64,000 bases of DNA from Pelagibacterales bacterium SAG-MED30. GTDB lineage: Bacteria > Pseudomonadota > Alphaproteobacteria > Pelagibacterales > Pelagibacteraceae. The stretch is from positions 1 through 64,000 of the forward strand of contig JACWEA010000001.1 in the NCBI GenBank assembly GCA_014653775.1, read 5' to 3'. The notes beneath the pieces were generated by a model. The model made no database searches and was not told where the DNA came from. It saw only the letters and a program-made list of their open reading frames with translations. Below, piece by piece: positions 1 through 64,000 of this stretch (position 1 is the first letter of the stretch; each line of letters begins with the position of its first letter). The position numbers were made by a program, and so were the translations under genes.

Positions 1-85
1 ATTTTGCTAATAAGATTAAATCAACTTATCTTTAATATCAAAAGCTATCATTAATTCATTCCATTCTCTTTTTGATAAACCTGAA
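1..85. repeat. 85-bp inverted copy of the thyX/mrp junction
   Basis: Bases 1-85 are the exact reverse complement of 2142-2226 (85 of 85 compared by eye), which covers the last codons of thyX and the overlapping 3' end of mrp. Identity breaks abruptly at base 86, in the middle of another gene. The copy sits at the very edge of the window and holds no complete gene. A short inverted duplication joined to unrelated sequence is typical of an amplification or assembly chimera, but a real chromosomal inverted repeat cannot be excluded. Confidence 0.9.
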
Positions 86-946
86 ATTCTACAGAAAAAT
101 TTTGGAGGCTCAGAAAAACAAAGGGCATTATTAAAAAATTTAGAAGGTGAAATTTGTGATGGTGGCGATATTAAAAGATGTGAATTTAATACTTCTTCAA
201 ATAAAAAAATTTATATCGTTGGTGACAGTCATATGGGAGCAATAATGTTTGATTTAAAAAATAGAGTAATTAAAAAAAATTATCAATTTATAACTTCTAT
301 TTTACCAGCTTGTATGTTTTTTCCAGGCTTTGATTTAGTAGAGAGAAAATCAATAAAAACATGTAACAATAATTATTTTTCAGATTTAAAAAAATATTTA
401 TCAAAAGAAAAAAATTCAATTATTATATTTGGTGGAAGACTTCCAGTATATTTATCCAATTATTATTTTGATAATCAAGAGGGTGGTGTTGAGGGTAGAA
501 GATTTTCTAGCAAGTATATTCCTAAAAATAAGGAATACGACACAATTCAAAGTTCATTTAAGAACGAAGTTTTAAAACTTTCAAAAAACAATAAAATAAT
601 ATTAATTTACCCTATCCCAGAAGTTGGTTGGGATCCCAATGAAAAAATTTGGTTAAATAGAAAAAATAAATTTTCTAAAACTTTTAATTTAACTGAAATA
701 ACAACTTCTTATGAGGTTTATAAAAATAGAACTAAATCAAGTTTTTCATTATTAAATTCTATTCAAAATGATAATGTTTATAGAGTTTATCCTCATAAAC
801 TGTTTTGTAATAGTGCATTAAAAAATAGATGTATAACTCATAACGATAAGGATATATTTTATAGCGACGATGATCATCCGTCTTATAAAGGTGCTGAAAT
901 GATTAATGAATTAATAATGAAAGAGATTAAAAAGATAGAAAATTAA
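86..946 (+). pseudogene. C-terminal SGNH esterase domain of a truncated OafA-type acyltransferase
   Basis: The frame is open from base 20 but belongs to this gene only from base 86, where the inverted copy ends. The visible 286 codons carry an SGNH hydrolase domain: GDSH with the nucleophile Ser just before position 235, and a C-terminal DDDHPSYKGA block with the Asp-His pair. This arrangement is typical of the C-terminal domain of OafA/YrhL-type membrane O-acyltransferases, which move acetyl or acyl groups onto surface polysaccharide. The N-terminal multi-spanning acyltransferase domain expected for that family is not in the window. The ATG at 233 lies inside the catalytic motif, so it is not the start. 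Truncation is probably a contig-end effect and not natural decay. Confidence 0.7.
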
Positions 947-960
947 AATTTAATTTTTCT

Positions 961-1221
961 TTAAGGGGCGTTCTGTTGCCAGGTGCCCCAAACCCCGTCT
1001 ACTTAATTAACAAAGTTAATTAGGCAGCAAGTGCATAACTTTCGTTAGCAATTATAAATTAGCCCTTTTCGGAGGAACAATTCCGAACGAAAGAATAGCC
1101 TTTAGACATCCGTCGAATCTAGTTCACCCCCGCAAGTTGTGTGGTGGAGGTGGTGGGTACTGCCCCCACGTCCGTAATGGTTATTACGAAATTCGTTTAT
1201 CGTCATAGTTGGAAATCCAAC
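961..1221 (-). ncRNA. ssrA: Two-piece (circularly permuted) tmRNA
   Basis: Read on the minus strand, the acceptor piece comes first and ends in CCA at 1144-1142. Ten bases later the coding piece starts with GGGGGTG at 1131-1125. GGGGGTG pairs with CACCTCC (1152-1146) to form a 7-bp acceptor stem whose third pair is G-U, the alanine identity element. The coding piece has the tmRNA motif ATTCGAC and a nine-codon tag ending in TAA. A GGGGC/GCCCC pairing at 965-989 marks the 3' region. Function: rescue of stalled ribosomes with SmpB. The permuted order is known for alphaproteobacterial tmRNAs. The outer ends are estimates. Confidence 0.92.
1020..1049 (-). other. tmRNA tag reading frame (ANESYALAA)
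   Basis: On the minus strand GCT AAC GAA AGT TAT GCA CTT GCT GCC TAA encodes ANESYALAA. The end YALAA matches the E. coli tag ANDENYALAA, whose last residues are recognised by ClpXP and related proteases. In the same frame a TAA lies three codons upstream, so translation must resume at or close to the GCT (Ala) codon, as expected for trans-translation. Confidence 0.9.
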
Positions 1222-1227
1222 ATTATT

Positions 1228-1255
1228 AATATAAAAGTAATTACAATAGATTCAA
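1228..1255 (-). promoter_or_regulatory. Likely ssrA promoter
   Basis: On the minus strand TTGAAT (1255-1250) and TATATT (1233-1228) are separated by 16 bases. This places the transcript start near 1221, just before a GTTGG-ATTT-CCAAC hairpin that opens the acceptor piece. The promoter lies immediately upstream of the thyX start codon, so the two genes diverge. It is inferred from pattern only. Confidence 0.45.
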
Positions 1256-1263
1256 TAACAATC

Positions 1264-2211
1264 ATGAAATTAACAAAAGAACAATCAGAAGAAATTAAAA
1301 ATCAACAAAGCCAAAGTAATCAAACTAAAAGAGTTACATCACCAGAACTTGAAAAAATCCTTTATGAGGCTATTCCAGCTTTAGACCATGGGTTTGTAAG
1401 GGTAGTTGATTATATGGGTGACGATACATCAATTGTTCAGTCAGCAAGAGTATCTTATGGAAAAGGAACTAAACAAGTTTCTACAGATAAAGGATTAATT
1501 AAATATTTGATGAGACACTGGCACAGTACTCCATTTGAAATGTGTGAAATAAAATATCATATAAAATTACCTATATTTATTGCTAGGCAATGGATTAGAC
1601 ATAGAACCGCTAATGTAAATGAATATTCAGCAAGATATTCAATACTAGATAAAGAATTTTATTTACCAACCAAAGAAAATTTAGCTGCACAATCTTCAAT
1701 TAATAGACAAGGTAGAGGAGATGTTTTAGAGGGAGAACAAGCTAATGAAGTTTTAGAACTTTTAAAAAATGATGCTGAAAGAACTTATAAAAATTATGAG
1801 ACTATGCTTAATGAAAGATACGATGGATCAAAAATAGATGAAACTAAAAAAGGATTGGCTAGAGAGCTTGCAAGAATGAACTTAACTCTAAATACATATA
1901 CCCAATGGTATTGGAAAACAGATTTATTAAACCTTATGAATTTTTTAAGGCTCAGAGCTGATAGTCATGCTCAATATGAGATTAGAGTTTATGCAGATAT
2001 TATGTTGGATACTTTAAAAAAATGGGTACCAATTACCTTTGAAGCTTTTATGGATTACAGAGTTGGAGGAACAGAGGTTTCAGCAAAAGGAAAGTTAATT
2101 ATTCAGAAGCTTATTAAAGGTGAAAATGTTGATGTAGATAGTTCAGGTTTATCAAAAAGAGAATGGAATGAATTAATGATAGCTTTTGATATTAAAGATA
2201 AGTTGATTTAA
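1264..2211 (+). CDS. thyX: Flavin-dependent thymidylate synthase ThyX
   Basis: Makes dTMP from dUMP with methylenetetrahydrofolate, FAD and NADPH, replacing ThyA. The family motif RHR-x7-S is at about residues 112-122 ([11 protein letters not shown]), followed by ARYS. The frame stays open upstream to 1141, but that part runs through the antisense of ssrA and its translation does not look like ThyX. The start is therefore placed at ATG 1264, giving 315 aa. No clear Shine-Dalgarno precedes it. Its last 20 bases overlap the 3' end of the convergent mrp gene. Reliance on ThyX is common in streamlined marine alphaproteobacteria. Confidence 0.93.
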
Positions 2212-3016
2212 TCTTATTAGCAAAATCTAAATATATTTTTGAAATTTCATGATTAGGATTAGCCTCCACTATTGGCTTTCCATCATCTCCACATTTTCCG
2301 ATTTCAGGATTTATGGGTATTTCTCCTAAAAATTCTTTTTGAAATTCTTCTGCAGTTTTTTTAACCCCACCTTCTCCAAAAATTTTATATTTTTTCTGAT
2401 CATCTCCAATGAAAAAACTCATATTGTCTACCAGGCCTAAGATTTTTACTCCTAACTTATCAAACATTTTTATTCCTCTTTTAACATCTAGTAGAGCCAC
2501 CTCCTGAGGAGTAGAGACTATTATTGCTCCATCGATTTTAATTTCTTGTGAAAAAGTTAATTGTGTGTCTCCAGTTCCCGGCGGCATATCTATAATTATA
2601 AAATCTAAATCTTTCCAATTTACTTTTTTAGTAAAAGTTCTTATAGCACTAGTAACCATTGGACCACGCCAAATCATGGGTGTTTGTTGATCTGCTAAAA
2701 AACCAATAGACATACATTGAATATCATATTTTATTATTGGCTCTAATTTTTGACCATCGCTTTTGGGCTTATCATTTATGTTAAACATTTTTGGAATTGA
2801 TGGCCCATATATATCAGCATCAAGTAAACCAACTTTGCATCCAATATTTTTCAATGCTAATGCTAGATTTGTTGCAAATGTTGATTTACCAACCCCGCCT
2901 TTTGCACTGGAAATAGCAATAGTAAACTTAGTTCCAAGTATTGGATTTTTGGATAAGTTTTTAGGCTCCACCTTTTTTTTCATTGCGTCACTAAGTTCCT
3001 GTGTTTTTTCCTGCAT
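2192..3016 (-). CDS. mrp: Mrp/ApbC/NBP35-family iron-sulfur cluster carrier ATPase
   Basis: Cytosolic P-loop ATPase of the Mrp/NBP35 branch of the MinD superfamily, which carries Fe-S clusters to target proteins. The deviant Walker [10 protein letters not shown] is at about residues 38-46, followed by [10 protein letters not shown], the MIWRGPMV block and a DMPPGTGD switch region, all diagnostic. At 274 aa it lacks the N-terminal DUF59 domain found in many Mrp proteins. The C-terminal region reads [15 protein letters not shown] where many homologues have a CxxC cluster-binding motif, so those cysteines are absent. The gene converges on thyX with a 20-bp overlap and diverges from hflK across 50 bp. 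Confidence 0.9.
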
Positions 3017-3032
3017 ATTTTTATCTTAACTT

Positions 3033-3065
3033 GTTTTTGAGAACAAAAACACTATATAGATAGTG
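3033..3065 (+). promoter_or_regulatory. Two adjacent inverted repeats in the mrp-hflK divergent promoter region
   Basis: GTTTTTG-AGAA-CAAAAAC (3033-3050) is followed by CACTAT-ATAG-ATAGTG (3050-3065), both perfect and each with a 4-base spacer. They fill most of the gap between divergent mrp and hflK and end one base before the hflK ATG. They could be operators or a leader hairpin. The region is AT-rich, so chance is possible. Confidence 0.35.
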
Positions 3066-3066
3066 T

Positions 3067-4170
3067 ATGTCTGACGATTTTCAACAACGTGGCGGAAGCC
3101 CATGGGGAACACCTCCAGGAGGAAACGGTGGAAATGGATCTGGGAGAGGACCAACACCACCAGACTTGGATAAAATTATAAGGGAGTTCCAAGAAAAGAT
3201 TAAAAGATTTTTACCAGGTGGAAGTTCTTCAGGAAGTAAACCAATAATTTTAGCTATTATAATTTTAGGATTTATTTGGTTAGCAAGCGGTCTTTATAGA
3301 GTTTTACCTGATGAACAAGGAGTTGTGTTAAGATTTGGTAAATTTGTAAAAACAACTCAACCAGGATTAAACTATCATATACCTTTTCCAATTGAATCAG
3401 TTCTTACTCCTAAAGTTACAAAAGTAAATAGAATTGATATTGGTTTTAGATCAGAGAGAGATACTGGTTTTTCTTCTCAAGGAGGAGTTGCTGATGTTCC
3501 TCAAGAAAGTTTAATGTTAACTGGAGATGAAAATATTGTTAATATTGATTTTTCAGTTTTTTGGGTAATAAAAGATGCAGGAAACTTTTTATTTAAAATT
3601 CAAGATCCTGAAGGAACTGTCAAAGCTGCTGCGGAAACAGCTATGAGAGAAGTAATAGCTAGATCAGAAATTCAACCTATTTTAACCGAGGGTAGATCAA
3701 TCACAGAAAGAGATACACAAGAAATTATTCAAAAAATTTTGGATGAATACACAAGTGGTATTCAAATTACACAAGTCCAAACTCAAAAAGCTGATCCACC
3801 AGATCAAGTTATTGATGCATTTAGAGATGTACAAGCAGCTAGAGCTGATATGGAAAGATCAAAAAATGAAGCTGAAGCTTACGCAAATGATGTAATTCCA
3901 AGAGCCAGAGGAGAAGCTGCAAAAATATTACAAGCTGCCGAAGCTTATAAAAAAGAAGTAGTTGCAAAAGCAGAAGGTGAAGCTAGTAGATTTGTTTCCA
4001 TTTATAATGAGTACAAAAATGCTAAAGCTGTAACTCAAGAGAGAATGTACTTAGAAACTATGGAAAAAGTTTTAGCAGATATAGAAAAAGTGATTATAGA
4101 AAAAAATGCAGGCTCAGGTGTAGTTCCTTACTTACCTCTTCCTGAATTAAAGAAGAAAGCTAAAAATTAA
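3067..4170 (+). CDS. hflK: HflK, SPFH/band-7 regulator of FtsH
   Basis: HflK and HflC form a large membrane-bound ring around the FtsH protease and modulate degradation of membrane proteins. The protein has the family's Gly/Pro-rich N-terminus (residues 1-32), one membrane segment at about 59-78, the band-7 domain from about 85 to 250 and a long charged helical region rich in Ala, Glu and Lys. At 367 aa it is a normal length. The stop is followed after one base by the hflC ATG, so the two are co-translated. Further genes for DUF2065 and a DegP-like protease follow, making this a membrane and envelope quality-control operon. Confidence 0.95.
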   Translation: MSDDFQQRGGSPWGTPPGGNGGNGSGRGPTPPDLDKIIREFQEKIKRFLPGGSSSGSKPIILAIIILGFIWLASGLYRVLPDEQGVVLRFGKFVKTTQPGLNYHIPFPIESVLTPKVTKVNRIDIGFRSERDTGFSSQGGVADVPQESLMLTGDENIVNIDFSVFWVIKDAGNFLFKIQDPEGTVKAAAETAMREVIARSEIQPILTEGRSITERDTQEIIQKILDEYTSGIQITQVQTQKADPPDQVIDAFRDVQAARADMERSKNEAEAYANDVIPRARGEAAKILQAAEAYKKEVVAKAEGEASRFVSIYNEYKNAKAVTQERMYLETMEKVLADIEKVIIEKNAGSGVVPYLPLPELKKKAKN

Positions 4171-4171
4171 A

Positions 4172-5044
4172 ATGAAAATTGGAAAAATATTATCAGGTGT
4201 AGTAATCGCGGTTGCTATAACAGCATTTTTTTCATTATTTATTGTTAAAGAAGTTAATCAGGCAATTGTTTTACAATTTGGAGATCCAAAAAGAATTATC
4301 TCTAAACCAGGATTAAATTTTAAAATTCCTTTTATTCAAAATGTTGTCTTTTTAGATAAAAGAATTTTAAATCTTGATACCCCACCTGAAGAAGTAATTG
4401 CATCAGATCAGAAAAGATTAATTGTTGATGCTTTCGCAAGATTTAAAATTGTAGATCCTTTAAAATTTTATATTTCGGTAGGAAATGAAAGGGTTGCGAG
4501 ATCAAGACTGGCTACGATAATAAACTCAAGAATTAGAAATGTTTTAGGTCAACAGAAATTACAAACACTTCTTTCTGAAGATAGAACTAAACAAATGTCA
4601 CTTATTCAAGAGGGTGTAAATAATGAGGCTAAAAATTTTGGAATTAAAATTGTAGATGTAAGAATTAAAAGAGCAGATCTTCCCCAAGCTAACAGCGATG
4701 CTATTTTTAGAAGAATGCAAACTGAAAGAGAGAGAGAAGCAAAAGAATTTAGGGCAAGAGGTGCAGAAATGGCAGTTACCATTACCTCAACAGCTGATAA
4801 AGAAGTTACTGTGATATTAGCTGATGCCGAAAAACAATCTGAGATAATGAAAGGAGAAGGTGATGGACAAAGAAATAAAATATTTGCAGATGCCTTTGGA
4901 AGAGATCCAGAATTTTTTGCCTTTTATAGAGCAATGCAAGCTTACGAAAAAGCTTTAATTGGAGGTGAAACTTCTCTAATTTTATCTCCCGACTCTGAGT
5001 TCTTTAAATTTTTTGGAAATATAAAACCAGAAATTCAACAATAA
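4172..5044 (+). CDS. hflC: HflC, SPFH/band-7 partner of HflK
   Basis: Second subunit of the HflKC complex. It has an N-terminal membrane anchor at about residues 7-25, followed directly by the SPFH domain beginning NQAIVLQFGDPKRI. The helical stretch around REREAKEFRARGAEM is the family signature. Length is 290 aa, as usual. It starts one base after the hflK stop and is followed after five bases by the DUF2065 gene, so it is in the same transcript. Unlike HflK it has no Gly/Pro-rich tail. Confidence 0.95.
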   Translation: MKIGKILSGVVIAVAITAFFSLFIVKEVNQAIVLQFGDPKRIISKPGLNFKIPFIQNVVFLDKRILNLDTPPEEVIASDQKRLIVDAFARFKIVDPLKFYISVGNERVARSRLATIINSRIRNVLGQQKLQTLLSEDRTKQMSLIQEGVNNEAKNFGIKIVDVRIKRADLPQANSDAIFRRMQTEREREAKEFRARGAEMAVTITSTADKEVTVILADAEKQSEIMKGEGDGQRNKIFADAFGRDPEFFAFYRAMQAYEKALIGGETSLILSPDSEFFKFFGNIKPEIQQ

Positions 5045-5049
5045 TATTT

Positions 5050-5241
5050 ATGAGAGAGCTAGTTATAGCTTTTGGTCTTTTTCTTTTTATTGAGGGTATT
5101 CTTTACGCCTTATTTCCATCAAAAATGAAAAGTATGTTAAAAAAATTAGATTTAGTAAAAGATAATCAGTTAAGATTTGGTGGGTTAATTTTTACAATTC
5201 TAGGTTTTGTAATCGTTTATTATATGAAAAACAAGATATGA
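5050..5241 (+). CDS. Small DUF2065 membrane protein (YjeT-like)
   Basis: A 63-residue protein with two predicted membrane segments (about 4-18 and 43-58) separated by a short basic loop. The phrase EGILYALFPSKMK is typical of DUF2065, which is often encoded beside hflC (yjeT in E. coli). No biochemical role is established. It overlaps the downstream protease gene by four bases (ATGA), so translation is probably coupled. Confidence 0.8.
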   Translation: MRELVIAFGLFLFIEGILYALFPSKMKSMLKKLDLVKDNQLRFGGLIFTILGFVIVYYMKNKI

Positions 5242-6641
5242 AAATATTAAAGACATATTTTATAACATTTATAATTTTTTTTAGTTTTTCAGTTCAATCT
5301 AGTTCAAAAAATGTCCCAGATTCTTTTGCTGATTTAGCAGAAAAATTAATGCCGTCTGTAGTAAATATTTCTACAACTCAAACAGTAGTGACAAATTCTA
5401 ATCCATTTCCATTTCAATTTCCTCCAGGATCTCCATTTGGAGATATGTTTAAGGAATTTGGTACTCCTCAAGAGAGAAAATCATCAGCTTTAGGTTCTGG
5501 TTTTATTATTGATGAAAAGGGAATTGTAGTTACTAATAATCACGTAATCCAGGATGCTGAAGACATAATTGTGAGAGTAAATGGTGATAAAGAATTTAAA
5601 GCAGAAGTGATAGGTGCTGATCCTTTATCAGATATTGCTGTTTTGCAATTAGAAACAAATGAAAAATTTATTCCAGTCAAATTTGGAGACTCTGATAAAG
5701 CTAGAATAGGCGATTGGGTTATTGCAATCGGAAATCCATTTGGACTAGGAGGAACAGTTACTTCAGGAATAATTTCAGCTAGAAATAGGTCAATTGGTTT
5801 ATCTAGATACGAAGACTATATACAAACAGACGCATCAATTAATTCTGGAAATTCTGGAGGTCCATTATTCGATATGAATGGAAATGTTATTGGAATTAAT
5901 ACTGCTATTTTGGGTAGAAATGGTTCAATAGGAATAGGTTTCTCAATACCATCTAACAGTGCAAAAATAGTGATTGATCAATTAATTGAGTTTGGTGAAA
6001 CAAAAAGAGGATGGTTAGGAGTAAGAATTCAAGATGTAACAAAAGAAATTGCAGAGGTAGAACAGCTTAATGAAGCTAGAGGAGCATTAGTTGCAAGTGT
6101 AGCTGAGAATAGCCCATCTGATAAAGCCGGTGTAAAAGCTGGAGATATTATTTTAGAATTTGATGGTCAAAAAATTCAAGAAATGAAAGAACTTCCAGCA
6201 ATAGTTGCAAAAACAGAAGTTGGAAAAAAAGTTGATGTTAAAATTTGGAGAAATAAAAGGGAAATGATAAAAAAAATTACACTAGGGAGATTAGAAACTT
6301 CAGAGGATTTTAAAGTAAGTGAACAGCCTAAACAAATTGAAACTAAAATTGAAAACTTAAATATAACTGTAAGAACACTTACTAAAGAAGATATTAAGGA
6401 AAGAAAGCTTCCTAATCAAATAAATGGATTAGTTATTACAAAAATAGAATCAGGTAGCCCTTTAATAAATTCTATTGAAGTAAATAGTATAATTTTAGAG
6501 GCTCAAAAAAAGAAAATAAAGTCTGCAAGTGATCTAAATCAAATTACCAATCAAGTTTTAAATTCAAATCAAAAAACTATTTTATTAGTAATTTATAACA
6601 GCCAAAATCAAAGAAGATATATTGGTATAAAATTAAAATAA
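5238..6641 (+). CDS. degP: Periplasmic DegP/HtrA-type serine protease
   Basis: Periplasmic protease or chaperone that handles misfolded envelope proteins. A signal peptide covers about residues 1-22. The catalytic triad is visible: His102 (TNNHV), Asp132 (DPLSDIAVL) and Ser206 (GNSGGP). A PDZ domain follows at about 255-350, and the C-terminus (about 370-467) looks like a second, diverged PDZ domain. Length of 467 aa fits DegP/DegQ. It sits at the end of the hflKC-DUF2065 operon, consistent with joint envelope quality control, and is followed after four bases by miaA. DegP and DegQ cannot be told apart from the sequence alone. Confidence 0.93.
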   Translation: MKILKTYFITFIIFFSFSVQSSSKNVPDSFADLAEKLMPSVVNISTTQTVVTNSNPFPFQFPPGSPFGDMFKEFGTPQERKSSALGSGFIIDEKGIVVTNNHVIQDAEDIIVRVNGDKEFKAEVIGADPLSDIAVLQLETNEKFIPVKFGDSDKARIGDWVIAIGNPFGLGGTVTSGIISARNRSIGLSRYEDYIQTDASINSGNSGGPLFDMNGNVIGINTAILGRNGSIGIGFSIPSNSAKIVIDQLIEFGETKRGWLGVRIQDVTKEIAEVEQLNEARGALVASVAENSPSDKAGVKAGDIILEFDGQKIQEMKELPAIVAKTEVGKKVDVKIWRNKREMIKKITLGRLETSEDFKVSEQPKQIETKIENLNITVRTLTKEDIKERKLPNQINGLVITKIESGSPLINSIEVNSIILEAQKKKIKSASDLNQITNQVLNSNQKTILLVIYNSQNQRRYIGIKLK

Positions 6642-6645
6642 ACCA

Positions 6646-7554
6646 ATGGATTTGAGATCCAAAATTATTTTAATTTATGGTCCAACCGCTTCAGGTAAAA
6701 GTGAATTCGCCGTTAAATTAGCAAAAAAAATTAAAGGAGAAATCATTAATGCTGATAGCATGCAAGTTTATAAAGAATTAAAGATATTAACTGCAAGACC
6801 TTTAAAAAAAGATATGCGATCAATAAAACATCATCTTTATGGCTTTAAAGAAGCCAAAAAAGATTTTTCAACAGGCGATTGGTTTAATCTAGTTTTAAAG
6901 AAAATGAAATTAATAAGAAAAAAAAATAAAATACCAATTTTAGTTGGAGGCACAGGATTATATTTTAAGGCTTTGACTGAAGGATTGGTTGAAATTCCTA
7001 ACGTACCAAATAAAATAAGAAATCAAATTAGAACTTTGCAAAAAAAAATTGGTCAAAAAAATTTTTTTGATAAACTTGTTAAAATTGATTCATTAGCAAA
7101 TAATAAGATTATACCCACTGATGTTCAAAGAACTATTAGAGCATATGAAGTAAAACTATTTACAAACAAATCTATATTTGATTGGTATAAAAAAACAAAA
7201 TCAAAATTTAAAAATAGTGTTTTTGTAAAATTATATATCGATTTTCCTAGACCAGAACTAGTTGAAAGAATTAATTTAAGAACGAAAAAGATGTTAGAAT
7301 CTGGTTTAATTCCCGAAGTAAAGAAATTTTTAAAGCTTAGAGTTCCAAGAAGCAAAAGTATTACTAAGGCTATAGGCATTCTTGAAATCAAGAATTTAAT
7401 TGAGAATAGGGTTCCAAAAGAGCAAGTTATTGAAAAAATATCAATAAAGACAAGACAATATGCCAAAAGACAAGTTACTTGGGCTAGAGGTAATATGAAA
7501 GATTGGAAAAAAATTAAGCCAAAATATTTAGACAACTTCTTAAAAAAAATTTAA
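6646..7554 (+). CDS. miaA: tRNA dimethylallyltransferase MiaA
   Basis: Transfers a dimethylallyl group to A37 of tRNAs reading UNN codons. The P-loop GPTASGKS is at residues 12-19. Other family motifs are INADSMQVYKEL, the GGTGLYFKAL block and the C-terminal KTRQYAKRQVTW region. Length is 302 aa, normal. It follows the degP-like gene by four bases and is probably in the same transcript. A 52-base gap with a possible promoter then leads into the ilv genes. Confidence 0.95.
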   Translation: MDLRSKIILIYGPTASGKSEFAVKLAKKIKGEIINADSMQVYKELKILTARPLKKDMRSIKHHLYGFKEAKKDFSTGDWFNLVLKKMKLIRKKNKIPILVGGTGLYFKALTEGLVEIPNVPNKIRNQIRTLQKKIGQKNFFDKLVKIDSLANNKIIPTDVQRTIRAYEVKLFTNKSIFDWYKKTKSKFKNSVFVKLYIDFPRPELVERINLRTKKMLESGLIPEVKKFLKLRVPRSKSITKAIGILEIKNLIENRVPKEQVIEKISIKTRQYAKRQVTWARGNMKDWKKIKPKYLDNFLKKI

Positions 7555-7606
7555 ATATTCTTGACTAAAACTTGACCAATTAGCACAACTTCAGCTAGAT
7601 TGCGAA

Positions 7607-9373
7607 ATGTCAAAATTATTTACAGGAGCAGAAATTGTATTTAAGTGTCTGGAAGACCAAAAGGTAGAGTACATTTTTGGATATCCTGGTGGAGCAGTGC
7701 TACCGATTTATGATGAATTAAAGAATCATTCTTCTATTAAACATATTTTAGTTAGACACGAACAAGGTGCTGGACATGCGGCTGAAGGTTATGCAAGATC
7801 TTCCGGAAAGCCTGGAGTAGTTTTAGTAACTTCTGGACCAGGAGCTACTAATGTTGTAACAGCTTTAACAGATGCATACATGGACTCAGTTCCGTTAGTA
7901 TGTATATCAGGACAAGTACCTACTCATCTAATAGGTACTGATGCATTCCAAGAATGTGACACAACAGGAATCACTAGACCTTGTACTAAACATAATTGGT
8001 TAGTAAAAGATGTTAAAGATCTATCAAAAATTATTCATGAGGCTTTTAGAGTTGCAACTACAGGCAGACCAGGTCCTGTTTTAGTAGATATTCCAAAAGA
8101 TATTCAATTTGCTAAGGTTAGTTATTCGAAACCAAAAATAGAAAAAAAATCTAATGGCAAGTTGCACAATAAATTTATTCAAAATGATATAGATGAATTA
8201 ATTAATTTAATTTCTAAAGCAAAAAAACCTGTAATCTATACAGGAGGTGGAGTTATTAATTCTGGACCAAAAGCAAGTGAAACATTAAGAGAATTTGTTA
8301 GACTAATTGGCTTTCCAATTACATCAACTTTACAAGGACTTGGTGCATTTCCTGGTGATGATAATCAGTTTATTGGAATGCTAGGGATGCATGGAACTTA
8401 TGAGGCAAACAATGCTATGCATGACTGTGATTTATTAATTAATATAGGAGCAAGATTTGACGATAGGATAACAGGTAAGATAGATGAATTTTCACCTAAA
8501 TCTAAAAAAGTTCATATCGATATTGATCCATCTTCAATAAATAAAATTATAAAAGTAGATTTAGCAATTGTAGGTGATGTTAACGAAGTTCTTAAAACGG
8601 TTATAAAAAAGATCAATAAAAAACATAATGGCTTTAAAGCTTCTAATAAACAGAATACATCAAAGTGGTGGGAACAGATCCAAAAATGGAGAACAAAAGA
8701 CTCTCTTGGATTTATTAATAGTGAAGAAACTATAAAACCTCAACATGCTGTCCAAAGATTATATGAATTAACAAAAGATCAAGATACTTTTATTACTACT
8801 GAAGTTGGTCAACATCAAATGTGGGCTGCTCAACATTACAAATTTAATAAACCTAACAGATGGATGACTTCTGGTGGACTTGGGACTATGGGTTATGGTC
8901 TTCCAGCTGCGGTGGGAGTTCAAATTGCCCATCCTGACAAATTAGTTATAGATATAGCTGGCGAGGCTTCAGTTTTGATGACGATGCAAGAAATGTCTAC
9001 TGCAGTTCAATATAGCTTACCTATTAAAATTTTTATTTTAAATAATCAATATATGGGAATGGTAAGACAGTGGCAGGAATTACTACATGAAAAAAATTAT
9101 TCTGAAAGTTATACCGAAGCGTTACCTGATTTTGTGAAATTAGCTGAGGCTTATGGATGCAAGGGAATTAAAGCTGTTAATCCTGATGAGCTAGATACTA
9201 AAATAAAAGAAATGGTTGATTATGATGGTCCTGTAATATTTGATTGCCAGGTCGATCCTAATGAAAATTGTTTTCCTATGATACCATCAGGAAAACCTCA
9301 TAATCAAATGATTTTAGGTCCAAATGATGAAAAAGAAAAAAAGATTACTGGAAAAGGAAAAACATTAGTTTAA
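7607..9373 (+). CDS. ilvB: Acetolactate synthase large (catalytic) subunit
   Basis: Thiamin-diphosphate enzyme that starts valine, leucine and isoleucine synthesis by condensing pyruvate with pyruvate or 2-oxobutyrate. Three domains are present: the N-terminal ThDP domain with the catalytic Glu at residue 52 (VRHEQGAGHAAEGYA), the central FAD-binding domain, and the C-terminal ThDP-binding domain. The metal-binding motif reads GEAS...NN, with Glu where many homologues have Asp. Length is 588 aa. A weak promoter (TTGACC 7572-7577, TAGATT 7596-7601) would put the transcript start at or next to the ATG, so the message may be leaderless. Its stop overlaps the small-subunit ATG by one base. Confidence 0.95.
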   Translation: MSKLFTGAEIVFKCLEDQKVEYIFGYPGGAVLPIYDELKNHSSIKHILVRHEQGAGHAAEGYARSSGKPGVVLVTSGPGATNVVTALTDAYMDSVPLVCISGQVPTHLIGTDAFQECDTTGITRPCTKHNWLVKDVKDLSKIIHEAFRVATTGRPGPVLVDIPKDIQFAKVSYSKPKIEKKSNGKLHNKFIQNDIDELINLISKAKKPVIYTGGGVINSGPKASETLREFVRLIGFPITSTLQGLGAFPGDDNQFIGMLGMHGTYEANNAMHDCDLLINIGARFDDRITGKIDEFSPKSKKVHIDIDPSSINKIIKVDLAIVGDVNEVLKTVIKKINKKHNGFKASNKQNTSKWWEQIQKWRTKDSLGFINSEETIKPQHAVQRLYELTKDQDTFITTEVGQHQMWAAQHYKFNKPNRWMTSGGLGTMGYGLPAAVGVQIAHPDKLVIDIAGEASVLMTMQEMSTAVQYSLPIKIFILNNQYMGMVRQWQELLHEKNYSESYTEALPDFVKLAEAYGCKGIKAVNPDELDTKIKEMVDYDGPVIFDCQVDPNENCFPMIPSGKPHNQMILGPNDEKEKKITGKGKTLV

Positions 9374-9921
9374 TGGCAAATCCAAAATCAGCATATAGTA
9401 TACCTACAAAAAAAGGAAAATCAGACACCCATATTTTTGTAGTTTGGGTTGATAATGAAGCTGGAGTACTAGCAAGAGTAGTAGGTTTATTTTCTGGAAG
9501 AGGTTACAATATAGAATCATTAGCAGTAGCAGAAGTTGACCAGACAAAAAATATTTCAAGAATTACTATAGTTACAACAGGTACACCCCAAGTGATTGAT
9601 CAAATTAAACTACAATTAAAAAAATTAGTGCCAGTACATAAAGTTGCTGATTTTAAAAGGGAGGATAAAAAAGTAATCTTTAAAGAAATGGCTTTATTAA
9701 AAGTTGTAGGAAATAAAAAAAAGATAGAAAAATGTATTAAAATCTGTAAAAGCTTCAATCCAGTAATATTAGATAAAAGTAAACTATCTGTCGTAATTCA
9801 AATAACTGCACTTAGAAGAGAAATTGATAAAATGAGTAAAAAATTAAAACCTCTAGGTCTCATAAGTGCTTCAAGAACGGGGGCTATAGCAATGACTAGA
9901 GGTGCTGAAATTTTTAAATAA
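9373..9921 (+). CDS. ilvH: Acetolactate synthase small (regulatory) subunit
   Basis: Regulatory partner of the large subunit that gives feedback inhibition by valine. An ACT domain spans about residues 20-95 (HIFVVWVDNEAGVLARVVGL, then GRGYNIESLAV), followed by the C-terminal domain beginning near KEMALLKV. Length is 182 aa, normal, with a short extra N-terminus. The ATG overlaps the ilvB stop, which favours equal synthesis of the two subunits. ilvC follows after 21 bases. Confidence 0.95.
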   Translation: MANPKSAYSIPTKKGKSDTHIFVVWVDNEAGVLARVVGLFSGRGYNIESLAVAEVDQTKNISRITIVTTGTPQVIDQIKLQLKKLVPVHKVADFKREDKKVIFKEMALLKVVGNKKKIEKCIKICKSFNPVILDKSKLSVVIQITALRREIDKMSKKLKPLGLISASRTGAIAMTRGAEIFK

Positions 9922-9939
9922 ATTTAATAAGGAGAATAA

Positions 9940-10965
<1,026 letters not shown>

Positions 10966-11032
10966 TTATTATTAGAAATTTATTGCTACAATTATTCAAT
11001 CATTTCACCTATACTTTTTATAATTAATTTTA

Positions 11033-11103
11033 AGTAGCCCTAAAATGGTCTACTAATAAGAGGAATTTAACTAATTATTTTGCAATCTCTCTTATAGATT
11101 GTA
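11033..11103 (+). promoter_or_regulatory. Candidate structured RNA leader of leuA
   Basis: Three pairings can be drawn in the ilvC-leuA gap. AGTAGCCC (11033-11040) pairs with GGTCTACT (11047-11054) with one mismatch around a 6-base loop. TGCAATCT (11081-11088) pairs with AGATTGTA (11096-11103) around a 7-base loop. That whole loop, CTCTTAT (11089-11095), is the exact complement of ATAAGAG (11056-11062), so it can form a pseudoknot. The leuA ATG is 26 bases further on, with no obvious Shine-Dalgarno. No leader peptide rich in Leu codons is visible. This fits a cis-acting RNA element, but no known riboswitch class is recognised. Confidence 0.4.
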
Positions 11104-11129
11104 TTATAGATTTTCAAAAAATTTAACAT

Positions 11130-12716
11130 ATGAGCAACAAAGATAGAGTTTTTATATTTGATACTACTATGCGAGATGGTGAGCAATCACCAGGTGCCTC
11201 TATGAGTTTGGAAGAAAAAATTCAGATAGCTAGAGTATTTGATGAATTAGGAATTGATATTATTGAGGCAGGTTTTCCAATTGCTTCACCTGGAGATTTT
11301 GAAGCAGTTTCAGAAGTAAGTAAAATTTTGAAAAACTCAATTCCTGCAGGACTTTCTAGACACTCTGTTAAAGACATTGATAGAGCTTGTGAGGCATTAA
11401 AACATGCTCCAAGATTTAGAATTCACACTTTTATTTCAACAAGTCCATTACATATGAAGCACAAACTTAATATGTCTCCTGAGGATGTTTATGAATCAAT
11501 TGGAAAACATGTTACTTATGCAAGAAAGTTTACTGATGATGTTGAGTGGTCTTGCGAAGATGGAACAAGAACAGACATGGACTACATGTGCAAAACTGTA
11601 GAATTAGCAATTAAAAATGGAGCTAAGACAATAAATATTCCAGATACAGTTGGTTACACAATACCTTCAGAATTTACCACAATCATAGAAACTTTATTAA
11701 ATAAAGTTCCAAATATAGATAAAGCAATTTTATCTACGCATTGTCATAATGATTTAGGTTTAGCTGTTGCAAATTCTTTAGCAGGAGTGCAAGCAGGTGC
11801 TAGACAAGTTGAATGCACTATAAATGGCTTAGGTGAGAGAGCAGGTAATGCTGCTTTAGAAGAAATTGTAATGGCAATTAAAACAAGACCAGATTTAATG
11901 CCATATGAAACTGGAATAAATACAAAACTTTTGAGTAAAGCTTCAAAAATTGTTTCAAATGCAACTGGATTTCCTGTTCAATATAATAAAGCAATTGTCG
12001 GGAAAAATGCTTTTGCCCATGAAGCCGGTATTCACCAAGATGGAATGTTAAAAAATAGACAAACATATGAAATCATGACACCAGAAAGTGTAGGTGTAAA
12101 ACAAACTTCATTAGTTATGGGTAAACATTCAGGAAGACATGCATTTAAAGATAAATTAAATAGCTTGGGTTACCCTGATTTAACTGATGATATTATTAGT
12201 AACGCTTTTGCAAAGTTTAAAGTTTTAGCAGATAAGAAAAAACATGTTTATGATGAAGATATTATTGCACTAATCGATGACAGTTTGATTATTGATAACA
12301 AAGTAAATGCAATTAATCTAAAATCATTAAAGGTTTATGCGGGAACAGGTGAACCACAAAAAGCAGAAATGACTTTAGATGTTTATGGAGATGTAAAACA
12401 AGCGACTGAGACTGGAGATGGTCCAGTTGATGCTATTTTTAAATGTATAAAAATTCTTTACCCTCATGATGTGAATCTACAACTTTATCAAGTTCATGCT
12501 GTAACTGAGGGAACTGACGCACAAGCTACTGTGAGTGTTAAAATTGAAGAAAATGGAAAAACAACTGTTGGTCAAGCAGCTGACACGGATACATTAGTTG
12601 CTTCTGCGAATGCATATATTAATGCATTAAATAAAATGATTATTAAAAGAGAAAAAACAGCTCCAATGGATCAATCTCCAATGGACCAAAAAAATCAAAA
12701 AATGAGAGGAATATAA
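11130..12716 (+). CDS. leuA: 2-isopropylmalate synthase
   Basis: First committed step of leucine synthesis: condenses acetyl-CoA with 2-oxoisovalerate. The TIM-barrel catalytic domain starts with DTTMRDGEQSPGA at residues 11-23 and carries the metal-binding STHCHNDLG segment and the GLGERAGN loop. The C-terminal third (from about residue 390) is the LeuA allosteric dimer domain for leucine feedback. Length is 528 aa, normal. The C-terminal tail has two MDQ-rich repeats of unknown meaning. The stop abuts the mreB ATG directly, so leuA may share a transcript with the shape operon. Confidence 0.94.
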   Translation: MSNKDRVFIFDTTMRDGEQSPGASMSLEEKIQIARVFDELGIDIIEAGFPIASPGDFEAVSEVSKILKNSIPAGLSRHSVKDIDRACEALKHAPRFRIHTFISTSPLHMKHKLNMSPEDVYESIGKHVTYARKFTDDVEWSCEDGTRTDMDYMCKTVELAIKNGAKTINIPDTVGYTIPSEFTTIIETLLNKVPNIDKAILSTHCHNDLGLAVANSLAGVQAGARQVECTINGLGERAGNAALEEIVMAIKTRPDLMPYETGINTKLLSKASKIVSNATGFPVQYNKAIVGKNAFAHEAGIHQDGMLKNRQTYEIMTPESVGVKQTSLVMGKHSGRHAFKDKLNSLGYPDLTDDIISNAFAKFKVLADKKKHVYDEDIIALIDDSLIIDNKVNAINLKSLKVYAGTGEPQKAEMTLDVYGDVKQATETGDGPVDAIFKCIKILYPHDVNLQLYQVHAVTEGTDAQATVSVKIEENGKTTVGQAADTDTLVASANAYINALNKMIIKREKTAPMDQSPMDQKNQKMRGI

Positions 12717-13751
<1,035 letters not shown>

Positions 13752-13756
13752 GAAGA

Positions 13757-14998
13757 ATGGCCTCAAGCAGAGATGATTTTGTAATTGCAATTAGATCTGC
13801 TTTTTTAAAAAAAAGTAACAAACAAAAATTTTCTTTATTAACATTAGTATTTCTTTCAATAGTAATAATTACACTATCTAGTTTTGATTATAAGATAATT
13901 CGTCAGACAAAAAATATAATAAATGAAATTGTATATAGATCTTCTTTAATTGTTTCTTACCCTGAAAATTTTATTTTAAGATCAATTGATGAAATAATTG
14001 ATTATTCAACTTTTTATGAAAGATATAAAAAGAATGTTCTTGAAATAGAAAATTTAAAATCAGAAAAGATTTCTAATAAGATTATAAGAAGTGAGAATGA
14101 TGAGTTAAAAGCTCTTATAGAGGATTATAGTTTATCTAACGATAAAATATTAGCTAAAGTAATTGTTGATCATAATAGTCCATTTTTAAAATCTTTAATC
14201 ATTAATAAAGGAAGTAAAGATAATATTAAAATTGGAACTAATATTTATGATAAAAGTTATTTAGTTGGTAAAGTAGTTGAGGTAAATTATAAAACTTCAA
14301 GAGTTTTATTAATATCTGATTTTAATTCTAATGTTCCTGTCTCTATAGCACCTAGCAATATTCAGGCAATTGTCTCTGGAAATGGTAAAAAATCAGGTGA
14401 AATAAAATATGTTAAAGGCAATTATTTAAATGATATAGGTGATAAAGGCATTGCTTATACATCAGGAACAGGCTCTATATATAAAAGTGGTATACCAGTA
14501 GGTAAAATAGAAATAATAGAAAATCAAGGTCAGAAAACTCTAAAAGTAAATTTTTATAGTAACTTTGACCAACTTAAATATGTTTTTGCAGAAGTTTATA
14601 GTGAAAAATTTGAGATTAGTGAAAAAAAAAATGAAGAAATTTTAGAGACGGAAAGTCTAACGCAAGAATTAAAAATTACAGATAAATTAAAACTAGATTT
14701 ACTTAACGAACAAATTGAAATTTATACTAATACTAATGTAAGGTTATTGAATGAGAATAAAGATTTAGAAAAAAAAATTAATGATTTAAATACAGAATTA
14801 TCAAAATCACTAAATACAATAAGCTCACAAAAGAATATTATCGAGAAAAATAAAATAGACAAAGTAGAATTAGAGTTTTTAAAATTAAATTTAATTTATA
14901 GTAAAAAATGTAAAAAAACCTTTTCAAATCCTAAGGGTTTTAAATTTGGAACAAAAAAATATAGAGAATGTGTGATTAATAAAGGAAAATTACAATGA
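13757..14998 (+). CDS. mreC: Rod-shape protein MreC with a long C-terminal coiled coil
   Basis: Links MreB to the periplasmic wall-synthesis enzymes. One membrane segment is at about residues 25-42, a short coiled coil at about 78-110, and then the two-lobed MreC beta domain (AKVIVDHNSPF, GSKDNIKIG, VGKVVEVN). The usual protein ends soon after this domain, but here about 120 further residues (from about 290) form a Lys/Glu/Asn-rich predicted coiled coil and a basic tail with two Cys. At 413 aa it is longer than typical MreC. It overlaps mreD by four bases. Confidence 0.88.
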   Translation: MASSRDDFVIAIRSAFLKKSNKQKFSLLTLVFLSIVIITLSSFDYKIIRQTKNIINEIVYRSSLIVSYPENFILRSIDEIIDYSTFYERYKKNVLEIENLKSEKISNKIIRSENDELKALIEDYSLSNDKILAKVIVDHNSPFLKSLIINKGSKDNIKIGTNIYDKSYLVGKVVEVNYKTSRVLLISDFNSNVPVSIAPSNIQAIVSGNGKKSGEIKYVKGNYLNDIGDKGIAYTSGTGSIYKSGIPVGKIEIIENQGQKTLKVNFYSNFDQLKYVFAEVYSEKFEISEKKNEEILETESLTQELKITDKLKLDLLNEQIEIYTNTNVRLLNENKDLEKKINDLNTELSKSLNTISSQKNIIEKNKIDKVELEFLKLNLIYSKKCKKTFSNPKGFKFGTKKYRECVINKGKLQ

Positions 14999-15501
14999 TA
15001 AGATTTTATAAAAAAAATTTTATTTATAAGATATATCTTTGGCTTCCAATAATTATACTTTTTATCTCTGTTTTGAATGAATTTGATTTTAATTATCTAG
15101 ATATTGAATATTTTTCTTTTAATTTTCCATTTATTTTAATTTTCTATTTTACTTTGAAAGAGAATTTGCATTTTGATTATTTCTTAGTTTTTATAGCTGG
15201 TTTGATTAATGATGTAGTTATAGGACTCCCACTTGGTTTAAGTTCATTATCTTATGTATTGATCTGTTCTTTTTCATCATATTTGAGAAACATAACTATT
15301 AGACCAAATATTATAAAAGATTGGTTTTATTTTTTATTCGTTATTAGTTTGATTAACTCTATTAATTATTCAATTTTGTTTTTAGTATTTTCATATGAAT
15401 TAAACTTAACATATTATTTAGTTAACAATTTTTTTACGTTTTTAATTTATATTTTTTTCACTTTTATTTTTGATTATTATTTAAAGGGTATCAATGAATA
15501 A
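14995..15501 (+). CDS. mreD: Rod-shape protein MreD
   Basis: Small integral membrane component of the elongasome. The 168-residue protein is almost wholly hydrophobic, with about five predicted spans. The segment AGLINDVVIGLPLGLSSLSY resembles the conserved G-hx-D-hh-x-G-hh-G core of MreD. Sequence conservation in this family is low, so the call rests mainly on size, topology and position between mreC and mrdA. It overlaps both neighbours (4 and 8 bases). Confidence 0.85.
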   Translation: MIRFYKKNFIYKIYLWLPIIILFISVLNEFDFNYLDIEYFSFNFPFILIFYFTLKENLHFDYFLVFIAGLINDVVIGLPLGLSSLSYVLICSFSSYLRNITIRPNIIKDWFYFLFVISLINSINYSILFLVFSYELNLTYYLVNNFFTFLIYIFFTFIFDYYLKGINE

Positions 15502-17365
15502 ATTTAGCGACAATATTACTAAGCTTAATTCAATTAATAGAAGGATGTTCATTATTGCTGCCGCTAAAATATTAATATTTGGAGGAATTATAAGTAGAAT
15601 GTTTTTTTTACAAGTTAAGCAAAATGATAAATATTTAACTCTTTCTGATAAAAATAGAATAAGAGAATGGAAACTTGCACCTATTAGGGGAGAATTTAAA
15701 GATTATTTTGGAAATACAATCGCAGGAAACTTTGAAGCTTATGAGTTACATATTGTTCCAGAAGAAGTTGAAGATTTTAGATATACAATTTATAGAATAA
15801 AAGATCTTTTAAATCTTTCTGATAATCAATTTAAAAAGATAGTAAAAAAAAAGAATGAAATTAAGCCTTGGGAAACTTTAGTTATTTCAAATAATTTAAG
15901 TTGGGAAGATTTTTCTAAAGTAAACAATCATTTATATGATTTAAACGGAGTAAAACCAGTAATTTCAATTTCTAGAGAATATCCATATAAAGAATATTAT
16001 ACTCATGTTTTAGGATATGTAAGTAAAGCAAATGAAAATGATATTTCCTCAAATGAAATAATTAAAGAAAAGTTTGTGCCAGAACTAAAAATAGGAAAAA
16101 TTGGTTTAGAAAAAACATTTGAAAATAAATTGATAGGATCAAATTCTATTGAGAGATATGAGGTTAACGCTTTTGGAAGAAGAATTAATCAGTTAGCTTT
16201 TCAAAAAGGTGATAAAGGTGAAACTATTCAATTAACTATAGACACTAAAATACAAGAATTTATTAACCAGTTGTTGCTAGATAAAGCTGGCTCTATTTGT
16301 GTAATGGATATTTACACTGGTGCAATAATAGCAATGCATTCTTCGCCATCATTTGATCCAAATTCATTTGTTTTCGGTATCAATCAAGAAGATTGGCAAT
16401 TAATACGAAATAATCCGATGAAACCATTGGTAAATAAATCTATAGCAGGAAACTATTCTCCAGGCTCAACTATTAAACCATTAGTAGCATTATCAGCATT
16501 AGAAAATGGAATTATTAATACAAAATTTACAGTTAAATGCGAAGGTAAAAAGGAAATGTATGGTCAAACATATCATTGTTGGAAAAAAGAAGGACATGGT
16601 TTTGTTAGTTTAAAAAATGCTATGAAACAATCTTGTGATAGTTATTTTTACGAAATCGCAAGAAAACTTGGAGTAGATAGATTAAGTGAAACTGCAAAAA
16701 AATTTGGTTTTGGGAAAGAAGTTTTTAATGGTTTATTTGAAAATGAAAAAAGGGGCTTAGTACCAAATACTGAATGGAAAAAAAATGCTTTAGGTAGAAA
16801 TTGGTTACTAGGAGAAACAATTATTACTGGAATAGGTCAAGGGTATATACAAACAACGCCAATTCAACTTTGTTTAATGGCAGCACAGATTGGAAATGGT
16901 GGGTATAAAATTTATCCCAAGTTAGTTTTAAATAATCAAGAAGACTTAGAGTATAATGATAAATATATGCCATTATACAAAAATGACAAAAATATAAAAA
17001 TTATCCAGGAAGCAATGTTTAGTTCTACAAATGAAATTATGGGAACATCTTATAGATCTAGAATAGAGGATCCAAAGTATCAATTTGCAGGAAAAACTGG
17101 GACAGCCCAAGTAAAAAGAATCACGGCTAAAGAACGAGAATTAGATTTAAAAACTTCTGAAATTCCTTACGAACAAAGAGACCATGCTTTGTATGTTGCA
17201 TTTGGACCTTACAAAAATCCTAGATATGCATTAAGTATAGTAATTGAACACGGTGGCTCTGGAGGATCTGTAGCTGCGCCTTTAGCAAAAAAATTGTTTA
17301 AAATGATTATAGATAGACACGAAATTAGAAAAAACTTTGAAACAAAAAAATATTTAAATATTTAA
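15494..17365 (+). CDS. mrdA: Penicillin-binding protein 2 (elongation transpeptidase)
   Basis: Cross-links peptidoglycan during cell elongation, working with RodA. There is one N-terminal membrane segment (about 18-38), a dimerisation/pedestal domain and a transpeptidase domain with Ser325-x-x-Lys328 (SPGSTIK), the SCD triad (QSCDSYFYE) and KTG (AGKTGTAQ). Length is 623 aa, usual for PBP2. Its start overlaps mreD by eight bases and the rodA ATG directly follows the stop, so the operon is fully coupled. Confidence 0.95.
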   Translation: MNKFSDNITKLNSINRRMFIIAAAKILIFGGIISRMFFLQVKQNDKYLTLSDKNRIREWKLAPIRGEFKDYFGNTIAGNFEAYELHIVPEEVEDFRYTIYRIKDLLNLSDNQFKKIVKKKNEIKPWETLVISNNLSWEDFSKVNNHLYDLNGVKPVISISREYPYKEYYTHVLGYVSKANENDISSNEIIKEKFVPELKIGKIGLEKTFENKLIGSNSIERYEVNAFGRRINQLAFQKGDKGETIQLTIDTKIQEFINQLLLDKAGSICVMDIYTGAIIAMHSSPSFDPNSFVFGINQEDWQLIRNNPMKPLVNKSIAGNYSPGSTIKPLVALSALENGIINTKFTVKCEGKKEMYGQTYHCWKKEGHGFVSLKNAMKQSCDSYFYEIARKLGVDRLSETAKKFGFGKEVFNGLFENEKRGLVPNTEWKKNALGRNWLLGETIITGIGQGYIQTTPIQLCLMAAQIGNGGYKIYPKLVLNNQEDLEYNDKYMPLYKNDKNIKIIQEAMFSSTNEIMGTSYRSRIEDPKYQFAGKTGTAQVKRITAKERELDLKTSEIPYEQRDHALYVAFGPYKNPRYALSIVIEHGGSGGSVAAPLAKKLFKMIIDRHEIRKNFETKKYLNI

Positions 17366-18490
17366 ATGTACATTCATAATAGATTAGAAAATAAGTCACA
17401 TTTTTTCCAAAAAATAAAACAATTAGATTATATCTTATTGATAAGTATCTTAGTTTTAGGAATAGTAAGCATTGTGACAATGTACTCTACTGATGGAGGT
17501 CAGGTTCTTTTTTATACAAAAAGTCATTTTATAAAATTTATAATTTTTAGTGTATTGATGCTGGTTATATCTTTTTTTAATATAAGATTATGGTTTTCAA
17601 TAAGCTATTTTGCTTACATCATATTAGTTTTGATGCTGATTTGGACAATTAATTTTGGAGTAACTGCATCTGGCTCTCAAAGATGGATGGACTTATACTT
17701 TATAAATATTCAACCTTCAGAGCTTATGAAAATAGCAATAATCCTTTGTTTGGCAAAATATTTTCATAGAATGAAATTAGAAAAAGTAAATTCTTTTTAC
17801 TCAGTCATTACATCTTTAATAATTATTTTTGTTCCAATGAGCTTAGTTGTTATTCAGCCAGATCTTGGAACATCAATATTAATTTCAATTAGTGGAATTA
17901 TTGTTTTATGGTTTGTTGGATTAAATCATAAATATTTTTTTTATTCATTCTTAATTTCAATAGTTGCATTTCCTTTCATAATTTCATTTTTGAAACCTTA
18001 TCAAAAATTAAGAATTTTAACTTTTTTAAACCCTGATAGAGACCCTTTAGGAGCTGGTTATCAAATAATCCAATCAAAAATTGCTGTTGGATCTGGAGGA
18101 CTTACAGGAAAAGGTTTTTTAAAAGGAACTCAAAGCTATTTAGAATTTTTGCCAGAAAAACATACTGATTTTATTTTTACTTTATATTCTGAGGAATTTG
18201 GATTTATAGGTTCATTATTTTTATTACTAATTTATGCAATAATTATTTACAGAATAATTTTGATCGGATCTATTTCAAGAAGCTATTTTGCTAAAGTTTT
18301 TTGTTATAGTTTTGGTTCAGCAATATTTGTTTATATCATTATTAATATGTTTATGGTTTTAGGAATGTTACCTATTGTGGGATCTCCTTTGCCAATAATG
18401 TCATATGGTGGCTCTTCAATGTTAGCTACTATGATTGGATTTGGAATTGTATTGAGTGCAAAGATTCATAGCCAACAGTCAATTGCATAA
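17366..18490 (+). CDS. rodA: RodA, SEDS-family peptidoglycan glycosyltransferase
   Basis: Polymerises lipid II during elongation as partner of PBP2. The 374-residue protein is a multi-spanning SEDS protein. Visible family motifs are GSQRWMDLYFINIQPSEL, QPDLGTS in the middle, and near the C-terminus PEKHTDFIFTLYSEEFGF and GSPLPIMSYGGSSML. It is last in the shape operon; a 51-base AT-rich gap follows before the next gene. Confidence 0.95.
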   Translation: MYIHNRLENKSHFFQKIKQLDYILLISILVLGIVSIVTMYSTDGGQVLFYTKSHFIKFIIFSVLMLVISFFNIRLWFSISYFAYIILVLMLIWTINFGVTASGSQRWMDLYFINIQPSELMKIAIILCLAKYFHRMKLEKVNSFYSVITSLIIIFVPMSLVVIQPDLGTSILISISGIIVLWFVGLNHKYFFYSFLISIVAFPFIISFLKPYQKLRILTFLNPDRDPLGAGYQIIQSKIAVGSGGLTGKGFLKGTQSYLEFLPEKHTDFIFTLYSEEFGFIGSLFLLLIYAIIIYRIILIGSISRSYFAKVFCYSFGSAIFVYIIINMFMVLGMLPIVGSPLPIMSYGGSSMLATMIGFGIVLSAKIHSQQSIA

Positions 18491-18541
18491 GTATAATTTG
18501 TCGCTTAAATTTTTATTAAAAAAAGCAGTATAATTTTTTTT

Positions 18542-19777
18542 ATGAATAGTAAAATTGGAATTGTTGGAGCAGGCATTCAAGGTATTTCAAACGCGCTATT
18601 CCTTCAAAAAAAAGGATTCGATGTAACTATTTTTGATAGAGAGGAACCAGGTAGCCAAGTTACATCTTATGGTAATGCTGGACATTTTTCACCTTATGCA
18701 TCTTTATCTTTAAATAGAACTGATGTTTTAGCAGATGTACCAGCTATGTTGTTAAGTTCAACTGGACCACTAGCTTTGAAGTGGAACTATGTCCCAAAAA
18801 TGATACCTTGGTTTATTAAATTCATCAAGAATACTACAAAAAATAAAATGATGCATACCGCTAAATATATGCATCAAATTTTAAATTTGGCATTACCCGC
18901 ATATGATGAATTATTTGATGAAATAAATTTAGAAAATTTAGTTGAAAACAAAGGAATATTATATATTTGGGATAATAAAGATTTAAAAAGTAGAGAACTA
19001 GAAATAAAAGTAAGAGATGAGTTAGGAGTTAAACAACAATTAGTTAACAAACATGAGATACACGATTTAGAACCACATATAAAACCTTTTTATCATGCTG
19101 GAGTGTATTATCCATACGCAAGGCACGCAAGAAATCCTAAAAAAATACTTTTAAAATTCTTTGAATTATTTTTAAAAAAAGGAGGTAAGTTTGAAAAATC
19201 TAACGTTCAAAAGATTAAGTTTAATAATCAAACTCCTATTTTTAAAACCGATATCAAAGAATACAAATTTGATAAAATTATTATAGCTTGTGGAGCTTTT
19301 TCAAAACAATTAACTGATAATCTTGGGGAAAAGATACCTTTGGACACAGAAAGAGGCTATCATGTACATTTTAAAAATTGTGATCATCTATTAAGTCGAC
19401 CTGTAATTTATTCTAATAGGGGGTTTGGAATTACTCCAATGGAACAAGGTTTGAGAGTTGTAGGAACAGTAGAATTTGGAGGGCTAAAAAATCCTTTATC
19501 AAAATCAAGAATTAAAAATTTAATAAATAATGCAAAACATATGCTGGGTGATTTGCCTGTTCATGAAGACGAGTGGTTAGGTTTTAGACCAACTTTACCT
19601 GATTTTTTACCAGTAATAGGCCCATCAAAAAATTATAAAAATGTTTTTTATTGTTTCGGTCATCATCATTTAGGATGGACTTTAGGACCTATTTCTGGAA
19701 AGATAGTTTCTGGGATGTTAGCTGAAGAAAATACAAATTTGAATTTAGATCCTTATAGCTCTGTAAGATTTTCTTAA
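18542..19777 (+). CDS. DadA-like FAD-dependent amino acid dehydrogenase/oxidase
   Basis: Member of the DAO superfamily, closest in layout to D-amino acid dehydrogenase DadA: N-terminal dinucleotide fold GIVGAGIQGIS (about 5-15), an SYGNAGHFSPYAS segment and the C-terminal GHHHLGWTLGPISGKIV. Length is 411 aa. Such enzymes deaminate D-amino acids or N-methylated amino acids and feed electrons to the respiratory chain. Substrate cannot be told. It is followed after four bases by a GTG-start DMT exporter and then a 2-hydroxyacid dehydrogenase, which suggests a small catabolic set. Confidence 0.82.
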   Translation: MNSKIGIVGAGIQGISNALFLQKKGFDVTIFDREEPGSQVTSYGNAGHFSPYASLSLNRTDVLADVPAMLLSSTGPLALKWNYVPKMIPWFIKFIKNTTKNKMMHTAKYMHQILNLALPAYDELFDEINLENLVENKGILYIWDNKDLKSRELEIKVRDELGVKQQLVNKHEIHDLEPHIKPFYHAGVYYPYARHARNPKKILLKFFELFLKKGGKFEKSNVQKIKFNNQTPIFKTDIKEYKFDKIIIACGAFSKQLTDNLGEKIPLDTERGYHVHFKNCDHLLSRPVIYSNRGFGITPMEQGLRVVGTVEFGGLKNPLSKSRIKNLINNAKHMLGDLPVHEDEWLGFRPTLPDFLPVIGPSKNYKNVFYCFGHHHLGWTLGPISGKIVSGMLAEENTNLNLDPYSSVRFS

Positions 19778-19781
19778 TTTT

Positions 19782-20684
19782 GTGAGAAATAAAAATAATT
19801 TAGCTTATATATTATTAGTGCTAACCACTTTATTTTGGTCAGGTAATTTTATAGTAGGAAAAGCGGCAAGCACTTTTGAAATTCCTCCGTTTTCTTTAAA
19901 TTTTTATAGATGGTTATTTGCTGGACTAATTCTTTTACCTTTTACATTTAAGGAAATTTTAAAAAAAAAAGATTATATTTTTAATAATATTGGTTTTTTT
20001 ATAGTCTTAGGTATTACAAGTATTACGATTTTTAATTCAACTGTTTATTATTCTTTATATTATATGCAAGTAATTAGCGGAGTGTTAATGATCTCCACTA
20101 TCCCAGTATGGATAATGTTTATATCTTCAATTTTAGGTATTGAAAAAACAAACAAATTTCAAATACTAGGAGTAGTTTTATCTCTTTTAGGAGTCCTATT
20201 TATCATAACTAAATCAGACCTTAATGTTATTAAAAATTTAGCCTTTAATAGAGGAGATTTGATTATGGCATCAGGCATGTTCGCATGGGCACTTTATTCT
20301 GCATTACTTAAAAAAAAAACTTATGAAATTTCACAAATAACTTTATTAGAAGTTGTAATTATTTCTGGCTTAGTATTTTTGGTTCCAATTTATATTTTGG
20401 AGATGAATTTTGGAAATCAAATTATTCTTGGTATGCCTTTTGTTCTAACCTTATCATATGTAGTAATTTTTCCAGGACTTGCTTCGTTCTTTTTTTGGAT
20501 TAAAGGGATTGGAATTATAGGAGCAAATAGAGCAGGGGTGTTTTTACACTTAATGCCTGTATTTGGCTCTATAATGGCAATTGTTTTTTTTGGTGAAAAA
20601 TTTATGATTTACCACTTACTTGGAGCAATATTTATTGTTGCGGGTATAACTCTTTCAAACAAAAAAATTAAAAAAAATGCTTAA
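19782..20684 (+). CDS. EamA/DMT-superfamily transporter
   Basis: Ten predicted membrane spans in two EamA repeats, 300 aa. The first span is LAYILLVLTTLFWSGNFIVG and the second repeat starts near GDLIMASGMFAWALYSALL. Members export or import metabolites, often amino acids; substrate unknown. The start is GTG at 19782, four bases after the previous stop, and the 3' end overlaps the next gene by eight bases. Its position between an amino acid oxidase and a hydroxyacid dehydrogenase hints at transport of a related compound. Confidence 0.85.
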   Translation: MRNKNNLAYILLVLTTLFWSGNFIVGKAASTFEIPPFSLNFYRWLFAGLILLPFTFKEILKKKDYIFNNIGFFIVLGITSITIFNSTVYYSLYYMQVISGVLMISTIPVWIMFISSILGIEKTNKFQILGVVLSLLGVLFIITKSDLNVIKNLAFNRGDLIMASGMFAWALYSALLKKKTYEISQITLLEVVIISGLVFLVPIYILEMNFGNQIILGMPFVLTLSYVVIFPGLASFFFWIKGIGIIGANRAGVFLHLMPVFGSIMAIVFFGEKFMIYHLLGAIFIVAGITLSNKKIKKNA

Positions 20685-21627
20685 AGTCGCAATTTTAGAT
20701 GATTATCAGAATGTTTCACAAGAATTTGTAGATTTAAAAAAATTATCTGGAAAATATGAAATAAAAGTTTTTAGTAAACCATTTGAAGATGAAAATGATG
20801 CTATAGACCAATTAAAAGAATTTCAAGCGCTATTAATAATGAGAGAAAGAACTAAAATTACTTCTGGTTTAATTGATGCTTTAAAAAACTTAAAATACAT
20901 TGTTACCAGTGGAATGAGAAACAAAGCAATAGATCTAGATGCTGCAAAAAAAAGAAAAATAATTGTCTGTGGTACTGAAATTAATACTCATCCAACTCCA
21001 GAACTCACTTGGGCCCTAATTTTAGGTTTAGCAAGAAACTTGAAGGAAGAAATTGATAATATGTACCAAGGATATTGGCAAACTACGATTGGTATTGAAC
21101 TCAAAGGAAAAATTTTAGGATTAATTGGTTTAGGAAAAGTTGGAACTCAAGTAGCTAAAATTGCAAAAGCATTCGGAATGCAAGTTGTGGCTTGGAGTGA
21201 AAATCTAAATTTAGATACTTGTAAAGAGTTAGATGTCCTTCCTTGTAGTAAAGAAGATTTAATAAAAAATTCTGATATAATTTCAATTCATGTTCAAGGA
21301 GGAGAGAGGTATAAAAATTGTATTACTTTAAAAGAATTAGATAATATGAAAAAGACAGCTTTTTTAATTAATACTTCAAGAGGACCTATAATTAATGAAG
21401 ATGATTTAATTATAGCCTTATCTACAAATGTAATAGCAGGGGCAGGTCTTGATGTTTATGAAAAAGAACCTCTTCCAGAAAACAATAAATTAAGATTTTT
21501 ACCTAATGCCTTACTTACTCCCCATATTGGATATGTTACTGCAGAAAATTATAATATTTTCTATAATCAAATGATTGAATCCTTGGAGGCTTGCCTTGAT
21601 GGTAAGCCAATACGAGTTATTGAATAA
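20677..21627 (+). CDS. D-isomer-specific 2-hydroxyacid dehydrogenase
   Basis: NAD(P)-dependent oxidoreductase of the SerA/LdhA family. The Rossmann motif GLGKVG is at 151-156 and the catalytic Arg235 (TSRGPIIN), Glu264 (DVYEKEP) and His283 (TPHIGYV) are all present. Length is 316 aa and there is no C-terminal ACT domain, so it is not a regulated phosphoglycerate dehydrogenase. Substrate is unknown. It overlaps the DMT gene by eight bases and is followed directly by the HDAC-fold gene. Confidence 0.88.
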   Translation: MLKVAILDDYQNVSQEFVDLKKLSGKYEIKVFSKPFEDENDAIDQLKEFQALLIMRERTKITSGLIDALKNLKYIVTSGMRNKAIDLDAAKKRKIIVCGTEINTHPTPELTWALILGLARNLKEEIDNMYQGYWQTTIGIELKGKILGLIGLGKVGTQVAKIAKAFGMQVVAWSENLNLDTCKELDVLPCSKEDLIKNSDIISIHVQGGERYKNCITLKELDNMKKTAFLINTSRGPIINEDDLIIALSTNVIAGAGLDVYEKEPLPENNKLRFLPNALLTPHIGYVTAENYNIFYNQMIESLEACLDGKPIRVIE

Positions 21628-21628
21628 A

Positions 21629-22522
21629 ATGGATTTACCAGTTGTTAACCATGAGGATTATTTTGCAAAAATTGGTGATGATCATAAATTTCCGATTAAT
21701 AAATTTGGAGAACTTGCAAATTATTTGATTAAAAAAAATATTGTTAAAAAATTTCACAAACCTTATCCTTGTTCTGAAGGTACCTTAAAAAGGGCTCATT
21801 CTGAAAACTATATAAAAAATGTAAAGAATAAAACTTTAGATAAAAATAGTATTAAAAAAATTGGTTTTCCTCTGGTTGATAGTGTAGTTCAGAGATCTTT
21901 GGTAGCTACTGGTGGAACAGTCTTGGCATCGAAACTTGCAATTAATTATGGTATCGCCTGTAATACTGCAGGTGGAAGTCATCATGCAAATTATGAAGGA
22001 GGAGCTGGTTATTGCGTATTTAATGACGTGGCAGTTGCTTCTCAATATCTTTTAGATCGGGGATTAGCTGGAAAAATTTTGATCGTTGATCTAGATGTTC
22101 ATCAAGGAAATGGTAACGCAGATATCTTTAAGAACAATAAAAGAGTATTTACTTTTAGTATGCATTCAAAAACCAATTATCCTGCTAAAAAATCGAATAG
22201 TGATTTAGATGTAGAACTAGAGGATAACTTAGAAGATGTTCAATATATTAAATTACTAAAGTTTTATTTAAATCAATTAAATCAAGAAAATTTTGATTAT
22301 ATTTTTTATATAGCTGGTGTTGATATTCACTTTAATGATCGATTAGGAAAATTAAAGATTTCAGATGAAGGAATTAAAAAAAGAGATCAAATTGTTACTG
22401 AAAATTTTTTTTCAAGAGGCATTCCTCTATGTGGTGTTTTGGGTGGAGGTTATAATAAAGATTTTGATAAACTTGTTGAATTACACTCTATTTTACACCA
22501 ATCATGTGCTAAATTATTATAA
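21629..22522 (+). CDS. Histone-deacetylase-fold amidohydrolase
   Basis: Zinc-dependent deacetylase-fold enzyme (297 aa). Visible are the catalytic His pair at 118-119 (GGSHHANYEGG), Zn ligands Asp156 and His158 (DLDVHQGNG) and Asp232 (AGVDIHFND). Bacterial members remove acetyl or acyl groups from polyamines or other small amides. The frame is open back to 21575, but the ATG at 21629 lies one base after the preceding stop and gives a normal N-terminus, so it is preferred. It is followed immediately by msrB. Substrate cannot be assigned. Confidence 0.87.
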   Translation: MDLPVVNHEDYFAKIGDDHKFPINKFGELANYLIKKNIVKKFHKPYPCSEGTLKRAHSENYIKNVKNKTLDKNSIKKIGFPLVDSVVQRSLVATGGTVLASKLAINYGIACNTAGGSHHANYEGGAGYCVFNDVAVASQYLLDRGLAGKILIVDLDVHQGNGNADIFKNNKRVFTFSMHSKTNYPAKKSNSDLDVELEDNLEDVQYIKLLKFYLNQLNQENFDYIFYIAGVDIHFNDRLGKLKISDEGIKKRDQIVTENFFSRGIPLCGVLGGGYNKDFDKLVELHSILHQSCAKLL

Positions 22523-22891
22523 ATGACTAAAAATAATCCAAACCTTACAGCTGAGCAAAAATTAGTTATGTTTGAGGATGGAACAGAGCCTCCAGGCACA
22601 AGTGAATTAAATAGTGAAAAGCGTGAAGGAAATTATCATTGTGCAAACTGTGGAATAAAATTATTTGAATCAAAAACAAAATATGAAAGTGGATCAGGTT
22701 GGCCATCATTTTTTCAATCACTACCTAATGTTTTTGAAACAAAAACAGATGATTTGTTAGGTTATGAACGAACGGAATATCATTGTAAAAATTGTGATGC
22801 ACATCATGGCCATGTCTTTAATGATGGTCCACAACCTACTGGGAAAAGATATTGTAATAATGGTGTTTGTTTAACTTTTAAACCTAAATAA
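22523..22891 (+). CDS. msrB: Peptide methionine-(R)-S-oxide reductase MsrB
   Basis: Repairs oxidised methionine. Two Zn-binding CxxC pairs are visible (Cys40/43 and Cys88/91), with the conserved GSGWPSFF and HHGHVFNDGP motifs and the catalytic Cys111 in RYCNN. Length is 122 aa, a compact single-domain form. The start codon directly follows the stop of the HDAC-fold gene. A glutaredoxin gene lies downstream on the other strand, converging on it. Confidence 0.95.
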   Translation: MTKNNPNLTAEQKLVMFEDGTEPPGTSELNSEKREGNYHCANCGIKLFESKTKYESGSGWPSFFQSLPNVFETKTDDLLGYERTEYHCKNCDAHHGHVFNDGPQPTGKRYCNNGVCLTFKPK

Positions 22892-22894
22892 TAA

Positions 22895-23149
22895 TTATTT
22901 TATTAAACCTTTAAGTTTATTTTCTTTTTCTAGGGCTCTAACTTCATCATAACCACCAACATGCAAATCACCAAAAAATATTTGTGGTATTGTTTTTTTG
23001 CCATTTGCTTTTTTTATCATTTCATCTCTAGAACCTTCTACTGTTGCAATATTAATTTCTTTATAAGGAATATTATTTCTAGTTAATAATCTTTTTGCTG
23101 CATCACAATAATTACAAAGTGGACCTGTATAGATTATAATGTTTTTCAT
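22895..23149 (-). CDS. grxC: Glutaredoxin (GrxC type)
   Basis: Small dithiol oxidoreductase of 84 aa with the active site Cys12-Asn-Tyr-Cys15, a cis-proline TIPQIFF motif and the GGYDEVRAL glutathione-binding segment. Most class I glutaredoxins have CPYC; here Asn replaces Pro. It is transcribed together with the DUF2805 gene just upstream (three-base gap) and converges on msrB, also a redox repair gene. Confidence 0.92.
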   Translation of the reverse strand: MKNIIIYTGPLCNYCDAAKRLLTRNNIPYKEINIATVEGSRDEMIKKANGKKTIPQIFFGDLHVGGYDEVRALEKENKLKGLIK

Positions 23150-23152
23150 TAT

Positions 23153-23449
23153 TTATAAATAATCACCTTTTCTAATTTTGCTAGTTATTTCTTTCCTTGA
23201 GTATTCAAATTTTTTTCTATGTTTGATGCTTTTTTCATTTACTCTTTTTCTCCATAATCTAAAAGAAGATGGTTTTAGAGATCTTCTCATAATTTTGATT
23301 ACATCAGATTCTGTCTTTCCAGTTTTTTTTTTAATCTCCTCAAATGTGATCCTATCGGCCCAAGCTGCCCAGATGACCCAATCTGGACTTTCAATATTTG
23401 GTTCAGGATTTTTGACACGGGTGATTGGGGTGTGACCTTTTTTTTTCAT
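23153..23449 (-). CDS. DUF2805 / TIGR03643 family protein
   Basis: A 98-residue basic protein. The core with WVIWAAWADRITFEEIKKKTG, then KIMRRSLKPSSFRLWRKRV, matches the conserved bacterial DUF2805 family. The helix pattern resembles a helix-turn-helix, so nucleic-acid binding is possible but unproven. It is first of a two-gene minus-strand unit with grxC. No function is known to me. Confidence 0.8.
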   Translation of the reverse strand: MKKKGHTPITRVKNPEPNIESPDWVIWAAWADRITFEEIKKKTGKTESDVIKIMRRSLKPSSFRLWRKRVNEKSIKHRKKFEYSRKEITSKIRKGDYL

Positions 23450-23512
23450 AAATTACTTATATTTTAAAAAATTCTATAATGCATTTTTTTTTGGATATGA
23501 TATATTCACCTA

Positions 23513-23566
23513 GATAGTCCTTTTTAGCCATCTTTAGCTCCCGGTTTTTAAGGGCTATCTTTTTTT
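23513..23566 (+). promoter_or_regulatory. Hairpin plus T-tract abutting the LysE-family start codon
   Basis: GATAGTCCTT (23513-23522) pairs with AAGGGCTATC (23550-23559), a 10-bp stem with one G-U pair and a 27-base loop. A run of seven T follows, and the ATG of the exporter gene is the next codon. An alternative TAGCC/GGCTA pairing would exclude the main stem. A TATAAT at 23475-23480 or TATGAT at 23497-23502 could start a short transcript. It cannot terminate the upstream genes, which are on the other strand. It may be an attenuator or riboswitch-like leader, or a short terminated RNA. Confidence 0.45.
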
Positions 23567-24181
23567 ATGCTCCCCCTGGATTATATTCTTTATTTACAGA
23601 TTATTATTTTTTTATTTATAACTCCCGGAACTCCAAGAATTGTGATTATTTCCTATTCAATGAATTATGGTGTAAGTAAATGTATCTGGTCAGCATTTGG
23701 TGATGTAACTGCAAATTTATTTCAAGCAACTTTAGTAATTTTTGTAATTGGATCTTTTTTCTCAGAAAATCTAATATTTTTAAATTTATTTAAATGGATA
23801 GGAATAATTTACTTATTGTATCTAGCTTACGATATTTATAAATCTCATCCAAAAGATATTTCTAAACAAGGATCTATAAAAAAAAGCAACCTATCTTTTT
23901 TTAAAGATGGTTTTATAGTTGCAGGCACTAGTCCTAAAGCTTGGATGTTTTTTCCTTTTATTTTTCCTCAATTTATTGATTTTAATTCAAATTACTTAAT
24001 TCAATTTATTATTTTAATTACAACTTATATCGTATTAGATTTTTTATCTTTAATTGGATATGCATTACTTGCTCAAAAATTAATTAATTGGATTAAAGCA
24101 AATCCAAAAACAATTAATACAATTTCTGCGAGTGTTTTAGTAATCATTGCCTTTATAATTGTTATTACTCAACGATTTTAG
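23567..24181 (+). CDS. LysE/RhtB-family amino acid exporter
   Basis: Integral membrane exporter of 204 aa with about six spans. The N-terminal FLFITPGTPRIVIISYSMNYG block corresponds to the ITPGP motif of LysE/RhtB proteins, which export lysine, homoserine, threonine and similar compounds. Its start codon directly follows the T-tract of a hairpin, leaving no room for a separate Shine-Dalgarno. Substrate is unknown. It stands alone between the grxC unit and a Liv-type transporter operon. Confidence 0.85.
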   Translation: MLPLDYILYLQIIIFLFITPGTPRIVIISYSMNYGVSKCIWSAFGDVTANLFQATLVIFVIGSFFSENLIFLNLFKWIGIIYLLYLAYDIYKSHPKDISKQGSIKKSNLSFFKDGFIVAGTSPKAWMFFPFIFPQFIDFNSNYLIQFIILITTYIVLDFLSLIGYALLAQKLINWIKANPKTINTISASVLVIIAFIIVITQRF

Positions 24182-24268
24182 TTTGTTGGTGGTATTAATT
24201 GTCACTTGCATAAAATAAAATTTCTTTATTAAATTGATTATTAATTAATTAATCAAAGAGGGAATAAA

Positions 24269-25507
24269 ATGAAAATAAATAAAATAATATTGAGTTTTAT
24301 TTCTGCAGTAGCAATTTTACTTTCAACTTCAGTTGTTTCTTTTGCAAAAGTAGTTGGAGATAAAATTGTTTTAGGTGCTGCTATTTCATTAACTGGAAAA
24401 TATTCATCTAATGGTGTTCATACTCAAAACGGCTATAACATGGCTGTTGACAGAATTAATAGCATGGGTGGAGTAAAAGTTGGTGGAAAAACTTATAAGT
24501 TTGAAATCATTTATTATGATGATGAGTCAAACCCAAAAAGAGCAGCTCAATTAGCAGAAAGATTAATCTCACAGGATAAAGTTGAATTTATGCTTGGACC
24601 TTACAGTTCAGGTTTAACTAAAGCTATAGCTCCTGTTACAGAAAAATATGGTGTTCCGATGGTTGAAGCAAATGGTGCTTCTAGATCTTTATTTACCAAA
24701 GGTTATAAATATCTATTTGCAGTTTTAGCTCCAGCTAATTTATATCTTGATGTAGCTATTAGAACAGCTGTTGAATTAAATGGTGGAAAAGGTGTTAGAA
24801 TTGCGCAAGCATTTGAACAAGATGCTTTTTCACAAGATGTAAGATTAGGTATTTTAGATGCAGCTAAAGAAACTGGATCTGAGATCATAATTGATGATAA
24901 ACTCCCCAAAGAGCTTAATGATATGGCTGCAACTTTAGTTAAAGTTAAGCAAATGAAACCAGATGTGCTTGTTGTATCAGGTCATACGAAGGGAGCATTA
25001 ACAGCAATTAGACAAATAGCTGAAATGAAAGTAGATGTTCCAATGTTAGCTATGACACACTGTGATGCTGCGAAATTATCAAAACAACATGGTAAAAATT
25101 CTCAGTATGCTCTTTGTGCTTCTCAATGGCATAAAACATTAACTTATAAAGATAATTTCTTTAAAGATGGAATGACTTATGCGGCTGATTTCCAAAAAGA
25201 ATTTGGTTATGATCCGCCTTATCAATCAGCAGAGTCATCTGCAGCTTTATTAGTATTTAAAGATGCATTTGAAAGAGCAAATTCTTTTGATCAAAAGAAA
25301 GTAAGAGATGCTCTTGCTGCAACTAATATGCAAACATTCTATGGAAATATTAAATTTGCCCCGGGTGGTCAAAATGTTGACAAACCTATGGTGCTTTTCC
25401 AAGTAATGTGTGATGGCGCAGGAAAATGTGAAAATAAAGTTGTTGCTCCACTTAAGTGGGCGTCAGCTAAATTGATACATCCAATTCCTAAGTGGTCTGA
25501 CAGATAA
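24269..25507 (+). CDS. livK: Liv-type ABC transporter substrate-binding protein (system 1)
   Basis: Periplasmic binding protein of the branched-chain amino acid/amide family (type I fold). The signal peptide covers about residues 1-26 (ends SFA), and the mature protein starts with the typical GAAISLTGKYSSNG. Length is 412 aa. A Shine-Dalgarno (GAGGG) precedes the ATG. It heads an operon with two permeases and two ATPases, separated from them by a strong hairpin that likely keeps its level above theirs. The exact ligand (Leu/Ile/Val, amide or other) cannot be read from sequence. Confidence 0.9.
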   Translation: MKINKIILSFISAVAILLSTSVVSFAKVVGDKIVLGAAISLTGKYSSNGVHTQNGYNMAVDRINSMGGVKVGGKTYKFEIIYYDDESNPKRAAQLAERLISQDKVEFMLGPYSSGLTKAIAPVTEKYGVPMVEANGASRSLFTKGYKYLFAVLAPANLYLDVAIRTAVELNGGKGVRIAQAFEQDAFSQDVRLGILDAAKETGSEIIIDDKLPKELNDMAATLVKVKQMKPDVLVVSGHTKGALTAIRQIAEMKVDVPMLAMTHCDAAKLSKQHGKNSQYALCASQWHKTLTYKDNFFKDGMTYAADFQKEFGYDPPYQSAESSAALLVFKDAFERANSFDQKKVRDALAATNMQTFYGNIKFAPGGQNVDKPMVLFQVMCDGAGKCENKVVAPLKWASAKLIHPIPKWSDR

Positions 25508-25520
25508 TAACTAATCTATA

Positions 25521-25555
25521 AATACCCCCTAATCTCTAGGGGGTATTTTTTTTTA
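25521..25555 (+). terminator. Rho-independent terminator/attenuator inside liv operon 1
   Basis: AATACCCCCTA (25521-25531) and TAGGGGGTATT (25537-25547) form an 11-bp stem with a 5-base loop, followed by a run of T. It sits between the binding-protein gene and the first permease. Partial read-through would give much binding protein and little permease, a common arrangement in ABC operons. Confidence 0.9.
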
Positions 25556-25565
25556 AGGGCAATTT

Positions 25566-26459
25566 ATGGACTTTATGGTTTTCCAATATCCAATGATAAC
25601 TGTTCAAGCTTGCTTGGATGGTATTCTTCTGGGTGTACTGTTTGCTTTGATTGCTTACGGCATGGCTTTGCAATGGGGAGTGATGAATATCATAAATATT
25701 GCCCAAGGTGATTTAGTTATTCTTGGAGGATATATTGCATATTTTATGTATCTATATGGAATTCATCCTGCCTGGGGCGTAATTGTTGCGCCAGTCATAA
25801 TGTATTTTGTTGGTGTAGGACTTTATAAATTAGTAATCAATAAAGTTGTTGATAGAGACTTATTTATCTCGATTCTAGCTACTTTTGGAATAAGCATTCT
25901 ATTTATGCAACTAATGAATTTTGCATTTGGTGCAGATGTTGTTCTAGCTAATTCAGGTTACGGAACAACTTTTTTATTTGATAACAATGTAGTTTTACCA
26001 AACTCAAAAATATTTTCTGCAGTAGTTAGTATTTTTTTTGCAATTTGTTTAGTAATTTATATGAAAAAATCAAAGCTTGGCAGAGCAATAAGGGCAACTG
26101 CTCAGAATGCTAGAGCAGCAAAGATTTTAGGAGTAGATACCGAGAAAGTTTATGCGGCTACTTTTGGCATTAATGCAGCTCTTTGTGGTGTTGCTGGTGC
26201 GCTAATATCTATAACATTTACAATTCATCCTTATATGGGATTACCTTATACAATAAGATCTTTTATGATTGTTATAGTTGCGGGATTAGGAAATTTGCCT
26301 GGAGTAGCATTATCTGGAATGGGACTAGGAGTTTTTGAGGAATTTGCAGATTATATTTTAGGAACAGAATTTAGAATTGGAGCAGTATTTTTACTATTAG
26401 TTTTAATTTTAGTTTACAGAAGATTTAAATTATCAAGAAAAAGAGAGTATTTAAAATAG
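25566..26459 (+). CDS. livH: Liv-type ABC permease LivH (system 1)
   Basis: Inner-membrane permease, 297 aa, with about eight spans. LivH-type motifs are GVLFALIAYGMALQWGVMNIINIAQGD at the N-terminus and the cytoplasmic loop GRAIRATAQNARAAKILGVD that contacts the ATPases. It starts 18 bases after the terminator hairpin and directly abuts livM. Confidence 0.92.
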   Translation: MDFMVFQYPMITVQACLDGILLGVLFALIAYGMALQWGVMNIINIAQGDLVILGGYIAYFMYLYGIHPAWGVIVAPVIMYFVGVGLYKLVINKVVDRDLFISILATFGISILFMQLMNFAFGADVVLANSGYGTTFLFDNNVVLPNSKIFSAVVSIFFAICLVIYMKKSKLGRAIRATAQNARAAKILGVDTEKVYAATFGINAALCGVAGALISITFTIHPYMGLPYTIRSFMIVIVAGLGNLPGVALSGMGLGVFEEFADYILGTEFRIGAVFLLLVLILVYRRFKLSRKREYLK

Positions 26460-27509
26460 ATGAATAAAAATTTAATTTTATATGCGGCAATATTAATTTT
26501 TGGAATAACTGCACCATTTATTTTTCCAGCATTTAAGGTTCAATTATCAATACTTTGTGTCTTAATTGTATTAGCTCTTACATGGAATATTCAAGGTGGG
26601 GAAATGGGTTACAACACTTTTGGTAATATTTTATTTTATGGTTTAGGTATGTATCTGTGTGCTTCAGTACAAGTTGGGATGTTTTTTCCTTTAGCAGAAT
26701 GGACAGAGAGTGGCGGGGAAAAAACTTTTGTACATACTCCTGCTCAATTTTTTCAAGGAATGGCAGTTGGACTTGTGGTGGCAGCAATAATCCCAACAAT
26801 AGTAGCTGGATTAATTGGTTATGCAATTCTAGGATTAAGAGGACATTACTTTGCAATATGTACTTTAGGTCTAGGTGTTGCAGCTGGAGAAATTTCTGGA
26901 GGTATTGAAATTATAGGAGCCGGTCAAGGATTTACAACACCACCTTTTCCGAATGTTGGAGGACTAGAAGCAAGAGGAGAATTCTTTTATCTGTTAAGTT
27001 TTGGGGCACTTGTATTAACATTCATTGCTGTTAGAGCAATTTATTCAACAAGATTTAAACTAATACTTAATGCAATCAGAGATAACGAAGATAAAGCAGA
27101 GGCAATGGGAATTCAAACAATGAAATATAAAATAATAGGATGGATGATATCAGCTTTCTTCTGCGGTCTAGCTGGTGGAATAATGGGAGGATTAGTTGGA
27201 TACATTGACTCAACAGATGTTGCATTTGATGGAAGAGAGATGGGAGTATTTATGGTCTTAATGGCTATCTTAGGAGGAAAGGGAACATTATGGGGACCAA
27301 TAATTGGAGCAACTGTATTTCATATTTTTAAGGAGGGTTTTTGGACTTTCTTTTTAGGTTGGCAGTATGTTGCTCTAGGGGTTCTTATAGTAGTAATTGT
27401 GATTTATTTCCCTGAAGGAATTATGGGATGGTTAAGAGAAAAATATCCAGAACGATTTGGCGAAGTAATTGATGAAGCAGATCGAAAAGCGCAGGTTGAA
27501 TTGAAATGA
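26460..27509 (+). CDS. livM: Liv-type ABC permease LivM (system 1)
   Basis: Second permease, 349 aa. Family features are the GHYFAICTLGLGVAAGE segment and the coupling loop LILNAIRDNEDKAEAMGIQT. Multi-spanning throughout. It begins directly after the livH stop and overlaps livG by four bases, so translation is coupled. With LivH it forms the membrane channel of the importer. Confidence 0.92.
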   Translation: MNKNLILYAAILIFGITAPFIFPAFKVQLSILCVLIVLALTWNIQGGEMGYNTFGNILFYGLGMYLCASVQVGMFFPLAEWTESGGEKTFVHTPAQFFQGMAVGLVVAAIIPTIVAGLIGYAILGLRGHYFAICTLGLGVAAGEISGGIEIIGAGQGFTTPPFPNVGGLEARGEFFYLLSFGALVLTFIAVRAIYSTRFKLILNAIRDNEDKAEAMGIQTMKYKIIGWMISAFFCGLAGGIMGGLVGYIDSTDVAFDGREMGVFMVLMAILGGKGTLWGPIIGATVFHIFKEGFWTFFLGWQYVALGVLIVVIVIYFPEGIMGWLREKYPERFGEVIDEADRKAQVELK

Positions 27510-28246
27510 GCATTTTAGAGGTAAACAATTTGAGTAAATCATTTGGTGGAGTTAAGGCTAATGTAGATATCTCAATGAATGTTGATAAAGGAAAAATTGT
27601 TGGCTTAATAGGACCTAATGGTTCTGGAAAAACAACTTTATTTAACTCTATTGTTGGAACTTATCCTATAGATAATGGATCAATTAAGTTTAATGGAAAA
27701 GAGGTATCAGAATTACCAGTACCAGTTATTGCAAAACTAGGTTTGCTTCGAACATTTCAACAAACAAGAATTTATGGAAAATTAAACTGTGTAGAAAATA
27801 TGCTTATAAGTCACAAAGGAAGTGATGCAAGTTTGTTTACAATATTTTCCAAAATTCCAAAAGATTTAAATGAAAAAGCCGAAAATTTACTAAACTTCGT
27901 TGGTTTATATCAAAAAAGAAAATTAAGAGCGGGAGATTTATCTTTCGGACAACAAAAACTATTAGAACTAGCTATGGCACTAATGAACGAACCAGAAATG
28001 CTTTTACTAGATGAACCAACTGCTGGAATTAATCCAACATTAATTAATGGAATTATAGATAGATTAATAAAAGTAAATCAAGAGTTTGGAATTACCCTAC
28101 TAGTTATTGAACATAATATGAGAGTAATAATGCAATTAGCAGAAAATATTTTTTGTTTAGCTCATGGTAAAATGCTAGCTAATGGTTCACCAGATGAAAT
28201 TAAGAATGATAAGCGTGTAATAGATGCTTATTTAGGAGCTCAATAA
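27506..28246 (+). CDS. livG: Liv-type ABC ATPase LivG (system 1)
   Basis: Nucleotide-binding subunit, 246 aa. Walker A is GPNGSGKT at about 36-43, the signature is LSFGQQ (the form usual in LivG proteins instead of LSGGQ), Walker B is LLLDEPTAGI, and the C-terminus has the LivG-type NDKRVIDAYLG. It overlaps livM by four bases and livF by one base. Confidence 0.93.
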   Translation: MSILEVNNLSKSFGGVKANVDISMNVDKGKIVGLIGPNGSGKTTLFNSIVGTYPIDNGSIKFNGKEVSELPVPVIAKLGLLRTFQQTRIYGKLNCVENMLISHKGSDASLFTIFSKIPKDLNEKAENLLNFVGLYQKRKLRAGDLSFGQQKLLELAMALMNEPEMLLLDEPTAGINPTLINGIIDRLIKVNQEFGITLLVIEHNMRVIMQLAENIFCLAHGKMLANGSPDEIKNDKRVIDAYLGAQ

Positions 28247-29031
28247 TGTCAAACCAGTACGAAGTTTTAGGTAAAGCACCTCAGGCAGAAGATTTAAGAA
28301 AACTTTCACCATCAAATTTACATTTAAGAATTAAAAACTTGAATGCTGGTTATGGAAAAATGGAAATACTTCACAATTTTGAACTTTTTGTAAGTAAAGC
28401 ACAATCCTTATGTTTAATAGGTCCAAATGGTGCAGGAAAATCAACTATACTTCATTCAATTTATGGATTTACAAATATTTTTTCAGGCCAAATAGAAATC
28501 GATGGAAAGGAAATCACTAATTTAACACCTGCTGACAAATTAAAATCAGTAGGTATAGCTTATATACTTCAAGATAATTCTGTTTTTCCAGACATGACAG
28601 TAGAAGAAAATTTATTAATGGGCGGGTATATAAAAGATAAATCAGAAGATTCTTATCAAGAAGCGGAAAGAATTTTTGAAAAGTATGAAAGATTAAGAAA
28701 TAGAAGAAATCAACCTGCAAAAGTTTTATCAGGTGGTGAAAGAAGATTGTTAGAAATTTCAAGAGCACTTGTAATGAAACCATCTGTTTTACTTGTAGAT
28801 GAGCCTTCAATTGGTTTAGAACCAAAATATATTGATATGGTTTTTGAAATTTTAAGAGATCTTCAACAAAATGAAAAAAAAACTATTATACTTGTTGAAC
28901 AAAATGCCAAAAAAGGTCTAGAGTTTGCAGACATAGGATATGTTTTGGTATCAGGACAAACTGCGATAGCTGGTGAAGGTGACAGTTTACTTAAAAATCC
29001 TGATGTTGGTAGATTGTTTCTTGGCGGTTAA
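28246..29031 (+). CDS. livF: Liv-type ABC ATPase LivF (system 1)
   Basis: Second ATPase, 261 aa. Walker A is GPNGAGKST, the signature is LSGGERR and Walker B is VLLVDEPSIGL. Compared with typical LivF (about 235 aa) it has about 25 extra N-terminal residues before the first strand. The signature has ER in place of QR, and the Walker B Asp-Glu pair is intact. The start overlaps livG by one base and the stop overlaps azlC by one base. Confidence 0.92.
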   Translation: MSNQYEVLGKAPQAEDLRKLSPSNLHLRIKNLNAGYGKMEILHNFELFVSKAQSLCLIGPNGAGKSTILHSIYGFTNIFSGQIEIDGKEITNLTPADKLKSVGIAYILQDNSVFPDMTVEENLLMGGYIKDKSEDSYQEAERIFEKYERLRNRRNQPAKVLSGGERRLLEISRALVMKPSVLLVDEPSIGLEPKYIDMVFEILRDLQQNEKKTIILVEQNAKKGLEFADIGYVLVSGQTAIAGEGDSLLKNPDVGRLFLGG

Positions 29032-29735
29032 TGATTAATAAGAAATTTTTCTTTAAGGGATATAAATCTATTCTAGCTCACGATAGTCCAGCGATAGCTT
29101 TAGGTTGTTGCTTTATTGCCATAGGAGCACTTCTTAGAAATTTGGGTTTTAATATTCAAGAAAGCATCTTCTCTACAATGCTAACATACGCATTACCTGG
29201 TTCTTTAGTAATGGCTGAATCTTTATTGGTAGGTGCATCTTTATTAAATATCTTTTTAGCTGTTTGGTTTGTTAATGCTCGTCTTTATCCTATGGCGGTT
29301 TCTTTATTTCCATTAATGATGCACAAAGATCAACCAAAATGGAAATATTATTTTTCCTGTCATTTTATAGCAGTATCTGCCTGGTTAATCATGAAAAATA
29401 ATTATAAATCAATACCTAAAAAAGAAAGAATTGATTACTGGATAGGAATTGGAAGTGCCACATGGAGTGTTGCTATTATAGGAACATTTATTGGTTTCTT
29501 TTTTTCTGAATATTTAAACAAAGATATTATGATGGGGTTAGCAATTTTAAATCCTATTTATTTTTTATGTATGATGGTAGGTGCATCAAAAACAATACAA
29601 ATTTCATTATCAGTATTACTAGGTGCTATTTTGGGACCTATTTTTTATTTTATTTCTCCTGAATGGTCAATTTTGTTGGGTGGTATAGTTGGTGGAACTT
29701 CAGCATATCTAATAGGAGAATTAAATGTCAGTTAG
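29031..29735 (+). CDS. azlC: AzlC-family branched-chain amino acid exporter subunit
   Basis: Large membrane subunit of the AzlCD exporter, 234 aa. The AzlC pattern is visible in MLTYALPGSLVMAESLLVGASL and FVNARLYPMAVSLFP. AzlCD proteins export branched-chain amino acids and some analogues. The ATG overlaps the livF stop, so it belongs to the liv operon, and it overlaps azlD by 11 bases. Import and export genes in one operon suggest control of an internal amino acid pool. Confidence 0.88.
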   Translation: MINKKFFFKGYKSILAHDSPAIALGCCFIAIGALLRNLGFNIQESIFSTMLTYALPGSLVMAESLLVGASLLNIFLAVWFVNARLYPMAVSLFPLMMHKDQPKWKYYFSCHFIAVSAWLIMKNNYKSIPKKERIDYWIGIGSATWSVAIIGTFIGFFFSEYLNKDIMMGLAILNPIYFLCMMVGASKTIQISLSVLLGAILGPIFYFISPEWSILLGGIVGGTSAYLIGELNVS

Positions 29736-30048
29736 TATAGTTTATGCAATTTTGGTTACATCTCTTGCAACTTTTTTATCAAGAATTCTTGGTGCATTAA
29801 GTTCTGAGCGTATAAAAGAAACATCAAAAATATTTAAATGGTTTAATTGTTTAGCTTATGCAACTTTAGCAGCATTAATAGCGAGAACAATCATTTTTCC
29901 AGTAGGTGTTTTAAGTGATATAAGTTATTTAATTAGATTAATAGTTGTAGTTTTATCTTTATTTGTTTTTTTTATTTCAAAGAAAAATTATGTTTATCCA
30001 ACTATTTTTTCAGCTTTTTGTATGGCTTTATTAAGTAATTATTTTTAA
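29725..30048 (+). CDS. azlD: AzlD-family branched-chain amino acid exporter subunit
   Basis: Small hydrophobic partner of AzlC, 107 aa with about four spans. Its size, hydrophobicity and position directly after azlC (11-base overlap) support the call; the YATLAALIART segment resembles the family. A good Shine-Dalgarno (AGGAG) lies inside the azlC end, before the ATG. Confidence 0.85.
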   Translation: MSVSIVYAILVTSLATFLSRILGALSSERIKETSKIFKWFNCLAYATLAALIARTIIFPVGVLSDISYLIRLIVVVLSLFVFFISKKNYVYPTIFSAFCMALLSNYF

Positions 30049-30088
30049 ATGAAATTGATTTATAAGTTTATTTATCTTAAAATTTGAT

Positions 30089-30994
30089 ATGGAAAATATA
30101 AATGGTTTTGAAATTAAGGAACATGAAAAAACTAATAGAATATTAGAAATAAAATTAAATGATGAAATAATAGAAAAATTAATTTTCCCATTTAATAAAT
30201 TTGATTTAACTGCACTAGAACTTAAACCCTTCACTAGATTTACAATTGCAAAAAGCTTAGATGATGTGACAGATAATAAACTTAGCAAGTTAATGAATTC
30301 AATAATTAGAGAAAGATCTAAAGGTTGTTTTATAATTGGTCCAAAAAATGTCTCTTCAAATACTAACGATCAATTTTTAATAAAATTGTCTACTTCTATT
30401 GCTCATTTAATTGGAATTCCAAACCATGATTCAATGAGTGGTAAATATTATGCGAGATTTCATATTAAGCATGAAGATACAAGTGACTCATATTTAAGGA
30501 AAGCTTATAGAAATATGGATCTTCATACCGACGGCACTTATGTAAATGAAATTACTGATTGGTTAACAATGACTAAATTAGAGGAGAAAAATGTTGAAGG
30601 TGGTGAAACTACAATGTTACATTTAGATGAATGGGAATATTGTGATGATTTATCAAAGGACCCTGTTGGTAGACAAGATTTTACATGGGGATCTCCAAAA
30701 AGTAAAAATATAGGTTATAAAGTACAACATCCTGTTTTTTCATCTGATAAAAAGGGAAGACCTAATATTTCTTACATTGATCAGTTTCCTGAACCAAAAA
30801 ACATGGAACAGGGAAATTTTTTGCAAAAACTTTCTGATTGTTTAGAAAAAAGCAAAAATAAAATAATTACAAAACTACCAGTTGGCCATACAATTGTAGC
30901 AAATAATTACTTTTGGCTTCATGGAAGAAGACCTTTTGATAAAAATCAGCTACTGAGTCGTGAATTATTAAGGATCAGAGGACAGTTTTTTTAG
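30089..30994 (+). CDS. glaH: CsiD/GlaH-like glutarate 2-hydroxylase (Fe(II)/2-oxoglutarate dioxygenase)
   Basis: Closely resembles E. coli GlaH (CsiD), which hydroxylates glutarate to L-2-hydroxyglutarate. Visible agreement: MSGKYYARF, SDSYLR, MDLHTDGTYVNEITD, LHLDEWE, YIDQFPEPK and WLHGR. Fe ligands are His146, Asp148 and His278, and Arg291 or Arg295 should bind 2-oxoglutarate. Length is 301 aa. Glutarate arises from lysine breakdown. The partner oxidase LhgO and the lysine-to-glutarate genes are not in this window, so it may act alone here or on another short diacid. It sits 40 bases after azlD. Confidence 0.85.
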   Translation: MENINGFEIKEHEKTNRILEIKLNDEIIEKLIFPFNKFDLTALELKPFTRFTIAKSLDDVTDNKLSKLMNSIIRERSKGCFIIGPKNVSSNTNDQFLIKLSTSIAHLIGIPNHDSMSGKYYARFHIKHEDTSDSYLRKAYRNMDLHTDGTYVNEITDWLTMTKLEEKNVEGGETTMLHLDEWEYCDDLSKDPVGRQDFTWGSPKSKNIGYKVQHPVFSSDKKGRPNISYIDQFPEPKNMEQGNFLQKLSDCLEKSKNKIITKLPVGHTIVANNYFWLHGRRPFDKNQLLSRELLRIRGQFF

Positions 30995-31061
30995 AGCCAA
31001 TAATTGACTGCTCAACCAATAATAGAGTTAAAAAAAAACCAGTAAAATCAATACTTTTTTC

Positions 31062-31178
31062 GTTGTATAATTACAACACTTAAGATTTAATTAATTAAAT
31101 CTAAATATTTAGTTATTTTTTATAGAAATTATGATTAAGTTCAGTGTTGTTTAAAAACAATTAATTTAATTAAATTAA
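31062..31178 (+). promoter_or_regulatory. Palindrome-rich promoter and leader of an outer-membrane protein gene
   Basis: A run of perfect dyads precedes the ATG: GTTGTA-TAAT-TACAAC (31062-31077) overlapping a TATAAT (31066-31071), a 20-bp palindrome (31083-31102), CTAAATATTTAG (31101-31112), TTGTTT-AA-AAACAA (31147-31160) and an 18-bp palindrome (31161-31178) just before the Shine-Dalgarno AAAGGGA. The first could be a repressor operator on the -10 box; the others could fold in the leader RNA or arise from AT-rich composition. Confidence 0.4.
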
Positions 31179-31189
31179 AGGGAAGTAAA

Positions 31190-31849
31190 ATGAAAAAATA
31201 TTTAATAGCAATCCTTTTTGGTTTATTTACAGTTTCTCAAGCATCTGCAGATGTTGGCGTTAATGTAGGTATATCAGGAAGTGCCGGACTATTTGCAGCA
31301 TCAGGTAGTGAAACTTCATCTGGTGGTGAAACTCATAAAGGTAATGAGCATGGAGCAGCTGGATGGTATTCAGTTTTCATAGAAAAAACAATTGGTGATA
31401 GACTTGCCATTGGTGTGGATTATGTACCAGATGCTTTAGAATCAGAAACTACAGAGTCAATTAGATATGACAAAACTACTGCAGATTCTGCCTCAGCTGT
31501 TGAAAACAAAATACAAATAGATTTTCAAGATCTAACAACTATATATCTTTCATTAAATTTGACTGAAAGTATTTATGCAAAAGTTGGTTACGTTCAGGTT
31601 GATGTAATTACTAATGAAACATTAGGAACTGGAGCATCATATGGTAATACAGATTTAGATGGTCAATCTATTGGCTTTGGTACAAATATGACTATGGACA
31701 ATGGTGTATTTATTAGAGCTGAAGCAAATTATATGAATTTTGATTCAAGTGCAGGTGTATCAGACTCTACAACAGGAGCTGACCAAACAATTACATTAAC
31801 TAATTTAGATGGTGTAACTGGTAGCTTGAAAATCGGAAAATCATTTTAA
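31190..31849 (+). CDS. Outer-membrane beta-barrel protein
   Basis: A 219-residue protein with a clear signal peptide (about 1-20, cleavage after ASA), then alternating hydrophobic/polar stretches rich in Gly, Ser, Thr and Asp, and a C-terminus ending in GKSF, an outer-membrane barrel signature with a terminal aromatic residue. Size fits a small eight-strand barrel. No specific family is recognised. It has a strong Shine-Dalgarno, a long palindrome-rich leader and its own terminator, so it is probably an abundant, separately regulated envelope protein. Confidence 0.75.
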   Translation: MKKYLIAILFGLFTVSQASADVGVNVGISGSAGLFAASGSETSSGGETHKGNEHGAAGWYSVFIEKTIGDRLAIGVDYVPDALESETTESIRYDKTTADSASAVENKIQIDFQDLTTIYLSLNLTESIYAKVGYVQVDVITNETLGTGASYGNTDLDGQSIGFGTNMTMDNGVFIRAEANYMNFDSSAGVSDSTTGADQTITLTNLDGVTGSLKIGKSF

Positions 31850-31885
31850 TTATTTAGATTAAATTCTAAATAAAATTTAATTCTA

Positions 31886-31919
31886 GAGCCCTTAATTTAA
31901 TTAAGGGCTCTTTTTTTTT
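31886..31919 (+). terminator. Rho-independent terminator after the outer-membrane protein gene
   Basis: GAGCCCTTAAT (31886-31896) pairs with ATTAAGGGCTC (31900-31910), an 11-bp stem with a 3-base loop, followed by nine T. It isolates the barrel gene from the ProC-like gene downstream. Confidence 0.93.
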
Positions 31920-31961
31920 ATCTGATTAAAAAGTATAACTCTTTTACTGGTATGTATTAAG

Positions 31962-32729
31962 ATGATATTAGGTTTTATAGGTTGTGGAAAAATATCTTTT
32001 TCAGTAATAACAGGAATACTTAGCTCTAGATTAAAAGTTAAAAAAATTTTTGTTTCAAAGAGAAATTCCAAAATTTCAAGTTATTTAAAAAAAAAATACA
32101 AAAAAATAATAGTTACCGAAGAAAATCAAGAAATTATAAATAAAAGTGATTGGGTATTTTTAGCTATTACTCCTTTAGTTGGTGAAAAAATCATTAAGAA
32201 ATTAAAATTTAAACCTAATCAAAAAATTATAAGTTTTATTTCAACAATAACAATTCCAAAACTTAAAAGAATGATTAAAATTAAGGCTGATATTGTTAGA
32301 GCTATACCCTTACCTCCAATCTCTTTAAAACAAGGACCAATTCCAATTTGTCCACCAAACAAAAAAGTTAAAAAATTTTTTGATAGACTAGGATCAACAG
32401 TTGAAATTAAAAATGAAAAATTATCAATTAATTTTTGGTCAACATCTGGGATGATGGCTTCTTATTATGAATTACTTAGAACAATGAGTGACTGGCTTGT
32501 TAAAAAAGGAGTAAAAAGATTAGATGCACAAAAATATATAACTTCATTATTTTTAGCTTTATCAAAAGATGCAGTAGTAAATTCTAAAAAAGACCTAAAA
32601 TATTTAGTAAAAGAATCTCAAACTTCTAAAGGATTAAACGAACAAGCCTTAAAAGATATATCTAAAAAAAAGGTTTATAGGTCCATAGTTGAAACTCTTG
32701 ATAATCTTCATAAAAGATTAAATAAATAA
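31962..32729 (+). CDS. Pyrroline-5-carboxylate-reductase-like oxidoreductase
   Basis: ProC-like protein of 255 aa: N-terminal Rossmann motif GFIGCGKIS (about 4-12), an AITPL segment typical of ProC (VKP in E. coli), the IVRAIPLPP block (VRAMPNTP in ProC) and a C-terminal helical dimer domain. The PNTP-like residues and the C-terminal region are diverged, so it may not act on pyrroline-5-carboxylate. It is followed after two bases by the second Liv-type transporter operon, which suggests a role with the imported substrate. Confidence 0.72.
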   Translation: MILGFIGCGKISFSVITGILSSRLKVKKIFVSKRNSKISSYLKKKYKKIIVTEENQEIINKSDWVFLAITPLVGEKIIKKLKFKPNQKIISFISTITIPKLKRMIKIKADIVRAIPLPPISLKQGPIPICPPNKKVKKFFDRLGSTVEIKNEKLSINFWSTSGMMASYYELLRTMSDWLVKKGVKRLDAQKYITSLFLALSKDAVVNSKKDLKYLVKESQTSKGLNEQALKDISKKKVYRSIVETLDNLHKRLNK

Positions 32730-32731
32730 TA

Positions 32732-33517
32732 ATGTCTGAAAATATTTTAGAGATTAATAATCTATCTAAATATTTTGGTGGATTGGCAGCTGTTTCAGAT
32801 TGTTCGCTTAAAGTTAAAAAAGGAACTATAACCGGCATTATTGGTCCTAATGGGTCAGGAAAAACCACATTATTTAATTTAATTGCCGGTAATTTAAAAT
32901 CTTCTTTTGGGAAAGTTATGTTTTGCAATGAAGATATTACTAATGTTCCTTCATATGAATTATTTTCTAAGGGTTTGCTTAGAACTTTTCAAATTGCTCA
33001 TGAGTTTACTAATTTATCTGTTTTAGAAAATTTAATGATGGTTCCAGGTAATCAATCTGGAGAAAAACTAATGAATGCTTTATTAAAACCATCATTAATT
33101 GCAAAAGAGGAAAAAAAAATCAAAGATAAAGCAATTGAGGTTGCTGAATTTCTCAATCTAGGCCATTTAAAAAATGAATTAGCAGGAAATTTATCTGGTG
33201 GTCAAAAAAAGTTATTAGAATTGGGCCGCACAATGATGGTTGATGCTAAATTAGTTTTATTAGATGAAGTAGGTGCGGGAGTTAATAGAACTTTACTTAA
33301 AGATCTTGGTACTGCAATAGAAAAGCTTAATAAAGAAAAAGGTTATACTTTTTGTATGATTGAACATGATATGGATTTTATAGGAAGACTTTGTGATCCT
33401 GTAATTGTTATGTCTGAAGGATCTGTTCTTTTTGAAGGTTCTGTTGAAGAAGCAAAAAAAGATGAAAAAGTTATTGAAAGTTATTTGGGCAGAGGATCAA
33501 AACTGAAAGATAATTAA
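32732..33517 (+). CDS. livG: Liv-type ABC ATPase LivG (system 2)
   Basis: Nucleotide-binding subunit, 261 aa. Walker A is GPNGSGKTT, the signature is LSGGQKK and Walker B is LVLLDEVGAGV; the C-terminus KVIESYLG is typical of LivG. It opens the transporter part of a second operon (livG-livF-livH-livM), a different gene order from system 1 (livK-livH-livM-livG-livF). The two LivG proteins differ enough that this is not a recent duplication. Confidence 0.92.
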   Translation: MSENILEINNLSKYFGGLAAVSDCSLKVKKGTITGIIGPNGSGKTTLFNLIAGNLKSSFGKVMFCNEDITNVPSYELFSKGLLRTFQIAHEFTNLSVLENLMMVPGNQSGEKLMNALLKPSLIAKEEKKIKDKAIEVAEFLNLGHLKNELAGNLSGGQKKLLELGRTMMVDAKLVLLDEVGAGVNRTLLKDLGTAIEKLNKEKGYTFCMIEHDMDFIGRLCDPVIVMSEGSVLFEGSVEEAKKDEKVIESYLGRGSKLKDN

Positions 33518-33518
33518 T

Positions 33519-34226
33519 ATGGCATTTTTTGAAGGTAATAATATGACAGGTGGATATGGAAAAGGTCCTGATATTATTAACTCATGTTCTGTAAATGTTG
33601 AAAGGGGTGAAATAGTTTCAATTCTTGGACCTAATGGTGCTGGAAAATCAACTGCAATGAAAGCAATGCTTGGATTATTAAATTTAAAATCTGGTTCAGT
33701 GATTATTAATGGAAAAAATATTTCCCATTTATCTCCTCAAGATAGGGTTAAAGAAGGTATTTCATTTGTACCACAAAATAAAAATGTTTTTGCAGGCATG
33801 ACAGTTAAAGAAAATTTAGAAATGGGAGCTTTTTTAATTGATGGCGATATTAAAACAGTAATCGAAGAAATTTACAATCTATTTCCAGTTTTAAAAGAGA
33901 AAAAAGATCAGTTAGTTGGTGAATTATCAGGAGGACAAAGACAACAAGTGGCATTAGGTAGAGCATTAATGATTAAACCTTCTGTTTTAATGTTAGATGA
34001 ACCAACAGCAGGGGTTTCTCCAATTGTAATGGATGAATTATTTGATCATATAGTTAAAGTTAAAAAAACTAATGTTGCTATTCTAATGGTAGAACAAAAT
34101 GCAAAACAAGCATTAAATATTTCGGATAGAGGGTACATTTTGGTAACTGGTGAAAATCGTTATTCCGGAACTGGAAAAGAATTATTGAACGATCCAAGAG
34201 TTAGAAGTTCTTTTTTAGGAGGTTGA
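33519..34226 (+). CDS. livF: Liv-type ABC ATPase LivF (system 2)
   Basis: Second ATPase, 235 aa, the normal LivF length. Walker A is GPNGAGKST, the signature is LSGGQRQQVALGRAL and Walker B is VLMLDEPTAGV. It starts one base after livG. A very good Shine-Dalgarno (AGGAGG) at its end serves livH. Confidence 0.93.
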   Translation: MAFFEGNNMTGGYGKGPDIINSCSVNVERGEIVSILGPNGAGKSTAMKAMLGLLNLKSGSVIINGKNISHLSPQDRVKEGISFVPQNKNVFAGMTVKENLEMGAFLIDGDIKTVIEEIYNLFPVLKEKKDQLVGELSGGQRQQVALGRALMIKPSVLMLDEPTAGVSPIVMDELFDHIVKVKKTNVAILMVEQNAKQALNISDRGYILVTGENRYSGTGKELLNDPRVRSSFLGG

Positions 34227-34227
34227 T

Positions 34228-35238
34228 ATGGATTTTGCAAACGCAATTATACTTTTATTAAACTATATTTTTGTTCCTGCTTTAGCTTATGGTTCACAAT
34301 TAGCACTTGGTGCAATTTTTGTTACTTTGATATATGGAATTTTGAGATTTGCAAACTTTGCTACTGGAGACATGATGTCTTTCGGGACCATGGTTACAAT
34401 CTTATTTACTTGGTATTTTCAATCTTTGGGTATTAGTTTAGGTTTTTTACCAACAGCTCTTTTGGCTATACCTTTTGCTATCATATTTATGGCTAGTTAT
34501 ATGCTATTAATAGATAAGTTTGTTTTTAAATATTACAGAGTTAACAAAAGTCCTCCAGTTCAATTAGCAATGGTAAGTATTGGGGTAATGTTTGTTACTC
34601 AAGCAGTAGTTAGAATAATAATCGGTCCTTCAGATAGAAGATTTTTTGATGGAGAAAAATTTTTAATAAGAGCAGGAGAATTTAAAGAAATGACTGGATT
34701 AAATGAAGGTCTTGCAATTAAATCTACTCAAGTTATTACCATTATAGTAACAATGATCTTAGTATCAGTTCTTTTTTGGTTTTTAAACAAAACTAGAACT
34801 GGAAAAAGTATGAGAGCATACTCAGATAATGAGGACTTAGCATTACTCTCTGGAATTGACCCAAAAAAAATAGTTATGATTACTTGGATTATTGCAGGTA
34901 TTTTAGCTACAATAGGAGGAGCTTTATATGGTTTAGATAAAAGCTTTAAACCATTTACCTACTTTAATAATATGCTTCCAATATTTGCTGCAGCTATTGT
35001 TGGTGGAATTGGAAATCCATTCGGAGCTTTTTTAGGTGGATATGTAATAGCTTTTTCAGAAATACTTCTAACTTATGCATATAAGAAGTTTTTTATGTAT
35101 GTTTTACCTGAAAGCATGGAGCCCGAAGGTTTAGTTCAGTTGCTATCAACAGATTATAAATTTGCTGTTTCATTCTCAATATTAGTTATCGTGTTGTTAT
35201 ATCGGCCATCAGGTATCTTTAAAGGAAAAATACTATGA
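34228..35238 (+). CDS. livH: Liv-type ABC permease LivH (system 2)
   Basis: Permease of 336 aa. LivH-type motifs are GAIFVTLIYGILRFANFATGDMM and the ATPase-contact loop GKSMRAYSDNEDLALLSGID. Slightly longer than the system 1 counterpart (297 aa). Preceded by AGGAGG and overlapping livM by four bases. Confidence 0.91.
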   Translation: MDFANAIILLLNYIFVPALAYGSQLALGAIFVTLIYGILRFANFATGDMMSFGTMVTILFTWYFQSLGISLGFLPTALLAIPFAIIFMASYMLLIDKFVFKYYRVNKSPPVQLAMVSIGVMFVTQAVVRIIIGPSDRRFFDGEKFLIRAGEFKEMTGLNEGLAIKSTQVITIIVTMILVSVLFWFLNKTRTGKSMRAYSDNEDLALLSGIDPKKIVMITWIIAGILATIGGALYGLDKSFKPFTYFNNMLPIFAAAIVGGIGNPFGAFLGGYVIAFSEILLTYAYKKFFMYVLPESMEPEGLVQLLSTDYKFAVSFSILVIVLLYRPSGIFKGKIL

Positions 35239-36605
35239 GAAAAAATTTAAATGTTATTGCAGCTTACAGTATTATGATGGGATTAATTATTCTTGTTGGA
35301 ATATTTCAATCTTGGAATATTGCTTTATCAATATTTAATCTTTGTTTGATTTCAGCAGTTATGACCATGGGAGCTAATATTCAATGGGGTTATGCTGGAC
35401 TTATTAACTTTGGAATAATGGGCTATACAGCTTTAGGTGGGTTAGCTGCAGTTTTAATTTCTGTTGATCCTGTACAAGAAGCTTGGAGTGAAGGAGGCAT
35501 AGATATTCTCATGAGTTTATTCCTTATTATAATAATGGTATTGGCAGTTAGGTATATTTTAAAAAGATACAAAAAATCTAAAATAAGAACATATTCAATA
35601 GCATCAATTATTATTTTAGGAATTATAATTATTAGATTTACAGCTGAGCCTGGAATTGAAGCAATTGAGGCTGTTAATCCTGCAAAAACTGGTTTTTTAG
35701 GTGGTTTTGGTCTACCAATTATTTTTTCCTGGATAGTAGGAGCTTTATTTGCTGGAGGATTAGCTTTTATAATTGGAAAGGTAGCTTTAGGTTTAAGAGC
35801 AGATTATTTAGCAATCGCTACATTATTAATTTCAGAAATTGTTATAGCGATTATAAAACATGAAGATTGGTTGACGAGAGGAGTTAAAAATGTGATTGGT
35901 TTAAAACGTCCTGCACCTTATGAAGTAAATTTACAACAAACTGACTGGTTTATAAATTTAGTGGAAAAGTTTAATTTAAGTAAATTGAATTTAATCTCTG
36001 ATTTATCTGACAGACAGGCAGCTTTAAATCAATTCGTAATTGAAGGATCATCAGTGTTTGTTAAACTTTGTTATTCAGGACTATTTTTAGTTGTTGTAAT
36101 TATTCTTTTAATTTTAACTCAAAAAGCTCTCTACTCTCCTTGGGGAAGAATGATGAGAGCTATTAGAGACAACGAAGAAGCTGCCAATGCTATGGGAAAA
36201 AATGTAGTAAAACAGCATTTATTAATTTTTGTATTAGGGTCAGCAATAGTTGGAATTGCTGGAGCAATGTTAGTAACTCAAGATGGATTATTTACTCCAG
36301 GTAGTTACAGACCAATGAGGTATACTTTTTTAATTTGGGTAATGGTTATAGTAGGTGGAAGTGGAAATAATTTTGGTGCGATTCTGGGGGGTTTTGTCGT
36401 TTGGTTTTTATGGATTGAAGCAGCTCCTATAGGGTTATATTTAGTTAATTTAACGACTGCTGGTTTAGACGATAGTCATTTTTTAAAAGTTCATTTAATT
36501 GAAAGTGTTCCATATTTTAGGTTTTTAATGATGGGAACAGGTTTATTATTGATTATGAGGTATAGACCAAAAGGTATACTTCCAGAAAAAATAGAAATAA
36601 AATAA
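35235..36605 (+). CDS. livM: Liv-type ABC permease LivM (system 2)
   Basis: Permease of 456 aa, about 100 residues longer than the system 1 LivM. The extra length includes a basic segment near residues 107-120 and a loop near 215-265. Family motifs are LRADYLAIATLLISE and the coupling loop GRMMRAIRDNEEAANAMGKN. It overlaps livH by four bases. No binding-protein gene follows directly; the likely one lies convergently downstream (37886-39076). Confidence 0.9.
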   Translation: MRKNLNVIAAYSIMMGLIILVGIFQSWNIALSIFNLCLISAVMTMGANIQWGYAGLINFGIMGYTALGGLAAVLISVDPVQEAWSEGGIDILMSLFLIIIMVLAVRYILKRYKKSKIRTYSIASIIILGIIIIRFTAEPGIEAIEAVNPAKTGFLGGFGLPIIFSWIVGALFAGGLAFIIGKVALGLRADYLAIATLLISEIVIAIIKHEDWLTRGVKNVIGLKRPAPYEVNLQQTDWFINLVEKFNLSKLNLISDLSDRQAALNQFVIEGSSVFVKLCYSGLFLVVVIILLILTQKALYSPWGRMMRAIRDNEEAANAMGKNVVKQHLLIFVLGSAIVGIAGAMLVTQDGLFTPGSYRPMRYTFLIWVMVIVGGSGNNFGAILGGFVVWFLWIEAAPIGLYLVNLTTAGLDDSHFLKVHLIESVPYFRFLMMGTGLLLIMRYRPKGILPEKIEIK

Positions 36606-36612
36606 TATTAAT

Positions 36613-36681
36613 ATGAAATATATTATTTTAGGAGCCGCAATAGCTTGGGCCATGTACATGGCAGATAAGTACATGTTTTAA
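36613..36681 (+). CDS. 22-residue hydrophobic miniprotein
   Basis: ATG at 36613 opens MKYIILGAAIAWAMYMADKYMF, ending with TAA at 36679-36681. The last A of the stop is the first A of the next gene's ATG (TAATG), a classic translational-coupling overlap. The product would be a single short membrane helix with a small charged end. There is no clear Shine-Dalgarno before it (position is 7 bases after livM). Without this frame the 75-base gap would leave the MFS gene with no ribosome entry site. Function is unknown and expression is unproven. Confidence 0.5.
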   Translation: MKYIILGAAIAWAMYMADKYMF

Positions 36682-37850
36682 TGAACAAAAATCTTTGGCT
36701 ATTGATTTTAAGTCAGATTTTTGCTTTTACTGCTGCACCTGTCACAGTTTTTTTAAGTGGAATTATAGGTAACAAATTTACTCCTATAAAATCTTTAGCA
36801 ACTTTACCTATGGCATTGTCCATAGTCGGCATAGCAATATTTGCAATATTTGCAGCTAAAATAATGAGTATAATTGGGCGTAGATTAGGATTTATTCTCG
36901 CTTCAATTGGAAGCTCAGTTGCATCATTGATAGCCGCATTCTCAATAATAATAGAAAGTTTTATTTTTTTTAATTTAGGATGTTTTTTACTTGGTGCTGC
37001 GGTAGCTTTTAGTCATCAATATCGTTTTGCAGCTGTAGAAACTGTCAATAAAGAGATGGCGCCAAAAGCCATATCAATAATATTATTAGCAGGAGTTGGT
37101 TCAGCTTTTATTGGACCAAATTTAGCTAATATTTCAAAGGAACTTATTTCAAATCATTTATATGCAGGCTCATATATTGTTCTTGCTATCTTAACTTTTT
37201 GTTCAACATTTTTTTTATTATTTTATAAAGATAATCATAAGTCAAATGCAATTTATAAAAAAACTACCCGAACTTATTTTGAATTACTTTCAAATCCAAG
37301 ATTTCTTCAAGCTTTAATAGCCTCTGCTTTTGCATATGCTGTTATGTCTTTTTTAATGACTGCAACGCCCATTAGTATGCATGTAATGGAAAAAATAAAT
37401 TTGACTAAAACAGGTGTTGTAATACAGACTCATATTGCAGCAATGTTTTTACCATCATTAATTACAGGGAATTTAATTAAAAAATATGGACATAGTAAGA
37501 TAATGTATACTGGAGTTGTCCTGTTTTCAGTAACAATAATAACTAGTCTATTTGATCAAAACTTTATAAATTATTTAATAGCTTTAATATTTTTAGGATT
37601 TGGCTGGAATTTTTTATTTATATCTGGAACTAGTTTATTAGTACTATCTTATAGAGAAGAGGAAAAATTTAAAGCCCAAGGTTTTAATGATTTTATTGTT
37701 TATTCAGTTCAAGCAGTAGCAAGTTTATCTGCTGGAGTATTTCTAAATTTAACAAGCTGGAAAACAATGAATTTAATTTGCATAATTTTTTTAATTATTA
37801 TTGTCATCTCAACTTTGAGAGCAGATATTATACAAAAAAAACCCCAGTAA
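36681..37850 (+). CDS. Major facilitator superfamily transporter
   Basis: A 389-residue protein with about twelve membrane spans and a Gly-rich MFS layout (IIGRRLGFILASIGS between spans 2 and 3). The substrate is not recognisable. Its ATG overlaps the stop of a 22-codon frame, and its last codons and stop lie inside the stem of the terminator that follows. It is the last gene of the system 2 liv operon and so may export or import a related compound. Confidence 0.83.
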   Translation: MNKNLWLLILSQIFAFTAAPVTVFLSGIIGNKFTPIKSLATLPMALSIVGIAIFAIFAAKIMSIIGRRLGFILASIGSSVASLIAAFSIIIESFIFFNLGCFLLGAAVAFSHQYRFAAVETVNKEMAPKAISIILLAGVGSAFIGPNLANISKELISNHLYAGSYIVLAILTFCSTFFLLFYKDNHKSNAIYKKTTRTYFELLSNPRFLQALIASAFAYAVMSFLMTATPISMHVMEKINLTKTGVVIQTHIAAMFLPSLITGNLIKKYGHSKIMYTGVVLFSVTIITSLFDQNFINYLIALIFLGFGWNFLFISGTSLLVLSYREEEKFKAQGFNDFIVYSVQAVASLSAGVFLNLTSWKTMNLICIIFLIIIVISTLRADIIQKKPQ

Positions 37851-37871
37851 TTTTCATTACTGGGGTTTTTT
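37836..37871. terminator. Bidirectional terminator between convergent genes
   Basis: AAAAACCCCAGTAAT (37837-37851) pairs with ATTACTGGGGTTTTT (37856-37870) around a 4-base loop, flanked by A on the left and T on the right, so it works on both strands. The stop codon of the MFS gene lies within its left arm. Confidence 0.92.
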
Positions 37872-37885
37872 GAATAAGATATTAA

Positions 37886-39076
37886 CTATCTTTGTTTTTT
37901 AGTTTTAAATTTTCCGTATTTAACTTCTTGTTCTAAAAAAGAACCCTCAGCTTCACCTACGTCAGTAAAAGTAACACCTGTTGCACCTTCATAGTCAACT
38001 TTTTTACCTTTAGCTAATAAATCTAAACCTTTTTTAAGTTCACCTGGGTAAATCTTTGTTCCAGGGCCATTAGCAACATCCATTACATTTTTTGCAATTG
38101 ATGCTCTATCAGCTGATCCACCTGCTTGAATTGCTAAAATAATTAAAGCTGCGGCATCATATGATTCTCCTGTGTAAGGACCAGAACTATCAATACCAGC
38201 AGCGCTAGCTACTTTACTAAATACTCCTGCACCTTTTCCAGTTGAGCCAGGCATAGAACCAAAAGATTTATTTAAATCTTTTCCAAAAGCATCTGCTAAT
38301 GATTGACCAATCATACCATCCGATAAAACAAATGTATCAAATGCACCAGAATCTAAAGAAGCTTGAATAATACCTTTTCCTCCTTGGTCAAGGTAACCAA
38401 TTACAGCTACCGCATCTCCACCCGCTGAAGCAAGAGTTGCTACTTCAGATGAATAATCAGCTTTACCATCTTCGTGAGCTGTAACAGTTGTAACTTTAAT
38501 ACCATGAGCTTTAACTGCTGCTTCATAAACATCAGCTAAACCTTTTCCATAGTCATTGTTAGTATAAGTTATAGCTACACTTTTAACTTTTCTATCTTTT
38601 GTGATGTCAGCTAAAATTTGACCACCTCTAGCATCAGATGGTGCAGTTCTGAAGAAATACCCATTATCATCTAAAGTTGTTAATCCTGGAGATGTTGCAG
38701 ATGGTGAAATCATTACTACACCATTTGGTACAGCAACGTTTGATGCTATAGCACCAGTTACACCTGAGCAGTCAGCTCCCATAATTGCAGCTACTCCACC
38801 TGAAATTAAACCTTCAGCTGCTGCAGTCGCTGCCGCTGAGTCAACACAAGTTGAGTCTGCTCTTACTGGTTCAATTTTTTTTCCTCCTAATAGCGAACCT
38901 GAATCAGAAGCTTCTTTAAATGCAAGTTCTGCAGATGCTGCCATAGCTGGAGTTAGAGATTCAATAGGACCAGTAAATCCTAAAATAATCCCCATTTTAA
39001 TCGCATGTCCGTCAGCCATTACATTTGTTCCAAAACTTGAAACAAACATGAAAATAGCAATAAATATTTTTTTCAT
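37886..39076 (-). CDS. livK: Liv-type ABC transporter substrate-binding protein (system 2)
   Basis: Periplasmic binding protein of the type I branched-chain amino acid/amide family, 396 aa. The signal peptide spans about 1-21 (ends VMA), followed by IKMGIILGFTGPIESLTPAM. Gly/Ala/Ser-rich compared with the system 1 binding protein, and with a SADSTCVDSAAA-like segment (ADSTCVDS) containing a likely disulfide Cys pair. A Shine-Dalgarno (AGAGGA) precedes the ATG. It converges on the system 2 livGFHM operon and is its probable partner, though this is inferred from proximity. Confidence 0.9.
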   Translation of the reverse strand: MKKIFIAIFMFVSSFGTNVMADGHAIKMGIILGFTGPIESLTPAMAASAELAFKEASDSGSLLGGKKIEPVRADSTCVDSAAATAAAEGLISGGVAAIMGADCSGVTGAIASNVAVPNGVVMISPSATSPGLTTLDDNGYFFRTAPSDARGGQILADITKDRKVKSVAITYTNNDYGKGLADVYEAAVKAHGIKVTTVTAHEDGKADYSSEVATLASAGGDAVAVIGYLDQGGKGIIQASLDSGAFDTFVLSDGMIGQSLADAFGKDLNKSFGSMPGSTGKGAGVFSKVASAAGIDSSGPYTGESYDAAALIILAIQAGGSADRASIAKNVMDVANGPGTKIYPGELKKGLDLLAKGKKVDYEGATGVTFTDVGEAEGSFLEQEVKYGKFKTKKQR

Positions 39077-39151
39077 TATCTTCCTCTTTAATTGTTAACA
39101 ATTTATAAAAGATAAATTAAAGCCTATTTAAATAAATTTTCAATAAGCAAA

Positions 39152-40009
39152 TTATTTGATTTTGTGGAGAAAAAAGACTGAAGTTATTACGATAATACCA
39201 CCCAATATGAACAATAAAGTTGGAACCTCTCCAAATACTAAAAAAGTTAATATTATTCCAAAAATTGGGAACAAAGAATAAAAAGGAAAAATTTTCCCTA
39301 CAGTATAAAACTTATACAAATAAAACATCAGCAAATGAGCTCCTAATGAAACTACAACTGCTTGATAAGAAATTAAAATCCACGAATTTTGACTAATAGA
39401 CTTAATATTTAAAATTGTATCTCCTTCAATAAAATAAGAGATAGTTAATAAAACTAAGAAACCAATCAAGCCTACAACAGCATTTAGCAAACTAGTATCT
39501 AAATTTCTTAATTCTCTCGAATAAACTTGAGCTAATCCAAAAGATAATGCCATCAAACTTGCAAAAAATAATCCTAAAAAGTTATTAGCTAGTTTAGGGT
39601 CAAAAAATATTATTAATATTCCAATAAAAGAACTAAAGATTAATAACCATTTTTTTGAACTTATATTTTCACTTAACATTACAGCACTTGCAAGAATTCC
39701 AAATGGTATAGCAAGCTGAGAACCTAAAATAATAGGAGATATAATTGAAGAATGATAAAGCGATAAATTCATAAAAACATAAACCAAAACACCCATAGAA
39801 ATTGAAAAAGCTATCAAGGATTTAAGGTATTTTTTTTCTGGAATTTTAAATTTCCAAAAGGGTATTAATATAATAAACACAAGTCCCATTCTAAGTGAGG
39901 CCATCAAAATAGGTGGAACAGAGTTGTTAAGAGCTAATTTAGCTACTGGAAATGCACTACCATGTGCAACCATTATAAAAATTAAGATTAATAAATGTTT
40001 AAGCGGCAA
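39152..40009 (-). CDS. EamA/DMT-superfamily transporter
   Basis: A 285-residue protein with ten predicted spans in two repeats. The N-terminal MPLKHLLILIFIMVAHGSAF and VAKLALNNSVPPILMASLRM are typical of EamA. Substrate unknown. It lies nine bases downstream of the TerC-family gene and reads with it and pxpA, so it may export a compound linked to 5-oxoproline or amino acid metabolism. Confidence 0.84.
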   Translation of the reverse strand: MPLKHLLILIFIMVAHGSAFPVAKLALNNSVPPILMASLRMGLVFIILIPFWKFKIPEKKYLKSLIAFSISMGVLVYVFMNLSLYHSSIISPIILGSQLAIPFGILASAVMLSENISSKKWLLIFSSFIGILIIFFDPKLANNFLGLFFASLMALSFGLAQVYSRELRNLDTSLLNAVVGLIGFLVLLTISYFIEGDTILNIKSISQNSWILISYQAVVVSLGAHLLMFYLYKFYTVGKIFPFYSLFPIFGIILTFLVFGEVPTLLFILGGIIVITSVFFLHKIK

Positions 40010-40018
40010 TTTGAAAAA

Positions 40019-40630
40019 TTAAAAATATTTTTTAAATGTTTCATTGATTGATAAAACACCATAATCGCTCAATCCACCAATAATTAATTGTAAAGCTACA
40101 AGTAGAATAAAACCTAAGCCAATATAAACTATCCATAAGTGTTTTTGGATGTAGTTTGCAAGATAAGTTGCCAAAGCACCAGTTAAAACAACTGATAAAA
40201 TTAATCCAAATATCATAAAGCCAAAATAACCCTTTGCAGCAGCAACAACACCAATTACATTATCAAAGCTAATCGTAATATCAGCAAATAATACTTTACC
40301 AATACTTTGAATATATGAAGGCTCTTTAGATTTTTTTGAAATAGATTTAATTTTTTTAATTTCTAATAAATCTTTTCTTAAATCATTAACAATCCATATT
40401 AATAAAAGGCCACCAATGATTTTAATCCAATAAAATTTAAATAAATAAGTAGCAAAAATTGCAAATATCACTTTAAAGACTAAAGCACCTACAACACCCC
40501 AAAGAATTATTTGTTTTCTATTTTTTGGAACAAAGTTTGCCGCAATAGATCCAATGATGACAGCATTATCAGCAGTTAAAATTAAAGTGATAAAAATAAT
40601 TTTTGTTAAAATGATAAGTTCTTCAATCAA
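40019..40630 (-). CDS. TerC-family integral membrane protein
   Basis: Membrane protein of 203 aa with about seven spans. The paired acidic motifs TADNAVIIG (near residue 20) and SFDNVIGVV (near 120) are diagnostic of TerC/YjbE/YkoY proteins, some of which export manganese or other metals. It overlaps the 3' end of pxpA by four bases, so there is no room for the Mn-sensing yybP-ykoY riboswitch often found before such genes. Substrate not determined. Confidence 0.86.
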   Translation of the reverse strand: MIEELIILTKIIFITLILTADNAVIIGSIAANFVPKNRKQIILWGVVGALVFKVIFAIFATYLFKFYWIKIIGGLLLIWIVNDLRKDLLEIKKIKSISKKSKEPSYIQSIGKVLFADITISFDNVIGVVAAAKGYFGFMIFGLILSVVLTGALATYLANYIQKHLWIVYIGLGFILLVALQLIIGGLSDYGVLSINETFKKYF

Positions 40631-41403
40631 GAAATAAATTTCTCCATTTTATTTAAAGGTCTTAATTCAAGTTTATTTTCTAATAAATTATTTCTTATAG
40701 ATTTTGCTGTATCTAAAGCGCTTAAATTATCCCCATGTATACAAACAGAGTCTATTTCACAAGGTATTTGTTTTCCACTGTGACAATTAATAGACTGAGA
40801 TTTTACCATTTTTAAAACATGCTTTTTTGCTTCTTCAGGATCAGTGATTAAAGCATGTGGTTTTTTTCTAGATACTAAATTACCATCATCTTCATAATTT
40901 CTATCAGCAAAAATTTCACATGCAATTTTCATATTTAATTTTTTTGCAGCTTCTTCCATTTTTGAACCTGTTGGCACAAGATAAATTAAATCTTTATCAA
41001 TTTCTTTAATAGCGTTTGCTATGGTTGATGAAAGCTCAATGTCTTCACAAGCCATATTATTTAATGCTCCGTGAGGCTTTATATGGGAAACTTTATCTCC
41101 ATTATCCAAAGCTATTTTTTGAAGTATTTCATATTGATCAATTATCAGTTTTCTTACTTCTTCTGAAGTTAAATTCATTCTTTCTCTTCCAAAATTTTCA
41201 GGATCATTAAAAGAAGGATGTGCCCCAATACTTACACCATTTTTTTTAGAAATTTTTATAACTTGATCCATTGTTTCTTTATCTCCTGCATGATAGCCGC
41301 AAGCAATATTAGCTGAATTTACTATCTTAAGTAAATCAGGATCATACTTATTCGAATGATGTTTTGATTTTTCACCTAAATCACAATTGATATTAATTTC
41401 CAT
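40627..41403 (-). CDS. pxpA: 5-oxoprolinase subunit A (LamB/YcsF family)
   Basis: Component of the ATP-dependent PxpABC enzyme that opens 5-oxoproline (pyroglutamate) to glutamate. Family motifs are INCDLGE at the N-terminus, NIACGYHAGD, GAHPSFND and the VCIHGDN segment near the C-terminus. Length is 258 aa, normal. It is divergent from pxpBC with only 27 bases between, so the three subunits share a bidirectional promoter region. Confidence 0.93.
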   Translation of the reverse strand: MEININCDLGEKSKHHSNKYDPDLLKIVNSANIACGYHAGDKETMDQVIKISKKNGVSIGAHPSFNDPENFGRERMNLTSEEVRKLIIDQYEILQKIALDNGDKVSHIKPHGALNNMACEDIELSSTIANAIKEIDKDLIYLVPTGSKMEEAAKKLNMKIACEIFADRNYEDDGNLVSRKKPHALITDPEEAKKHVLKMVKSQSINCHSGKQIPCEIDSVCIHGDNLSALDTAKSIRNNLLENKLELRPLNKMEKFIS

Positions 41404-41430
41404 ACTTTAATAGTTGAAGTATAACATGGC

Positions 41431-42105
41431 ATGATAAAAAATATATCAAATCTTGGTGACGCAGCTTTATATTGTGATTTTGGAAAAGAAGTAAATAAAG
41501 ATATTAATTCTCAAGTAATCAGATATTTCAAAAGTATTCAAAAAGAAAATATTACTGGAGTAAACAACCTAACCCCATCTTATAATAAATTAATTGTATC
41601 TTTTGATTTGAGAAAAACAAATTTTAAAGATTTGAAGAAATTAATTGAGAATCTTGAAATTAATAATATCGATGATTTAAAAAGTAAAAAAATTGAGATC
41701 CCAGTCTGCTGTGATGAAAATTTTTCATTAGATATAAAGAGGCTGGAAGAAAAATTAAAAGCCAGTAAAGAAAAACTTTTTGATAATTTTTTTAATAAAG
41801 AATTTTTTTGCTATATGACTGGTTTTATAGCTGGAATGCCATTTCTTGGAGATCTTGATGAAAATATGCGGGTAAAGCGTCTTGAAACACCCAGGGTAAA
41901 AGTGCCGAAAGGATCTATTGGAATTACAGAACAGTTTACAAATATTTATACGTATGAAAGTCCTGGTGGATGGAATATTATTGGCAATACTCCTTTAAGT
42001 ATTTTTGATAGCTCAAAGGAAGTGGATCCAAATTTAATTAATCCAGGTGATGTTATTACTTTTAAAAGAATTACTAAAGATCAATATAAAAATTACAATG
42101 ATTAA
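41431..42105 (+). CDS. pxpB: 5-oxoprolinase subunit B (KipI family)
   Basis: 224 aa, with the family's ADP/allophanate hydrolase subunit 1 fold. Motifs are DAALYCDFG at the N-terminus, YMTGFIAGMPFLGDL, the RLETPRVKVPKGSIGI block and TYESPGGWNIIGNTP. It acts with PxpA and PxpC on 5-oxoproline. Its end overlaps the pxpC start by eight bases. Confidence 0.93.
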   Translation: MIKNISNLGDAALYCDFGKEVNKDINSQVIRYFKSIQKENITGVNNLTPSYNKLIVSFDLRKTNFKDLKKLIENLEINNIDDLKSKKIEIPVCCDENFSLDIKRLEEKLKASKEKLFDNFFNKEFFCYMTGFIAGMPFLGDLDENMRVKRLETPRVKVPKGSIGITEQFTNIYTYESPGGWNIIGNTPLSIFDSSKEVDPNLINPGDVITFKRITKDQYKNYND

Positions 42106-43042
42106 AAATTATTTTGAGGTAGTTAGAGCAGGTATAAATACAACATTCCAAGATCAAGGTCGAAAAAATCTTTATCATATTGGAATTCCATTTAGTGGTG
42201 CAATGGATAATAGAAATTATTTGCTTGCAAATAAACTAGTAGGAAATAAATCAGATCTTTCGGTATTAGAATTTGCTTATCAGGGTCCTTTGTTAAAATA
42301 TTTTGGGGATAAAATTAATATTGCTATTACGGGAGATGTAAATTTTACAATCAAAAAAAACAATGACTTAATTAATGGAAATTGTTATGAAACTTTTTCT
42401 TTAGAAAACGGTAATGAAATAGATATAACTTCTACAAATAGGTCTGTTTATGGTTATTTAGCCTTCAGTGGAGAATTTGATCTGAAATCACAATGGTCAA
42501 GTTATTCTGTTAATACTAAAGCAAACATAGGTTCAAATGATGGTAAAAAATTACAAGTTAATCAAAAAATAAATATTTTTAAAATTAATCAAAATTTAAA
42601 AGATAAAAAGTTAAATTATATAAACACAAAAATAGAAAACATTAGAGTAATTAAAGGTACCAATTTTCATTATTTTTCTGATCAAGGAAAAAAAATTTTC
42701 TTTGAAAAAGAATTTATTGTTTCTAAATTATCTGATCGTATGGGAATGAGACTGGAAGGCTCAAAAATAGAAAATATTATTAATACCAATATAAAATCTG
42801 AAGGTTTAATAAAAGGTGTTATCCAAGTGCCAGCTGATGGAAATCCAATTATTATGCTTTCTGATCATGGTACGATTGGGGGATATCCTAAAATAGGAGT
42901 AGTAATAAGTGCAGATTATGACAAATTAGTACAATTAATACCAGGTTCAAAAATTAAATTCAAAGAAGTTGAATTATCTAGTGCAGAGACTTTATTTAGA
43001 TTATATGTCTTAGAAACTCAAAATTTAATTTCTCAAATTTAA
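42098..43042 (+). CDS. pxpC: 5-oxoprolinase subunit C (KipA family)
   Basis: 314 aa, allophanate hydrolase subunit 2 fold. Motifs are VRAGINTTFQDQGR, HIGIPFSGAMDN, the RMGMRLEG segment and VPADGNPIIMLSDHGTIGGYP near the end. The frame is open back to 42047, but the ATG at 42098 gives the family N-terminus and a short overlap with pxpB, so it is preferred. The following DMT gene overlaps its stop by one base. Confidence 0.92.
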   Translation: MIKNYFEVVRAGINTTFQDQGRKNLYHIGIPFSGAMDNRNYLLANKLVGNKSDLSVLEFAYQGPLLKYFGDKINIAITGDVNFTIKKNNDLINGNCYETFSLENGNEIDITSTNRSVYGYLAFSGEFDLKSQWSSYSVNTKANIGSNDGKKLQVNQKINIFKINQNLKDKKLNYINTKIENIRVIKGTNFHYFSDQGKKIFFEKEFIVSKLSDRMGMRLEGSKIENIINTNIKSEGLIKGVIQVPADGNPIIMLSDHGTIGGYPKIGVVISADYDKLVQLIPGSKIKFKEVELSSAETLFRLYVLETQNLISQI

Positions 43043-43914
43043 TGAATTTAATTAAAAATTTACCTGGTCCTTTTTTAGTATTTTTAGGAGCTGTCAGTCT
43101 TAGTTTTGGAGGTTTGATTGTTAAATCTTTTGAAGGATCGACTCTTTGGCAAATTTTATTTTGGAGATCTTTTTTTTTTATAATTGTAATAAGTATTTTT
43201 CTTCTAATAAGTTATAAAAAGACTGTTTTTAGTGCACTTTATAAGTCCGGAATTCCAGGTTTAGTTGGAGGTGTTATTCTATCTATCGGCTTTGCAAGTT
43301 ATGTTTTTGCCATGTATGAAACAACTGTTGCTAATGCTAATTTTATAATTCAAACACAAACTTTATTTCTTGCAATTTTTGGATATGTTTTTTTAAAAGA
43401 AAAAATTTCGAAACTTACATTTACTTGTATTGTTATCGCAGTGTTTGGTATTCTTTTAATGTTAGGTGACTCTGTTTCGCCAGGTCAAATGACAGGAAAT
43501 CTTGTTGCATTTATTATGCCTATTTCTTTTGCAATTTTAATATTGATTGTAAGAAAATTTCCTGAGGTAGACATGATTCCACTTCAGTTAGTTGCTGGTA
43601 TTTTTGCGACATTAATTGGTTTAGCCATGTCACCAACAATTATAATATCATCTAATGATATCTTTTTAGGTTTTTTAGCAGGTTTTTTCCAAGTTGGATT
43701 TGGTTTTATTTTTATAACAATTGGCGCCAGATCAACTCCATCAGCTTTTGTAGGAATAATAATGTTAACAGAGGCTGTATTAGGACCACTTTGGGCATGG
43801 TTATTTGTAAACGAAAATCCCCCAATTTCTGTTCTGATTGGAGGATCTATAGTTATAACAGCAGTTGTAATACAATTTTTGAATAAATTTACTAATAAAA
43901 AGCAGTCACAATAA
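43042..43914 (+). CDS. EamA/DMT-superfamily transporter
   Basis: A 290-residue protein with ten spans in two EamA repeats (first near LVFLGAVSLSFGGLIVKSF-type region, second near NLVAFIMPISFAILILIV). The ATG overlaps the pxpC stop (TAATG), so it is co-translated with the 5-oxoprolinase subunits. Uptake or release of pyroglutamate, glutamate or a peptide product is plausible but unproven. Confidence 0.85.
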   Translation: MNLIKNLPGPFLVFLGAVSLSFGGLIVKSFEGSTLWQILFWRSFFFIIVISIFLLISYKKTVFSALYKSGIPGLVGGVILSIGFASYVFAMYETTVANANFIIQTQTLFLAIFGYVFLKEKISKLTFTCIVIAVFGILLMLGDSVSPGQMTGNLVAFIMPISFAILILIVRKFPEVDMIPLQLVAGIFATLIGLAMSPTIIISSNDIFLGFLAGFFQVGFGFIFITIGARSTPSAFVGIIMLTEAVLGPLWAWLFVNENPPISVLIGGSIVITAVVIQFLNKFTNKKQSQ

Positions 43915-43952
43915 ACATTTAAGTTCATTTATATTTATGATATAGATTAGTT

Positions 43953-44111
43953 AACGGGAGAGACTACAAAATATCGTAGCGCCGAAGGAGCAACCACCCA
44001 GGAATCTCTCAGGCAAAAAGGACCGTAACATATTAACTCTGGAAAGAGATTAAATTCTCGCCGAAGGAGCAAAACTCTCAGGCAAATATACAGATGGGTA
44101 TAAAGAGTTAA
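43953..44111 (+). promoter_or_regulatory. Tandem glycine riboswitch (gcvT leader)
   Basis: Two aptamers each contain the hallmark GCCGAAGGAGCAA followed by CTCTCAGGCAAA (first 43981-44017, second about 44060-44086). The second ends ACAGATGGG. Aptamer II stem P1 pairs TCTG (44038-44041) with CAGA (44091-44094). The same 5' strand, as TTAACTCT (44033-44040), is also perfectly complementary to AGAGTTAA (44104-44111), which holds the Shine-Dalgarno just before the ATG. Glycine binding should therefore free the ribosome site, an ON switch, in line with glycine-activated switches reported in SAR11. Confidence 0.93.
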
Positions 44112-44112
44112 T

Positions 44113-45216
44113 ATGGACACAAAAAAAACATCGTTATACCAATTACATCAAGATAGTAATGCAAAGTTTGTAGAATTTGCTGGTTACCAGATGCCAATTC
44201 AATATGCTGAGGGCATTGTTGAAGAACACAAATTTACAAGAAATCACTCAGGTATTTTTGATGTTTCACATATGGGGCAATTATTTATTTATGGCGATAA
44301 AGACTTAACTAGTGATCTTGAAAAGATATTTCCATTAGATTTAAAAAATTTAAAATTAAATCATTCAAAATATAGCTTCTTGATGGATAAAGATGCTGGG
44401 ATTCACGATGATTTGATTATCACAAAAACGAATGAAGGCTTTTTAATAATTCTCAATGCAGCATGTAAAGATAATGACTTCAAAATTTTAAAGGAATTAC
44501 TAAAGGAAAAATATAAAATGATTTTGGATGAAAATAGATCTTTAATTGCAATTCAGGGCCCTAAATCATCGCAAATCCTAAACGAAGTTGTTGATGGAGT
44601 AAGAGATCTAAATTTTATGTCAGGAAACTGGTTTTCATTTGAAAATCAGAAAGTTTATATTACGCGATCTGGGTACACAGGTGAAGACGGTTTCGAGATA
44701 TCTATCCCAAATGATTTTGCAGATAAATTTACTAGAGAATTAATCAACAAAGGATCTAAGTTAATAGGTTTAGGAGCAAGAGATACTTTGAGATTAGAAG
44801 CTGGTTTATGTTTATATGGTCATGATCTTGATAAAGACAAAACTCCAGTGGAAGCAAATTTAAAGTGGGCAATCTCAAAAGAAAGAATATCCAAGGGAGA
44901 TTTTATAGGCTCTGACATAATCATTAAACAATTAAATAATGGTGTCAGTAAAATTAGAGTTGGAATTAAACCTGAGGGAAGAATAATTGCTAGAGAAAAA
45001 ACAAAAATATTTAATCAATCAGATGTTCATATTGGAGAAATTACTAGTGGTACATTTGGACCAAGTGTAAATGGACCTGTAGCAATGGGTTATGTAGAAA
45101 ATGAATTTTCAAAAAAAAATACTAAAGTATTTTTAGAAGTAAGGGGCAAAAAACATCCAGCCAGTATTTGTAGTTTGCCGTTTTATAAAAAAAGTTATGT
45201 GAAAGGAGTGAATTAA
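44113..45216 (+). CDS. gcvT: Glycine cleavage system T protein (aminomethyltransferase)
   Basis: Releases ammonia from the aminomethyl-lipoyl H protein and makes 5,10-methylenetetrahydrofolate. N-terminal motifs [10 protein letters not shown] and [10 protein letters not shown], the [10 protein letters not shown] block and the C-terminal [11 protein letters not shown] are all family-typical. Length is 367 aa. The gene is directly under the glycine riboswitch; its stop overlaps the gcvH ATG by one base. A Shine-Dalgarno for gcvH (AAGGAG) lies in its last codons. Confidence 0.96.
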
Positions 45217-45596
45217 TGAGTGAAGTAAAATATTCAAAAGAGCACGAGTGGATTAAATTAGATGGAGATGTAGCAACAATTGGTATTACAAAACATGCAA
45301 CGGAGATGTTAGGTGATATAGTTTTTGCAGAACTTCCAGAAAAAGGTTCTAATGTAGAAAAAGATGGAACAGCAGGAGTTGTTGAGTCGACTAAAGCTGC
45401 CAGTGATGTATACACTCCTGTGAGTGGTGAAGTAGTTGATACAAATCAAGCTATAGTAGATGATCCATCAAAAATTAATCAAGATCCAGAAAACTCAGCA
45501 TGGTTTTTTAAACTTAAAATAAAAGATCAATCAGAAATGGACACTTTAATGAATAAAGAAGATTATGATAAATTTGCTAAGGAGACATCAGCATAA
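45216..45596 (+). CDS. gcvH: Glycine cleavage system H protein
   Basis: Lipoyl-carrier protein that shuttles the aminomethyl group between P, T and L proteins. The lipoylated lysine is Lys60 in VESTKAASD. Length is 126 aa, normal. It overlaps gcvT and gcvP by one base each, so the three are made in a single coupled operon. The L protein (dihydrolipoyl dehydrogenase) gene is not here and is usually shared with other complexes. Confidence 0.97.
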
Positions 45597-48466
45597 TGTT
45601 GCCAAATTCAGAAAAAGATTTTTTAATAAGACACATTGGGCCTTCTAAAGAAGACCAATCAAAAATGTTAAAAGAATTAAATTATCAATCACTAGATGAT
45701 TTAATTGATAGTACTGTTCCAGAAAAAATAAAGTTTAAAGGCGAACTAAATATTGGCGAGTCGAATTCAGAGTATGAAGCGTTAAGAAAATTAAGAGCTA
45801 TTTCAAAAAAAAATCAAGTTTACTCAAATTTTATTGGCATGGGATATTATGGAACGTATACACCGTATGTAATTTTAAGAAATATACTAGAGAATCCAGG
45901 TTGGTATACCTCATATACACCTTATCAGCCAGAGGTAGCACAAGGAAGACTTGAAATGTTATTAAACTTTCAACAAATGATAGTTGATTTTACAGGAATG
46001 GATATCGCTAATGCTTCTTTATTAGATGAGGGCACAGCGGCAGCAGAGGCTATGGGTCTTTGTCACAGATTAAATAAAAAAGACAGTAATTTAGTTTTCG
46101 TATCTGAGGATTGTCATCCTCAAACAATAGATGTAATTCAAACAAGAGCTGAACCAATGGGTTTAAAAGTTTTGGTTGGTAAAGAAGATGAAGTTTTAGA
46201 CCAGTTAAAAGAAGATTTAGTTTGTGGAATTTTACAATATCCTGGAACTTTAGGAGATATTAAAGACCCAAGTGAAGCAATTAGTAAAATTCATAAAAAG
46301 AATGGAAAGGCTGTATTAGCTTGTGATCTATTGGCGTTAGCAAAATTAAAAACACCAAGAGAACTTGGTGCCGATATAGCAGTTGGAAGCTCTCAACGAT
46401 TTGGTATTCCGATGGGATATGGAGGTCCGCACGCAGCCTTTTTTGCAACGAAAGATGAGTATAAAAGATCAATGCCAGGAAGAATTGTTGGTGTGTCAGT
46501 TGATAGACATGGTAATAAGGCATATAGATTATCTTTACAAACTAGAGAGCAGCACATCAGAAGAGATAAAGCGACAAGTAATATTTGTACTGCCCAAGCT
46601 TTATTAGCAATTGTGTCAGCAGCATATGCCATTTATCATGGTCCAGATGGAATTAAAAACATTTCTGAAAGAGTTTCTCAATTAGCAAAAAGTTTTGCTG
46701 ATAAAATAAAACAGTCTGGATATGAACTTTATTCTAATAATTTTTTTGATACTGTTACAATTATTACCAAAGAAAAGACTGATCAAATTTATAAAAATGC
46801 TTTAAAACAAAGAGTTAATATACGAAAAGTAAATTCTGAAATGCTTGCCGTTTCTTTTGATGAGAGAAAAAATGTATATAGAGTAAATCAACTATTAAAA
46901 ATTTTTAATGCAGCAGAATCAATTAAAAAAGAAGATCCTTCAGTAAGTTTACCCAATCTACCCGAAAATTTATTAAGAACTTCAAAATATTTAGAACATC
47001 CAGTTTTCAACTTATATCATTCAGAAACTGAAATGCTTAGATATTTAAAAAGGTTAGAGGATAAAGATATAGCATTGAATAGAACGATGATAGCACTGGG
47101 CTCATGTACAATGAAGTTAAATGCTGCTGCTGAAATGATTCCGATTTCTTGGAAAGAATTTGCCGAGCCCCATCCATTTGTTCCAATTGAACAAATGGAA
47201 GGTTTTAGAGATTTATTTACTGATCTAAAAAATTGGTTGCGATCTATCACTGGTTTTTCGGGTGTTTCTCTACAACCTAACGCAGGTGCTCAGGGTGAAT
47301 ATGCAGGATTAATGGTTATTCGAAAGTATCATTTAGATAGAGGTGAGGCTAATCGTAATATTTGTTTAATTCCAAGTTCAGCACATGGCACTAATCCAGC
47401 TAGTGCACAAATGGTTGGAATGAAAGTGGTTGTTGTTAATTGTGATAAAGAGGGAAATGTTGATTTTGATGATTTAAAGAAAAAAGCAGAACAACACTCT
47501 GAAAACCTTGGAGCATTAATGGTAACTTATCCATCCACCCATGGAGTATTTGAAGAGAAAATAACTGATATTTGTGAGTTAGTTCATAAACATGGTGGCC
47601 AGGTCTACATGGATGGAGCAAATTTAAACGCCCTAGTAGGAGTTGCAAAGCCTGGAAATTTTGGTCCAGATGTTTGCCATATTAATTTGCACAAAACATT
47701 TTGTATTCCTCATGGTGGGGGAGGACCTGGAATGGGACCCATTGCCTGTAAAAGACATTTGCAAGTTTATCTGCCTAATCATCCAGTAATAAAAGATTGT
47801 GGACCAACTACTGGGATTGGAGCAGTATCAGCTGCTCCTTGGGGCAGTTCAAGTATTCTATCTATCTCTTGGATGTATATTAAAATGATGGGATCTGCAG
47901 GATTAAAGCTTGCTTCTCAAGTTGCAATATTAAATGCCAATTATATTGCTCATAGACTAAAAGATCACTTTCCTATTTTGTATAAAGGATCAAACGGTAA
48001 TGTTGCACACGAATGTATTATTGATATTAGAAATATTAAATCAGAAACAGGAGTAACGGAGGAAGATATTGCAAAAAGATTAATAGATTTCGGATTTCAT
48101 GCACCAACAATGTCATGGCCTGTGGCTGGTACTATGATGATAGAGCCAACCGAAAGTGAAGGCTTGTCAGAACTTGATAGATTTTGTGATACGTTAATTA
48201 AGATTAAACAGGAAATTGAAAAAATTAAATCAGGTGAATTTGATAAAATAGATAATCCAATAAAAAATGCTCCACACACAGATAGTGAACTTGCCTCTGA
48301 TAATTGGACACATAATTATTCAAGAGAGGAAGCTGCTTATCCAGCAAAATTCTTACGAACTAATAAATTTTGGCCTCCTGTTGCAAGAGTAGACAATGTA
48401 TATGGAGATAAAAATATTTTTTGCACTTGTCCAAGCATGGATGAGTTTAAAGAAGATGCCGCATAA
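45596..48466 (+). CDS. gcvP: Glycine cleavage system P protein (glycine dehydrogenase)
   Basis: PLP-dependent decarboxylase that starts glycine breakdown. It is the single-chain form (956 aa), fusing the two halves that are separate proteins in some bacteria. The PLP lysine is Lys700 in INLHKTFCIPHGGGGPG. The N-terminal IRHIGPS motif and the NTFFDT-like segment (NNFFDTVTI) are typical. It ends the gcv operon and is followed after six bases by the lipid-modification cluster. Confidence 0.97.
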   Translation: MLPNSEKDFLIRHIGPSKEDQSKMLKELNYQSLDDLIDSTVPEKIKFKGELNIGESNSEYEALRKLRAISKKNQVYSNFIGMGYYGTYTPYVILRNILENPGWYTSYTPYQPEVAQGRLEMLLNFQQMIVDFTGMDIANASLLDEGTAAAEAMGLCHRLNKKDSNLVFVSEDCHPQTIDVIQTRAEPMGLKVLVGKEDEVLDQLKEDLVCGILQYPGTLGDIKDPSEAISKIHKKNGKAVLACDLLALAKLKTPRELGADIAVGSSQRFGIPMGYGGPHAAFFATKDEYKRSMPGRIVGVSVDRHGNKAYRLSLQTREQHIRRDKATSNICTAQALLAIVSAAYAIYHGPDGIKNISERVSQLAKSFADKIKQSGYELYSNNFFDTVTIITKEKTDQIYKNALKQRVNIRKVNSEMLAVSFDERKNVYRVNQLLKIFNAAESIKKEDPSVSLPNLPENLLRTSKYLEHPVFNLYHSETEMLRYLKRLEDKDIALNRTMIALGSCTMKLNAAAEMIPISWKEFAEPHPFVPIEQMEGFRDLFTDLKNWLRSITGFSGVSLQPNAGAQGEYAGLMVIRKYHLDRGEANRNICLIPSSAHGTNPASAQMVGMKVVVVNCDKEGNVDFDDLKKKAEQHSENLGALMVTYPSTHGVFEEKITDICELVHKHGGQVYMDGANLNALVGVAKPGNFGPDVCHINLHKTFCIPHGGGGPGMGPIACKRHLQVYLPNHPVIKDCGPTTGIGAVSAAPWGSSSILSISWMYIKMMGSAGLKLASQVAILNANYIAHRLKDHFPILYKGSNGNVAHECIIDIRNIKSETGVTEEDIAKRLIDFGFHAPTMSWPVAGTMMIEPTESEGLSELDRFCDTLIKIKQEIEKIKSGEFDKIDNPIKNAPHTDSELASDNWTHNYSREEAAYPAKFLRTNKFWPPVARVDNVYGDKNIFCTCPSMDEFKEDAA

Positions 48467-48472
48467 TCATTA

Positions 48473-49711
48473 ATGAAAATTGCTGTTGTTGGCTCAGGCA
48501 TTTCAGGATTAAGTGCTGCATATTATTTATCTAAAAAACACAAAGTAGATCTTTTTGAGAAAGAAGATCATTTTGGAGGACATTCTCATACAATTGATTT
48601 ATTTTTTGATGAAAAAAAAGTTTCAGTAGATATTGGTTTTATAGTTTTTAATTTTCAAACATATCCAAATTTAATTAATTTTTTTAAAGAAAATGATATT
48701 CAAATTGAAAAAAGCAACATGTCTTTTTCAGTTTCAGTAGATAATACAAAATTTGAGTATTGCGGAAAAGGTTTGAATGGAATTTTTTCTAACAAATCAA
48801 ATTTATTCAATATCGAATTTTTAAAAATGTTTTTTGATATAATTAAATTTTATAAAAAAAGTGATCAAGAAACCATATCGAATGAAAAAATTACTCTAGG
48901 AGAATATTTAGAAAAAAACAAATTATCAAAAACATTCATTGATTATCATATTATACCAATGGTATCTGCAATTTGGTCTATGCCACCTTACGAAGCAAGT
49001 AAAATGCCAATTAGTTTTTTTCTAAAATTTTTTCAAAATCATGGTTTGTTTAAATTAAAAAATAGACCTCAGTGGTACACAGTATCTAATAGAAGCAGAA
49101 CTTATGTTAGTAAAATCATTTCTCAAATAAGTGGAGAGCACTATAAAAATTATAAAGTTATTAAAATTAAAAGAAAATCATCAGGTCTTGATTTGTACTA
49201 TGGTGGGGAAAGTGAATTCTTTGATTATGACAAAGTAATATTAGCCACACATGCAGATGAGGCTTTAAAATTAATTGAAAATCCCACTGAAGATGAAAAA
49301 AATATTCTTTCAAATTTTAGTTATAAGGAAAATATAGCTTATATTCACACGGATCAAAGAGCTATGCCAAAAAATAAAAAAGCTTGGTCTTCTTGGAACT
49401 CTTCAATAGACGACAAAAACTTAGAGAAAAATTCAATTACATATTGGTTAAACTTATTACAAAACTTAAAGTGTAATGAAAATATTTTTTTAACACTAAA
49501 CCCTTATTTTAAAATTAATGAACAAAAAATATTAAAAAAAATTAAATTTACACACCCTTATTACGATCAAAATGCTTTAGATGCTCAATCTGAGCTTGTT
49601 AAAATACAAAATAAAAAAAATTTACTTTTTTGTGGGAGTTATTTTGGTTACGGATTTCATGAAGATGGAATAAAATCATCTATTGAAATGCTAAAAAATC
49701 TTGATGACTAA
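48473..49711 (+). CDS. FAD-dependent amine-oxidase-fold protein of a lipid-modification cluster
   Basis: 412 aa with an N-terminal FAD-binding motif VVGSGISGLSAAYYLS (about 5-20), EKEDHFGGHSHT and a C-terminal GSYFGYGFHEDGIKSS. This subfamily is commonly encoded beside Cfa-type methyltransferases and DUF1365. Related genes in Rhodobacter belong to the singlet-oxygen (RpoE-ChrR) regulon. It overlaps the DUF1365 gene by 11 bases. A role in desaturating or oxidising fatty acyl chains is plausible but inferred. Confidence 0.78.
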   Translation: MKIAVVGSGISGLSAAYYLSKKHKVDLFEKEDHFGGHSHTIDLFFDEKKVSVDIGFIVFNFQTYPNLINFFKENDIQIEKSNMSFSVSVDNTKFEYCGKGLNGIFSNKSNLFNIEFLKMFFDIIKFYKKSDQETISNEKITLGEYLEKNKLSKTFIDYHIIPMVSAIWSMPPYEASKMPISFFLKFFQNHGLFKLKNRPQWYTVSNRSRTYVSKIISQISGEHYKNYKVIKIKRKSSGLDLYYGGESEFFDYDKVILATHADEALKLIENPTEDEKNILSNFSYKENIAYIHTDQRAMPKNKKAWSSWNSSIDDKNLEKNSITYWLNLLQNLKCNENIFLTLNPYFKINEQKILKKIKFTHPYYDQNALDAQSELVKIQNKKNLLFCGSYFGYGFHEDGIKSSIEMLKNLDD

Positions 49712-50468
49712 TTCTTGTATATATAATGGATGTGTAATTCATAAAAGATTTAAGCCAAAAGAGCATTTTTTTAAATATAAAGTATTCTCTCTATTTATTG
49801 ATCTATCAGAACTTAATGAACTTAATGGTAAGTTAAAATTTTTCTCATTAAATAAATTTAATTTAATAAGTTTTTATGAAAAAGACCATGGTGAACGTGA
49901 TGGTTCATCTCTTCTTAATTGGGTAAAAATTAATTTAAAAAATAACAACATAAGCACAGAAAATATAAAGATAAAACTCTTATGTTATCCAAGAATATTA
50001 GGCTATGTCTTTAATCCACTGAGTATTTTTTTTATATATGATAAAAATGAAAATTTAGTTTCTATTTTATATGAGGTTAAAAATACGTTTGGTGAACAAC
50101 ATACTTATGTATTTAAGGTTAAAGGTGAAAATAAGTTAATACAAAATAATTGCTCAAAAAAATTTCATGTTTCGCCATTTATTGAGATGGATTGTAATTA
50201 TTTTTTTAGAATATTAAATCCAGGAGAAAATTTATCAGTTAAAATAGATCAGTATGATCAAGAAGGAAAAATTCTTTTTGCATCTCAAGATGGCAAAAGA
50301 TCTAATTTGACAAGTAAAAATTTGATGAATTCTTACCTAAAACACCCTTTAATGACATTTAAAATAATTTCAGCGATACATTTTGAAGCGTTTAAATTGT
50401 GGATCAAAGGAATTAGATTTGTCAAAAAAAAATTTAAAATTAAAAATAATATAACAGTAGAAAATTAA
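49701..50468 (+). CDS. DUF1365 family protein
   Basis: 255 aa. The N-terminal NGCVIHKRFKPKEHFFKYKVFSLFIDL and the middle PRILGYVFNPLSIFFIYD and YEVKNTFGEQHTY are diagnostic of DUF1365. No activity is established, but the family almost always sits between the FAD protein and the Cfa-type enzyme, as here. Overlaps both neighbours (11 bases and 1 base). Confidence 0.88.
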   Translation: MMTNSCIYNGCVIHKRFKPKEHFFKYKVFSLFIDLSELNELNGKLKFFSLNKFNLISFYEKDHGERDGSSLLNWVKINLKNNNISTENIKIKLLCYPRILGYVFNPLSIFFIYDKNENLVSILYEVKNTFGEQHTYVFKVKGENKLIQNNCSKKFHVSPFIEMDCNYFFRILNPGENLSVKIDQYDQEGKILFASQDGKRSNLTSKNLMNSYLKHPLMTFKIISAIHFEAFKLWIKGIRFVKKKFKIKNNITVEN

Positions 50469-51646
50469 TGTTTTTAAATAAGACTGCAGATAAATTAGTT
50501 TTCAAATTTTTGAAAAAAATTGATTATGGCTATATAGAAATAACAACATTTGATGGAAAACTTTTGAAATTTGGAAATCCTGAAGAAATACTAAAAGCAA
50601 ATATAGTTATCAAAGACCCTAGTTTTAATTATAATTTAATAAGAGGAGGCAGTATCGCATTTGCTGAAAGTTATATGAGAGGTGAATTTGAAACTAATAA
50701 TCTATCAAATTTAATTGAGATTACAGCTAGAAATATAGAAATTATTTATAAGTTTTCTGGCTTGCTTGATCTTCCAATTATAAATTTTGTAAAAAATCAA
50801 TTAATCAAAAATACTAAAAGTAGGAGCAAAGAAAATATTGCTAAGCATTATGATTTAGGAAATGATTTTTTTTCTCATTGGCTAGATGATACACTTACTT
50901 ATTCAAGTGCCATTTTTGATGATAAATCAAAAAATCTTGCTGATGCACAAATTAACAAATATCAAAAATTAATAGATTTAATTAAACCCAATAGTGGAGA
51001 TAAAGTTTTAGAAATTGGATGTGGATGGGGTGGATTTGCGGAATATCTAGGAAAAAAATACGATGTCAAACTTGACTGTATTACTATTTCAAAAAAACAA
51101 TATGAATATGCAAAAGAAAGAATTTACAAATGTGGTTTAAATGAAAAAGTTAATATTGAAATAAAAGATTATCGCGATCTTCAAGGAAAATATAATTCTA
51201 TAGCCTCAATTGAAATGATTGAAGCTGTAGGACAAAATTATTTAGAAAAATATTTTAAAACTATTAAAAATAATTTGTCTATTAATGGTAAAGCTGCAAT
51301 TCAAGCCATTACAATAGATGATAGTTTATTTGACAGATATAAAAATAAACAAGATTTTATTCAAAAATATATTTTTCCCGGAGGTTTTCTACCTAATAAG
51401 AATAGCATCAATAGATATGTTTCTGATAATGGACTAACAATAAACTCTTATGTTTCTTATGCAGACCATTACGCAAATACATTATCAATGTGGAGAAATG
51501 AATTTATTAAAAAATGGAAATTAATTAAAAATCAAGGATTTGATCTTACTTTTAAAAGAATGTGGGAATTTTATCTTTCCTACTGCGAAGCTGGATTTAA
51601 GTCAAAAAATATAGATTTAATTCAATTCTCTATGCAAAAAAAATAA
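50468..51646 (+). CDS. cfa: Cyclopropane-fatty-acyl-phospholipid-synthase-type methyltransferase
   Basis: SAM-dependent enzyme acting on unsaturated acyl chains of membrane phospholipids. The SAM motif LEIGCGWGGFAEYL starts near residue 180, preceded by AKHYDLGNDFFSHWLDDTLTYSSA and followed by the IEMIEAVGQNY active-site segment and YIFPGGFLP. Length is 392 aa. In this gene neighbourhood related enzymes may methylate chains (as in furan fatty acid synthesis) and not form a cyclopropane ring; sequence alone cannot separate the two. Confidence 0.88.
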   Translation: MFLNKTADKLVFKFLKKIDYGYIEITTFDGKLLKFGNPEEILKANIVIKDPSFNYNLIRGGSIAFAESYMRGEFETNNLSNLIEITARNIEIIYKFSGLLDLPIINFVKNQLIKNTKSRSKENIAKHYDLGNDFFSHWLDDTLTYSSAIFDDKSKNLADAQINKYQKLIDLIKPNSGDKVLEIGCGWGGFAEYLGKKYDVKLDCITISKKQYEYAKERIYKCGLNEKVNIEIKDYRDLQGKYNSIASIEMIEAVGQNYLEKYFKTIKNNLSINGKAAIQAITIDDSLFDRYKNKQDFIQKYIFPGGFLPNKNSINRYVSDNGLTINSYVSYADHYANTLSMWRNEFIKKWKLIKNQGFDLTFKRMWEFYLSYCEAGFKSKNIDLIQFSMQKK

Positions 51647-51664
51647 TAATTATAAGATTTATTT

Positions 51665-52213
51665 ATGCGACATATAAAAATGACTAAATCAATTATATTG
51701 ATAATTTCTATTTTCTTAATTACAAGTTGCACAAATAATAGTGCAATGAAACCAGAAGATTTTAAAAATAAGGAACCAAGATTAGTTATAGAAGAATATT
51801 TATCAGGAAAAATAAAAGCTTGGGGTGTTTTGCAAAATAGATCAGGAAAAGTTACTAGACAATTTTCTGCAGATTTAAATGGTACTTGGGATGGCAAAGA
51901 GTTAACTCTTAAAGAAAAATTTATTTGGGATGATGGAGAAATTCAAGATAGAGAATGGAAAATTAATAAAATAGATGAGCATAATTATGAAGGAACTGCT
52001 GGAGATGTTGTGGGTAAAGCTATAGGTTATTCATATGGACCTGCATTTAAATTTGAGTATGTTCTTTTAGTTCCTGTCAAAGGTAGAGAATTAAAAATTA
52101 CTTTTGATGACTGGATATTTAAACAAGATGAAAGAGTTGCAATAAATAGAGCTACTATGACTAAGTTTGGATTTAAAGTAGCCGAGTTGACAGTAGTGTT
52201 TGTAAAAGATTAA
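51665..52213 (+). CDS. DUF3833 family lipoprotein
   Basis: 182 aa. A lipoprotein signal with ITSC (Cys22 from the ATG at 51665) is followed by a beta-rich domain with FSADLNGTWDGKELTLKEKFIWDDGE and TMTKFGFKVAELTVVF, matching DUF3833. A second ATG at 51680 would give a cleaner 17-residue signal (MTKSIILIISIFLITSC) and may be the true start. It ends the FAD-DUF1365-cfa run, where this family often occurs. Function unknown. Confidence 0.8.
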   Translation: MRHIKMTKSIILIISIFLITSCTNNSAMKPEDFKNKEPRLVIEEYLSGKIKAWGVLQNRSGKVTRQFSADLNGTWDGKELTLKEKFIWDDGEIQDREWKINKIDEHNYEGTAGDVVGKAIGYSYGPAFKFEYVLLVPVKGRELKITFDDWIFKQDERVAINRATMTKFGFKVAELTVVFVKD

Positions 52214-52221
52214 TTTTTTGA

Positions 52222-52270
52222 GCTAATGATAATCATTCTCAAAAAAAGTTTGCGATTGATTATCATTAAC
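52222..52270 (+). promoter_or_regulatory. Two Fur-like boxes
   Basis: GCTAATGATAATCATTCTC (52222-52240) matches the classical Fur consensus GATAATGATAATCATTATC at 17 of 19 positions and contains the perfect core AATGAT-A-ATCATT. GCGATTGATTATCATTAAC (52252-52270) matches at 14 of 19. They lie 76 and 46 bases before the ATG of the cysteine-rich miniprotein gene. This suggests control by iron (or another Fur-family metal regulator). Confidence 0.65.
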
Positions 52271-52315
52271 TAACAATTTTGTTGCAATTTAATTCATAAA
52301 AAATATTACTTCATT

Positions 52316-52498
52316 ATGGATATTCAAAACTATAGTTGTAAAAAATGTGGATTAACTATTACATCTGTCTGCTCTAAGTGTGATAAAGTTGTAGATGTAA
52401 AAGTTCTTGATAACGGATGTATTGTTCAGCAAACAAAATGTGGTGATTGCGCAAATGTACCTGTTATTAAAGATGTTTGTTCTCAACAAAAAGCTTAA
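52316..52498 (+). CDS. Cysteine-rich miniprotein (putative metal-binding)
   Basis: 60 aa with eight cysteines: Cys8-x2-Cys11, Cys19-x2-Cys22, Cys35, Cys42-x2-Cys45 and Cys55. The three CxxC pairs suggest a zinc-ribbon or a small metal- or Fe-S-binding fold. It resembles no family I can name. It has its own promoter region with two Fur-like boxes, so it is probably made under metal limitation or overload. It stands between the DUF3833 gene and a convergent SDR gene. Confidence 0.7.
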   Translation: MDIQNYSCKKCGLTITSVCSKCDKVVDVKVLDNGCIVQQTKCGDCANVPVIKDVCSQQKA

Positions 52499-52534
52499 AA
52501 AATAAACACCTAAGTAAAAAATTAATTTTAGTTA

Positions 52535-53296
52535 TTAATTTTTTTTTTGATATTTTGTAAGTTTTCCAATTAAGGCAAAATAGATTTTATTTGGCAAAAA
52601 GCTTAAAATTTTAAGAATTATTGTAAGTGATTTTGGAAAATGAATCTCAAAGACATTTTTATTTATTAAACCATCATATATTTGATCTGCTGCATACTCT
52701 GGTGTTTTTAAAAAAGGCATTTTAAAATCATTTTTATCTGTCATTGGTGTTTTAATAAATCCAGGAGATATCAAACAGATACGAACATTTGATCTTTTAA
52801 AATCAAAATACAAACTTTCAGCTAAATTATTTAATGCTGATTTAGAGGGACCATAGCCAGTAGAATTTGGTAGCCCTCTATACCCTGCTATTGAAGAAAC
52901 GATTGTAATTGTACCACTTTTTTTATCCTTAAAATATTGTTCAACAGCCTTAATGCTATTTACTGTTCCAAAAAAATTTACTTTAAATACCTCTTCCATT
53001 TGTTCTACATCTATATCCTTCTCTTTTTTGGGATTCCAAGTACCAGTTGAAAAAAAACAAATATCTATATTTTCATACTTATTTTTTATTTCATTAAATG
53101 TATCTAAACATTTATTTTTATCTGTTACATCTAATGGAAAGGCTGAGATATTTTCATATTTATTTGAAAGTTCATTTAGCAATTCTAGTCTTCTTGCTGA
53201 TACAGCAACATTCCATCCATTACTTGCAAATTTAATTGCTAAGGCTTTACCAATTCCTGTACTTCCTCCAGTAATCCAAATAGTTTTTTTATTCAT
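52535..53296 (-). CDS. Short-chain dehydrogenase/reductase
   Basis: Classical SDR of 253 aa: cofactor motif TGGSTGIG (9-16), an NNAG-like position replaced by FFSTGTW, and a catalytic Ser134/135, Tyr148, Lys152 set (SSIAGYRGLPNSTGYGPSK). NAD(P)-dependent oxidoreductase; substrate unknown. SDRs of this type are regular members of the Cfa-DUF1365 cluster, so it may act on the same lipids. The C-terminus has a hydrophobic membrane-associated stretch (SLTIILKILSFLPNKIYF). It diverges from the TspO gene. Confidence 0.85.
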   Translation of the reverse strand: MNKKTIWITGGSTGIGKALAIKFASNGWNVAVSARRLELLNELSNKYENISAFPLDVTDKNKCLDTFNEIKNKYENIDICFFSTGTWNPKKEKDIDVEQMEEVFKVNFFGTVNSIKAVEQYFKDKKSGTITIVSSIAGYRGLPNSTGYGPSKSALNNLAESLYFDFKRSNVRICLISPGFIKTPMTDKNDFKMPFLKTPEYAADQIYDGLINKNVFEIHFPKSLTIILKILSFLPNKIYFALIGKLTKYQKKN

Positions 53297-53304
53297 TTTT
53301 TGAT

Positions 53305-53787
53305 ATGTATATTATTAACATGTTTAGAAATAAAATTTTAACTTTTATCTTGTTTCTTATTGTCACTTTTTCTGCTTCATTAATTGGAAGTGTGACAACA
53401 CTAAATTTTAAGGAACCTTGGTATTCTTTATTAAATAAACCTGCTTTTAACCCACCTGATTGGATTTTTGGTCCAGTTTGGACAACTTTGTATCTTATGA
53501 TGACTATCGCAATATGGCTTTTCTGGCATACAAAAAATAGAGATATAAATACTGTTTATATTTATTTTATTCATTTAATCTTTAATACAACTTGGAGTAT
53601 AGTCTTTTTTGTTTTTCATAATATAGAGTTAGCTTTAATTGTTTTAATTTTACTAATTGCTTTAATTATCAATCTTATTTTCAGATTTAGACGCGTCAAG
53701 ATGATTAGTGCTTATCTAATGATTCCATATTTACTTTGGTGTAGCTATGCACTAATCCTGAATACAAGCTTAATAATATTAAATTAA
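53305..53787 (+). CDS. tspO: TspO/MBR family membrane protein
   Basis: 160 aa with five spans. The motif LNKPAFNPPDWIFGPVWTTLYLMM is the TspO/peripheral benzodiazepine receptor signature, and NTTWSIVFF continues it. TspO proteins bind porphyrins and other tetrapyrroles and take part in stress and pigment regulation. The ATG at 53320 (five codons later) could be the start. It follows a divergent SDR by eight bases. Link to the lipid cluster may be oxidative or light stress. Confidence 0.9.
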   Translation: MYIINMFRNKILTFILFLIVTFSASLIGSVTTLNFKEPWYSLLNKPAFNPPDWIFGPVWTTLYLMMTIAIWLFWHTKNRDINTVYIYFIHLIFNTTWSIVFFVFHNIELALIVLILLIALIINLIFRFRRVKMISAYLMIPYLLWCSYALILNTSLIILN

Positions 53788-53789
53788 TT

Positions 53790-54893
53790 ATGGATGATGT
53801 TGTAGTAATTGGTGGTGGAATAATTGGAGCAGCTACCGCTTATTTTTTATCTAAAGAAGGCAGAAAAGTAAAAGTAATTGAAAGAGACCCCACTTATAAA
53901 ACTGCTTCATTTCCTTTGTCTCTAGGAGGATTCAGAAGGCAATTTTTTCAAAAAGAAAACATATTATTAGGAAAATTTGCTAGAGAATTTATTTATCAAA
54001 TTCCAGATTTATTAAAAACTGAAAAAAATCCAAACCCTACTGCTAGCATGGTTACTAATGGATATCTCTTAATGTTTGGCCCAGAGCATGCAGAAGAGCA
54101 ATATAGAGCTTTAGAAAATCATAAAGAATGCGAAGCTGGAACAAAAAATATTAAGGGTTCGGAATTATCAAAGATATTTCCGTATATTAATGATGAAGGC
54201 ATTGAAACTGCAACATATACTGACAATCAAAGTGAGGGATGGATTGATCCATTCATGTTCCATGGTGCTTTAAAAAGTAAAGCTATAGAACTTGGAGCTG
54301 AGTTTATAAAGGGTGAGGTTAAAAGTATTTCTGAAATAAAAGCAAAAACAATTGTTTCAGCCGCAGGTTGTTGGACAAAAGAATTACTTGATGATATCCC
54401 CGTTGTTCCTCAAAAACATACTGTATTTAGAGTTAAATGCCCAAAATACATAAAAGAAATGCCTTTAACTGGAGATTTAACTACAGGTGTTTATTGGAGG
54501 CCTGAAGGAGGAGAGTATTTAGCAGGATCACCAAATTCAGTTTTTGATGCAGAAGATTTAGAACCAGCCTGGAACGATTATGAGGAATTGGTTTGGCCGG
54601 CATTGGCTAAAAGAATACCAGTTTTTGAAGAATTAAAGTTAACTGGTGGATGGGCAGGTTATTATGATTGTAATAAATTGGATAACAATGCTGTTGTTGG
54701 TAAACATCCAAAATATGACAATGTTTATATGGCTTCAGGATTTACAGGAAGAGGTTTAATGCAAGCACCAGGTATTGGAAGGGCATTGACCGAATTAATT
54801 ACAACAGGGTCTTATCAAACAATAGACATAAGTGATTTTGCAGTAGAAAGAGTTCTGGGAAATAGTGCTAGACCAGAGCCTTATGTTTTATAA
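53790..54893 (+). CDS. DAO-family FAD-dependent oxidoreductase
   Basis: 367 aa with N-terminal VVIGGGIIGAATAYFLS (about 4-20), the GGFRRQFF segment and C-terminal MASGFTGRGLMQAPGIGRAL, the pattern of sarcosine/dimethylglycine-type oxidoreductases. Substrate not resolved. It follows tspO by two bases and converges on selO with only two bases between stops. In SAR11 such enzymes can feed one-carbon units to folate, which would fit glycine cleavage and formate oxidation here. Confidence 0.8.
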   Translation: MDDVVVIGGGIIGAATAYFLSKEGRKVKVIERDPTYKTASFPLSLGGFRRQFFQKENILLGKFAREFIYQIPDLLKTEKNPNPTASMVTNGYLLMFGPEHAEEQYRALENHKECEAGTKNIKGSELSKIFPYINDEGIETATYTDNQSEGWIDPFMFHGALKSKAIELGAEFIKGEVKSISEIKAKTIVSAAGCWTKELLDDIPVVPQKHTVFRVKCPKYIKEMPLTGDLTTGVYWRPEGGEYLAGSPNSVFDAEDLEPAWNDYEELVWPALAKRIPVFEELKLTGGWAGYYDCNKLDNNAVVGKHPKYDNVYMASGFTGRGLMQAPGIGRALTELITTGSYQTIDISDFAVERVLGNSARPEPYVL

Positions 54894-54895
54894 GT

Positions 54896-56338
54896 CTAAG
54901 TCCCACAAAAAGTTTGATATTTTTGATCACTTAAAAGTGGAGGAGATTGATAATCAGCACTATTTTTTTGTAAATCATAAGGTTTTTTCAAAATAGATAG
55001 TAAATTAATAACAACTTCAAAATTACCTTCTTCTGCGGCAGCCAAGGCTTCCTCTACTTTATGATTTCTAGGAATGACAACTGGATTAGATTTTTTCATA
55101 AGTTCAATTTGTTTTTGATTGCTAGTTTTATTTGAATTTATTCTTTTTTTCCAATTATTAATCCAGATGATAAAATTTTTATCCTTGTAAATATTATTTT
55201 TGATATCCATTAAATTGTAAAAAGTATTTGTATAATCTGATTTATTTTTTTCCATCAATTTTAATAAATCTTTAATCAGTTTTTTGTCATTTATGTCTTC
55301 ACCAAACAAACCAAGTTTATCTCTCATCATATTTAACCATTTTTCTTCATAAATATTTTGAAAATTATCAATAATTTCTGATGCAATTTTAATTGAAGTG
55401 TTTTCATTTTTATCTATTAGAGGAATAAGACATTCAGCAAATCTCGCCAAGTTCCACTTAGTTATTGGAGGCTGGTTAGAAAAAGCGTATCTGCCAAATT
55501 TATCAATTGAACTAAACACTGTTTTGGGGTCGTAATGATCCATAAATGCACAAGGACCATAGTCGATTGTTTCACCAGAGATAGCCATATTATCTGTATT
55601 CATTACTCCATGAATAAATCCTACACGCATCCAATCTACTACAAGCTGACATTGTTTTTCCATGACAAGATTTAATAAATCTAAAGCTTTTGTTTTAGAC
55701 GATTTAATTTCTGGATAGTGTCTATTGATTGTGTAATTAACTAAGGTTTTAAGATCATCAATATTTTGGGTTGCAGCAATATATTGAAAAGTTCCCACTC
55801 GAATATGACTTGTGGCCACCCTTGTTAAAATAGCTCCCTGCAATAAACTTTCTCTTACTACTTTTTCTCCAGTTTTAACCACAGCAAGACTTCTTGTTGT
55901 TGGAATATTTAATGCATGGATTGCTTCACTTATAATATATTCTCTAAGCATAGGGCCTAATACTGCACGACCATCTCCACCTCTTGAAAATGATGTTTTT
56001 CCAGACCCTTTAAATTGTATATCGAAACGTTTGTTTTTATTGACCAAATGTTCTCCTAAAAGAACTGCTCTACCATCTCCAAGCATAGTAAAATGACCAA
56101 ATTGATGTCCAGCATAAGCTTGTGCTATTGATTTGGTACCTTCTGGTAATGAGTTTCCTGAAAATATTTCAGATAATTTTTTTTTATCTATTTTTGAAAA
56201 ATCTAAATTTAAGTTATTAGCTAGTTCTTTATTTAAAATAACCAATTCAGGATTATCAACTGGAGTAGGTTTTATTTCTTCTTTAAAATTATTAGATAAT
56301 TTTGAATAAGAATTATCAAAATGCCAACCTATGGTCAT
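54896..56338 (-). CDS. selO: SelO protein adenylyltransferase (YdiU family)
   Basis: Pseudokinase-fold enzyme that transfers AMP to Ser/Thr/Tyr of target proteins, linked to oxidative stress. 480 aa. Motifs are YAGHQFGHFTMLGDGRAVLLGE, FKGSGKTSFSRGGDGRAVL, REYIISEAIHAL and GVMNTDNMAISGETIDYGP. The conserved C-terminal tail ends FCGT, with an ordinary TGT Cys codon where eukaryotic forms use selenocysteine. It is the last gene of the formate dehydrogenase operon (five bases after fdsA). Confidence 0.95.
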   Translation of the reverse strand: MTIGWHFDNSYSKLSNNFKEEIKPTPVDNPELVILNKELANNLNLDFSKIDKKKLSEIFSGNSLPEGTKSIAQAYAGHQFGHFTMLGDGRAVLLGEHLVNKNKRFDIQFKGSGKTSFSRGGDGRAVLGPMLREYIISEAIHALNIPTTRSLAVVKTGEKVVRESLLQGAILTRVATSHIRVGTFQYIAATQNIDDLKTLVNYTINRHYPEIKSSKTKALDLLNLVMEKQCQLVVDWMRVGFIHGVMNTDNMAISGETIDYGPCAFMDHYDPKTVFSSIDKFGRYAFSNQPPITKWNLARFAECLIPLIDKNENTSIKIASEIIDNFQNIYEEKWLNMMRDKLGLFGEDINDKKLIKDLLKLMEKNKSDYTNTFYNLMDIKNNIYKDKNFIIWINNWKKRINSNKTSNQKQIELMKKSNPVVIPRNHKVEEALAAAEEGNFEVVINLLSILKKPYDLQKNSADYQSPPLLSDQKYQTFCGT

Positions 56339-56343
56339 TTTAA

Positions 56344-59112
56344 TCAGTTAACTTCTGCTTGATTTTCTTTCGGTTTAACTTCAGTTTTAAACTGGTTAGA
56401 AATTTTTTGAACTTCTACAGAAGAAACTTTATATTCAGCGCACATTGTTTCTTCATCTTTACCATGACCAGTAACCATATTAACCATATGTTCTGGGAAA
56501 TGAAATGTTGTAAATACAATTCCTTCTTTAACTTTATCTGTAACTTCTACTTTTAATGCAACTTCACCTCTACCGGAATATAATCTTCCAATATCACCAG
56601 TATTAAGATCTCTATTAGCTGCATCTTTTGGATGTATTAAAAGAACGTCTTCATCAACTATATTAATATTCTTTGTTCTTCTTGTCATAGTTGAAGCATT
56701 GTAATGCTGAAGAACTCTACTCGTTGTTAAAATTAAAGGATAATCTTTTTTATTAGTTTCAATTTCAGTAGATTCCTTCCAGTCAAAATTTTTAAGTCTT
56801 CCTTTCCCTAATTTGAATGTTTCAGTATGAAGAATTTGAGTATCTGTTCCATCTTCTTTTACAGGCCATTGCAAACCTAATTTACCTAATCTTTCTCTAG
56901 TTACTCCTTTAAAAAAAGGAACAACATCTGCAATTTCTTTAAGCATTAGATCAGCATCATATGTAGGTTGATCAAAGCCAAGTTTTTGCATCATATCTGT
57001 TACTATAACTCCATCTGGTTTTGTGCCTGGTAAAGGTGGAACTGCTCTATTTACTCTTTGAATTCTTCTTTCTGTATTTGTAAATGTTCCATCTTTTTCT
57101 AAGAATGTTGTTCCTGGCAATACAACAGTTGCTAATTTAGCTGTTTCGCTCATAAATATTTCTTGAACCACTAAAAGTTCTAAAGAATTCATTGCTTCAA
57201 CAACATGTGCACTATTCGGGTCTGTTTGAACGATATCTTCTCCAATAATCCATAGACCTTTTAATTCTTTATCAATTGCTGCCTCAAACATTTGCGGAAT
57301 TTTTAATCCTGGTTTAGTTGGGTGTGTTACACCATATTTTTCAGTATAGAATTTTTGATTTTTTTCGTCAGCAACTTCAAAATAACCAGCTCCCTGGTGT
57401 GGTTGACAGCCCATATCAGCCGCTCCTTGGACATTATTTTGTCCTCTAAGTGGATTTACGCCTACACCTTTTCTTCCAATGTTGCCTGTAATCATTGCAA
57501 GATCTGCAATAAGCATTACAGTTTTAGACCCTTGTTCTTGTTCTGTAACTCCTAAACCATGGAACTCCATTGAATTTTTAGCAGTTGCGTAAGCTATAGC
57601 TGCTTCCTTAACCATTTGCTTATCAACTCCAGCAACATTTGCTAAATGATCAACGTCTTGTCTTTCAATTTCTTTAAGAAAATTGTCAAAGCCTTCAGTT
57701 CTATCTCTAACGAAATCAGCATTATATAATTTTGATTTAACTATGAAGTGTAACATCATATTTAAAACTGCAACGTTAGTTCCTGGTCTTAATTTAATAT
57801 GGTAATCAGCAAGTTTAGCCAATTCGGTAGTGACTGGATCGAGAACAATCAATTTTTTACCTTTCATTACTTGTTGTTTAATTTTTGCACCAGTAACTGG
57901 ATGAGCATTAGTTGGATTTGCTCCAATAACTATAAAACAATCTGCATGATAAATATCATCAGTAGAATTAGTTGCAGCACCTGTTCCAAAAGTTTGTTGC
58001 ATTCCCCATGCTGTTGGCGAGTGACAAATTCTAGCACAACAGTCAACACTATTAGTACCAACAGTAGCTCTAATCATTTTTTGAAAAATATAGTTTTCTT
58101 CATTAGTACACCTAGCAGAAGAAATTCCAGCAAATGCATCTGGTCCGTTGTTCTTAATAATTCTGTTCATTTCTTTTTTTATAAAATCATAAGCCTCATC
58201 CCATGACGCTTCTTCAAATTTTCCATTTCTTTTTATTAATGGAGTTTTTAATCGATCTGGATGATCATAAAAACTAAAAGCGTATCTACCTTTAATACAT
58301 GTATGTCCAGCATTAACTTCTGTTTCTTTTGGTGTATCGATTGCTACTACTTTATTATCTTTAATTGATGCTTCTAAGTTACAACCAACTCCACAATAAG
58401 AGCAAGTTGTTCTAACTTTTTTATCTACAGCTGCAGATTTAGATTGAAACACATCTGAAATTGCATCAGTAGGACAAGTGTGTGCACAAGCTCCACAAGA
58501 AACACAAGACGAGTCACCAAACATCATATCATTATCTGTAGTAATTCTAGATTCAAATCCTCTGCCACTCATTGTTAAAACAAATGATCCTTGAATTTCA
58601 TCACATGCCCGAACACATCTTCCACAATTAATACAATTATCTAAATTCATTCTCATATAATCATGAGATGTATCTCTTGGAATTCCTTTGTGTTGTTTAG
58701 GTGAGTTATATCGGTGGTCTGAAATACCTAAGTCATTAGCGACAGTCTGAAGTTCACAATTATTATTTACCTCACAGGTGTCACATTCCATGGGGTGATC
58801 TGTTAAAACTAATTCAACAATGTTTTTTCTTAGGTCTGTTAATTCTTGATTAGATGTAAAAATATGTTGATTTTCAGCAACTGGCGTATGACATGAGGCA
58901 ACAATTCTTGTAGGACCATCTTTTTCTAAAGCAACTTCAACAGAGCAAATTCGACATGCTCCATAAGGAGCTAAGTTTGGATCATCACATAGAGTAGGAA
59001 CCTTTTTTTCACCAACATAACTTTTAACAAATTTTAAAATTGATGTGTGATTTGAACCAATTTCGTATGGTTTTCCATCTATATAAGCAATTTTTCTTTT
59101 TTCAGAACTCAT
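56344..59112 (-). CDS. fdsA: NAD-dependent formate dehydrogenase, molybdenum subunit
   Basis: Oxidises formate to CO2. 922 aa: an N-terminal [2Fe-2S] domain (LCDDPNLAPYGACRICSV, Cys42/53/56/74), NuoG-like iron-sulfur domain, a two-cluster ferredoxin region (Cys160-170 and Cys203-213), then the bis-MGD domain starting TTCSYCGVGCN (Cys237-244). The active-site residue is Cys363 in RICHSPT, encoded TGT, so not selenocysteine. The C-terminal molydopterin-dinucleotide domain ends near residue 890. ATG overlaps the fdsB stop. Confidence 0.95.
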   Translation of the reverse strand: MSSEKRKIAYIDGKPYEIGSNHTSILKFVKSYVGEKKVPTLCDDPNLAPYGACRICSVEVALEKDGPTRIVASCHTPVAENQHIFTSNQELTDLRKNIVELVLTDHPMECDTCEVNNNCELQTVANDLGISDHRYNSPKQHKGIPRDTSHDYMRMNLDNCINCGRCVRACDEIQGSFVLTMSGRGFESRITTDNDMMFGDSSCVSCGACAHTCPTDAISDVFQSKSAAVDKKVRTTCSYCGVGCNLEASIKDNKVVAIDTPKETEVNAGHTCIKGRYAFSFYDHPDRLKTPLIKRNGKFEEASWDEAYDFIKKEMNRIIKNNGPDAFAGISSARCTNEENYIFQKMIRATVGTNSVDCCARICHSPTAWGMQQTFGTGAATNSTDDIYHADCFIVIGANPTNAHPVTGAKIKQQVMKGKKLIVLDPVTTELAKLADYHIKLRPGTNVAVLNMMLHFIVKSKLYNADFVRDRTEGFDNFLKEIERQDVDHLANVAGVDKQMVKEAAIAYATAKNSMEFHGLGVTEQEQGSKTVMLIADLAMITGNIGRKGVGVNPLRGQNNVQGAADMGCQPHQGAGYFEVADEKNQKFYTEKYGVTHPTKPGLKIPQMFEAAIDKELKGLWIIGEDIVQTDPNSAHVVEAMNSLELLVVQEIFMSETAKLATVVLPGTTFLEKDGTFTNTERRIQRVNRAVPPLPGTKPDGVIVTDMMQKLGFDQPTYDADLMLKEIADVVPFFKGVTRERLGKLGLQWPVKEDGTDTQILHTETFKLGKGRLKNFDWKESTEIETNKKDYPLILTTSRVLQHYNASTMTRRTKNINIVDEDVLLIHPKDAANRDLNTGDIGRLYSGRGEVALKVEVTDKVKEGIVFTTFHFPEHMVNMVTGHGKDEETMCAEYKVSSVEVQKISNQFKTEVKPKENQAEVN

Positions 59113-60767
59113 TAATTTTCTTTAACCATATCATTTTTCATTTCGTCTCCAAAGTACTTAAGAATGTTCATTATTGGAGTAGGTATAGCCCCACAAAGAG
59201 CACATAAACAACCTTTTTTCATGGTTATTAGCAAATCATTTAATACTTTTAGGGGTATTTTAGCTTTTTTACTCTTTAACTGATCAAACATCTCTTTTCC
59301 TCTATAAGAACCAATCCTACCTGGAAAACATTTCCCGCATGATTCTTCAGCAGTAAACTCAAACAAATGATGAATATATTCAACCATTGGAAAATCTTTA
59401 GGAATACTGACAATGCTCGCGTGACCAAGCATAAATCCAGCTACAGTAAATTCTTGAAAATCTAAATTAAGCTTTTCTGCTTCAGTAATTGGTATGACTC
59501 CTCCTAAAGGTCCACCAATTTGCAATGCTTTAATATCTTCTTTAAAGCCTCCACCTATATCATATAAAACTTTTTTCATTGGTGTTCCCATTTCAACTTC
59601 ATAAACGCCTGGATTATTAAAAAAACTATCAAAACAAACTAATTTTGTTCCTGCAGATTTTTTATTACCAATTGCAGAAAATTTTTCAGCACCATTTAAA
59701 AGTATTCCAGCTGCTGCAGCGAGTGTTTCAACATTATTAACAACTGTTGGTTTTTTATATAATCCTTCTGTAACTGGAAATGGTGGTCTTACATCAACTT
59801 CAGCTCTTCGTCCTTCTATAGAAGCTATCAATGCAGTTTCTTCTCCACATATATAAGCACCTTGACCAATACAAATACCTAAATCAAAAGAAAAATCTGT
59901 ACCTAAAATTTTTTCACCAAGTAAACCTTCTCTTTTTAAGGAATTGATTGATGCATTTAAAGATTCAATTGATTTTGGATATTCTCCTCTAATATACAAA
60001 ACACCTTCATCACTACCAATTACGTATCCACAAACAATCATTCCAAATATTACTTTTAGAGCCTGATCTTCTAACAAATATCTATCTGAGTATGCACCGG
60101 AGTCTCCTTCATCAGCATTACAAATAACATATTTTTTATCTCCTTTTGCTTTACTACAGAAATCCCATTTCATTCCAGTTGGAAATCCTGCACCACCTCG
60201 GCCAGTTAAATTAGAGTCTAATAACGATTTTATTATCTTTTGTTTATCAATAGCAATAAATTTTTTTAAATGATCTCTAAATTTTTCAATATCAGATAGT
60301 TTATCATCCATTAAAAAACTTGTTTTTGCAAAACTCTCTGAGTAAAATTTTTCTTGCTCTAAATCATTTCCGCTAATAATGTCATCTATTTTATTAATAT
60401 CATTACCTGCATAATTTTGACCATCATAATGAAAAGCGTGATTCTCATAACAATATCCAAGGCAAAACATTTCACCGACTTTATCATCACCGAGTTTTTT
60501 TTTTAATTTTTCTTTTAATGGTCCTTGTGTTCCTGCACACATACAAGCACTTCCATTACAAACAAATGCTTTTTTTTCTCGGTGAGAAGGTCTTAAAAAT
60601 TCATAAAATGATTCAGCTCCGTGAAGTGTTGAAACACCTAAGTTATGTTTTTTGGCAATTTCAGTGATATCCTTCGGTTTTTTACTAAGAGAATTTTCTG
60701 ATATTTGCTTAAATAAGTTATCTTTTAAGCCAATTCTTCCTGATAAATTACTTATATTTTTAGACAC
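59112..60767 (-). CDS. fdsB: NAD-dependent formate dehydrogenase, fused FdsG-FdsB (NuoE-NuoF type)
   Basis: Electron-transfer subunit. 551 aa: the N-terminal thioredoxin-like domain carries the [2Fe-2S] Cys70, Cys75, Cys102 and Cys106; the NuoF-like domain binds FMN and NADH (GRGGAGFPTG, 189-198; EGDSGAYSD) and ends with the [4Fe-4S] motif CGKCFPGR...CLCALC. In Cupriavidus and Rhodobacter these are two genes, fdsG and fdsB. The overlap of one base with fdsA supports equal synthesis. No fdsC or fdsD homologue is visible nearby. Confidence 0.93.
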   Translation of the reverse strand: MSKNISNLSGRIGLKDNLFKQISENSLSKKPKDITEIAKKHNLGVSTLHGAESFYEFLRPSHREKKAFVCNGSACMCAGTQGPLKEKLKKKLGDDKVGEMFCLGYCYENHAFHYDGQNYAGNDINKIDDIISGNDLEQEKFYSESFAKTSFLMDDKLSDIEKFRDHLKKFIAIDKQKIIKSLLDSNLTGRGGAGFPTGMKWDFCSKAKGDKKYVICNADEGDSGAYSDRYLLEDQALKVIFGMIVCGYVIGSDEGVLYIRGEYPKSIESLNASINSLKREGLLGEKILGTDFSFDLGICIGQGAYICGEETALIASIEGRRAEVDVRPPFPVTEGLYKKPTVVNNVETLAAAAGILLNGAEKFSAIGNKKSAGTKLVCFDSFFNNPGVYEVEMGTPMKKVLYDIGGGFKEDIKALQIGGPLGGVIPITEAEKLNLDFQEFTVAGFMLGHASIVSIPKDFPMVEYIHHLFEFTAEESCGKCFPGRIGSYRGKEMFDQLKSKKAKIPLKVLNDLLITMKKGCLCALCGAIPTPIMNILKYFGDEMKNDMVKEN

Positions 60768-60784
60768 TGCAAAATCCCATTTTA

Positions 60785-61624
60785 TTAATTTACAATAATT
60801 TTTTTATTGTTTGTATAAACATTAAAACTATCCTTCTTTACGAAACCAATGAGGGTCATGTCAAATTTATTCGCTAGGTCTATAGCTAGACTTGTTGGCG
60901 CACCAACTCCAATCATTAGGCCTATATTAGTCATTAGAACCTTTTGAACTAGCTCAAAATTTAGACGACCAGAACATGTTATAAATTGATTTATTGGATC
61001 AATTTGATTTTTAATCAAGGAGTTACCTATAAGTTTGTCTAAAGCATTATGTCGACCAACATCTTCTTTTAGATTTATTAACTCACCCTTGTTATCAAAA
61101 AGGCCACTAGCATGAATTCCTCCCGTTTTTACAAATTCTGATTGATTTGTTTTTAATATATTTGGAGAAGAAATAATCACTTCTTTAGAGATTTTAGGTT
61201 CTTTAGGATCAGTTTTATCTTTTTTAATAATCTCTAAAGCATCTAAAGATGATTTACCGCAAACACCGCAAGATGAATTAGTTAAAAAATCTCTTTTTAT
61301 TTTAGAAATATTTACATTCTTAGAATTATTAAGTGTAGCTAAAATTTTATTTTGTATGTGGTATTGACCTACTCTTTCCCCATAGCTTTCTATAGACTCT
61401 ATATCTTTGATATTTTCAACTATTTGCTCATTAAATAAAAATCCTCTTACAAGATCTTTATCATTACCAGGTGTCCTCATGGTTATAGATAAATTTTTTG
61501 TAATCCATTTATTTTCTTCATAAAATTTTAAAGAAATTTCTAAAGGTTCTTCTATAGAAATTAAATCGTCTACGTTATCAAATTTATTAGAAATAAATTT
61601 TAAAACCTTATATTTAGAATTCAT
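60785..61624 (-). CDS. fdhD: Formate dehydrogenase accessory sulfurtransferase FdhD
   Basis: Passes sulfur from a cysteine desulfurase to the molybdenum cofactor, which activates formate dehydrogenase. 279 aa. The active CxxC is in SSCGVCGKSS (near residues 119-122), with RTPGNDKDL and GGIHASGLF, typical motifs. It lies 17 bases upstream of fdsB and four bases downstream of the HPP gene. Confidence 0.95.
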   Translation of the reverse strand: MNSKYKVLKFISNKFDNVDDLISIEEPLEISLKFYEENKWITKNLSITMRTPGNDKDLVRGFLFNEQIVENIKDIESIESYGERVGQYHIQNKILATLNNSKNVNISKIKRDFLTNSSCGVCGKSSLDALEIIKKDKTDPKEPKISKEVIISSPNILKTNQSEFVKTGGIHASGLFDNKGELINLKEDVGRHNALDKLIGNSLIKNQIDPINQFITCSGRLNFELVQKVLMTNIGLMIGVGAPTSLAIDLANKFDMTLIGFVKKDSFNVYTNNKKIIVN

Positions 61625-61628
61625 TAAT

Positions 61629-62105
61629 CTATTTTAAAGGATAATTTTTCTGAAGTAAAAATTTATTAATTAAAATAGCCAAAAGTAAAATTATCATACA
61701 TCCAAAAATGATAGGATTTATTAAATATTCATATGATGCACTGCCTATAATTACCATAATAGGATTGCCCCCAGCTGGAGGATGGACTACATTTAATAAA
61801 ATCATAAAAAAAACACCAGCACCAACAGCTAAAGATATATTAATGTAAATAGGTAAAGAAATATAGTTAACAAAAATTACCCCCACTAAGGCAGTTAACA
61901 AATGACCAAAGAAAACATTTTTTGGCTGAGCAAATGGACTTTCTGGAAAACCAAATAACAAAACCATAGAAGAACCAAAAGAACCAGCAATAAAATAACC
62001 AAGTGTACTTTTATAAGTAAGAAGAGTTAATACTCCAATTGTCAAAGCTGAAAAAAAACCAGCTATTATAGCTTTTTGGAAAAGAGGTTTTGTTATTTTG
62101 ATCAT
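61629..62105 (-). CDS. HPP-family integral membrane protein
   Basis: 158 aa with about four membrane segments. The HPP motif is in NVVHPPAGGNPIM, and SPFAQPKNVFFGHLLTALVG is typical. Some plastid and cyanobacterial HPP proteins have been linked to nitrite transport. Here, inside the formate dehydrogenase operon, transport of formate is possible but this is only inference. It abuts the NifU-like gene and lies four bases before fdhD. Confidence 0.82.
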   Translation of the reverse strand: MIKITKPLFQKAIIAGFFSALTIGVLTLLTYKSTLGYFIAGSFGSSMVLLFGFPESPFAQPKNVFFGHLLTALVGVIFVNYISLPIYINISLAVGAGVFFMILLNVVHPPAGGNPIMVIIGSASYEYLINPIIFGCMIILLLAILINKFLLQKNYPLK

Positions 62106-62504
62106 TTAAATTTTTAAAGCTTTTAAAACAGTTCTCAAAGGCAGTAGTAAACATTCTTTCCTAGAAAAATTTTTCTTATCTAAAATTTCCTTAAAATCTT
62201 TCCAATGTTTTTCTAGTTCTGTTTTTACATCATCAAATATTTTTTCAGAATTTCCAATAAATTTTTTGATTTCCTGAATATTTCTATTTTTAATTTTGCG
62301 TGATAATAGGCTAACTGATGCTTGACAATAAACACATGATTTACATTGATATCCCATATCTTTTACCACTTCGTCTTTAACAATAAGACTTATCTCCATT
62401 TCATCACCACATACAGGGTTTTTGTTTTTAGAATAATGAGTAGCTTTTTCTAATACCTTGTTATTATCTGTATGAGATGCAATTTCTAAAATTCTTAAGT
62501 CCAT
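62106..62504 (-). CDS. NifU/IscU-like scaffold protein
   Basis: 132 aa in the IscU/SufU fold: GDEMEISLIVKDEVVKDMGYQ with Cys32 (NPVCGDE), then Cys54 and the extra CVYC pair (Cys57/60). The later Cys expected in scaffolds may be C118 (KEC). Probably makes or delivers Fe-S clusters. As first gene of the formate dehydrogenase operon it may supply the many clusters of FdsA and FdsB, which is inferred from position. Divergent from mobA. Confidence 0.78.
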   Translation of the reverse strand: MDLRILEIASHTDNNKVLEKATHYSKNKNPVCGDEMEISLIVKDEVVKDMGYQCKSCVYCQASVSLLSRKIKNRNIQEIKKFIGNSEKIFDDVKTELEKHWKDFKEILDKKNFSRKECLLLPLRTVLKALKI

Positions 62505-62547
62505 TAAATTTCTTTAATTCAATTATTAATGTTTTATATTTTGAATA

Positions 62548-63153
62548 ATGGATCATAACAATATTTTGCCAGTAGTGCTAGCAGGAGGGAAAGCTAAACG
62601 ATTTGGAGGGAACAAACCAGAGGCTAAATTAAGAGATAAAATACTTATCGATTATATTTTATCGGAAATTTTAAAGCAGTTTAATGAGGTATTAATTGTC
62701 GCTAATGACCCGATTAATCATTTATCATCTAATAAAATTTTAAAAATAGAAGATTATAAAAAAGATTTAGGACCTCTAGGAGGAGTTTTAAGTGCTATGA
62801 AATGGGTAAAAGAAAACAATAAAAAATATCAATGGATCTCTACTTTTCCAGCAGATACTCCATTTTTTAAGATCAAAATTTTTAACAATTTTTTAAGTAA
62901 AATTAATGAAAGAGAAAGTGAATTATTTTTTATGAATTCTAATGAAAAAAGACATAATATATTTGGTCTATGGTCTTTAGATTTAATTGATCAATTAGAA
63001 AAAGATTTAGAAAATGGTTTAAGAAAAGTAGAAAAATGGGCTAATAATATTGGAGTGATAGCAATTAATATGTCATTTGAAAAAGAAGATCCATTTTTTA
63101 ATATTAATACAAAAGAAGATCTTGAAAAAGCAAAAAAAATTTTAAATGATTAA
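62548..63153 (+). CDS. mobA: Molybdenum cofactor guanylyltransferase MobA
   Basis: Attaches GMP to molybdopterin to make the MGD cofactor of formate dehydrogenase. 201 aa. Nucleotide motif LAGGKAKRFGGNKPEAKL (11-28), the DLGPLGGVLSAM segment and the TFPADTPF metal-binding site are as expected. Last codons overlap the moeA start by eight bases. Its neighbours point to formate dehydrogenase as the main client. Confidence 0.93.
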   Translation: MDHNNILPVVLAGGKAKRFGGNKPEAKLRDKILIDYILSEILKQFNEVLIVANDPINHLSSNKILKIEDYKKDLGPLGGVLSAMKWVKENNKKYQWISTFPADTPFFKIKIFNNFLSKINERESELFFMNSNEKRHNIFGLWSLDLIDQLEKDLENGLRKVEKWANNIGVIAINMSFEKEDPFFNINTKEDLEKAKKILND

Positions 63154-64000
63154 TTATCAAAAAGCAAAAAATATTCTAAAAAAAGCAAAAATTAAAATTC
63201 AAGATGAAAATATTTTAATTAAAAATTCTCTTAATAGAGTTGTTTCAAGGGATGTCTTTTCACCTTCAAATCATCCTTTAGGAAATAATGCTGCATTTGA
63301 TGGATTTGCAATAAATTCAAAAGATACAAAATATGCAAAAAAAAATAATTTAAAGTATTTTAAAATAGTTGGTTCGATAGCTGCAGGAACAAAACCTTTA
63401 AAAAAAAAAATAAAAAAATTTGAAAGTATTGAAATAATGACAGGAGGAATTGTTCATAAACCATTTAATACTATTATTCCAATCGAACAAATTATTTTTT
63501 ATCCTAATAAAAAAAATCCAAAATCAATTATAATTAATAAAAAGATTAATAAATATAATCATGTGAGATTTAAAGGTTCAGATTACAATAAAGGTGATAT
63601 TATAGTTAAAAAAGGAACTATTATTAATTCTAACCATATTTTAGCTTTTAAAACTTTAGGGATTAAAAAAATAAAAGTTAAAAAGAAATTGAATATATTA
63701 TTTTTTTCAACTGGGAATGAAATTTCAAATTCTGATAATATTCCTAGCTGGAAAGTTAGAAACTCAAATAGTTATTATATAGATTCAATTAAAGATAATT
63801 TTTTATTTAATTTTAAAAATGGTGGAATTTTAAGAGATAATCATCAAAATATTTTTAAATCTAAAATTAATAAAATGTTAAAATCTAGTATAGATATTAT
63901 TTTAACATCTGGCGCAGTTTCTGCCGGAAAATTTGATTATATTCCCAGTATTGTTAGAAAATTTAAAACTTCGAATTATTTTAAGAGTGTAATGATAAGA
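63146..64000 (+). CDS. moeA: Molybdopterin molybdenumtransferase MoeA (partial, runs off the end)
   Basis: Inserts molybdate into adenylated molybdopterin. The first 285 codons are visible from ATG 63146: N-terminal NHPLGNNAAFDGFAIN (DGYA-type), IEIMTGGIVH, STGNEI and LTSGAVSAGKFD (TSGGVSVG-like, with Ala for Gly). The frame is open to the window edge. It overlaps mobA by eight bases, so the two are translationally coupled. AT bias is very strong, and Lys, Ile and Asn codons dominate. Confidence 0.93.
   Translation, partial: MINYQKAKNILKKAKIKIQDENILIKNSLNRVVSRDVFSPSNHPLGNNAAFDGFAINSKDTKYAKKNNLKYFKIVGSIAAGTKPLKKKIKKFESIEIMTGGIVHKPFNTIIPIEQIIFYPNKKNPKSIIINKKINKYNHVRFKGSDYNKGDIIVKKGTIINSNHILAFKTLGIKKIKVKKKLNILFFSTGNEISNSDNIPSWKVRNSNSYYIDSIKDNFLFNFKNGGILRDNHQNIFKSKINKMLKSSIDIILTSGAVSAGKFDYIPSIVRKFKTSNYFKSVMIR

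Follow-up and report, generated by a model that had tools for sequence, protein, structure and literature searches.

A candidate single-span microprotein of the Pelagibacteraceae whose gene has different neighbours from lineage to lineage

What does a reading frame of 22 codons do when it is wedged between two transporter genes, and to which of the two, if either, does its product belong? The window analysed here comprises the first 64,000 nucleotides of contig JACWEA010000001.1 of Pelagibacterales bacterium SAG-MED30 (assembly GCA_014653775.1). Within it, a forward-strand gene run contains livG, livF and livH (32732..35238, named by eye from their sequence and order), then livM, a branched-chain amino-acid ABC permease gene (PF02653, 35235..36605, stop codon 36603-36605) that is the usual upstream neighbour in the genus, and finally an MFS transporter gene (PF07690, 36681..37850), an optional downstream neighbour. 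A single forward-strand ATG frame of at least 20 codons occupies the gap between livM and the MFS gene, running from the ATG at 36613 to a TAA that ends at 36681 (36613..36681, encoding MKYIILGAAIAWAMYMADKYMF). It is separated from the livM stop by a forward-strand spacer of 7 nt (36606..36612) with no Shine-Dalgarno (SD) motif, and its TAA shares the last A with the ATG of the MFS gene (36681-36683), forming a forward-strand TAATG at 36679..36683. A sequence-only reading of this DNA had described the frame as a 22-codon gene for one hydrophobic helix; no internal stop interrupts it, and residues 3-17 are hydrophobic and uncharged (Kyte-Doolittle mean 1.75), in agreement with that description. 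On the far side of the MFS gene lies a convergent, reverse-strand gene for a livK-like binding protein (37886..39076, named by eye). An 11-bp symmetrical hairpin with T runs, noted by eye at 37840..37871 and not flagged by a terminator scan, spans the MFS 3' end facing livK and is probably a two-way terminator for the two convergent genes.

Judged from comparison among genomes, the frame is a real gene under protein-level selection. Two overlapping sets of loci were picked by their MFS gene, without reference to the miniprotein. In the closest other MFS orthologues (L003-L029, 76-85% MFS identity) the frame was intact in 27 of 27, so the frameshifts or stops in close relatives that had been named as grounds for abandoning the gene did not appear; in the second set (L032-L063, 75-98% MFS identity) it was intact in 32 of 32. 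Among the remaining 50 MFS loci (L030, L031 and L064-L111, nearly all 56-71% identical), 21 lacked the frame throughout the locus. Its persistence in the closer relatives is not merely carry-over through short divergence. The exact window protein is encoded by 21 distinct DNA sequences and a close variant, MKYIITGAAIAWALYMADKYLF, by 23, with 14 of 66 sites varying silently in each case. Over 144 distinct miniprotein sequences from motif-picked loci, with pairs pooled and relatedness ignored, pN/pS was 0.30, and the synonymous share of differences in these same sequences, relatedness again ignored, was 43% as against the 17% expected under random substitution. Conserved residues and synonymous change in SAR11 relatives, the pattern that the sequence-only reading had suggested looking for, are both present, the former as five unchanged residues.

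The motif behind the 144-sequence set, and behind the set used for helix faces, already demanded G, Y and DKY, and for this reason the claim of invariant residues rests on positions reported by the search. In the 60 best-scoring loci, which come from four genera and were taken with search-reported positions and no motif filter, G7, Y15, D18, K19 and Y20 were unchanged in all 60 and position 11 was always G or A; the same five residues, and G or A at position 11, were also present in every one of 40 copies that scored lower or had been relocated. No charged residue occurred at positions 3-17 in any of 96 variants. The aligned variants are 22-32 residues long, with N-terminal extensions in other genera and, in genus g3, a C-terminal extension as well; codons other than ATG at position 1 include GTG or TTG, in 7 of 197 records. 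Conservation along one face of the helix looked suggestive by eye and was not significant in the motif-picked loci (permutation p = 0.16), so a packing face is treated here as hypothetical.

The 22-residue query matched 136 of 201 genomes of the genus, mostly at full length, and a profile built from the variants matched 39 of 46 genomes of the family's other genera at E <= 2.9e-5. Outside the family, none of six sister-family genomes matched the profile at E <= 0.03, the best sister-family score in the order sample being only E 0.04. In 289 genomes of the class, the matches reaching E <= 0.01 were those in the window's genome and in another member of the genus, plus two partial hits in UppP, and 398 genomes of the phylum gave nothing beyond the window's genome at E <= 0.001; whatever else these two samples yielded from outside the family was weak and partial. 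From this pattern, the miniprotein is on current evidence a Pelagibacteraceae protein. Profile matches weaker than E 0.001 were excluded from the genus, order and family counts; seven sub-threshold loci that were opened placed the match in a synthetase-like frame of 416-452 aa (five loci), a 580-aa frame and a 64-aa frame. Three near-complete genomes (G217, G225 and G233, 97-99% complete) have no miniprotein even with the broader profile, which indicates that the protein is dispensable.

Its size and hydrophobicity would also be expected if the miniprotein were the toxin, small and hydrophobic, in a type I toxin-antitoxin pair. We regard this as most improbable, since the gene lies inside metabolic gene runs, is strongly conserved across the whole family and, at the level of the window's 22 residues, found no tblastn match in phage and plasmid records. 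An origin from a virus or plasmid was rejected on those same records, alongside a single match on a viral contig. That contig (L354), on which an MFS-like start is present, could be a piece of host DNA.

For the junction with the MFS gene, the sequence-only reading had proposed that ribosomes terminating at TAATG could restart on the transporter. All 87 distinct copies directly linked to the MFS gene have the stop-start overlap (82 as TAATG and 5 as TGATG), which suits termination-reinitiation and shows that the coupling architecture is real. The one-base overlap is found also in copies with an extra 23rd residue, and is therefore retained despite the change in length. The further observation that the MFS gene has no visible ribosome site of its own was accurate (an SD-like 4-mer precedes it in 0 of 87 linked copies). 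It is weak evidence for coupling, because 27 of 33 unlinked MFS copies likewise have no such 4-mer (six do, and a few of the starts are uncertain), as do 158 of 167 miniproteins. Judged by the overlap, coupled translation of the miniprotein and the MFS gene is plausible.

Whether this coupling reflects a shared function is a separate matter. A dedicated regulator or stabiliser would bind the MFS protein, with the coupling fixing the ratio of the two, and the sequence-only reading had implied a tie of this kind. The exact overlap in every linked copy would suit such a role, as would the closing of the gene run, by eye, with the terminator-like hairpin after the MFS gene. The distribution of the two genes does not bear it out. 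Among the 201 genomes of the genus, many of them incomplete and all taken as independent, 75 have both genes, 61 the miniprotein only, 29 the MFS gene only and 36 neither, a co-occurrence not beyond chance (Fisher p = 0.18; the MFS set is 104 of 108 genomes, four weak matches of E 4e-5 to 7e-4 being excluded). Of the 136 genomes that carry the miniprotein, just 45 have it beside the MFS gene. Six loci (L112, L113, L115, L116, L119 and L124) encode exactly these 22 residues but lack an MFS gene in the flank examined, MFS orthologues are found behind other genes or alone with the miniprotein absent, and the neighbours are different in other genera. At L115 (genome G019), a window-identical miniprotein runs through TAATG into a gene for a TauE/SafE exporter (PF01925, 253 aa, 1567-2330) with no MFS gene behind it, so the overlap appears to be a habit of the junction and is not specific to MFS. 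We therefore consider a dedicated MFS regulator very unlikely, and the best reading of the coupling is that it is a local arrangement for expression, not the function of the miniprotein.

The upstream neighbour has a stronger claim. Across the 136 genomes of the genus with the miniprotein, livM lies within 430 nt upstream in 123 (at 30 nt or less in 114 and at 383-430 nt in 9); the miniprotein is elsewhere than livM in ten and no livM match was found in three. In the directly linked copies listed, the miniprotein starts 0-9 nt past the livM stop or overlaps livM, the start overlapping the stop in, for example, L182-L185, L188, L072-L074, L084, L087, L165, L167, L168 and L170-L173. A gene of 123-124 codons fills the longer gap in the three such loci that were opened. 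The one of these intervening genes that was scanned, from a sub-lineage of the genus, is thioredoxin-like (L155 5721-6089, 123 aa, PF00085 E 2e-8, with an apparent signal peptide). Co-occurrence with livM in the genus is strong (133 genomes with both, 3 with the miniprotein only, 19 with livM only and 46 with neither; Fisher p ~3e-26, the genomes again being taken as independent). Such tracking would fit the joint loss of linked genes, and it would fit a livM-related role within the genus as well.

In the latter case the miniprotein could belong to the Liv ABC permease as a small subunit, following livM in the genus and lost together with it. Apart from proximity and co-occurrence, this idea gains from eight genomes in which the miniprotein has relocated and livM is retained on another contig (G004, G005, G031, G048, G087, G120, G163 and G185). 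For G020, also counted among the ten, both genes are at contig ends and their arrangement cannot be judged. Of the three genomes with no livM match, one (G182) carries part of livM at the end of a contig; the other two (G106 and G151) have the miniprotein next to livK with no match to the window's livM, which speaks against a Liv subunit, as do 13 genomes of the genus in which the sequenced part of the livM 3' flank contains no miniprotein. The other genera also weigh against it: 35 of their 39 genomes with the miniprotein show no livM orthologue, including the near-complete G340, G209 and G229. The four that have both genes are G363, G369, G396 and G419 (livM 78% identity); in G363 livM is 64 kb from the miniprotein, and in the rest the two are on different contigs. 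From this comparison of genomes, livM is not a constant partner of the miniprotein, and a Liv subunit seems to us unlikely. Neither a LivM subunit nor an MFS partner was supported by the co-occurrence and adjacency tests. For tiny genes, a neighbour conserved at the level of the genus, as livM is here, can mislead; sampling beyond the genus removed the obvious partner.

The liv region itself varies in ways that may be recorded here. At the miniprotein sites of G106 and G151 (L161 and L266), livGFHM is absent, which leaves a proC-like gene (by eye), the miniprotein and a livK in divergent orientation; further liv-type genes, of 26-40% identity, are located 3-5 kb off. A LivK homologue encoded at L258 601-1830 on the reverse strand opens with an N-terminal stretch rich in lysine together with a membrane span (MAQKKNNMGIIIIAAIIVV...) and is apparently anchored, not secreted.

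Several further junctions were found, with neighbour families assigned by Pfam on one representative each and the other loci matched by eye through the same N-termini and spacing. In seven genomes of the genus (L143-L149) the miniprotein precedes a DUF4396 gene, either immediately or across a single intervening frame, and in G185 it follows an FrhB-like gene. Elsewhere in the family, it stands just before a Mem_trans carrier gene in genus g4 (3 of 3 loci read), overlaps the end of a PRA-PH/MazG-like gene in genus g5 (4 of 4), and in genus g3 (G209) is flanked upstream by a dehydrogenase-like gene (by eye) and downstream by a sulfate permease gene. In genus g6 a 458-aa MFS gene of a different type lies upstream of it at a distance of 735 nt (6 of 6), and at one locus of that genus (L279) it abuts an NlpC/P60 gene. 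Frequently, the miniprotein start coincides with or adjoins the stop codon of the gene before it. The constant element is the peptide and not its neighbour, the junctions being different from lineage to lineage, and on this ground the miniprotein probably aids some membrane protein other than the MFS transporter.

The junction positions and overlapping stop and start codons, together with the one genome whose overlap enters a different gene (TauE/SafE), could be taken to mean that the frame is a non-functional leader, which does no more than pass ribosomes leaving livM on to whichever gene follows and whose peptide is irrelevant. We give this hardly any credence. The amino acids are conserved where a convergent livK follows and there is no same-strand gene after the miniprotein (e.g. 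L112, L113 and L116), they are conserved across genera with differing contexts, and the changes that do occur are mostly synonymous.

Is the peptide related to anything already described? The sequence-only reading called it unannotated, and this holds to the extent of three collections: NCBIfam and PHROGs returned no family for the two members given to each, and a Pfam scan of 36 members gave no convincing family, the scan touching three families with one member each (E 0.018-0.25). Beyond these, the miniprotein had no match among solved structures. PetG and PetM, single-helix subunits of the cytochrome b6f complex, were the only families of helix-stick subunits that Pfam gave, each for one of the 36 members at E ~0.02, a chance-level score; to our knowledge, SAR11 has no b6f complex. 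A second resemblance comes from UppP/BacA, the undecaprenyl-pyrophosphate phosphatase, of whose central helix the miniprotein could be a stand-alone copy or mimic that joins or tunes the enzyme. The two partial matches in the class genomes, the only ones outside the family at E <= 0.01, fall in this helix at ..GIIFGLLLYIADKY and ..FGILLYLADKYS (E 0.002 and 0.007), the corresponding helix of SAR11 UppP ends in a comparable way, as [YF]-x-[AS]-D-[KR], and hhalign returned a probability of 37% over 14 columns. Against this, about three chance matches are expected at that threshold in 289 genomes, and a prolyl-tRNA-synthetase-like protein (by eye) reaches 11.5-12.2 bits compared with 14.4-15.6 for the two best UppP. 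Of 37 genomes tested, 36 had UppP whether or not they had the miniprotein, the exception being the window's own genome, which is 67% complete; the presence of UppP is therefore uninformative. A UppP-helix mimic is, in our estimation, quite improbable, and as sequence likenesses both the UppP helix and PetG/PetM seem to be weak leads only.

A comparison can also be made with known small membrane proteins of similar build. CydX is encoded with cydAB, and KdpF has about 29 residues. Like members of the small single-span class, the miniprotein is short, has one uncharged hydrophobic span, predicted to insert, and has an amino-acid sequence under selection. AcrZ of E. coli is a small transmembrane helix that binds AcrB, an efflux pump (PMC7267776), CydX, a 37-residue membrane-complex subunit of cytochrome bd oxidase, has been studied through its conservation (PMC4325964), and a third example is KdpF, the small subunit of the Kdp potassium ATPase (PMC10903887). 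AcrZ packs against a larger membrane protein, a mode that the miniprotein might share; however, the partner of AcrZ is known whereas the miniprotein's gene neighbours vary by lineage, and AcrZ was not matched when 36 members were scanned with Pfam. CydX is similarly very short, although the miniprotein has no constant operon partner, and KdpF shares the size class and likewise went unmatched in that scan. The small-protein passages of PMC10903887 make no mention of SAR11 or Pelagibacter, and literature on small proteins of SAR11 and Pelagibacter, taken as titles and the beginnings of abstracts with few subscription journals, held no description of the miniprotein. By analogy, the miniprotein may be a new family within the single-helix small membrane proteins and may work as AcrZ, CydX and KdpF do.

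Taken together, we think it fairly probable that the gene encodes a single-span microprotein of the Pelagibacteraceae, a candidate trans-acting helix for a membrane protein encoded elsewhere, and that it borrows the translation of whatever neighbours it has. Almost never provided with an SD sequence, the miniprotein would be translated by ribosomes fresh from the upstream gene, here livM, and the 7-nt spacer could permit ribosomes ending livM to restart on it. In the lineage of the window, its stop would then hand ribosomes on to the MFS gene. The product would be inserted as one helix in the inner membrane, where G7-xxx-[G/A]11 could mediate helix packing and the Y-xx-DKY-x-F end, through Tyr15 and Asp18-Lys19-Tyr20, could anchor the helix at the membrane interface. 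There it would serve as an accessory helix in trans for its membrane protein partner.

What is unusual is a 22-codon gene whose position shifts while its key residues do not. A more specific version of the proposal, which we offer tentatively, is that of a nomadic microgene: 22 codons with five fixed key residues, placed at no fewer than seven unrelated junctions, fed with ribosomes from upstream and coding for a trans-acting subunit of a membrane complex specific to the Pelagibacteraceae. SAR11 is one of the most numerous cell groups in the ocean and has very reduced genomes, so 22 residues kept under selection have to justify their cost. Gene callers and ordinary proteomics often overlook proteins of this length, and this one is therefore likely to be absent from models of the SAR11 membrane.

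Two observations on related frames may be added. A frame of about 65 aa, read in G399 only (L281 / L291), has a C-terminal helix (...PVYILMGIVIAMMFYEAFGDKK) with a weak likeness to the miniprotein; frames of 64-66 aa in the miniprotein-negative genomes G134, G141, G183, G032 and G035 are among the matches listed at E 0.001-0.1 and may be due to chance. In G090 (genus g1, 68% complete), a second miniprotein, of the g5 type and in the g5 context beside a PRA-PH-like gene (L175 3975-4052, reverse strand), is found in addition to the livM-linked one, and may represent a second copy, a transfer or a mixed assembly.
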